Source: Burkholderiaceae bacterium (lineage in GTDB: Bacteria > Pseudomonadota > Gammaproteobacteria > Burkholderiales > Burkholderiaceae_C). From it: a DNA stretch of 33,075 nucleotides. The stretch spans positions 1-33,075 of the forward strand of contig JAITMV010000224.1 in NCBI GenBank assembly GCA_031277295.1. Direction: 5' to 3'. This document shows positions 1 through 33,075 of this stretch, one piece after another. The notes beneath the pieces are model-generated. The model saw only the letters and a list, made by a program, of their open reading frames with translations. It was not told the origin of the DNA and made no database searches. The position numbers were made by a program, and so were the translations under genes. Positions within the stretch are counted from its first letter, which is position 1, and each line of letters starts with the position of its first letter.

Positions 1-92
1 CCAACGCCGATCACATGCTCGCCCTGCGCGTCAATCGGGCCAACGGCGAGTGGAATTCGTATTGGGCTACCGAATACCGGTTCGCAGCTTGA
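1..92 (+). CDS. 3' end of an unidentified protein-coding gene (partial)
   Basis: An open frame enters from the left edge (first complete codon at base 3) and stops at TGA 90-92. The visible C-terminus, about 29 residues, contains RVNRANGEWNSYWATEYRF, rich in aromatic and polar residues as in an edge beta-strand. Too little is visible to name a family. It lies upstream of and parallel to tRNA-Leu. It could be a chance open frame, but its composition and codon use look coding. Confidence 0.45.
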   Translation, partial: NADHMLALRVNRANGEWNSYWATEYRFAA

Positions 93-225
93 GCTACACA
101 TCAGTTTCAATCGCACCCGGTTCGCTTGGCCTGTGTCCGGGCAGGCGGCGGCAAGATAAAATCGCGCGCTCGCCAGATTCATAACGGGCAGCTTTGCAGC
201 CGTCCACTTCTTTTGCAGCAGCCGT

Positions 226-312
226 GCGCGGGTGGCGAAATTGGTAGACGCACCAGGTTTAGGTCCTGACGCCAGCAATGGTGTGGGGGTTCGAGTCCCC
301 CCCCGCGCACCA
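226..312 (+). tRNA. tRNA-Leu (anticodon TAG)
   Basis: Cloverleaf read by eye. The acceptor strand GCGCGGG (226-232) pairs with CCCGCGC (302-308), the discriminator is A309 and CCA is encoded at 310-312. The anticodon loop TTTAGGT (258-264) sits in a CCAGG/CCTG stem and gives anticodon TAG (260-262). A long variable arm, typical of class II tRNAs, precedes the T arm with its GGTTCGAGTCC core. The sequence resembles E. coli tRNA-Leu(UAG). No protein gene overlaps it convincingly. Confidence 0.95.
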
Positions 313-394
313 CGGTCAAAGTAGTGCTGACAAAGTGCCGGCGCGGCACGCGTGCGTGCAAGCACCGCGACCCCGAAAAGACTATGAACACGCT

Positions 395-1192
395 CTAAGG
401 CCCAAGCTCATCCAACTCGGTCGGCGAAAAGCCGGCTTGTCGCCGCGCCGCCAGGTTGAACGGCGGTTTGAGCTTTGGGGCGCGGTAGCGCTTGAGTAAA
501 GCGCGGTAGTGCGCCACGGGATCGAGTTGCTGACGCTGACACAGCCAGCCGTACCAACGATTGCCAACGGCAACGTGGCCGATTTCGTCGCGCACGATGA
601 TGTCGAGAGCGTCGCACGCGGCCAGCGCGTCGGGCGTGCCGGCCAAGCGCAGTTTGGCCTGGATCGGCGGCGTGGCGTCGAGTCCGCGCGCTTCCAGCGT
701 GCGCGGCACCAAGGCCATGCGGGCAGTGATGTCGCCAGCGGTTTGTTCGCACATTGCCCATAGTCCACCGTGCGCGGGAAAGTCGCCATAACGCCGTCCC
801 AGATGCTGTTGCAACAGCGTGTGCAACAGGGTGAAGTGCTGCGCCTCCTCGGCGGCAATGCGCAGCCAATCACGGTAGAACGCCTCTGGCATGGAGGCAA
901 AGCGCCAAATGGCGTCAAGCGCCAGGTTAATGGCGTTGAACTCAATGTGGCAGATGGCATGAATGAGCGCGGCGCGGCCTTCGGGCGTGCGCGCGCTGCG
1001 CCGTGGCAGGTTTTTGGGATCGACCAATTCAGGCCGCAGCGGACGGCCCGGCAGGTCGGCCGGTGCAATCAGGGCAGGTTCGGGCGCTATCGGAAGGCTC
1101 GTTTCCCGCGCCCACAGACCGTGCGTAAGTTCGACTTTCCGCTCGGGATCTGGCTCGCAAAGGGCTTGCAAGGCTGAGGTGCGCAACTCCAT
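395..1192 (-). CDS. DUF455 family ferritin-like protein
   Basis: 265-residue protein beginning MELRTSALQALCEPDPE. It matches the DUF455 family as I know it: helical, ferritin-like, with likely metal-binding residues in ALIHAICHIEFNAINLALD and RIAAEEAQHFTLL (E/H pairs) and a later RDEIGHVAVGNRWY segment. The biochemical role of the family is not well defined; a di-metal site is inferred from the E-x-x-H pattern. The ORF track extends upstream to 1909, but that stretch lies antisense to the next two genes, so I place the start at the ATG at 1192, leaving 33 bp to the divergent gene. No strong Shine-Dalgarno is visible before this start. Confidence 0.85.
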   Translation of the reverse strand: MELRTSALQALCEPDPERKVELTHGLWARETSLPIAPEPALIAPADLPGRPLRPELVDPKNLPRRSARTPEGRAALIHAICHIEFNAINLALDAIWRFASMPEAFYRDWLRIAAEEAQHFTLLHTLLQQHLGRRYGDFPAHGGLWAMCEQTAGDITARMALVPRTLEARGLDATPPIQAKLRLAGTPDALAACDALDIIVRDEIGHVAVGNRWYGWLCQRQQLDPVAHYRALLKRYRAPKLKPPFNLAARRQAGFSPTELDELGP

Positions 1193-1225
1193 CCCTAGAA
1201 TTGTAGTTTTGGAGGCGCAATCGAC

Positions 1226-1753
1226 ATGGCCATATATGAACTGGATGGCAAGCTGCCGCAAGTGCATGCTAGCGCCTGGGTCGCCGACTCGGCCGAGGTG
1301 ATAGGAAACGTATCTATCGACGCCGACGCCAGCGTTTGGTTCGGCTGCGTGCTGCGTGGCGATACCGAGAGCATGACCATCGGCGCCGGCAGCAACATTC
1401 AGGACCTGAGCGTGCTGCACGCCGACTTCGGCTTGCCGTTGACCGTCGGACGTGACGTGACGGTGGGGCACAAAGTAATGCTGCACGGCTGCACCATCGG
1501 CGACCAATCGCTTATCGGCATCGGCGCGGTGGTGCTCAACGGTGCACGGATCGGACGCAACTGTCTGGTCGGCGCGGGTGCGCTGGTGACCGAAGGCAAG
1601 GAGTTTCCCGACGGCAGCATGATCGTTGGCGCGCCGGCTCGGGCGGTGCGCCAGTTGTCGCCGGAACAAATCGAGGGGTTGCGCGCTAGTGCGCGACATT
1701 ACGTGGATAACGCGCGGCGGTTTCGCGTCCTGCTCAAGAAAGTGGAGCGCTGA
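1226..1753 (+). CDS. gamma-carbonic anhydrase family protein (left-handed beta-helix hexapeptide repeats)
   Basis: 175 residues. The protein is built of hexapeptide repeats ([30 protein letters not shown]) of the left-handed beta-helix fold, with the YrdA/PaaY/CaiE-type signatures WFGCVLRGD and [10 protein letters not shown]. The zinc-ligand histidines expected in gamma-CA relatives are present in VLHADF, VGHKV and MLHGC. It may act as a carbonic anhydrase or as a related metal-dependent enzyme; family membership alone does not prove activity. A good Shine-Dalgarno (GGAGG near 1210) precedes the ATG. It is divergent from the DUF455 gene and just upstream of hslO. Confidence 0.88.
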
Positions 1754-1831
1754 GCGTCCAGCGTGGGCTGTGATGTGGCGCGACGCCGGGCAAGAACACC
1801 GAACGTCGAACGCTAAACGCACAATGCCAGA

Positions 1832-2821
1832 ATGTCCGAACTGCATAAATTCATTTTCGACGGCCTGCCTGTGCGCGGCCAACTGGTGCGCCTGAGCGAT
1901 GCCTGGCAAGAGGTGCTGCGCCGCCGCGCCGCCAACACGCAGACCGGCCCCTATGCGCCACCGGTCGCCGAATTGCTAGGCAAGATGACCGCCGCCGCCG
2001 TGCTGATGCAAGGCAATATCAAGTTCGACGGCGCACTGGTGATGCAAATTGCTGGCGACGGCCCGGTGAAGATAGCGGTGGCCGAGGTGCAGTCCGATTT
2101 GCGCCTGCGCGCCACCGCCTCGGTAACCGGCGTGGTCATGCCCGGTGCGCGCCTGAGCGATTTGGTCGACGTGCATGGCAGGGGACGTTGCGCCATCACG
2201 CTTGATCCGCGCAACCGCCAGCCTGGCCAGCAGCCTTATCAGGGCGTGGTGCCATTGGTAAACGAAGGCGGCGCGCCGCTGACAACACTGGCTGGCGTGA
2301 TTGAGCACTACATGCGCCAGTCCGAGCAATTGGACACCACCTTGGTGCTGGCCGCCGACGAACAGGTCGCCGCCGGTTTGCTGCTGCAACGCCTGCCGGC
2401 GCAGGGGCAGGCCAACCTGTCGCAAAGCAACGCTGCCCGCGAAGGAGGGGATGGCGCTCTGGAAGAAGACGACTACCGGCGCCTGTCGATTCTGGCGCGC
2501 AGCCTTCAGCGCGAAGAGTTGCTCGGGCTTGATGCCGACACTGTCTTGCGCCGCCTGTTCTGGGAGGAGAAGCTGCTGCGTTTTCCGCCGCTGACGGCCG
2601 GTGCTGGTCCGCGCTTTGCCTGCTCGTGCAGCCGTGCGCGCATGGCCGCCATGCTGCAAGGATTGGGCCGACAGGAGACCGAATCGATTTTGGCCGAGCA
2701 AGGCCAGATCGAGGTCGGCTGCGATTTTTGCGGCCAGCAGGAACGCTTCGACGCCGTCGACGTGGCGCAGTTGTTTACTCCCGCGGCGCAACAGCCGCCG
2801 CAGCCGGGGTCGGTGCAGTAA
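1832..2821 (+). CDS. hslO: Hsp33 redox-regulated chaperone
   Basis: 329 residues, slightly longer than E. coli Hsp33. The N-terminal domain begins KFIFDGLPVRGQLVRL. The C-terminal zinc switch is intact: C-S-C at about 264-266, then 30 residues, then C-D-F-C at about 297-300, which fits the CXC-X27-32-CXXC rule. In this family the four cysteines bind zinc when reduced and form disulfides on oxidative and heat stress, turning on holdase activity in the cytosol. The gene lies 14 bp upstream of trmD in the same direction and may be co-transcribed with it. The Pro/Gln-rich tail after the zinc site is short and probably disordered. Confidence 0.96.
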   Translation: MSELHKFIFDGLPVRGQLVRLSDAWQEVLRRRAANTQTGPYAPPVAELLGKMTAAAVLMQGNIKFDGALVMQIAGDGPVKIAVAEVQSDLRLRATASVTGVVMPGARLSDLVDVHGRGRCAITLDPRNRQPGQQPYQGVVPLVNEGGAPLTTLAGVIEHYMRQSEQLDTTLVLAADEQVAAGLLLQRLPAQGQANLSQSNAAREGGDGALEEDDYRRLSILARSLQREELLGLDADTVLRRLFWEEKLLRFPPLTAGAGPRFACSCSRARMAAMLQGLGRQETESILAEQGQIEVGCDFCGQQERFDAVDVAQLFTPAAQQPPQPGSVQ

Positions 2822-2835
2822 CGTGACAGATTGCC

Positions 2836-3594
2836 ATGCGCTTTGACGTCATTACGCTGTTTCCGGAGTTGTTCACGTCCTTCATGACGGTGGGCGTGAC
2901 GCGCCGCGCGTTTGAAAGCGCTCAGGTACAGCTCAGGCTTTGGCAACTGCGCGACTTTGCCAACGGCGCTTACCGGCGCGTGGACGACCGGCCCTTCGGC
3001 GGCGGTCCCGGCATGGTGATGTTGGCGGAGCCGTTGGCGCGCTGCGTCGAGTCAATCCGCGCCGACCGCGCCGAAGCCTCGCCCGTGCCGGTGGCGCTGT
3101 TTTCGCCCGTAGGCCGCAAGCTCGATCACGGCGCGGTCGAGAATTGGGCTGCAAGCCGCGGCGCGATTTTGGTGTGCGGGCGCTACGAAGGCATTGATCA
3201 GCGCTTCATCGACACTTATGTGGACGTGCAGATCAGCTTAGGTGACTTCGTGCTATCCGGCGGTGAGATCGCCGCGCTGGCGTTGCTGGACGCGGTGGCG
3301 CGACTGCAACCCGGCGTACTGGGCGACGAAAGCAGCCATCAGGCCGACAGTTTCAACCCCGCTGTCGATGGCCTGCTGGACTGCCCGCACTACACCCGGC
3401 CTGAGCAATGGCGCGGCCAACGTGTGCCGGCTGAACTGCTGTCGGGCCACCACGCGCAAATCGAGCGCTGGCGGCGCGAACAGCGGCTGGCGCTGACGGC
3501 GCGCCAGCGATCTGAGCTGATCGTTGCCGCGCGCGCGGCGGGCCGTTTGACTGCGGACGACGAGCGATTGCTCCAACGCTCATCCAAGCTATAA
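2836..3594 (+). CDS. trmD: tRNA (guanine-37-N1)-methyltransferase
   Basis: 252 residues, normal length for TrmD. It begins MRFDVITLFPELF and carries the expected GGGPGMVM, CGRYEGIDQR (trefoil-knot SAM site) and LSGGEIAALALLDAVAR segments, then PHYTRPE. The enzyme methylates N1 of G37 next to the anticodon, including Pro and some Leu and Arg tRNAs, and prevents +1 frameshifting. In most proteobacteria it sits in rpsP-rimM-trmD-rplS; here rplS follows but hslO, not rimM, precedes. Its TAA stop is embedded in a TATAAT hexamer that may serve the rplS promoter. Confidence 0.97.
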   Translation: MRFDVITLFPELFTSFMTVGVTRRAFESAQVQLRLWQLRDFANGAYRRVDDRPFGGGPGMVMLAEPLARCVESIRADRAEASPVPVALFSPVGRKLDHGAVENWAASRGAILVCGRYEGIDQRFIDTYVDVQISLGDFVLSGGEIAALALLDAVARLQPGVLGDESSHQADSFNPAVDGLLDCPHYTRPEQWRGQRVPAELLSGHHAQIERWRREQRLALTARQRSELIVAARAAGRLTADDERLLQRSSKL

Positions 3595-3595
3595 T
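3568..3595 (+). promoter_or_regulatory. candidate sigma-70 promoter for rplS
   Basis: TTGCTC (3568-3573), a 16-bp spacer and a perfect TATAAT (3590-3595) lie across the 3' end and stop codon of trmD, about 118 bp before the rplS ATG. A transcript from here would carry a leader of roughly 100 nt. Promoter function is inferred from the sequence match only. Confidence 0.5.
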
Positions 3596-3712
3596 TAAAA
3601 GCTTTTCGATCCTCTGCCGGCCGCGGCATTTCACATGGCTTTCAAAGGCGTTTTTGCTGACGAGGCTGCCGTCCCTAGCGTAGCGCGCGCATGATCGAGG
3701 CAAGAAACTTCC

Positions 3713-4099
3713 ATGAATCTGATCCAGACCCTCGAACAAGAGGAAATCCAGCGCCTCGGCAAAAAAATCCCCGAGTTCGCTCCCGGCGACACGGTAATCG
3801 TCAGCGTCAACGTCGTCGAAGGCACCCGCAAGCGCGTGCAGGCCTACGAAGGCGTGGTCATCGCCAAGCGCAACCGGGGGCTGAACAGCGGTTTCACGGT
3901 GCGTAAAATTTCCAGCGGCGAAGGCGTGGAACGCACTTTCCAGACTTACAGCCCGCTAATTGCTGGCATCGAGGTCAAGCGTCGTGGCGACGTGCGCCGT
4001 GCCAAGCTGTATTACCTGCGTGAGCGTTCCGGCAAGTCCGCCCGCATCAAGGAAAAATTGCCCAGCCGGGTCAACAAGCAGGCCGTCGGCGCGGCGTAA
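3713..4099 (+). CDS. rplS: 50S ribosomal protein L19
   Basis: 128 residues. L19 signatures are clear: [21 protein letters not shown] at the start, [43 protein letters not shown] and the basic [20 protein letters not shown]19 sits at the 30S-50S interface. The start ATG at 3713 has AGGCAAGAAACTTCC before it, a weak AG-rich Shine-Dalgarno. It follows trmD with a 118-bp gap containing a candidate promoter, and is followed by a repeat element and then a strong terminator. Confidence 0.97.
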
Positions 4100-4129
4100 C
4101 TGGGGCGCGGCCTTTCCGGTCGATGCCCC

Positions 4130-4297
4130 TAAGGCAACGCCTCACCCAGTCCCATGCGGCGAGCGCATCCTCGCTTTGGGCGGTCTGCTTCGTTGCAAAT
4201 GCTCGCCATACCGCCAGGTATTGCTGCGCTTTGCGCCTCGCAGCCCATCCCAAACCGAGGCGCGCTCATCCGCAGGGACTTATTCAGCGTCGCCCTA
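4130..4297. repeat. MITE-like dispersed repeat, copy 1
   Basis: About 168 bp between the rplS stop and its terminator. It aligns along its length with 32783-32953: both share AGTCCCATGCGGCGA, CAAATGCTCGC, a 25-nt identical core including TATTGCTGCGCTTTGCGC, then CCCATCCCAAACC, and end in TTCAGCGTCGCCYTAAC. The ends form an imperfect inverted repeat: TAAGGCAACGC at the left against TAGGGCGACGC (reverse complement of the right end), 9 of 11 matching. No transposase is encoded. It is non-coding and probably a degenerate non-autonomous mobile or structured repeat. Confidence 0.7.
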
Positions 4298-4335
4298 ACC
4301 GCCTGTGGCGCTGGTCGCTCCAGGCGGTTTTGTTT
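4297..4335 (+). terminator. rho-independent terminator of rplS
   Basis: AACCGCCTG (4297-4305) pairs perfectly with CAGGCGGTT (4321-4329), a 9-bp stem with a 15-nt loop, followed by TTTGTTTTGTCTT. It lies directly after repeat copy 1, whose right end abuts the stem. The longest ORF of the next gene begins inside this stem, which argues for that gene's later start. Confidence 0.8.
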
Positions 4336-4352
4336 TGTCTTGTGATCCGCTC

Positions 4353-5093
4353 ATGGTTTTCAAGCCGCTGTCCACACTGCCCAATTTCGACCCGCGCCGG
4401 GTGGAGGTGGCCGGCATTGATGCCCATTTGCCCGCCGTACCGTCCGAGCGCCTGACGCCCATCGCGCTGCGCCAACGTTTTGCCGCGCCACCCGCATGGC
4501 AGCCCGAATTGCGGCGTGAACCGCGGTTTTCCGACCGCAGCCCGGCAGCAGCGGCGGTACTGGTGCCGTTGATCCAGCGAACAGGCGGCCTGACCGTGTT
4601 ACTGACCGAGCGCACAGCGCACCTGTCGACTCACTCCGGCCAGGTCGCGTTTCCAGGCGGCAAGGTCGATCCGAGCGATGCCGATGCCGCCGCTGCCGCG
4701 CTACGCGAGACCGAAGAAGAAGTGGCGCTGCCGCGCCGCTTTGTCGAGGTAATCGGGCAACTGCCGACTTACGCCACCGGCACTCAGTTCATCGTTACCC
4801 CAATCGTGGCGCTGGTGCGGCCGGGCTTCGTGCTGCATCCCAACCCGGACGAAGTGGCGCACGCATTCGAGGTGCCACTGACCTTTTTGATGAATCCCGC
4901 GCACCATCGTCGCCACCGTGTCGAATTAAACGGTCAAGTGCGCGAGTGGTTTTCGATGCCCTACGTCGAACCGGCCCGCGCCGAAACAGCGGCAAACGAA
5001 TCGCCCCCCACGCCCGGCAGCGAAGTGGAACGCTTCATCTGGGGCGCTACCGCTGGCATGTTGCGCAACTTCTACCGCTTTCTGGCTGCGTAG
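4353..5093 (+). CDS. NUDIX hydrolase, CoA-pyrophosphatase type
   Basis: 246 residues from the chosen ATG (MVFKPLSTLPNFD). The ORF track starts at a GTG at 4305, but that lies inside the rplS terminator stem. The NUDIX motif is seen as HSGQVAFPGGKVDP followed by AALRETEEEVAL, carrying the R-E-x-x-E-E catalytic glutamates. The SGQVAFPGGK lead-in is typical of the YeaB/NudL-like CoA diphosphatase branch, which cleaves CoA and related dinucleotides. The substrate is inferred from this motif. It sits between rplS and a CbiB-like gene in the same direction, 31 bp from the latter, so the two may share a transcript. Confidence 0.87.
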   Translation: MVFKPLSTLPNFDPRRVEVAGIDAHLPAVPSERLTPIALRQRFAAPPAWQPELRREPRFSDRSPAAAAVLVPLIQRTGGLTVLLTERTAHLSTHSGQVAFPGGKVDPSDADAAAAALRETEEEVALPRRFVEVIGQLPTYATGTQFIVTPIVALVRPGFVLHPNPDEVAHAFEVPLTFLMNPAHHRRHRVELNGQVREWFSMPYVEPARAETAANESPPTPGSEVERFIWGATAGMLRNFYRFLAA

Positions 5094-5124
5094 AGCCTTG
5101 GCGCGGCAGGGCTATCATCGAGTC

Positions 5125-6099
5125 ATGGCTCTGTTCGCAATTGTGGTGGCACTCCTGCTTGAACAGGTGCGCCCGCTGGCGTCGAGCAACTTGGTCACGG
5201 CGAGCTTGCAAGGCTGGGTGCGTGCGGTCGGCAGCAACGTCGATGCCGGCGGCGCGCAACATGGCTGGTTGGCATGGGCGCTGGCCACCTTGTTGCCCAC
5301 GTTGGCCGTGGCCGGCGTGTACTGGCTGCTGGGCTGGCTGGGCGGCTGGCCGTTCGAGCTGGCGTGGAGCGTATTTATCCTTTACGTTACCCTGGGTTTG
5401 CGTCAATTCAGCCATCACTTTACCGGCATCCGGGATGCACTGGAAGCCGGCGATGAGGCGCGCGCCAGCGCGCTGCTGGCGCGTTGGCGGCAAGTTACCG
5501 CGATGAATCTGCCGCGTAGCCAACTGGTACGTTACCTGATCGAATATGCCGTGCTGACCGTGCATCGCCAAGTGTTCGGTGTGCTGGTTTGGTTTTGCCT
5601 GCTGGCCGTGCTGGGACTGGGGCCGGCGGGAGCGGTGTTTTACCGCTGCGCCGAATTCACGCCGCGCTACTGGCACCGTCAGTCGCGGGCCGCCGATCAA
5701 CCGGTCAGTCCGGCGCTGGCGCAGGCGGCCGATCAGGCCTGGCGCGTGGCCGACTGGCTGCCAGCGCGCTGTACCGCGCTCGGCTTTGCCGTCGTCGGCA
5801 GCTTTGAGGACGCTATCGACGTATGGCGCAATCATGCGCAGCGTTTTCCAAATCCTAACGACGGCGTAATATTGGCTGCCACGGCGGGCGCGCTGGGTGT
5901 GCGCCTCGGTGATGCCGCGCTCAAGCCACTCGGCGGTCAGCAGCTTGCCGGTAACCTTGCTTTAGCCGACGAAGAAGGTTTGCCAGGTAAGCCGCCAGGC
6001 ACGACACATTTCACCCAAGTCGCTGGACTGCTGTGGCGCATGGCGGCGCTGTGGCTGCTGCTGCTGGTGCTGCTGACATTGGCGCACGTGATGGGTTGA
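5125..6099 (+). CDS. CobD/CbiB-family integral membrane protein
   Basis: 324 residues from ATG 5125 (MALFAIVVALLLEQVRPL); the longer ORF from 5098 adds nine residues of poor character. Several hydrophobic segments are visible: the N-terminus, ATLLPTLAVAGVYWLLGWLGG, VLVWFCLLAVLGLGPAGAVFY and the C-terminal WLLLLVLLTLAHVMG. FYRCAEF and GSFEDAIDVWRNHA resemble the CbiB/CobD relatives found beside rplS/NUDIX in Burkholderiales. CbiB proper attaches aminopropanol during cobalamin synthesis, but no other cobalamin gene is nearby, so that role is unproven here; an AmpE-like role is an alternative. Confidence 0.75.
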   Translation: MALFAIVVALLLEQVRPLASSNLVTASLQGWVRAVGSNVDAGGAQHGWLAWALATLLPTLAVAGVYWLLGWLGGWPFELAWSVFILYVTLGLRQFSHHFTGIRDALEAGDEARASALLARWRQVTAMNLPRSQLVRYLIEYAVLTVHRQVFGVLVWFCLLAVLGLGPAGAVFYRCAEFTPRYWHRQSRAADQPVSPALAQAADQAWRVADWLPARCTALGFAVVGSFEDAIDVWRNHAQRFPNPNDGVILAATAGALGVRLGDAALKPLGGQQLAGNLALADEEGLPGKPPGTTHFTQVAGLLWRMAALWLLLLVLLTLAHVMG

Positions 6100-6222
6100 T
6101 GGTTTTCCGCGGCGCTCACGCGCCATCCGCATTGCGCAAAACCGCGCGCAGCCTTACTTTGTCATGCTCGAGAAGCTTCCCCTTTGGGGTAGGGCCGGTC
6201 ATTGGCTGCAACCGTATGGGCT

Positions 6223-6798
6223 TCAAGCCAGCAACGCATGCAGCAGGCGCTGACGCTCCGGCTCGCCGCCGACGGCGTTGTCAAATAACAGCAGTTCCGG
6301 GTAAGCCTCCGCTTGCGGCATGAATAGGCGCGCGCGGTAGTCGTCCCAGTGCGCCAGCTTCCACGCATCGTTGGGGTTGCCGCGCGCGATGATGCGGCGG
6401 CGCGCTTCCTGTTCAGCCAGATGGACCCAGACCACGCGCACCGTCACGTCATCGCCGACGCCTAGCCAGGCGCGGTTGGCGAGCCGGTGCGCGCGTACCT
6501 CGCGCGACAGCGGGCCGACCACCACCGTGCTTACGCCCAGCGCCAGGTTTTCGCGCGCCGTGGCCAGCAGGCCGCCGTATTCGGGATCGCGCAGATGCTG
6601 CAAATACAGCGGACTGTCGCGGTCGTTGGCGTCGCCCGTCAGCGCAGCCATCGCCGCCGAGCTGTATTGGCCATAGAGCGTGTCTTTGTCAAGCAAGCAC
6701 GTCGGGCCGATGACGGTCAGCAGTTGCGCAAACAGACGCTTGGCTAGTGTGGTCTTGCCGGTACCGGCGTGGCCGCAGAAGAAGATCAAACGGGGCAT
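6223..6798 (-). CDS. P-loop ATPase / zeta-toxin-like or AAA_33-type small-molecule kinase
   Basis: 191 residues. The Walker A motif GHAGTGKTT spans residues 9-17. LLDKDTLYGQYSS follows as in adenylylsulfate/gluconate-kinase-like P-loop kinases, then a REVRAHRL segment and VWVHLAEQEARRRIIARGNPND, a lid-like basic region. The substrate cannot be told from sequence. It is transcribed opposite to the CbiB-like gene (convergent) and in the same direction as accA. No antitoxin-like partner is adjacent, so a toxin role is not supported. Confidence 0.7.
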   Translation of the reverse strand: MPRLIFFCGHAGTGKTTLAKRLFAQLLTVIGPTCLLDKDTLYGQYSSAAMAALTGDANDRDSPLYLQHLRDPEYGGLLATARENLALGVSTVVVGPLSREVRAHRLANRAWLGVGDDVTVRVVWVHLAEQEARRRIIARGNPNDAWKLAHWDDYRARLFMPQAEAYPELLLFDNAVGGEPERQRLLHALLA

Positions 6799-6856
6799 GG
6801 GGCTAGCATAACGGGGCGAGGCGGGAGATATCGAACATGGATGCCCAATTTTTTGG

Positions 6857-6922
6857 GGCGATCATCCGCACAGCCGCTGCCGACCCCACAGGGTATATAT
6901 CTTTGTTCAGCGTCGCCTTAAC
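6857..6922. repeat. remnant of the MITE-like repeat, copy 3 (right end only)
   Basis: TTCAGCGTCGCCTTAAC (6906-6922) is identical over 17 nt to the right end of the copy at 32939-32955 and differs by one base from 4283-4299. Upstream, GCGATCATCCGCA matches GCGCTCATCCGCA of copy 1, and CAGGGTATATA resembles its CAGGGACTTAT; an extra stretch of about 20 nt interrupts the alignment. The TTA at 6918-6920 is the accA stop codon read on the minus strand, so the repeat overlaps the end of accA. Confidence 0.5.
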
Positions 6923-7892
6923 GCTCAGCCTTGGTATCGTTGAAGCGCCCGTAGCTTTGCAGCCGTTCATAGCGGCGCTCGAGCAACTCGCGCACTTTCA
7001 GGTCGGCTACCTGCCGCCAGGCGTCGCCCAGCGCGCGCCTGAGAAAGGCGGCCATCTGGCGCGGATCGCGGTGCGCGCCGCCGACTGGTTCGCTGACGAT
7101 TTTGTCAACCATGCCCAGCGCTTTCAGACGGTGCGCGGTGATACCCAGCGCTTCGGCGGCTTCTTGCGCCTTGTCGCCGGTTTTCCAAAGGATGGAGGCA
7201 CAGCCCTCCGGACTGATGACGGAATAGATCGAATATTGCAGCATCACCACCTGGTCGGCGACCGAGATCGCCAGCGCGCCGCCGGAGCCGCCCTCGCCGA
7301 TGATGGTTGCGATGATCGGTACTTCAAGTTGTGCCATCTCGTAGATGTTGCGGCCGATGGCCTCTGACTGGCCGCGCTCTTCGGCATCGATGCCGGGAAA
7401 CGCGCCCGGTGTATCGACGAAGGTGAACACCGGCAGCTTGAATTTTTCCGCCGTTTTCATCAGGCGCAGCGCCTTGCGGTAGCCTTCCGGGCGCGTCATG
7501 CCGAAGTTGCGCAGCGTGCGCTCCTTGGTGTCGCGCCCTTTTTGATGGCCGATCACCACGCAAGCATTGCCATTGAAGCGCGCCAGTCCGCCGACGATGC
7601 TCTGATCGTCGGCAAAATGGCGGTCACCGTGCAGTTCAACAAAGCTGGTAAAGCATTCGCGCAGGTAGTCCAGCGTGTACGGGCGCTCGGGGTGGCGGGC
7701 AATCTTGGTGATCTGCCACGGCGTCAGATCGCTGTAGATGTCCTTGGTCAGTTGTAGGCTTTTCTTGCCGAGCTGTTCGATCTCCTCCGAAATGTCGACC
7801 GCGCTTTCGGTCTGTACGTAGCGCAATTCTTCGATCTTGTTCTCAAGCTCGGCGATTGGATGCTCGAAATCAAGAAATGTCCGTTTGGCCAA
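6918..7892 (-). CDS. accA: acetyl-CoA carboxylase carboxyltransferase subunit alpha
   Basis: 324 residues from a TTG start at 7892 ([20 protein letters not shown]). The TTG has CAGGAG about eight bases upstream and gives the standard AccA N-terminus; the ORF track runs on to 8375 only because no stop intervenes. Conserved parts include [57 protein letters not shown] and the [11 protein letters not shown] segment. The subunit works with AccD to transfer carboxyl from carboxybiotin to acetyl-CoA, the committed step of fatty-acid synthesis. It is divergent from an acyl-CoA-binding protein gene. Its stop codon is embedded in a repeat remnant. Confidence 0.96.
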
Positions 7893-8056
7893 TTCAGGCT
7901 CCTGAAAACCAACACCCGCCAATGTTACCGGATGTTGTATCGGGACTGAGCAGCAGGGGTGCGATTGAAAGTGGCGCTCGAAACGTGCCAGGTTCATTCG
8001 CGGACACTGCAATGCGCTTGACGGACAATGAGACTTTTCCCCTCTGCCTTCGTACC

Positions 8057-8320
8057 ATGTCTGATCTTCAAAGTGACTTCGAGGCCGCACAGGCCAATGC
8101 CAAACTGTTGAGCAAACGCCCGGACAACCCGACGCTGCTAAAAATCTATGCCTTGTACAAGCAGGCCACGGATGGCGACAACACCGAAAAAAAGCCCGCC
8201 TTCTCCGACTTTGTGGCCCGCGCCAAATGGGATGCCTGGGCCGCGTTGAAAGGTCAATCCGCCGATACAGCGATGCGCCAGTACATTGAATTGATCGATG
8301 CGCTGCGCGCAAATGCTTAG
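8057..8320 (+). CDS. acyl-CoA-binding protein (ACBP)
   Basis: 87 residues from ATG 8057 ([22 protein letters not shown]), the normal size of a single ACBP four-helix domain. The diagnostic stretch [16 protein letters not shown] followed by [10 protein letters not shown] and an A..QYIELI helix is intact; in the family the tyrosines and the lysine contact the acyl chain and CoA. It buffers long-chain acyl-CoA in the cytosol. The ORF track's longer form from 7856 overlaps the accA start region and has no ACBP character. It is divergent from accA, which fits a lipid-metabolism context. Confidence 0.92.
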
Positions 8321-8406
8321 CCCGGATAGTGGATTCGGTCTTGTGGGCGCAAGATGACTGCGTCTCGGTGAGCAACCCAACCCCGCGAACCGGCCGGGCG
8401 CCCCTG

Positions 8407-8424
8407 AAGAAACTTTTGTTTCTT
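8407..8424 (+). terminator. weak hairpin downstream of the ACBP gene
   Basis: AAGAAAC (8407-8413), a TTTT loop and GTTTCTT (8418-8424) form a 7-bp, A/T-rich perfect stem without a clean T tract after it. It may help end ACBP transcription or shape the leader of the downstream lipoprotein gene. Confidence 0.25.
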
Positions 8425-8538
8425 GTGAGCGGTTCTGAATTAAGGTTTTTGCCGATTCAAATAGATGAGCAAGCCATTACCATGAGATACAACAATGAAA
8501 CAATCATTTGATTTTTATCTTATTTAGAAGGACGAAGC

Positions 8539-9702
8539 ATGAAAGGAGTTTTTTGGAAGTTGGCAACGCTGGCGGTTGTCGCGGCGTTGAGTGCGTGTGG
8601 AAGCGGCGGCTCCCAGGGGCCAGGTAGCGCCACGGGCATCACCTCGGTCAAGGTCATGGGCGACAGCCTGTCGGACAGCGGTACCTTTGCCGGCGTGCCC
8701 GGCTACGGACGCATTTTCAGCGTCCAAGGCAGTAGCGCTGAACCGAACGTCGGCTGGACCGAGCGGGTCAACGCCAACCTTGGGCTGGCACAACTATGCA
8801 GCTTTTTTCGCTTTACCGGTACCAGCTTTAATTCAACGCCCGGCTGTACCAGCTTTGCCGTCGGCGGCGGTCGTATCAACGCGGTGACTCAAACAGGCGG
8901 CCAGCAAGGTCCGTTTTCGGTGGTTTATCAGTTGCAAACCGCGGCTATGGTCAACGGCGAGTATGTGGCAAGTGATCTGCTGCTGCTCGACGGTGGCGCC
9001 AACGACGCGGCTGATCTGGTAGGCGCCTATCTCGCCACCGCCAAAGACGGTGGCGCGAGTTACCAAGCGTTACTGCTGTCTTTGCTGCCTGCGGCCACGG
9101 TTGAGCAATTGCTCGGCCAGGGAAGCACCGGCTTGGCCCAGGCCGGCGGTGCGTACATGATCGCGTTGGCCGATTTGTTTTACAACACGCTCAAGACACA
9201 GGCGTTGGACAAGGGTGCCCAGCACGTCGCTGTGCTGAACATACCGGCCATCACGCTGACTCCGCGCTTGCAGATGGCGCTGGGCGGCGTTGCCGCTGCG
9301 CAAGGCGAGGCCGTTGCCGAGCAAACCAAGACATTGTTCGATTCCTGGGTAAAAGCCTTTAACGCACAACTGGTTCAAAACGTCGGCAGCGACAAGCGGA
9401 TCGTGCTGGTCGATTTTTATACCAGCTTCGTCAATCAATGGAACTCGCCGGCGCAGTACGGCCTGAGCAATATGACCGTCCCGGTTTGTCCGGCCACGGG
9501 CGTAGGCGCGGACGGATTGCCGACGTACACCTTTGAGACCTGCACCGCGCAGGCGCTGTCGGCCAACCCGCCGGAAGGTTCGTTAGCCCCTGATTGGTGG
9601 CAGACCTATGCTTTTGCCGACAGCTTCCATCCCACCCCCTACGGCTATCAGCTTATGAGCCAGATGGTGAGCGAGGCGCTGGCTAAAGCCGGATGGTTTT
9701 AG
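8539..9702 (+). CDS. SGNH/GDSL-family hydrolase, predicted lipoprotein
   Basis: 387 residues. A lipoprotein signal with lipobox L-S-A-C puts the modified Cys at residue 20. Block I is VMGDSLSDSGTF with the nucleophile Ser at 43; block III is GGANDAAD with Asn at 155; block V is DSFHPTPYGY with Asp 361 and His 364. Together these give a complete SGNH esterase/lipase triad. A periplasmic or outer-membrane lipid anchor is inferred. AAGGACGAAGC before the ATG is a fair Shine-Dalgarno. The 218 bp upstream are clearly more A/T-rich than the surroundings. The substrate is unknown. The neighbours do not indicate an operon; the next gene (tagF) converges on it. Confidence 0.88.
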   Translation: MKGVFWKLATLAVVAALSACGSGGSQGPGSATGITSVKVMGDSLSDSGTFAGVPGYGRIFSVQGSSAEPNVGWTERVNANLGLAQLCSFFRFTGTSFNSTPGCTSFAVGGGRINAVTQTGGQQGPFSVVYQLQTAAMVNGEYVASDLLLLDGGANDAADLVGAYLATAKDGGASYQALLLSLLPAATVEQLLGQGSTGLAQAGGAYMIALADLFYNTLKTQALDKGAQHVAVLNIPAITLTPRLQMALGGVAAAQGEAVAEQTKTLFDSWVKAFNAQLVQNVGSDKRIVLVDFYTSFVNQWNSPAQYGLSNMTVPVCPATGVGADGLPTYTFETCTAQALSANPPEGSLAPDWWQTYAFADSFHPTPYGYQLMSQMVSEALAKAGWF

Positions 9703-9775
9703 ATAGCGGCTTTCGTGGTCTTGACTCAGGTGGAGTAGGGGGCTGTTGTCCCTGCCTTGCGCGCCACCAGGCGGC

Positions 9776-10543
9776 TCATACCGGCGTGCGGCCAAATAGC
9801 CAAGTGGTCAAGGCGCTATCGGGATGAGTGTTATAGCTAAATGCTTTCAACCTGGCGTTGCCTGCGCCATTGGTCCACCAAAAGCTGTTGGATGCCCCGA
9901 CTCCAAGGTGGCTGGCAACATCGCTCCATGGAAATGACAAGGAGCGGTCGTTTGAGAGGGTTGGAGTCGCTGCCGCCGCGGTGTTACCACGGGCGCCGCT
10001 GCTCAATATATCCATAATGGCGGAGTCATTAGACAATGCCTCCGCGCTTGGCTCCAGCCACGGCAACGTCCGCTGCCAATTCGTCAGTGTTTGCTCAATC
10101 AATGGAATCAGCGTTTCTTTGGGCCAGCAGCGGCGAATCCCGTCGAACAACAAGACACCCGTCTGGGAAAGCAAGCGGGGTATGAGGTTGATCGTTTTCG
10201 AAAAAATCTCGGCTGGCAGTCCTTCAGGAAGCCCATAAGCCACAATGAACGGAAACCGGCGGCCTACGCGATCACAACTGGGGCTGACGCAGCCCGCAAC
10301 GCACCCTTGATCCCATGCGCCTTCGGGCACGATGAAGTTCCACAGAGGTGCGTGATCGAATCCTAATCGCCAGTTGTCGCCATAAGTCAAGCGAAAATGA
10401 TGCATCCCGCCAAACAGCCATCCATCCAACTGGGCGCGTAAAGTCAAGGGGCCATCGCTCCAGACAAAGTCACCCAGGCAGGGAAGCTTTCCTCCCCAGG
10501 CCAGCTTGATAAAAGGGGCGGTGGCGTGAGCGGATTCCATCAA
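9776..10543 (-). CDS. tagF: type VI secretion-associated protein TagF
   Basis: 255 residues. The N-terminal half matches the TagF/ImpM (DUF2094) family: WGGKLPCLGDFVW, then the GWLFGGMHHF segment, then SPSCDRVGRRFPFIVAYGLP. TagF is known as a post-translational regulator of T6SS firing, acting with or in place of the PpkA/PppA/Fha pathway; none of those partners is in this window. It is the last gene of the tssJKLM-tagF run, 11 bp after the tssM stop. The C-terminal third has no feature I recognise. Confidence 0.85.
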   Translation of the reverse strand: MMESAHATAPFIKLAWGGKLPCLGDFVWSDGPLTLRAQLDGWLFGGMHHFRLTYGDNWRLGFDHAPLWNFIVPEGAWDQGCVAGCVSPSCDRVGRRFPFIVAYGLPEGLPAEIFSKTINLIPRLLSQTGVLLFDGIRRCWPKETLIPLIEQTLTNWQRTLPWLEPSAEALSNDSAIMDILSSGARGNTAAAATPTLSNDRSLSFPWSDVASHLGVGASNSFWWTNGAGNARLKAFSYNTHPDSALTTWLFGRTPV

Positions 10544-10554
10544 AAGTCAGATGG

Positions 10555-13500
10555 CTAAAACTGAGTCGGGCAGGAGAACTCGTCCAATTCGCGCAGTCGA
10601 AAAGGATTTTGGACACTATTGGTGGTAACCTCGAAGACGATCTTCTTGCCTTGAATCGTGGCGGTAGCCAGAAATCTCTCAGGCGCCGTCCGGGAACTGA
10701 CGGACAGCTTGTCAAAGAAGCGGTGCAGCGCCCATGGACCTTCGGTTTTTATGGCAACACCGTTGAAGTCTTGTCCGGTAATTTCCAGCAAGACATAACT
10801 GAGTTTGTTCGGCCCAGGCCAAGTCAGGGATTGGGCAAGCTGAGGTCCGTGACTGTATCGCACGATGGAGCCATCGACATCGAGCGACATGCTTAATATT
10901 GTGGGGTCCATTTCCACCGGCTTGATCGCTAGCCGGACCGAAGGCATTCGATCACCGGTGCGGAAAAACACGTCTCTAATCACGGCGGCTGTCTTGAAGG
11001 ACGCCAAGGAACCGCTGCCTCCGGCCCATGAACCATCAATATTTTTCTTGAAGGTCCAAGTCGAGGTGTCAACGATGGAGGACAGGTTCTTGTGGAAGAA
11101 GTCGTCCATCAAGCCGTTTGGGGCGAAGAGGTGCGCGAAATCCTCCGGCGTGACATCCGAAGTTCCCGAGCGGCGCAAAGGGTAACGTCCGGCAATCGCG
11201 CGTCTGCAAAAGTCACCCACCGTCGAGTTTAGATTAGTACCTATTGAAGCCCGTACCAGATGAGTGGTCTGGCCAATACTTGACGCAGTGGCTTGATTAA
11301 TCATGCCCCGCAGGGGTTGCGGCAGCCGCGCCGCTTCGGCGCGAAGGCTAATCACCGATTCTTGCGAAGGCGGCCTATCGCCCGAGCGGATTGCGGCATT
11401 GGCGGCCACAAGCGTTCCGTAGTATTGATCGAGCATTTTCAACGTCGCGTCAATAGGCGCCTGCTGAGTCGGCGGGGCGCCGGGAGGCCCGACAAGCTGC
11501 CGGATCGGCTCAAAGCGATCATCAACGATGTGCTCCAATTTGCGATCTGGCGCGCCTATCGTCAGAGGCCCGACAACACGCTCAATTTCGTTCCTGGTGT
11601 TTTTGAGACGTTGTTTGGCGCGATCAAATAGGGAGCGTTGATCGCCGGTGAGGTTATCTCGCAGCAGTGTGGTTTCTTTGACGACCGCTTTCAAAAACAG
11701 GGGCAGGGGCGAGTCGGGAGCCGACAGCACGCGCATCTGCTGGATGGATGTTTGAAGCGAGTCACTGGGTATGAGCTGAATGTCGTTTAGGTATTGATCC
11801 CAGGTATCGGCGTACTCCCGCAAATAGACCATGCGGACCTCGCGCACCAGCTTGCCCCGTGTGGCCTCTTCTATCTGTGTCTTGTCGGTCTTGCCAGGCA
11901 GTCCAAGTACCCACGCCTCATCATCGGCCATTTCAGCGGAGGCTTTGCCGACCTCTTTGTCAAAAACGTCCCAATAGCCCTGGTAGGTAAAAAGCCCACT
12001 GACGCCGCGATTCAGGGGCAGTTTGCTGCGTCGCGTGAATATGTTGGCGGCTTGCGGGCCTGCTGCGTCCAGCAAGTTGAACGCGGGTAGATCCACGGTT
12101 TCAAGCTGCGCTCGTAAACGCGAGTAGACACGCTGCGCCGTGGTTAAGGTTTCAAGTTTTTTGCGCGCTTGCGCCAGCAAATCATCGTTGATCGGAAAAA
12201 CAGACGTAATGATGCGATCTTTGTTGATCAATTTCGCCAAATGCGTATCCATTCGCTCTAGCGTGTCGGCGTCGGCGTCCGGCATCAGATAACGGCGCGC
12301 GTCGGCAGACACCCATCGGCGTAAATATTCGGGGTCGTAGTGCTCTGCCTCATACAGCATGAGATAGCACTTCAAAGCTTCAAAGAGGTATTCAAGTGTT
12401 TCAACCGGAGGCCGCTGAACCTGGGATTCCAGACGTTTGGCGATGATCGGCAGCAGGCCGTCTTTGAGAAGATGCTCATAGGTGGCTTCGGCCGTTACGC
12501 TTACCTTGCTGCCCTGATATAGCCCGTAGCGGTACGGCAGATTCGGGTGCGCTCTGGGAAAAGCCGAGGTATCGCCCAGGTGCTGGGCTTGCTCAAGCAA
12601 GGCGATCATGCTTTCCATGTCGCCGTCGCCCTGGGGGTACGATGAGATCGCCGCAGAAAGCTTTTGCACGTCCTTGCCGACGTCGGCAAGATAGCTTTCG
12701 TTGTTTTTGTAGCTGATTATCCAGGCGCCAACGGCAATGGCCAGGACCAAGACGGAGGCGACATAGCCGGCGTAGGTGAGCCACTTGACCTTCCGCTCCC
12801 AACGGATATTACGCCCCGCTAAATGCGTTTCCTTAAATATCAGACTAGAAAAAAGATCGTAAAGGAAGTAGCTCTTGCCCTGATTGGGGACAATGCGGAA
12901 ATCGGCAGTCCGGCTGCTCGGGAAGTTGCGGCGCAGCGTGCTCAGGATACGGTCAAATGGAGTACCTTCCTGGGTTCCACTCGAAAAATAAAGGCCACGC
13001 AGCAACGGGCGCGCAACCTGTTTGGATTGACGAAATATGATTTCAATGGCTTCGCGAAGAATTGTTTGAAGACCGGCCAGTTGCTGAGGCAAGCCGTAGA
13101 TCGCGCTAAGTCGCCGCGATTCCGTTTCTTTGGCGAGTTGTTCATCTTGAAGCCGATACAGACGATCTTGCAGCAGCGCCCACTCGTGGTCAAAACTCTC
13201 GACAATATTCTGAGTACGATTTTCCTCCTGATATTTGAACGTGAACCCCCACACTTGTTTGCGTGGGTCGGTGCTGTAGCTGTCGAAAAATTCGCTGAAC
13301 CCAGCCAGCAAATCGGTCTTCGTAATCCAGAGGTATACAGGCAACTCGATGCCGAAGCTTTCTTGCAACTCGGCAAGCCGGGCCTTCAAGGTGTTGTAAT
13401 GCGCATCGCGCTCATCCCGGCTGAAAGCCAGCACATCGGCGATGCTAAGCGTCAAGATGACGCCATTGATGGGTTGCCTGGGGCGGTATTTTTTCAGCAG

Positions 13501-14187
13501 ACCAAGAAAACCACGCCATTCGGTTTTATCAACCTCTGCATGGCTGTCTTGCGTGGTGTAGCGGCCAGCGGTATCGATGATGACAGCTTCGTCGGTGATC
13601 CACCAGTCACAATTGCGTGTTCCGCCGACTCCCTTTAGTGCTGCGCGTCCGGTTATTTCTTCCAACGGAAAGTTGAGTCCGGAGTTGACCAGCGCGGTTG
13701 TTTTTCCGGAACCGGGAGCGCCGATGATGAGGTACCAAGGCAGCTCATAGATATAGCGACCGGATAAACGGTTAAAGCTGCCTTTGGAGGCGTGCAAACT
13801 CTTGATGCTGTTGAGCGCCTGGGCGAACCGCTCTTGTAGTTCTTCAACTTCACGGGGCTTTTGCGGCTTACCTGACGGATCAATTTTTTCCTTGACGGGG
13901 CGCGCGGCAATTTTGGCTAATTGATCAAGGAATTTGGCGTTCAGGTTCCTTCGGCGCCAAAAGCGCATGAGCCACCAAATCAGAAATAGTACGAAGACGG
14001 TGATGATGACATTCCAGCGGGCGCGCTCGCTTGCCAACGGCCTGGATTCTCCGTAAGCAAATAGCGGACCGGAAAACCAAATAAAAGCACAAAGCGCTAC
14101 CAGGCCCAACAGGACAAGCGTGGTCCGGTTGACGGCCAACCGGAAAAAGCTGGCAAAAAAGTACAGTATGCGGCGGAAAAAGTACAT
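10555..14187 (-). CDS. tssM: type VI secretion membrane-complex protein TssM (IcmF)
   Basis: 1210 residues, full length for TssM. Two hydrophobic segments at about 22-44 and 58-74 bracket a short loop, and a third (YVASVLVLAIAVGAW) lies near 460-480. Between them is a cytoplasmic NTPase domain with Walker A GAPGSGKT (156-163), VIIDTAGRY (about 202-210) and an ITKTD element near 288-292. The long C-terminal part is periplasmic, where TssM contacts TssJ. With TssJ and TssL it forms the trans-envelope complex that docks the baseplate. The intact Walker A suggests NTP binding. It lies 6 bp after tssL and is visibly more A/T-rich than the flanking housekeeping genes. Confidence 0.95.
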   Translation of the reverse strand: MYFFRRILYFFASFFRLAVNRTTLVLLGLVALCAFIWFSGPLFAYGESRPLASERARWNVIITVFVLFLIWWLMRFWRRRNLNAKFLDQLAKIAARPVKEKIDPSGKPQKPREVEELQERFAQALNSIKSLHASKGSFNRLSGRYIYELPWYLIIGAPGSGKTTALVNSGLNFPLEEITGRAALKGVGGTRNCDWWITDEAVIIDTAGRYTTQDSHAEVDKTEWRGFLGLLKKYRPRQPINGVILTLSIADVLAFSRDERDAHYNTLKARLAELQESFGIELPVYLWITKTDLLAGFSEFFDSYSTDPRKQVWGFTFKYQEENRTQNIVESFDHEWALLQDRLYRLQDEQLAKETESRRLSAIYGLPQQLAGLQTILREAIEIIFRQSKQVARPLLRGLYFSSGTQEGTPFDRILSTLRRNFPSSRTADFRIVPNQGKSYFLYDLFSSLIFKETHLAGRNIRWERKVKWLTYAGYVASVLVLAIAVGAWIISYKNNESYLADVGKDVQKLSAAISSYPQGDGDMESMIALLEQAQHLGDTSAFPRAHPNLPYRYGLYQGSKVSVTAEATYEHLLKDGLLPIIAKRLESQVQRPPVETLEYLFEALKCYLMLYEAEHYDPEYLRRWVSADARRYLMPDADADTLERMDTHLAKLINKDRIITSVFPINDDLLAQARKKLETLTTAQRVYSRLRAQLETVDLPAFNLLDAAGPQAANIFTRRSKLPLNRGVSGLFTYQGYWDVFDKEVGKASAEMADDEAWVLGLPGKTDKTQIEEATRGKLVREVRMVYLREYADTWDQYLNDIQLIPSDSLQTSIQQMRVLSAPDSPLPLFLKAVVKETTLLRDNLTGDQRSLFDRAKQRLKNTRNEIERVVGPLTIGAPDRKLEHIVDDRFEPIRQLVGPPGAPPTQQAPIDATLKMLDQYYGTLVAANAAIRSGDRPPSQESVISLRAEAARLPQPLRGMINQATASSIGQTTHLVRASIGTNLNSTVGDFCRRAIAGRYPLRRSGTSDVTPEDFAHLFAPNGLMDDFFHKNLSSIVDTSTWTFKKNIDGSWAGGSGSLASFKTAAVIRDVFFRTGDRMPSVRLAIKPVEMDPTILSMSLDVDGSIVRYSHGPQLAQSLTWPGPNKLSYVLLEITGQDFNGVAIKTEGPWALHRFFDKLSVSSRTAPERFLATATIQGKKIVFEVTTNSVQNPFRLRELDEFSCPTQF

Positions 14188-14193
14188 GTCTGT

Positions 14194-15456
14194 TTACTGC
14201 GTCGATTGGACGGTTGGCGCTACCATCAGCAGGATCTCGACACGCCGATTACGTGCACGGTTTTCTGCGCTGTCGTTGGGGACCACGGGATCGGATTCAC
14301 CCAACCCTTGCGCATGAATGCGACTTGGATCCTGCAAGTCGCGCACGAGGATATCCTTGACATGGTTGGCGCGTGCTTGCGACAACTCGTAATTTGATGG
14401 GAACTGCACCGTGCGTATCGGCACGTTATCGGTATACCCGTTCACCGTTACATTACCCCTGACCGTATTCAACGCATCCGAAATACGTTGCAAGGTCTGT
14501 AGATAGCGACTCTGGATGGTTGCGGAGCCGGAGGCAAAAAAACTATCACCGCGCAATATGACCACACTTCGATCCGCCTCGTCATGTACGGTCACCAAGC
14601 CCTCTTGAACTTCCGGTTCCAAAAATTTGGCAAGTCGCGCCGGCCCCGGTCTGGGTGGCGTGTGTATTTTCGCCAGACGCATTACGCCAATTTTGGTCGA
14701 TACCCTGTCCGACTGGTCAGCCAATGCAAAAACAAACCAGAGATAGGTCAGCACTCCAATGAGAAGGGCAATACAAGCGGCCACCCATGCCGGCAACAAA
14801 CGCCAGCCACGATTGCCGGGATCAATCTCGCCGCGCCAATGAGGCGACAAGGTGTCTTCCTTTTCGGGCGTGGTGTCGCGAAAAATTTGCCATAGACGCT
14901 GACGCAAGATTTCAAGCTGGGCCTTTCCGTTATCGATGATTCGAAAACGTCCCTCAAACCCAAGGCACAAGCAGTAGTACATCAGTGCCAGCAGATCCCG
15001 GTGCTGCTGCGGGTTTTGCGCCAGTTTCGACAAAAGCTGAAAGAATTTCTCGCCGCCCCAGGTCTCGTTATGAAAAGTGACCAGTAAGCTGTGCCTGGAC
15101 CAGACTCCCGAGCTGCCCCACGGCGTTTGCGCAGCCGTTTCATCCAGCAGCGTGCAAAGGCAATAGCGCGCTCCAATAATTACATCAGGGGCAACGCCCC
15201 TTTGTTGCGCATCGCGCTCAAAGGTTTTTATTTTTTCGATTAGATACTGTTGCAGCCGGGAATGATCACCGAGCTTCAGCAGATTTCGAATCTGGGGTAC
15301 CAAATTAAGCACCGGATTGGCTGCTGCCACGAGCGGATTCGCACCGCTGGTAACGTCCGGCAGGTCAGTGCTGGGCAGTTGTTCATGCTGCTGCAAGGGC
15401 AGGTTTGAGCCTGCCAATACAGCTCCGGCTTCGGAATGAGCAAGGGGTGTACTCAT
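14194..15456 (-). CDS. tssL: type VI secretion protein TssL with C-terminal OmpA-like peptidoglycan-binding domain
   Basis: 420 residues. Residues about 40-195 are the DotU/TssL cytoplasmic domain (YCLCTLLDETAAQTPWG, SLLVTFHNETWGGEKFF, LLALMYYCLCLGFEGRF). A single membrane segment spans about 221-246. Residues about 290-412 are an OmpA/MotB-like domain with FFASGSATI, NGYTDNVPI, ELSQARA and NRARNRRVEI. This is the 'evolved' TssL, whose peptidoglycan-binding domain anchors the complex without a separate TagL. 113 bp separate it from tssK upstream, so it may have an extra promoter; tssM follows after 6 bp. Confidence 0.95.
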   Translation of the reverse strand: MSTPLAHSEAGAVLAGSNLPLQQHEQLPSTDLPDVTSGANPLVAAANPVLNLVPQIRNLLKLGDHSRLQQYLIEKIKTFERDAQQRGVAPDVIIGARYCLCTLLDETAAQTPWGSSGVWSRHSLLVTFHNETWGGEKFFQLLSKLAQNPQQHRDLLALMYYCLCLGFEGRFRIIDNGKAQLEILRQRLWQIFRDTTPEKEDTLSPHWRGEIDPGNRGWRLLPAWVAACIALLIGVLTYLWFVFALADQSDRVSTKIGVMRLAKIHTPPRPGPARLAKFLEPEVQEGLVTVHDEADRSVVILRGDSFFASGSATIQSRYLQTLQRISDALNTVRGNVTVNGYTDNVPIRTVQFPSNYELSQARANHVKDILVRDLQDPSRIHAQGLGESDPVVPNDSAENRARNRRVEILLMVAPTVQSTQ

Positions 15457-15569
15457 GTTTTCCTGGTGTTGCGTCCGGCGCTATGGATATGAGACAAATC
15501 GACCATTCATGCTGGTTCCCGGCTGGTTGCTAGCTTCACCAAGAATCAAATACTACACAAGTTGTCCTT

Positions 15570-16898
15570 TTAACTGCGGATGGCCCAGCATTCGATTTGC
15601 AGTCCCGGAAAATCGCCAGCGACGTGCATCGCCATGCCGCCTGAGCGCTCCAGTTGACCCCAAAGCTCATTGTTGGTGTCCAATTCGAAATAGTTATAGT
15701 TTGCATGGTATGGAAGCTGTCTTGGAGCGATGGGCATGGGATGTACCTTTACGCCAGGCAAGTGCAGATTAACCAGATCGCGAATTTTTTCGACCGGGCC
15801 GATTTTGACTTGAGTCGGGAAGCGGTTACGGATGATTTCCACGGGCATTTCGGCGAAAACCGCCAGCACGAATGTGGCGTCGCGCAGCAGCGCGTTGTCC
15901 GGTATCACGCCGACGCGGACACCATACTGACGTTCGTGCAACTCGATGGGGACGGCGTTTTGCTCCAGTACCATTGACAGCGAGCGCCGAATATCGGCGG
16001 CCACTGCCTCAAAGGACGGTCTCGGGTCGTCGTGATCGTAGACGGGATATGCAATAGGACGGCGGTTTTCCCGTGTGAACGACGACAATTCGCCCGCTAG
16101 TTCAAGAAGATGTCCGTATATGCGTTCAGGATGCAGCACACGGTGGTCGCGTAGGTGTGTCATCAGGGGTTGCCACCGGTTGACGATGTTGAGCATCATG
16201 AAGTCGCCCACCTCTGCAATCCCTCCGCGGCCAGGCTGCATGACGCGAGCCGCCAGGGCCTCGGCCCGCTGTTGCATCAAACCCGCAATGTCGTCCACGA
16301 TGGCATACAGGACGGGGCTTTGACCGTAGGCAATGGAAGGCGGAATATGCCGGGTATCGAGCACAACGGTTCCATCGTTGCGTCTTTCCAAAACGTGCGC
16401 CACGGCAAGCCGCAACCAGCTATCGGTCAGCGCGCTTTCGGGCAGCAGTTGGGCGCGCATCTGCGCGAGTTGTGCCGGCGCCGGTTCTGCGCCCTCGGAG
16501 TTGCAGTCATTCAGTTGCGCATCGGTTGCCTCGTAGCGGGCCAGCGGCTCCTCGTCGGTGAAGCGGACTTCGACAGCGCCTATGCGGCGCATGGGAAACG
16601 CGAGGAAAACGCGCTCGTCCTTGAGCAGCGGCGATATTTCGAGCGGATCGGGCAGAGCGTCCGTTCCGGGCAAACTAAAAGGGGTGCCGTCCGGGAAAAT
16701 GCCAATCGCTTTTTTCAGTACTATCTTTCCCAGGGCCAGTGCCTCGACATTGAGTTCGAGTTCACGGAACCCCCAGAAGTAGCTTTCGCTCGCCATGGCG
16801 CGGGCATGAGCAAAAAATTCGAGATAGCGTTCCTGCTGTTGGAAATGCTGCGGGCGCAGGAACATTCCTTCCCCCCAAACGACTTTCTGATTGTTCAT
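15570..16898 (-). CDS. tssK: type VI secretion baseplate connector TssK
   Basis: 442 residues, normal for TssK. The N-terminus NNQKVVWGEGMFLRPQHFQQQ is the family hallmark, and RIGAVEVRFTDEEPLARYE and the C-terminal HANYNYFELDTNNELWGQL also fit. TssK trimers link the baseplate (TssEFG) to the TssL/TssM membrane complex, and TssK receptor domains resemble phage receptor-binding proteins. The TssE/F/G partners are not in this window. The start lies 4 bp after the tssJ stop, so translation is probably coupled. Confidence 0.96.
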   Translation of the reverse strand: MNNQKVVWGEGMFLRPQHFQQQERYLEFFAHARAMASESYFWGFRELELNVEALALGKIVLKKAIGIFPDGTPFSLPGTDALPDPLEISPLLKDERVFLAFPMRRIGAVEVRFTDEEPLARYEATDAQLNDCNSEGAEPAPAQLAQMRAQLLPESALTDSWLRLAVAHVLERRNDGTVVLDTRHIPPSIAYGQSPVLYAIVDDIAGLMQQRAEALAARVMQPGRGGIAEVGDFMMLNIVNRWQPLMTHLRDHRVLHPERIYGHLLELAGELSSFTRENRRPIAYPVYDHDDPRPSFEAVAADIRRSLSMVLEQNAVPIELHERQYGVRVGVIPDNALLRDATFVLAVFAEMPVEIIRNRFPTQVKIGPVEKIRDLVNLHLPGVKVHPMPIAPRQLPYHANYNYFELDTNNELWGQLERSGGMAMHVAGDFPGLQIECWAIRS

Positions 16899-16902
16899 TT
16901 TT

Positions 16903-17736
16903 TTACCAACCTCCGGTATGCAGGGGGGGCGAATATATTCTTGGGGTTACGGTCGGCGTGGAGACGGGGGGTACACGGACCGAAGGAGCAGATACCGATG
17001 GCATGTTGACCGAAGGCCCGGATACCGATGGCATGCGGACCGAGGGCGCGGATACCGATGGCATGCGAACCGAGGGCGCGGACACCGATGGCGTGGACAC
17101 CGATGGCATATTGACCGAAGGCCCGTATACCGATGGCGTGGACACTGATGGCATGTTGACCGAAGGCCCGTATACCGAGGGCATGGTGGGGTCGTAGACT
17201 CCGGTTCCTGAGCTGCCCGTGTAATTGCCTTGTGTGCTGGTGGCTGCGGTGACCGACGATGGCCCAATGCGGATGGTCACCTGAGTCGGATCGAAGGAGG
17301 GTGAAAATAGCCTGAAACGTCCGTATTCTTTGGCGCCGGGCAAAGGGGCGACGGTGCGCCAGATGCTTCCGCCTTCGACGTTCCTGAACGCCACATAGAT
17401 ACCCAACGACCGTGCTTCTGGGTTTGCTTTGCGGGTAAGGGTAGTGCGTTGGCCTGGCCGCAACATCAATTGCTCTTTGGATAAAACGTCGCCTCCGAGG
17501 ACTTGGTCGTCTTTATCAAAAAGCGTATAAAAATCAAGCGACTGGAATTTGGAAGAGTTTCTTAATTCGTACAGGCGTACCTGCACTGGCATGGCCCGGT
17601 TCTGGCTATCGGGATTTACCCTGGCATCAGCCGAGACGACGATTGTGTATGGCGCGGGCATGACCGGTCTTGGTCCCGCGCAGCCCGACAGCGCGACAGC
17701 AACTCCCAGCACGGCAGGATAGAAAACGAGCTTCAT
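16903..17736 (-). CDS. tssJ: type VI secretion lipoprotein TssJ with an unusual repeat tail
   Basis: 277 residues, well above the usual size of about 150-190. The signal peptide ends in lipobox L-S-G-C (Cys 19), giving an outer-membrane lipoprotein. The TssJ core spans about 29-160: YTIVVSADARVNPDSQNRAMPVQVRLYELRNSSKF is typical, as is the LRPGQRTTL region. Residues 185-264 are 16 consecutive five-residue units of the form xPSVx (the last two degenerate to VPPVS and TPTVT), then PRIYSPPLHTGGW. In the T6SS, TssJ caps the trans-envelope complex and contacts periplasmic TssM. The tail is not part of the known TssJ fold. It is the first gene of the minus-strand cluster, divergent from tssA. Confidence 0.9.
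   Translation of the reverse strand: MKLVFYPAVLGVAVALSGCAGPRPVMPAPYTIVVSADARVNPDSQNRAMPVQVRLYELRNSSKFQSLDFYTLFDKDDQVLGGDVLSKEQLMLRPGQRTTLTRKANPEARSLGIYVAFRNVEGGSIWRTVAPLPGAKEYGRFRLFSPSFDPTQVTIRIGPSSVTAATSTQGNYTGSSGTGVYDPTMPSVYGPSVNMPSVSTPSVYGPSVNMPSVSTPSVSAPSVRMPSVSAPSVRMPSVSGPSVNMPSVSAPSVRVPPVSTPTVTPRIYSPPLHTGGW
16945..17184 (-). repeat. 15-bp tandem repeat (about 16 units) inside tssJ
   Basis: On the plus strand the unit reads roughly ACCGATGGCATGCGG / ACCGAGGGCGCGGAT. A 15-bp period covers 240 bp, with higher-order 30-bp and 45-bp similarity (protein stretch YGPSVNMPSVSTPSV occurs twice in succession). Because 15 is a multiple of three, the frame is kept when units are lost or gained. Units are imperfect in third positions and at the first and fifth residues. 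Confidence 0.9.
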
Positions 17737-17884
17737 TGCTGTTATAGGCCGCTTCGTAATAGCCGCTTTTTTTTACAAACCAAGCAACGGCTTCGTATGC
17801 GGGCACCCCTCCTCGAGTACGATCTTTCGTATCATAGCAGTTGGACGTCATGGTGTACATCCTTTGCTTTTGGGAGCAGCTTTA
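17737..17884. promoter_or_regulatory. divergent control region between tssJ and tssA
   Basis: 148 bp separate the tssJ and tssA starts. For tssJ, a weak minus-strand promoter can be drawn: TTGGTT, 16 bp containing a run of A, then TATTAC, about 25 bp before its ATG. TACGATCTTTCGTA (17818-17831) is a short hairpin or operator-like inverted repeat between the genes. A Shine-Dalgarno GGGAGC precedes the tssA ATG. No sigma-54 element (GG-N10-GC context) was recognised. Confidence 0.35.
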
Positions 17885-18916
17885 ATGCAAGACATAGACA
17901 CCGGCATTGATTGGGGAAAACCTGTCTCCGAGGATCAGCCCGCCGGCCCGGATATGCAATACGCCTCGGAGTTCGCGGAGCTGGAGGCAGCAGCCACCGG
18001 CACCCCCGAACAGGAATACGGCGATGTGCTCATTCCGGCAAAAGGGCCGGAATGGCAGCGTATTTTTGAGCTTACTGTCGGCCTGTCCAGGCAGACTCAT
18101 GATCTGCGGGTGCTGCTACTGATGAGTCGGGCCTTGACACGCTTGCATGGAGTGCCTGGTTTGCTCAACGGGATACAGGCGCTGGACACGGTGCTCAAGC
18201 GGCAGTGGGATGACGTGCATCCTCAGCTTATCGTGGACGGCATCAACGATCCGCACATCCGCTATGGGGTGTTGTCGGAATTCGGTGATCCTGATGGCTT
18301 GGTGGGAGATTTGCGCCAAGCGATTGTGTTGCGCTCCCCCTTGGCGGCGTTTACTGTGCGCGATATGGAGCGGGTGGCGGAACAAGGGAGCGTGGATGTG
18401 AACGGAGTGGCCATCAGTCGCCAACAAATTGATGACATGGTGATTGATATGCGTCAAACGGCCGAGATGGCGGCTTTGTTGGACGTGCCGAGCCGGCTGG
18501 TCGAGTTATTGAATGGATTGCTACAAAATATAGAGCAACGCTGCGGTCCTGATTTCACGCCGAACCTGACCAACTTGCTGCGACCGTTGGAACGTGTCGG
18601 CGGTTTGTTTGGCAGCGGGGTGCTGGCCGGCTCGCTGCAAACCGAAGACGGCTCGGCGCTATTGGCCACGGATGCGGTGTCCACGGAGGTGGTTGGCGGC
18701 TTGAAGTCGCGCGCCGACGTGGTGAGAGCCATGAGTGCGATTTGCGCCTATCTGGAACGTCATGAGCCGACAAATCCGGTTCCGCTGTTGATTCGAAGGG
18801 CGCAGCGACTAATGACCATGAGCTTTCTGGACATCGTGAAAGATCTGTCTCCCGACGGGCTGAATCAGGTATTGAACGTTACCGGTGCCGAGGCAGACGA
18901 CGCTGCTGGATCATAA
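17885..18916 (+). CDS. tssA: type VI secretion assembly protein TssA
   Basis: 343 residues from ATG 17885 (MQDIDTGIDWGKPVSEDQPAGPDMQY), preceded by GGGAGC; the ORF track starts at an upstream TTG. The N-terminal ImpA_N domain is clear: GPDMQYASEFAELE, SRQTHDLRVLLLMSRALTRLHGVPGL and WDDVHPQL. The C-terminal part contains RADVVRAMSAICAYLERHEPTNPVPLLIRRAQ and MSFLDIVKDL, as in the usual short-C-terminus TssA. It primes tail sheath/tube polymerisation, yet the sheath genes tssB and tssC do not follow; the next gene, mutY, is convergent 27 bp away. Confidence 0.94.
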   Translation: MQDIDTGIDWGKPVSEDQPAGPDMQYASEFAELEAAATGTPEQEYGDVLIPAKGPEWQRIFELTVGLSRQTHDLRVLLLMSRALTRLHGVPGLLNGIQALDTVLKRQWDDVHPQLIVDGINDPHIRYGVLSEFGDPDGLVGDLRQAIVLRSPLAAFTVRDMERVAEQGSVDVNGVAISRQQIDDMVIDMRQTAEMAALLDVPSRLVELLNGLLQNIEQRCGPDFTPNLTNLLRPLERVGGLFGSGVLAGSLQTEDGSALLATDAVSTEVVGGLKSRADVVRAMSAICAYLERHEPTNPVPLLIRRAQRLMTMSFLDIVKDLSPDGLNQVLNVTGAEADDAAGS

Positions 18917-18943
18917 AAGTTCACCTTGTGTCATCGGCATCGA

Positions 18944-20014
18944 TCAAGGCGCTTGCGCTTGCAAAAAACGCCGTATCGGAGCGGGCAGGCCCAGTGCCGG
19001 CCAGGCGCTGGGGGCGTGCCAGCGGCCTTCACTGTCGCCGTCAAGACGGTTGTTGCTGGTCAAGCGCACGCTGACCACATGCAAACTTAGATCGCGGTGC
19101 GTCAGCGCGTGAGCGATGGGCGCGCGAAACACGGCGTGGGCGCGGGTCGGCGCGGCAAGGGCGGCCAATAGTTCGGCGCGGGTGCCATATTCGGGCAGGC
19201 AATACAGGCGTGCCCATATGCCGCGCGCCGGGCGTGGCGTCAGCCACACGCGCTCGTGCTCATCTGTCGCGTGCAGTAGCCACACAGCGAGCGCGCGGCG
19301 CTCGGCGCGGCGCGTTTTGACCGGATAACACTCCGGGTGGCCGTTGCGGGCGGCCAGGCAGCGGCCAGCCAGCGGACAGACCGCGCAGGTGGGGTTGCGC
19401 CGGGTGCAAACAGTGGCGCCCAAATCCATCAAGCCTTGGGTGTAGGCAGGCATGGCGCGCTCCAAGTCACGCCGGGGTAGCAGAGCTTCGGCGCGCAGCC
19501 ACAAGGCGCGTTCGTTGGCGGCATTGCTCAGGTCGTCGGCGATACCGAATACGCGCGTCAACACGCGCCTGACGTTACCGTCGAGGATAGCGGCGCGTTC
19601 GCCGTGACAGAAGACGGCAATGGCGGCAGCGGTGGATCGGCCGATGCCGCTGAGGGCTTGCAATTGCGCGGCGGTGGTCGGGAAATGACCGTCGAAACGC
19701 GCCATGACTGCGCGCGCGCAGGCGTGCAGGTGGCGCGCGCGCGAGTAGTAACCCATGCCGCTCCACAGCGCCAGTACGTCTTCCAGCGGGGCGGCGGCCA
19801 GGTCGGCCAAGGTGGGAAAGCGCGCCAGAAAGCGCGGGTAGTAGACCAGTGCGGTGGCGACCTGGGTCTGTTGCAGCATGATTTCGGACAGCCAGACGCG
19901 GTACGCGTCGCGGGTGTCTTGCCAAGGCATGCCATGACGACCGTAGCGCCGCTGCCAGTCGATGATGCGAGCGGAAAACCAGTTTGTATCCGTGCCCGTG
20001 TTCACGCCGGTCAC
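18944..20014 (-). CDS. mutY: A/G-specific adenine glycosylase
   Basis: 356 residues from a GTG at 20014 that overlaps the stop of the upstream dynamin-like gene (GTGA), a common coupling arrangement; a second GTG at 20005 is possible. The catalytic glutamate is in WLSEIMLQQTQV (about residue 44), the helix-hairpin-helix is LQALSGIGRSTAAAIAVF, and the catalytic Asp is in AILDGNVRRVL. The 4Fe-4S site is complete as C-x6-C-x2-C-x5-C in CTRRNPTCAVCPLAGRC. The C-terminal NUDIX-like domain that reads 8-oxoG follows. MutY removes A mispaired with 8-oxoG; mutM is two genes upstream on the same strand. The ORF track's extension to 20272 is antisense-frame noise within the upstream gene. Confidence 0.95.
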   Translation of the reverse strand: MTGVNTGTDTNWFSARIIDWQRRYGRHGMPWQDTRDAYRVWLSEIMLQQTQVATALVYYPRFLARFPTLADLAAAPLEDVLALWSGMGYYSRARHLHACARAVMARFDGHFPTTAAQLQALSGIGRSTAAAIAVFCHGERAAILDGNVRRVLTRVFGIADDLSNAANERALWLRAEALLPRRDLERAMPAYTQGLMDLGATVCTRRNPTCAVCPLAGRCLAARNGHPECYPVKTRRAERRALAVWLLHATDEHERVWLTPRPARGIWARLYCLPEYGTRAELLAALAAPTRAHAVFRAPIAHALTHRDLSLHVVSVRLTSNNRLDGDSEGRWHAPSAWPALGLPAPIRRFLQAQAP

Positions 20015-21981
20015 GCGGCAGCCGTTTGGCGCCCGGCGGTGGAGGAAAGCACGGGCGCGGTGGCGTTGGAGACTTGCAGTTCGCTCACCAGTTCGTCCAG
20101 GCGCAGCCGTACTGCTGCCAGCTCGTTTTCCTGCTCCTCGATTTCGCGGATGCGCTGGCTTAGTCCGCCGGCCGCGCCTTCGATGCGCTGGATGGCGTCG
20201 ACACGCCGCTCGTAGGCACGTAAACGTTCGCGCAATTGCGAGTCGAGTTGGCTGGAGCACGACTTGCTCCACAGTTCAATGTCGTTTAGCGCGGCTTCGA
20301 AGACTGATCGCACGCGGACAACAAGGGCGCGCAGCAATTTTTCGCAAAACTCGGGCCGGATGAGTTGCAACATGTTGCGCATACCCAGATACTGCATATG
20401 GCTGCGCTCAAGCATGGTCAGGTCATTTTCGAACCTGACCATATTTGGCGGCCGTGCGGCTTGTAGCAAGAAACCATACTCGGCGTTGAGTTGGTCGAAC
20501 GACTGGGTCAGTATGGCGTGTATTTCGTCGTTGAGCGCTTGTACCCTGCGTATGACTGCGCGCAGATTGTCAAATCCGCCGGCATACGTCTGTTTGATGC
20601 CGAGCTTGACTCCCGGCTCGCGCAGCGCTAGCGCCAGCGGGGTCAATTCCTTTTTGATCGATGCGCTGCCTAGCGCCTTGAATACATCGCGCAGCCGCTT
20701 CATATGGATCGAGCGCACCGCCAGCATGCTGGAGACGCCGCGATCAAACTCGTTTTTTTCCTGCTCCACGCGCAATTGCATCTGGTGTATGACCGCGTGA
20801 TTCTTACCGCGCAGACTCTTCAATTCTTGCGTTTGTTCGGCCAGTTCGCGCTGGCGGGCATCCATCGTGCGGGCCGCGTCGGCGTGCAGCCGCTCGGCGC
20901 AGGCGCGGATGGCCTCTTCCAGCATCGATTGCCGCTCCCCCAGCATCTGGCGGCCCAGCAATTGCTCGAACGATGGCAAGCAGCTTTGCTGCAACAGATT
21001 GTCGTCGCCGCGCACCTTCGCCAGCAGCCCCTTTTGGGCCGACAGCGCGATGACCTGTCCAGCCGGTAGATCCAGCGTGTGCGCGGTGTCGGCGCATTGG
21101 TGCTCGATCTGGGCTTGAATTTGCTCCGCCGTGCTCATTTCGTCCCACAGCGTGTCGATTTTGTTGAGCACCACGAAGCGCGTGCCCGCGCTCTCATCCG
21201 AGGAGATCAGATGCTCGCGCCAGATCGTCAGGTCCGACTTGGTCACCCCGGTATCGGCCCCGAGGATGAACACCACCGCCTGCGCTTGCGGGATCAGGTT
21301 GATCGTCAGTTCCGGTTCGGTGCCGATGGCGTTCAACCCCGGCGTGTCCAATACCACCAAGCCTTCTCTTAGCAGCGGGTGCGCAATGTTGATCAATGCA
21401 TGGCGCCAGCGTGGTACTTCCACTGCGCCGGTAGCGTCCACGCGCGGGTTGTTGTCCGGGCGGTCGTCGTGCCAGAAACCCAATACGCGCGCCTCGTCCT
21501 TGCTGATGTATATGACCTCGGAGACTTTTTCCATGGTCTCGGCCAGTTGTTGCGGATCGCTCATGTCCAGATCGACGCGGGTCCACTTCTCGGGCGCCAG
21601 GCGCCATTCCAGCAGCGCTTGGGGTTTCAACCGGCTTTCAATTGGCAGCAGACGCAGGCACGGCGGCAGGCTGGCGTCGTAGCCCAACTCGGTTGGACAC
21701 ATCGTTGTGCGGCCGGCCCGAGCGGGCATGATGCGCCGGCCATAACCGGCAAAAAACACAGCGTTGATCAACTCCGACTTGCCGCGCGAGAACTCGGCCA
21801 CGAAGGCGACCATCACCTTGTCCGAACGCAGTTGATCAATCAGACGCTGCGTGCTTTCCGCGGGCGCGTCGTTCAGCAGTTCCTGCTTGTGCAACCAATC
21901 GGTCAGCACTTGCAAGCGCAGGCTCATCTCGCGGCGCCACGCGCCATGCCTATCAAACTGCTCGCTGAAACCTGCCGCCAA
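20011..21981 (-). CDS. bacterial dynamin-like GTPase
   Basis: 656 residues from a TTG at 21981 with GGAG eight bases upstream; an ATG 18 codons in (21927) is an alternative. GTPase motifs: G1 AEFSRGKSEL (62-71), G2 region RAGRTTMCPTEL (90-99), G3 DTPG (212-215) and G4 NKID (273-276). The rest is helical with coiled-coil-like stretches (about 360-410 and the Glu/Arg-rich region near 600-640). No transmembrane helix is obvious. Dynamin-family proteins remodel or fuse membranes; which one here is unknown. It lies between mutM (101-bp gap) and mutY (overlapping by 4 nt). Confidence 0.88.
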   Translation of the reverse strand: MAAGFSEQFDRHGAWRREMSLRLQVLTDWLHKQELLNDAPAESTQRLIDQLRSDKVMVAFVAEFSRGKSELINAVFFAGYGRRIMPARAGRTTMCPTELGYDASLPPCLRLLPIESRLKPQALLEWRLAPEKWTRVDLDMSDPQQLAETMEKVSEVIYISKDEARVLGFWHDDRPDNNPRVDATGAVEVPRWRHALINIAHPLLREGLVVLDTPGLNAIGTEPELTINLIPQAQAVVFILGADTGVTKSDLTIWREHLISSDESAGTRFVVLNKIDTLWDEMSTAEQIQAQIEHQCADTAHTLDLPAGQVIALSAQKGLLAKVRGDDNLLQQSCLPSFEQLLGRQMLGERQSMLEEAIRACAERLHADAARTMDARQRELAEQTQELKSLRGKNHAVIHQMQLRVEQEKNEFDRGVSSMLAVRSIHMKRLRDVFKALGSASIKKELTPLALALREPGVKLGIKQTYAGGFDNLRAVIRRVQALNDEIHAILTQSFDQLNAEYGFLLQAARPPNMVRFENDLTMLERSHMQYLGMRNMLQLIRPEFCEKLLRALVVRVRSVFEAALNDIELWSKSCSSQLDSQLRERLRAYERRVDAIQRIEGAAGGLSQRIREIEEQENELAAVRLRLDELVSELQVSNATAPVLSSTAGRQTAAA

Positions 21982-22010
21982 TTGTGTGTCTCCAAAATGC
22001 TGAGCGGCAT

Positions 22011-22039
22011 ATTAAACCACCCCATAAATCATTCCACAA
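22011..22039 (-). promoter_or_regulatory. candidate promoter for the dynamin-like gene and mutY
   Basis: Read on the minus strand: TTGTGG, a 17-bp spacer, then TTTAAT, 30 bp before the TTG start. The -10 matches 5 of 6 and the -35 3 of 6 positions of the sigma-70 consensus. It lies in the 101-bp gap after mutM. Confidence 0.35.
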
Positions 22040-22082
22040 TGGCGGCGTTGCCGCGCGTTGCTCCACGTTGCGACAAAGCAGA

Positions 22083-22898
22083 CTATTTCTGGCAGTGCGG
22101 GCAAAAGTAGGTAGAGCGTTGCCCCTGGCGAATCAGTTTGAGCGGTGTGCCGCAACGCACGCAAGGCTCGCCGACGCGGCCATAGACTGCCGCTTCGGAC
22201 TGAAAATGCCCGCTTTCACCCGCGGCATTGGAAAAATTGCGCAACGTGCTGCCGCCGCGTTCCACCGCCCGCGACAGCACCTGGCGAATAGCCGCGTGCA
22301 AGCGGTCGGCACGCTGGCGAGACAGCCGATTGGCACGCACGGTGGGCCGGATGCCGGCAAGAAATAGCGCTTCGGATGCATAGATGTTGCCGACGCCGAC
22401 CACCAAATCGCCGGCCAGCAGTACCTGTTTGATCGGCGCCCGCCTAGCCCTCAGCCCGGCATGGAATGCCGCCGGTTCAAACTGGGCCTCGTCCAGCGGC
22501 TCCGCGCCTAAGCCAGCCAGCAGCCGACGCGCCCGGCCGGTGTCGATTGACGGCGACCAGACCACGGCGCCGAAACGGCGCGGATCATGCAGGCGCAGCA
22601 TGCCTTGCGTGGTGCGCAGATCGAAATGATCGTGCACTCCAAAGGCCGGTTGTGCCTGCCGAAAGCTCAGACTGCCTGACATGCCCAAATGCAGCAGCAA
22701 CACGCCATCGTCGAGTTGCAGCAACAAGTACTTGCCGCGCCGACCGACGTCTAGCACCGTGCGGCCGACCAGCCGCTCAGACGCAATTCCGAGCGGCCAA
22801 CGCAGCGGCTTGCCTTGGCGCACGCCGAGAATGCGGGCGCCGACGATGCGGTCGACAAAACTGCGCCGGGTGACCTCGACTTCGGGTAGTTCAGGCAT
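22083..22898 (-). CDS. mutM: formamidopyrimidine-DNA glycosylase
   Basis: 271 residues from ATG 22898, the exact usual size. The N-terminus [13 protein letters not shown] supplies the catalytic Pro and Glu, [14 protein letters not shown] the conserved Lys region, and [16 protein letters not shown] the family signature. The C-terminal zinc finger is C-V-R-C, 16 residues, C-P-H-C. It removes 8-oxoG and formamidopyrimidines opposite C. The ORF track extension to 23108 runs into the divergent TPR gene and is rejected. It is divergent from the TPR lipoprotein with a 30-bp gap. Confidence 0.97.
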
Positions 22899-22928
22899 GA
22901 GCGTTGGAGGCTGGATTATTATCAGCCG

Positions 22929-24689
22929 ATGAAGTTCTATCGCTCCGTCCAGACTGGCATGGTCTTGGTGATGGCGGGTTGCAGTGCTTTGTCTCAAGCG
23001 CCGGACCTGCCCCATGCTGCCGCCTCGGCGTCCCAGGCTATCGAATCCTCGGCGTTGACCGGGCCGTTGCTGTACGAGCTGTTGGTGAGCGAAATCACCT
23101 TCCGGCAAGGCGACGCGCAGGCCGGCGTGAGCTACATGTTGGAAGCCGCGCGACGCACCGGCGATGAATCGCTGTACAAGCGCGCGACCGAGATGGCGAT
23201 CAGCTCGCGCTCCGGCCCGGCGGCGCTGGAAACCGCGCGCGCATGGCGGCGAGCGTTTCCGCAGTCAATCAGGGCGGCGCGTTTCGAGTTGCAAGTGCTG
23301 ATCGTGCTTGGCCGTGTGGCCGAGACTGAAGATCTGGTGCGCAAACTGGCGGCGATGTTGCCGGCCGACGAGCGCGAATCGTTTATGGCCGTGCTGCCGG
23401 AGTTGTACAAGCGGGTGCCGGAGCCGGCCGAGGCGGCGCGCACCATCGAAGCCGCCTTGCGCGACGCCCTTGAAACGCCGGCCCTGGCGCCAGCGGCCTG
23501 GGCTGCCATCGGTCACCTCAGACTGCAAGCTGGCGATAAGCGCGGCGCGCTGTCGGCGGCCATGCTGGGGCAGGCGGCTGGCGCGCAATCCGAATGGCCG
23601 GCGTCTTTGGCGCTGCAACTGTTGAGCGGCGCCGATCTGCCCGAGGCCGAGGCGTTGGTCAGCCGCTATCTGGACACCCCACAGGCCAAGCCCGAACTGC
23701 GCATCAACTACGCACGCACGCTGGTTGAGAGGGGCCGTGTGAGCGACGCTCATACGCAACTGGACACGCTGACTCGCCAGCAGCCTGACTATCTTGAGGG
23801 CTGGCTGGTGCAGGGCGCGCTGCTGGCCGACGAACGCCGCGACGACCAGGCGGAGCCGATATTGCGGCGCTTTTTGCAGTTGGCCGACGCCCAGGCCAAT
23901 CAGCCGGGGATGGAACGCGAAGGACCGCGTGCCCAGGCGCGCCTGATGCTGGCGGGCATCGCCGAGCGGCGGGGCAACTTGGCCGAGGCCGAGCAACTGC
24001 TAGGGCAAATTGATTCGCCAGAGCAAATTCTGGCGGTGCGGTTGCGGCGCGCGCAGATGCTGGCCCGCCAGGGCAAGCTGGATGAGGCGCGCGAGGTCAT
24101 TCGCTCGACCCCTGAGCGCGAACCCGAAGATGCGCGCAACAAGCTGCTGGCTGAAGTACAACTGCTGCGCGAAAACCAACTGCCCGAGCAGTCCTACCAG
24201 TTGCTGAGCGAGGCGCTGAACGCCGATCCCGACGACACGGCCTTGCTTTATGACGCGGCCCTGGCCGCCGAGAGCGCTGGACGCTGGCAAGACATGGAGC
24301 GCCTGCTGCGCCGTCTTATCGAAGTCGCGCCCCAAGACGCCAGTGCCTACAACGCCCTGGGCTATTCGCTGGCGGATCGCGGCGAGCGCTTGCATGAAGC
24401 CAAGGCGCTGATAGAAAAAGCGGTGAAATTGTCGCCCGATGACCATTTCATCCAAGACAGCCTGGGTTGGGTCGAATTTCGTCTCGGCCGCGTGCAAGAG
24501 GCGCGCGGGTTGCTCGAGGCCGCCTACAAAAAACGCCCCGATCCCGAGATCGCCGCTCATCTGGGCGAGGTGCTATGGGTGCTGGGCGAGCACGAAGCCG
24601 CTCGCGCCATCTGGCGCGAAGGCCAGCGACTGGATCCCGACAACGCAACCTTGGTCAAGACACTCCAACGCCTGAAGGTTTCACCGTGA
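22929..24689 (+). CDS. tetratricopeptide-repeat lipoprotein
   Basis: 586 residues. The N-terminus has a short hydrophobic signal and a lipobox-like M-A-G-C (Cys 18). TPR-like helical pairs fill the rest, clearest near the C-terminus: [30 protein letters not shown], then [23 protein letters not shown], then [20 protein letters not shown]. This fits the outer-membrane TPR proteins that sit before lolB in beta-proteobacteria. A scaffolding role in the periplasm is inferred. Its TGA overlaps the lolB start (ATGA), showing translational coupling to lolB. Confidence 0.85.
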
Positions 24690-25216
24690 TGATTTCACTG
24701 ATCTCATCGGCTGCTCGCGCCTGGGCGCGCGGGCGTCTTCACGCCGGCTTATTGTTTGCCGTGTTGTTCATGGTTGGTTGCACCACGCCGAAGTGGACCA
24801 TGGTTACCGTTGACCACGGCAAACGATCTTATTGGAGTGGCCGGCTTGGGCTGACGGTGGACAGCCAACCGCCGCAGTCGTACTTTGCCGGCTTTACCCT
24901 GCAAGGCAGCGAGCAAACGGGCGAATTGACTCTGATGTCGCCGGTGGGCAGTACGCTGGCCGTCATGCAGTGGCGCCCCGGCCAGGCGCTGCTGCGTCAG
25001 GGCGAGCAAACCCAGCGCTTTGCCTCGCTGGACGCACTGGTCACGAACGTCACCGGCACCCCGCTGCCGGTGCGCGCCCTGTTTGGCTGGCTCAACGGCG
25101 TGCCCGAGGCCGTCGAAGGCTGGCATGCTGATATAAGCCAGTTGCCCAACGGCCGCTTGACCGCGCGCCGCTTGACGCCACCCACAGCCGAACTGCGCGT
25201 CATTTTGGAGCGCTGA
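24689..25216 (+). CDS. lolB: outer-membrane lipoprotein insertase LolB
   Basis: 175 residues from ATG 24689, which overlaps the TPR gene's stop. The signal peptide ends in a lipobox FMVGC. The body matches LolB: YWSGRLGLTV, FAGFTLQGSEQTGELTLMSPVGSTLA, FASLDALVTNVTGTPLPVRALFGWL and a closing RRLTPPTAELRVILER. LolB receives lipoproteins from LolA and inserts them in the inner leaflet of the outer membrane. It is immediately followed by ispE with no spacer (the TTG follows the TGA), so the three genes form a coupled unit. The longer ORF from 24467 overlaps the TPR gene in another frame and is rejected. Confidence 0.9.
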   Translation: MISLISSAARAWARGRLHAGLLFAVLFMVGCTTPKWTMVTVDHGKRSYWSGRLGLTVDSQPPQSYFAGFTLQGSEQTGELTLMSPVGSTLAVMQWRPGQALLRQGEQTQRFASLDALVTNVTGTPLPVRALFGWLNGVPEAVEGWHADISQLPNGRLTARRLTPPTAELRVILER

Positions 25217-26080
25217 TTGGTACGCGCCATCCATGACGTGGCAGCCCCCGCCAAGCTGAACCTGTTTTTACAGGTCACCGGGCGTAGGCCGGACGGCTAC
25301 CACCTGCTGCAATCGGTCTTCACGCTGATCGACTGGTGCGATACGCTTCATTTCGAGCGCCGTCCGGACGGCGCTCTCACGCGCGAAGACCTCGGTGTCG
25401 TTTTGCCGCCCGACGATCTGATTCTGCGCGCCGCCCGCGCCCTGCAACAAGCCGGCGGCGGCCACCACGGGGCGCACATCGGTGTGACCAAGCGTATTCC
25501 GGCGCAGGCCGGCTTGGGCGGCGGTTCATCCGACGCCGCCAGCACGTTGCTGGCGCTCAATCGTTTGTGGGGCCTGGGGCTGAGCCAGGCCGAATTGGCG
25601 CGCATTGGTCTCGCGCTGGGCGCCGACGTGCCGTTCTTTCTGTGCGGTAACAGCCACGGCTGGGTTGAAGGTATCGGCGAGCAGGTGCGGGCGCTGGCGC
25701 TGCCGCCAGAGCGTTTTGTGGTGCTGAAGCCACCACAGGGCCTGTCCACCGCGGCCATATTCAGCGCCCCCGACCTACAGCGCAACAGCAAGCCTGCTAC
25801 AATAACAGGCTTCGCTGCAGATCCATACGGTTTTCGCCGCAATGACTTGCAGCCGGTTGCCGAGCGGCTTTGTCCGCAGGTTGCCCAGGGCATCGATTTG
25901 TTGGCGCGAATCGGGCTCAAGGGCCAAATGACCGGTTCGGGCAGTGCGGTGTTTGCCCAGGTTCCTCAGGCAGTGGCCGCTGATGCGGTCCGCGTGCAGG
26001 CGCCGCCGGATTGGCAAGTGCGTTGGTGCAGCAGCCTGGATGCTCATCCGCTTTGCGGCTGGGCCCATGGCGGCGTTTAG
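25217..26080 (+). CDS. ispE: 4-diphosphocytidyl-2-C-methyl-D-erythritol kinase
   Basis: 287 residues from a TTG directly after the lolB stop, with GGAG six to seven bases upstream inside lolB; no in-frame ATG lies near the expected N-terminus. GHMP-kinase motifs: PAKLNLFLQVTGRRPDGYHLL, the ATP loop PAQAGLGGGSSDAASTL and the C-terminal MTGSGSAVFA. The enzyme phosphorylates CDP-ME at the 2-position in the MEP isoprenoid pathway. The order lolB-ispE-tRNA-Gln-prs is common in Burkholderiales. Confidence 0.95.
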   Translation: MVRAIHDVAAPAKLNLFLQVTGRRPDGYHLLQSVFTLIDWCDTLHFERRPDGALTREDLGVVLPPDDLILRAARALQQAGGGHHGAHIGVTKRIPAQAGLGGGSSDAASTLLALNRLWGLGLSQAELARIGLALGADVPFFLCGNSHGWVEGIGEQVRALALPPERFVVLKPPQGLSTAAIFSAPDLQRNSKPATITGFAADPYGFRRNDLQPVAERLCPQVAQGIDLLARIGLKGQMTGSGSAVFAQVPQAVAADAVRVQAPPDWQVRWCSSLDAHPLCGWAHGGV

Positions 26081-26119
26081 AAAGGGGTTGGCCAGCAATT
26101 GCGGGCCAACCGCCGACGC

Positions 26120-26196
26120 AGGGGAGTCGCCAAGTTGGTCAAGGCACCGGATTTTGATTCCGGCATGCGAGGGTTCGAGTCCTTCCTCCCCTGCCA
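26120..26196 (+). tRNA. tRNA-Gln (anticodon TTG)
   Basis: Acceptor AGGGGAG (26120-26126) pairs with CTCCCCT (26186-26192), discriminator G26193, CCA encoded at 26194-26196. The anticodon stem CCGGA/TCCGG encloses loop TTTTGAT with anticodon TTG (26154-26156). The T arm carries GGTTCGAGTCC. The D arm GCCAAGTTGGTCAAGGC is normal for tRNA-Gln. It lies between ispE and prs. Confidence 0.95.
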
Positions 26197-26262
26197 AAGG
26201 TTTTCTTGGAGAGCGCGCGTGGCTGGACGCGCTTTGCCGGGTGATGCAGCCGCTCTGAACCC

Positions 26263-27240
26263 ATGCAGACGTCTCCCAACCCCGACTTTCTGTTGTTTAC
26301 CGGCAATGCCAACACCGCGCTGGCCGCCGAGATCGCCAGCAACCTCGGCATCAACCTGGGTGCGGTTGATGTGGGGCGCTTTTCGGATGGCGAGGTCACC
26401 GTTGAGGTCAAGCAGAACGTGCGCGCGCGCGACATCTTCGTCGTTCAACCCACCTGCCCGCCGACCAATGAAAGTTTGATGGAGCTGCTCATCATGGTTG
26501 ATGCGCTCAAGCGCGCCTCGGCCGAGCGCATCTGCGCCGTCATTCCCTACTTCGGCTATGCGCGCCAGGACAGGCGTCCGCGCTCCACCCGCGTGCCGAT
26601 TTCGGCCAAGGTGGTGGCCAATATGTTGCAGGCGGTTGGTGTCAACAGCGTGCTGACGATGGACTTGCACGCTGATCAGATTCAGGGTTTTTTCGATTTT
26701 CCGGTCGACAATATTTACGCCTCGCCGGTGCTGCTGGGTGACTTGCGGCAAAAGAATTACGACGACTTGCTGGTGGTCAGCCCCGACGTCGGCGGTGTGG
26801 TGCGCGCGCGCGCGCTGGCCAAGCAGCTTGGATGCGAGCTGGCCATCATTGACAAGCGCCGCCCGAGACACAACGTCAGCGAGGTGATGCACGTCATCGG
26901 CGACATCGAAGGCCGAAACTGCGTCATCATGGACGACATGATCGACACCGCCGGCACGCTGGTCAAGGCGGCCGAGGTGCTCAAGCAGCGCGGCGCCAAG
27001 AAAGTCTACGCGTACTGCACGCACCCGATTTTTTCCGGCCCCGCCATTGGGCGCATCGCTCAGGGTGGCGCGCTTGACGAAGTAGTCGTTACCAATACCA
27101 TCCCCTTGAGCGACGCCGCCGCGCGCTGCGGCAAGATTCGCCAGTTGTCGGTCGCGCCGTTGATTGCGCAAACCATTCAGCGCATCGCGCGGGGCGAATC
27201 AGTGATGAGCTTGTTTTTGGAGCAGGAAAACCTGTTTTAA
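26263..27240 (+). CDS. prs: ribose-phosphate pyrophosphokinase (PRPP synthetase)
   Basis: 325 residues from ATG 26263. Class I PRPP synthetase features: [25 protein letters not shown], the flexible ATP loop [32 protein letters not shown] and the PRPP-binding [17 protein letters not shown]. It makes PRPP for nucleotides, His and Trp. Upstream is tRNA-Gln and downstream a clear terminator before rplY. No strong Shine-Dalgarno is seen before the ATG. Confidence 0.97.
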
Positions 27241-27248
27241 CTTCGGTC

Positions 27249-27269
27249 GCCGCCCGTGCGGCTTTTTTT
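27249..27269 (+). terminator. rho-independent terminator after prs
   Basis: GCCGC (27249-27253), a CCGT loop, GCGGC (27258-27262) and a run of seven T. It follows the prs stop by about 8 bp. It should partly or fully separate prs transcription from rplY, which starts 45 bp further on. Confidence 0.8.
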
Positions 27270-27314
27270 CAACCCGAGTCGCACTGGTCGCGGTCGGCTC
27301 ATAAGGAGTGCAAC

Positions 27315-27962
27315 ATGAAATTCGTCGCTTTTGAGCGCACAAAGCAGGGAACGGGTGCGAGCCGCCGTCTGCGCAATGCTGGCAAGGTGCCGGGCATTGT
27401 TTACGGCGCGGAGGGCGCGCCCCAGTTGATCGAGCTTGATCACAACGCGCTTTGGCAGGCCATCAAGAAAGAGGCCTTCCACTCCACCGTGCTCGACATG
27501 GAGTTGGCCGGCAAGCTTAGCCAGGTGCTGCTGCGTGATCTGCAAGTCCACCCTTTCAAGCAGCAGGTGCTGCATGTCGATTTCCAGCGCGTGTCGGCCA
27601 AGCAGAAGATTCACATGAAGATACCGCTGCACTTCAGCGGTGAAGAGGAGTCGCCCGCCGTCAAGCTGGGCAAGGCGCTGGTCAACCACGTGCTGAATGA
27701 ATTGGAAGTGTCTTGTCTTCCCGCTGACTTGCCCGAGGCGATCAATATCGACCTGTCGAAACTGGAAAAGGGCGCCACGTTGACGCTGAAAGACATCGAG
27801 TTGCCCAAGGGCGTCGAAGCCGTGCTGCATGGTCATGCGGCCGAGGAGACGGTGTTGGTTACCCTAGTCATGCCGGTAACTGAAGAGGATCCCGCCCCCG
27901 ACGCTGCCGCCGCGCCAGCCGCTCCTGCGACTGCGGGCAAAGACAAGGCCGAGAAAAAATAA
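27315..27962 (+). CDS. rplY: 50S ribosomal protein L25/general stress protein Ctc
   Basis: 215 residues, the long (Ctc/TL5) form with an L25 domain and a C-terminal beta domain. It begins [31 protein letters not shown] and has [20 protein letters not shown], the 5S rRNA-binding region. The C-terminal domain has [18 protein letters not shown]. An Ala/Pro/Lys-rich tail closes the protein. AAGGAG precedes the ATG. In most beta-proteobacteria pth follows; here the next gene is dnaJ, convergent. Confidence 0.95.
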
Positions 27963-28119
27963 GCTCGGCGCATCCGGCGATTGAGGTTGCTGAGGTTGCA
28001 TCAGGGCAGCCCCGTCGCGCTTTGCCAGCCCACCCGATGCCCGATGACGGCTCAACTCGGGCGCGTTCAACAGCCCGGTTTTCCGGGTGTGCGTGAATTT
28101 TGGGGGGTGTGTCGGCGGT

Positions 28120-29253
28120 TCAAGCGCCGAAGAAGCTCTTGAGCCGGTCGGTCCAGCTTTCGGCGCTTGGCGTGTGTCGCGGACCGCCTTTTTTCAGCGA
28201 CTCGTCAAACTCCTTGAGCAGCTTGCGCTGATGCTCGGTCAGCTTGACCGGGGTTTCGATGCTGATGTGGCAGTACAGGTCGCCGGGGTAGCTGGAGCGC
28301 ACGCCCTTGATGCCCTTGCCGCGCAGGCGGAACTGCTTGCCGGCCTGGGTGCCTTCCGGGATGTCGATGACGGCCTTGCCGTTCAGGGTGGGGACTTCGA
28401 TCTCACCGCCCAGCGCGGCGGCGGTAAAGCTGATCGGCACCGCGCAGTGCAGGTCGTCGCCGTCACGCTCGAAAATGCTGTGTTTTTTGATGCGGATTTC
28501 GATCAGCAGATCACCCGGCGGTCCGCCGCCTGCGCCCGGCTCGCCGTTACCGGCGGAGCGGATGCGCATTCCGTTGTCGATACCAGCGGGTATTTTGACT
28601 TCTAGCGTCTTCTGGTGCTTTACTTTGCCTTGGCCGTGGCAGGTGTTACAAGGCTCTTTGATGATTTTGCCGCTGCCGCGGCAATGCGGACAGGTCTGTT
28701 GGACGCTGAAAAAACCCTGGCGCATCTGCACCACGCCCTGGCCGCGGCAGGTGCCGCAGGTTGCGGCGCTGGTGCCGGGCTTCGCGCCGCTGCCATGACA
28801 GGTGTCGCAGTCGTCCCAACTGGGGATGCGGATTTCGGTTTGTTTGCCGACGGCAGCTTCTTCCAGCGTGATTTCCATTGCGTAGCTGAGATCGGCGCCG
28901 CGGAACATTTGGCGCCCGCCGCGCCCGCCGCGCCCGCCGCCGAACACGTCGCCGAAGATGTCGCCAAACGCCTCGGCAAAACCGCCGAAGCCCTCCGGGC
29001 CGGGGCCGCCGCGCATGTTGGGGGAAACGCCGGCGTGACCGTATTGGTCATAAGCGGCTTTTTTCTGCGGATCGGAGAGGATTTCGTAGGCTTCCTTGAC
29101 CTCCTTGAATTTGGCTTCGGCGTTTTGCGCGTCACCCTGATTGCGGTCGGGGTGATACTTCATCGCCAGCTTGCGATAAGCTTTTTTGATTTCGTCGTCG
29201 CTGGCGTTTTTCGGAACGCCCAGGACTTCGTAGTAGTCGCGTTTGGTGGCCAT
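28120..29253 (-). CDS. dnaJ: chaperone protein DnaJ
   Basis: 377 residues. J domain with [21 protein letters not shown] and the HPD tripeptide (KYHPDRN), then a Gly/Phe-rich linker (about 75-130), four zinc-binding repeats ([32 protein letters not shown]) and the C-terminal substrate domain. It delivers substrates to DnaK and stimulates its ATPase. It lies 89 bp downstream of dnaK, with a strong hairpin terminator between. No clear Shine-Dalgarno precedes the ATG. It converges on rplY with a 157-bp gap that holds no gene. Confidence 0.98.
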
Positions 29254-29287
29254 GATGAGTGTGGCGCGGCGGGTTTGCTTGAAATGG

Positions 29288-29326
29288 AAAAAAGCTGGAC
29301 GCCCGAAATGCGGCGCGTCCAGCTTT
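29288..29326 (-). terminator. rho-independent terminator or attenuator between dnaK and dnaJ
   Basis: On the minus strand AAAGCTGGACGC pairs perfectly with GCGTCCAGCTTT (12 bp; plus-strand arms 29291-29302 and 29315-29326), with a GC-rich inner loop, followed by a run of T (plus AAAAAA at 29288-29293). It ends about 17 bp after the dnaK stop and leaves about 35 bp to the dnaJ ATG. Confidence 0.85.
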
Positions 29327-29342
29327 CGGAGGGTAAAAGGCT

Positions 29343-31283
<1,941 letters not shown>

Positions 31284-31326
31284 GTGGTTCTCCGTGAATG
31301 TTGAGGGAGGTAACGATGTGTATTTA

Positions 31327-31354
31327 GGTTGTGGATAACCAGTGAATTTTCAAG
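31327..31354 (-). promoter_or_regulatory. candidate sigma-32 (heat-shock) promoter for dnaK
   Basis: On the minus strand CTTGAAA (plus 31348-31354) is a perfect sigma-32 -35 element. Thirteen bases on, CCACAACC (plus 31327-31334) matches CCCCATNT in only about four of the seven fixed positions. The -10 end is about 44 bp before the dnaK ATG. Confidence 0.45.
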
Positions 31355-31426
31355 TGCTGCCTGAGCGGTCGCCCAGTGTTTGGCGAGGGAAACTCTTGCG
31401 GTCAAGCGCGCTTCACACGCTAAACT

Positions 31427-32029
31427 CTATTTGGACGCGGCTACGATGACTAGCGCTGGGCGCAGCACCCGCTCGGCAATGGTGTAGCCCTTTTGCAGTA
31501 CGCTGACTACGGTACCGGCTTCCTGCTCGGAGGGCGCTACGCTGATGGCTTGCTGGTTGGCGGGGTCGAATTTGGCGCCGGGAGCGGGGTTGACCTCAAT
31601 TACCTTATTGCGCTCCAGCGCCGCAAGCAACTGGCGCAACGTCGCTTCGGTGCCTTCGCGTAATTGCTCGGCGCTGGCGTGCTCGACTTTCAGGCCGGCT
31701 TCCAGGCTGTCGATAACCGGCAACAGGCTTTCGGCAAAGGATTCGACGGCAAACTTGCGGATTTTGGCCATCTCCTCTTCGGCACGGCGGCGTGCGTTTT
31801 GGGCCTCAGCCTGGGCGCGTAGCACCTGGTCGGCAAGTTCGTCCATCTTGGCCTGAAGCGTTATCAGTTCAATTTGGGCGCCGCCCAGGTGGGGCAGCGC
31901 GCCGGTGGCTTGCGGGGCGTTTGTGGCGGCTTCTTCCAACTCTTCGGGGTTGAGAGGTAGCGGATCCAGCGGATCAATGGGATGGGTGTCTGCCGGGGGG
32001 TGAGCGGCGCGGCGTTTGTGATGGGTCAT
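31427..32029 (-). CDS. grpE: nucleotide-exchange factor GrpE
   Basis: 200 residues. A Pro/Asp/Glu-rich disordered N-terminus ([22 protein letters not shown]) leads to the long helix ([33 protein letters not shown]) and then the beta domain, seen in [40 protein letters not shown]. GrpE dimers release ADP from DnaK. It is first of grpE-dnaK-dnaJ. The Shine-Dalgarno is weak. hrcA is not adjacent. Confidence 0.97.
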
Positions 32030-32077
32030 CGCTCAGACAAAAAGTGAATGAATCAGAGTGCGGTGAAAGAATCACGC

Positions 32078-32105
32078 AGATAGGTGCTGCTGGACGCTTT
32101 TCAAG
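32078..32105 (-). promoter_or_regulatory. sigma-32 (heat-shock) promoter candidate for grpE
   Basis: On the minus strand CTTGAAA (plus 32099-32105), a 13-bp spacer, then ACCTATCT (plus 32078-32085), matching CCCCATNT in five of seven fixed positions. It ends 48 bp before the grpE ATG. The -35 element and spacer length fit the E. coli sigma-32 consensus well. Confidence 0.6.
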
Positions 32106-32123
32106 ACAAACCGGTAAAAATGA

Positions 32124-32270
32124 CATCCCCCTGAGGCGCTGACGTGCCTTCCCTCCAGGGGGTAGGGTGGGGTTTACACCGCCAACTTGTACGCGCGCTT
32201 GCGGCCAAGGCGCGATGTCGGGATAAATCCCGACCTGTGCTTGCCGAGGCGCTTTCCCCTCAGGGGGATG
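32124..32270. repeat. inverted-repeat/hairpin block upstream of grpE
   Basis: CATCCCCCTGAGG (32124-32136) is exactly inverted as CCTCAGGGGGATG (32258-32270). GAGGCGCT occurs near both ends in direct orientation (32133-32140 and 32246-32253). Inside lies the hairpin GTCGGGAT-AA-ATCCCGAC (32217-32234), 8 bp perfect. No gene is visible in this interval. It resembles intergenic REP/BIME-type structures; whether further copies exist elsewhere cannot be seen here. Confidence 0.6.
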
Positions 32271-32305
32271 CACCCAGTGTTCAGGCGTGGGCGAATGAGT
32301 TGGCG

Positions 32306-32614
32306 CTATTTTTTTCTGCCTAGCACCGAGGCCCATTTGGCGGAAAACGCCTGCAGGTCGGACAGGCGCTTGACCAGGTCGGCTCCGATTAGCGTCAGGT
32401 TGTAGCCGTTGGAGTCGTGCTCGATGAAGCCGGCTACGCGCAATTCTTTCAGGCGCGTGTTCAGCGTGTTTGGAGTGATGCTGCCGACGCTGTCTTGCAG
32501 CAAGCGAAATGTCTGCGGGTAGCCGTCGCGCAACGACCAGAGTACCCGCATGGCGTAGCGCGCTTCCAGCAATGTAAGCAGTCGTTGGGTGGCGGCGTTT
32601 TCTTTGGAACTCAT
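32306..32614 (-). CDS. winged-helix transcriptional regulator, HxlR/PadR-like
   Basis: 102 residues. RLLTLLEARYAMRVLWSLRDGYPQTFRLLQDSV followed by TPNTLNTRLKELRVAGFIEHDSNGYNLTLIGADLVKRL is the HxlR-type winged helix (helix-turn-helix, then a wing ending in Y-x-L-T). The characteristic N-terminal cysteine of many HxlR redox sensors is absent. GAGGAGAAG is a strong Shine-Dalgarno before the ATG. It is on the grpE strand but separated from it by the inverted-repeat block. Its target is unknown; palindromic GTAGC/GCTAC half-sites lie just upstream. Confidence 0.75.
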   Translation of the reverse strand: MSSKENAATQRLLTLLEARYAMRVLWSLRDGYPQTFRLLQDSVGSITPNTLNTRLKELRVAGFIEHDSNGYNLTLIGADLVKRLSDLQAFSAKWASVLGRKK

Positions 32615-32684
32615 GTTAGGCTTCTCCTCGCTCCACAGGATGCATCCAGAACGTGCGAATGTATGGGGCTAACTATATCTGAAA

Positions 32685-32748
32685 TTTGTAGCGCGCTACC
32701 AGTTTCATAGCTTCACAGGATTCCGGTGCGTAAGTGTGATGCTACAAA
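32685..32748. promoter_or_regulatory. candidate operator for the HxlR-like regulator
   Basis: GTAGCGCGCTAC (32688-32699) is a perfect 12-nt palindrome 74 bp before the regulator's ATG. A wider inverted pair, TTTGTAGC (32685-32692) and GCTACAAA (32741-32748), shares the same half-site, giving three GTAGC/GCTAC half-sites in 64 bp. Autoregulation is inferred. Confidence 0.35.
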
Positions 32749-32782
32749 ATCGGGATTGCGTTCGAGCTCAATGCTGGTCACT

Positions 32783-32955
32783 TGGGGCAACGCCTTATCC
32801 AGTCCCATGCGGCGACAAGTATCCTAGATTTGAGCGGTCTTCGGAGAAAGCAAATGCTCGCAATACAGCCCAGTATTGCTGCGCTTTGCGCCTCGCATCC
32901 CATCCCAAACCCAGGCGCGTCCGCTCGCGCGGACTTAATTCAGCGTCGCCTTAAC
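32783..32955. repeat. MITE-like dispersed repeat, copy 2
   Basis: About 171 bp homologous to 4130-4297 along its length, with small insertions and deletions. Shared blocks include GGCAACGCC, CAGTCCCATGCGGCGA, GCAAATGCTCGC, the 25-nt core with TTGCTGCGCTTTGCGCCTCG, and the right end TTCAGCGTCGCCTTAAC. The internal stem GCAATAC/GTATTGC is a perfect 7-bp hairpin. No coding potential is convincing. The surrounding interval 32615-32984 holds no gene that I can support apart from the operator candidate. Confidence 0.7.
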
Positions 32956-32984
32956 CCGAATGGCACTTACTTTAGCTGGCGAGC

Positions 32985-33075
32985 ATGAGCGCGTGGCACT
33001 TTGAGCCAAGGATATGGTTTGGGCCGTCGTTTGCGCACTCGTGGCTCGACACGCCCTGGTCGATGGCCGACCCTG
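32985..33075 (+). CDS. possible 5' end of a gene running off the window (partial)
   Basis: An ATG at 32985 opens a frame with no stop to the end of the window (30 codons: MSAWHFEPRIWFGPSF...). No good Shine-Dalgarno precedes it, and AGG and ATA codons are present. The Trp/Phe/Pro-rich start is not one I recognise. It may equally be a chance open frame. Confidence 0.25.
   Translation, partial: MSAWHFEPRIWFGPSFAHSWLDTPWSMADP

What the first reader, a model, noticed from the sequence alone, without database searches (positions are those of the whole stretch)
16945..17184. TssJ lipoprotein extended by 16 tandem five-residue (xPSVx) repeats encoded by a 15-bp minisatellite
The tssJ gene codes for a normal lipoprotein core followed by an 80-residue tail of regular PSV pentads ending in PRIYSPPLHTGGW. 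TssJ proteins are usually compact and lack such a tail. A Pro-rich periodic tail on an outer-membrane lipoprotein that caps the T6SS trans-envelope complex could act as an extended spacer through the periplasm or cell wall, or bind peptidoglycan or another envelope protein. The imperfect DNA repeat with 15, 30 and 45-bp periodicity suggests growth and shrinkage by slippage without frameshift, so tail length may differ between strains. The repeats are seen directly; the function is inference.
Basis: partly seen in the sequence, partly recalled or inferred. Interest (0 to 1): 0.65.

Follow-up and report, generated by a model that had tools for sequence, protein, structure and literature searches.

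The report
Secretion-system lipoprotein with repetitive disordered tail
An ordinary outer-membrane part of a bacterial type VI secretion machine (TssJ) has grown an unusual 80-residue, proline- and serine-rich floppy tail by repeated in-frame copying of a 15-base unit; it is probably a spacer or sugar-carrying decoration rather than a new device.

Summary
tssJ (16903-17736, minus strand) encodes a genuine TssJ (TIGR03352 and PF12790 above cut-off, lipobox, AlphaFold core matching solved TssJ). It is followed by exactly 16 pentads at 16945-17184, 14 of them with PSV. In the 14 clean units all six non-degenerate bases of the P-S-V codons are invariant while the other nine columns vary (p = 2e-4), so this looks like a translated, protein-constrained array rather than an assembly glitch. 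It is predicted disordered. Among 200 TssJ proteins surveyed it is the longest tail and the only periodic one, but long low-complexity C-tails recur (10 of 200 have 70 or more residues). The closest relatives (Comamonas/Diaphorobacter T6SS, TssK 74-76%) carry a short Pro/Gly tail such as MPSMPSLPGG, the probable seed; one relative has it frameshifted, so it looks dispensable there. TssL of the same operon already has the peptidoglycan-binding OmpA domain, which weakens the cell-wall-anchor idea. Best reading: a flexible periplasmic spacer/brush. Live rival: an O-glycan acceptor tail like the AASAP pentads of Neisseria AniA, since the genome encodes a PglL-type transferase. Length polymorphism could not be tested. 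New variant of a known kind.

The parts
16903..17736 (-). tssJ, 277 aa: type VI secretion outer-membrane lipoprotein with repeat tail
   Evidence: TIGR03352 113 bits (cut-off 31.6); PF12790 109 bits (cut-off 27); lipobox with Cys19 invariant in 32 homologues
17230..17736 (-). TssJ signal peptide, lipobox and folded core (residues 1-169)
   Evidence: pLDDT mostly 73-97 for residues 11-169; Foldseek best PDB match 3zhn (P. aeruginosa TssJ1), E 9.9e-17, TM-score 0.91 over the target
17185..17229 (-). linker of Ser/Gly/Thr (residues 170-184) between core and repeats
   Evidence: translation; pLDDT about 41-46
16945..17184 (-). 16 tandem pentads xPSVx (residues 185-264), 15-bp unit with 30/45-bp higher-order repeats
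   Evidence: non-degenerate PSV codon positions invariant in units 1-14 while all other columns vary
16906..16944 (-). C-terminal PRIYSPPLHTGGW, overlapping the likely ribosome-binding site (GGAGG) of tssK
15570..16898 (-). tssK, baseplate; starts 4 nt after the tssJ stop
   Evidence: PF05936 518 bits; 74-76% identical to Comamonas/Diaphorobacter
14194..15456 (-). tssL, long form with OmpA peptidoglycan-binding domain
   Evidence: PF09850, PF00691; TIGR03350 above cut-off
10555..14187 (-). tssM, inner-membrane partner of TssJ
   Evidence: TIGR03348 1191 bits
9776..10543 (-). tagF-like gene
   Evidence: PF09867 92 bits
17864..18916 (+). tssA (ImpA_N), divergent; ATG likely at about 17885
   Evidence: PF06812 88 bits

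Best explanation
This is a normal TssJ whose C-terminus was lengthened by in-frame duplication of a 15-bp unit (in blocks of one to three units), probably starting from the short Pro-rich tail (MPSxPSLPGG type) that this T6SS lineage carries. The product is a lipid-anchored core that binds TssM as usual, with a ~108-residue disordered, Pro/Ser/Val-rich extension on each TssJ copy. The most likely action is passive: a flexible, partly polyproline-II-like spacer or brush in the periplasm around the outer-membrane cap of the T6SS, not needed for the TssJ-TssM contact, kept in frame by constraint on the P-S-V residues. Shown: identity of the core, exact array, codon-level conservation, predicted disorder, short related tails in relatives. 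Inferred: origin from those tails, periplasmic location, spacer/brush role.
For: TssJ core and lipobox, fold match to solved TssJ; tail without secondary structure, pLDDT 41-65; nine other columns of the unit vary but none of the six non-degenerate PSV positions does (p = 2.0e-4 for units 1-14, 0.002 for all 16), with GC3 of the tail (0.67) like the core (0.62); relatives carry VPVPTGGGMPSMPSLPGGMRLPF-type tails; long low-complexity tails on TssJ arose in several lineages; EAEC TssJ with a C-terminal HA tag is functional (PMC3213119), so additions at that end are tolerated; repeat DNA occurs nowhere else in the genome.
Against: No direct functional evidence. The TssJ tail of Diaphorobacter aerolatus is frameshifted, suggesting little constraint on the ancestral short tail. 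The codon test defines PSV from the same data, so part of its strength is circular; within the PSV codons alone it is p = 0.012. AlphaFold confidence in low-complexity tails says only that no fold is predicted.
Confidence: 0.45

Rival explanations
1. The tail is an acceptor for O-linked glycans: a PglL-type oligosaccharyltransferase attaches sugars to some of the 24 serines in the tail, giving a mucin-like sleeve on the T6SS cap, as on the C-terminal AASAP pentads of the Neisseria lipoprotein AniA.
For: PglL enzymes modify serines in disordered Ala/Pro-rich regions of periplasmic proteins and lipoproteins (PMC8423747, PMC9239064); AniA is a lipoprotein with a core and a C-terminal glycosylated region containing four AASAP pentads (PMC5542605; PMC3643930); the window's own genome encodes a protein with PglL_A, Wzy_C and Wzy_C_2, all above cut-off, not beside a pilin gene.
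Against: The known preference is serine flanked by alanine; here serine sits between Pro and Val and the tail has only 3 Ala. No literature links TssJ and PglL in the library. The PglL-like gene is on a 3.3-kb contig of a metagenome-type assembly.
Confidence: 0.2
2. The array is a neutral by-product of replication slippage in a region that tolerates anything; it has no function.
For: Relatives' short tails vary in Gly-tract length and one is frameshifted; most TssJ lack any tail; 15-bp units cannot cause frameshift when they expand.
Against: Synonymous positions of the PSV codons have diverged between units while the non-degenerate ones have not, which neutral decay would not give.
Confidence: 0.22
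3. The tail binds peptidoglycan or a specific envelope partner and helps dock the complex.
For: Location on an outer-membrane lipoprotein; other T6SS accessory lipoproteins such as TagV are proposed to bind peptidoglycan (PMC7614798).
Against: No peptidoglycan-binding domain in the tail; low net charge (+3); TssL already carries the OmpA domain; no PDB chain resembles the tail (best E 0.53).
Confidence: 0.08
4. The repeat, or its copy number, is an assembly artefact.
For: Draft assembly of 279 contigs; short reads often miscount arrays.
Against: Units differ from one another at nine of fifteen columns, the frame is open through the array to a stop placed just before tssK, and codon pattern follows protein constraint. 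The exact unit count remains uncertain.
Confidence: 0.04

Closest known systems
TssJ (SciN/Lip/VasD; PF12790, TIGR03352), e.g. P. aeruginosa TssJ1 (PDB 3zhn), EAEC SciN (3rx9)
   Same: Lipobox, core fold, operon neighbours tssK-tssL-tssM
   Different: 127 residues after the profile-aligned core against a median of 24; 16 periodic pentads
TssJ of Comamonas/Diaphorobacter T6SS (L008-L013, L146-L150)
   Same: TssK 74-76% identical, TssJ 41-45%; Pro-rich C-terminal tail containing MPS or MPK
   Different: Their tail is about 25 residues with no pentads; in D. aerolatus it is frameshifted
Neisseria AniA (C-terminal AASAP repeats) and Lip/Laz (N-terminal AAEAP repeats)
   Same: Outer-membrane lipoproteins with a Pro-containing pentad array attached to the protein (PMC5542605, PMC9239064)
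   Different: Unrelated core; Ala-rich pentads; proven glycosylation of AniA, none shown here
Other TssJ with long low-complexity tails (L175, L179, L184)
   Same: Pro-rich disordered C-terminal extension of about 114-124 residues
   Different: Not periodic; Lys/Ala-rich; different lineages, so independent origin likely

Membership tests
TssJ (T6SS outer-membrane lipoprotein) | Matches the curated TssJ model above cut-off | tested here: met
   TIGR03352 113.4 vs 31.6 bits; PF12790 109.1 vs 27 bits
TssJ (T6SS outer-membrane lipoprotein) | Signal peptide with lipobox and Cys, no Asp at +2 | tested here: met
   LSGC-A at residues 16-20, Cys19 invariant in the alignment
TssJ (T6SS outer-membrane lipoprotein) | Transthyretin-like core fold of solved TssJ | tested here: met
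   Foldseek 3zhn E 9.9e-17, TM-score 0.91 on target
TssJ (T6SS outer-membrane lipoprotein) | Gene next to tssK, tssL, tssM | tested here: met
TssJ (T6SS outer-membrane lipoprotein) | Binds the TssM C-terminal domain through loop L1-2 | not testable with these tools
   No complex prediction available; role of the loop known from PMC3213119
Glycosylated pentad-repeat lipoproteins (AniA, Lip, Laz) | Lipoprotein with tandem Pro-containing pentads | tested here: met
Glycosylated pentad-repeat lipoproteins (AniA, Lip, Laz) | Ala-rich pentads (AASAP/AAEAP) | tested here: not met
   3 Ala in the 108-residue tail; motif is xPSVx
Glycosylated pentad-repeat lipoproteins (AniA, Lip, Laz) | PglL-type O-oligosaccharyltransferase in the same genome | tested here: met
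   PglL_A, Wzy_C and Wzy_C_2 in one 505-aa protein
Glycosylated pentad-repeat lipoproteins (AniA, Lip, Laz) | Serines carry glycan | not testable with these tools
   needs mass spectrometry
Plant-type extensin (PF02095 hit) | Score above the curated cut-off | tested here: not met
   30.2 vs 105 bits; a compositional match
Pentapeptide-repeat proteins of the A(D/N)LxX beta-helix kind | Match to a pentapeptide-repeat Pfam model | tested here: not met
   No such family among Pfam hits at E 0.001; sequence is Pro-rich and predicted unfolded

The most novel reading that the evidence does not exclude
The pentad array is a length-variable, O-glycosylated sleeve on the T6SS outer-membrane cap: a slippage-tuned, mucin-like tail that shields the firing pore or sets its spacing from the cell wall.
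Probability: 0.1. Interest if true: 0.6.

Novelty: new variant of a known kind. Interest (0 to 1): 0.3.

Why it matters
TssJ is regarded as the compact cap of the T6SS membrane complex. A TssJ with a repeat tail longer than the usual whole C-terminal part, and evidence that disordered C-tails recur across TssJ lineages, suggests that the outer-membrane cap tolerates, and may use, disordered sleeves. If glycosylated it would be the first link between general O-glycosylation and the T6SS membrane complex that I could find in the library searched.

Tried and rejected
Assembly artefact or chance: rejected by unit divergence, open frame and codon pattern. Misreading of frame: rejected, since the frame runs from the TssJ core to a stop just before tssK. 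A repeat family spread through the genome: rejected; all twelve matches to three in-phase PSV units lie in this one array. Phage origin: a scan of viral contigs for four in-phase units gave 36 contigs; the two with several matches that I translated (L277, L296) have PSVG arrays in unrelated frames, and the others were not read. Extensin homology: below cut-off. PDB relatives of the tail: none better than E 0.53. Papers on TssJ C-terminal or Pro-rich extensions: no paper describing one was found among the listed titles and abstracts. Misbinned contig: rejected for the right flank, because mutM (fpg), the dynamin-like gene, the TPR gene and ispE are syntenic in other genomes of the genus; the left flank was not tested.

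Full report
What is there. On the minus strand, 16903-17736 encodes a 277-residue protein. Residues 8-138 match the curated TssJ model TIGR03352 at 113 bits (cut-off 31.6) and residues 31-137 match PF12790 at 109 bits (cut-off 27). The lipobox cysteine (residue 19) is invariant among 32 aligned homologues. AlphaFold2 gives a confident core and Foldseek puts it on P. aeruginosa TssJ1 (3zhn, E 9.9e-17, TM-score 0.91 over the target), Serratia Lip and E. coli SciN. After a Ser/Gly/Thr linker come 16 pentads, residues 185-264, window 17184 down to 16945, then PRIYSPPLHTGGW.

More than chance. Fourteen of sixteen units carry PSV in phase; 20,000 shuffles of the same residues never exceeded four. 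Tandem Repeats Finder sees the array at 15, 30 and 45 bp, and units resemble those two, three and four places away more than immediate neighbours: three unit types (M/T-PSVS, A-PSVR, G-PSVN) were copied in blocks.

Is it translated and constrained? In units 1-14, the six non-degenerate bases of the P, S and V codons never vary, while the three third positions of the same codons and all six bases of the flanking codons do (Fisher p = 2.0e-4; with all 16 units 0.002; within the PSV codons alone 0.012). Columns share one duplication history, so this comparison between columns is not inflated by relatedness of the units; but PSV was picked out from the same data, so the larger contrast is partly circular. 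It says the units are old enough to have diverged and that the protein sequence was kept. Third-position GC of the tail (0.67) is like that of the core (0.62). The stop lies four bases before tssK, whose likely ribosome-binding site GGAGG is inside the last tail codons.

Neighbourhood. The gene is first in tssJ-tssK-tssL-tssM-tagF, with tssA divergent. TssL is the long form with an OmpA peptidoglycan-binding domain (TIGR03350, PF00691). The T6SS segment has GC 0.52-0.59 against mostly 0.60-0.68 around it, and none of the other 28 genomes of the genus has a TssJ, so horizontal acquisition is likely. The right flank (mutM, dynamin-like, TPR, ispE) is syntenic in other genomes of the genus, so the contig is in the right bin at least on that side. 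The rest of the machine (tssB, tssC, hcp, an ImpE-like gene, tssE, tssF, tssG) lies on contig C96 at similar GC3; that it belongs with the window's half is an inference. A second set of T6SS genes, with another TssJ without a tail, is on C275 and C111.

Relatives. The nearest TssK proteins (74-76%) are from Comamonas and Diaphorobacter. Their TssJ ends in about 25 Pro/Gly-rich residues, such as VPVPTGGGMPSMPSLPGGMRLPF, VPVPTGGMGSRMPSLPGGMRMPF or MPVPTGGGSMPKLPGGISLPF. A pentad array could have grown from an MPSx seed like these; this origin is inference. In Diaphorobacter aerolatus the same tail is frameshifted, the old reading GGGMPKLPGGISLPF surviving in another frame, so the short tail was dispensable there.

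How unusual. I collected 200 distinct TssJ proteins with a stop codon from Burkholderiales, other Gammaproteobacteria and the TssK scan. Residues after the profile-aligned core: median 24, 90th percentile 52. The window's 127 is the longest. Ten have 70 or more, among them three Pro-rich, non-periodic tails of 114-124 residues (L179, L175, L184) and several helical or Lys/Ala-rich ones. The periodic array is unique in this sample, and in its own genome. The sample is heavy in Pseudomonas, and only genomes held in the collection were seen.

How it probably works. The tail has no predicted secondary structure (pLDDT 41-65). Proline every fifth residue without glycine-rich flexibility favours an extended chain; 80 residues at about 0.3 nm per residue would reach some 25 nm if fully extended (established polymer geometry, not measured here). 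An E. coli TssJ with a C-terminal HA tag is functional (PMC3213119) and TssJ contacts TssM through loop L1-2 at the other side of the core, so an extension at this end should be tolerated. I therefore commit to a passive spacer/brush, at 0.45. The strongest rival is an O-glycan acceptor: PglL enzymes use serines in disordered Ala/Pro-rich stretches (PMC8423747, PMC9239064), the Neisseria lipoprotein AniA carries a glycosylated C-terminal region with AASAP pentads (PMC5542605), and this genome has a PglL-type protein not beside a pilin gene. Against it, known sites prefer alanine neighbours and this tail has almost none. Pure neutrality is nearly as likely; the codon pattern is the main argument against it. 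Peptidoglycan binding has no positive support, and the operon already supplies an OmpA anchor.

Verdict. Observation confirmed, interpretation partly supported, a new variant of a known kind. Interest 0.3: a real oddity with a clear origin and cheap tests, but probably a lineage-specific ornament of TssJ. What could not be done: other strains (none available), complex modelling, and any wet test.

Noticed in passing
L013 3973 and upstream (Diaphorobacter aerolatus): The TssJ tail is frameshifted relative to its close relatives; frame +2 still reads GGGMPKLPGGISLPF followed by a stop.
   Followed up: partly
L175, L179, L184: Other TssJ proteins with 114-124-residue Pro-rich, non-periodic C-terminal tails in other families; possible recurrent disordered sleeves on TssJ.
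   Followed up: partly
L318 (G000 C275), L319 (C111): A second set of T6SS genes in the same genome, with a tail-less TssJ, an FHA protein, tssK, tssL, tssM and, on C111, a tssF.
   Followed up: partly
L320 1511-8736: tssB-tssC-hcp-impE-like-tssE-tssF-tssG followed by dnaG; probably the other half of the window's T6SS, split from it.
   Followed up: partly
L319 3340-7202: Next to tssF lie an RTX / serralysin-C-like ORF and a 603-residue ORF of low GC3 (0.48) without Pfam match; possibly cargo of the second T6SS.
   Followed up: no
L323 1701-3218: PglL-type O-oligosaccharyltransferase candidate in the same genome, not adjacent to a pilin gene (an RraA-like ORF precedes it).
   Followed up: partly
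window 8539-9702: GDSL-type lipase/esterase lipoprotein gene convergent with the tagF end of the T6SS operon; could be cargo or unrelated.
   Followed up: no
window 18944-20010: mutY-like gene (TIGR01084 above cut-off) next to the T6SS segment, which marks the conserved right flank.
   Followed up: yes
L277, L296: Viral-collection contigs with many in-phase PSVG units in one reading frame; may be antisense or low-complexity frames.
   Followed up: no
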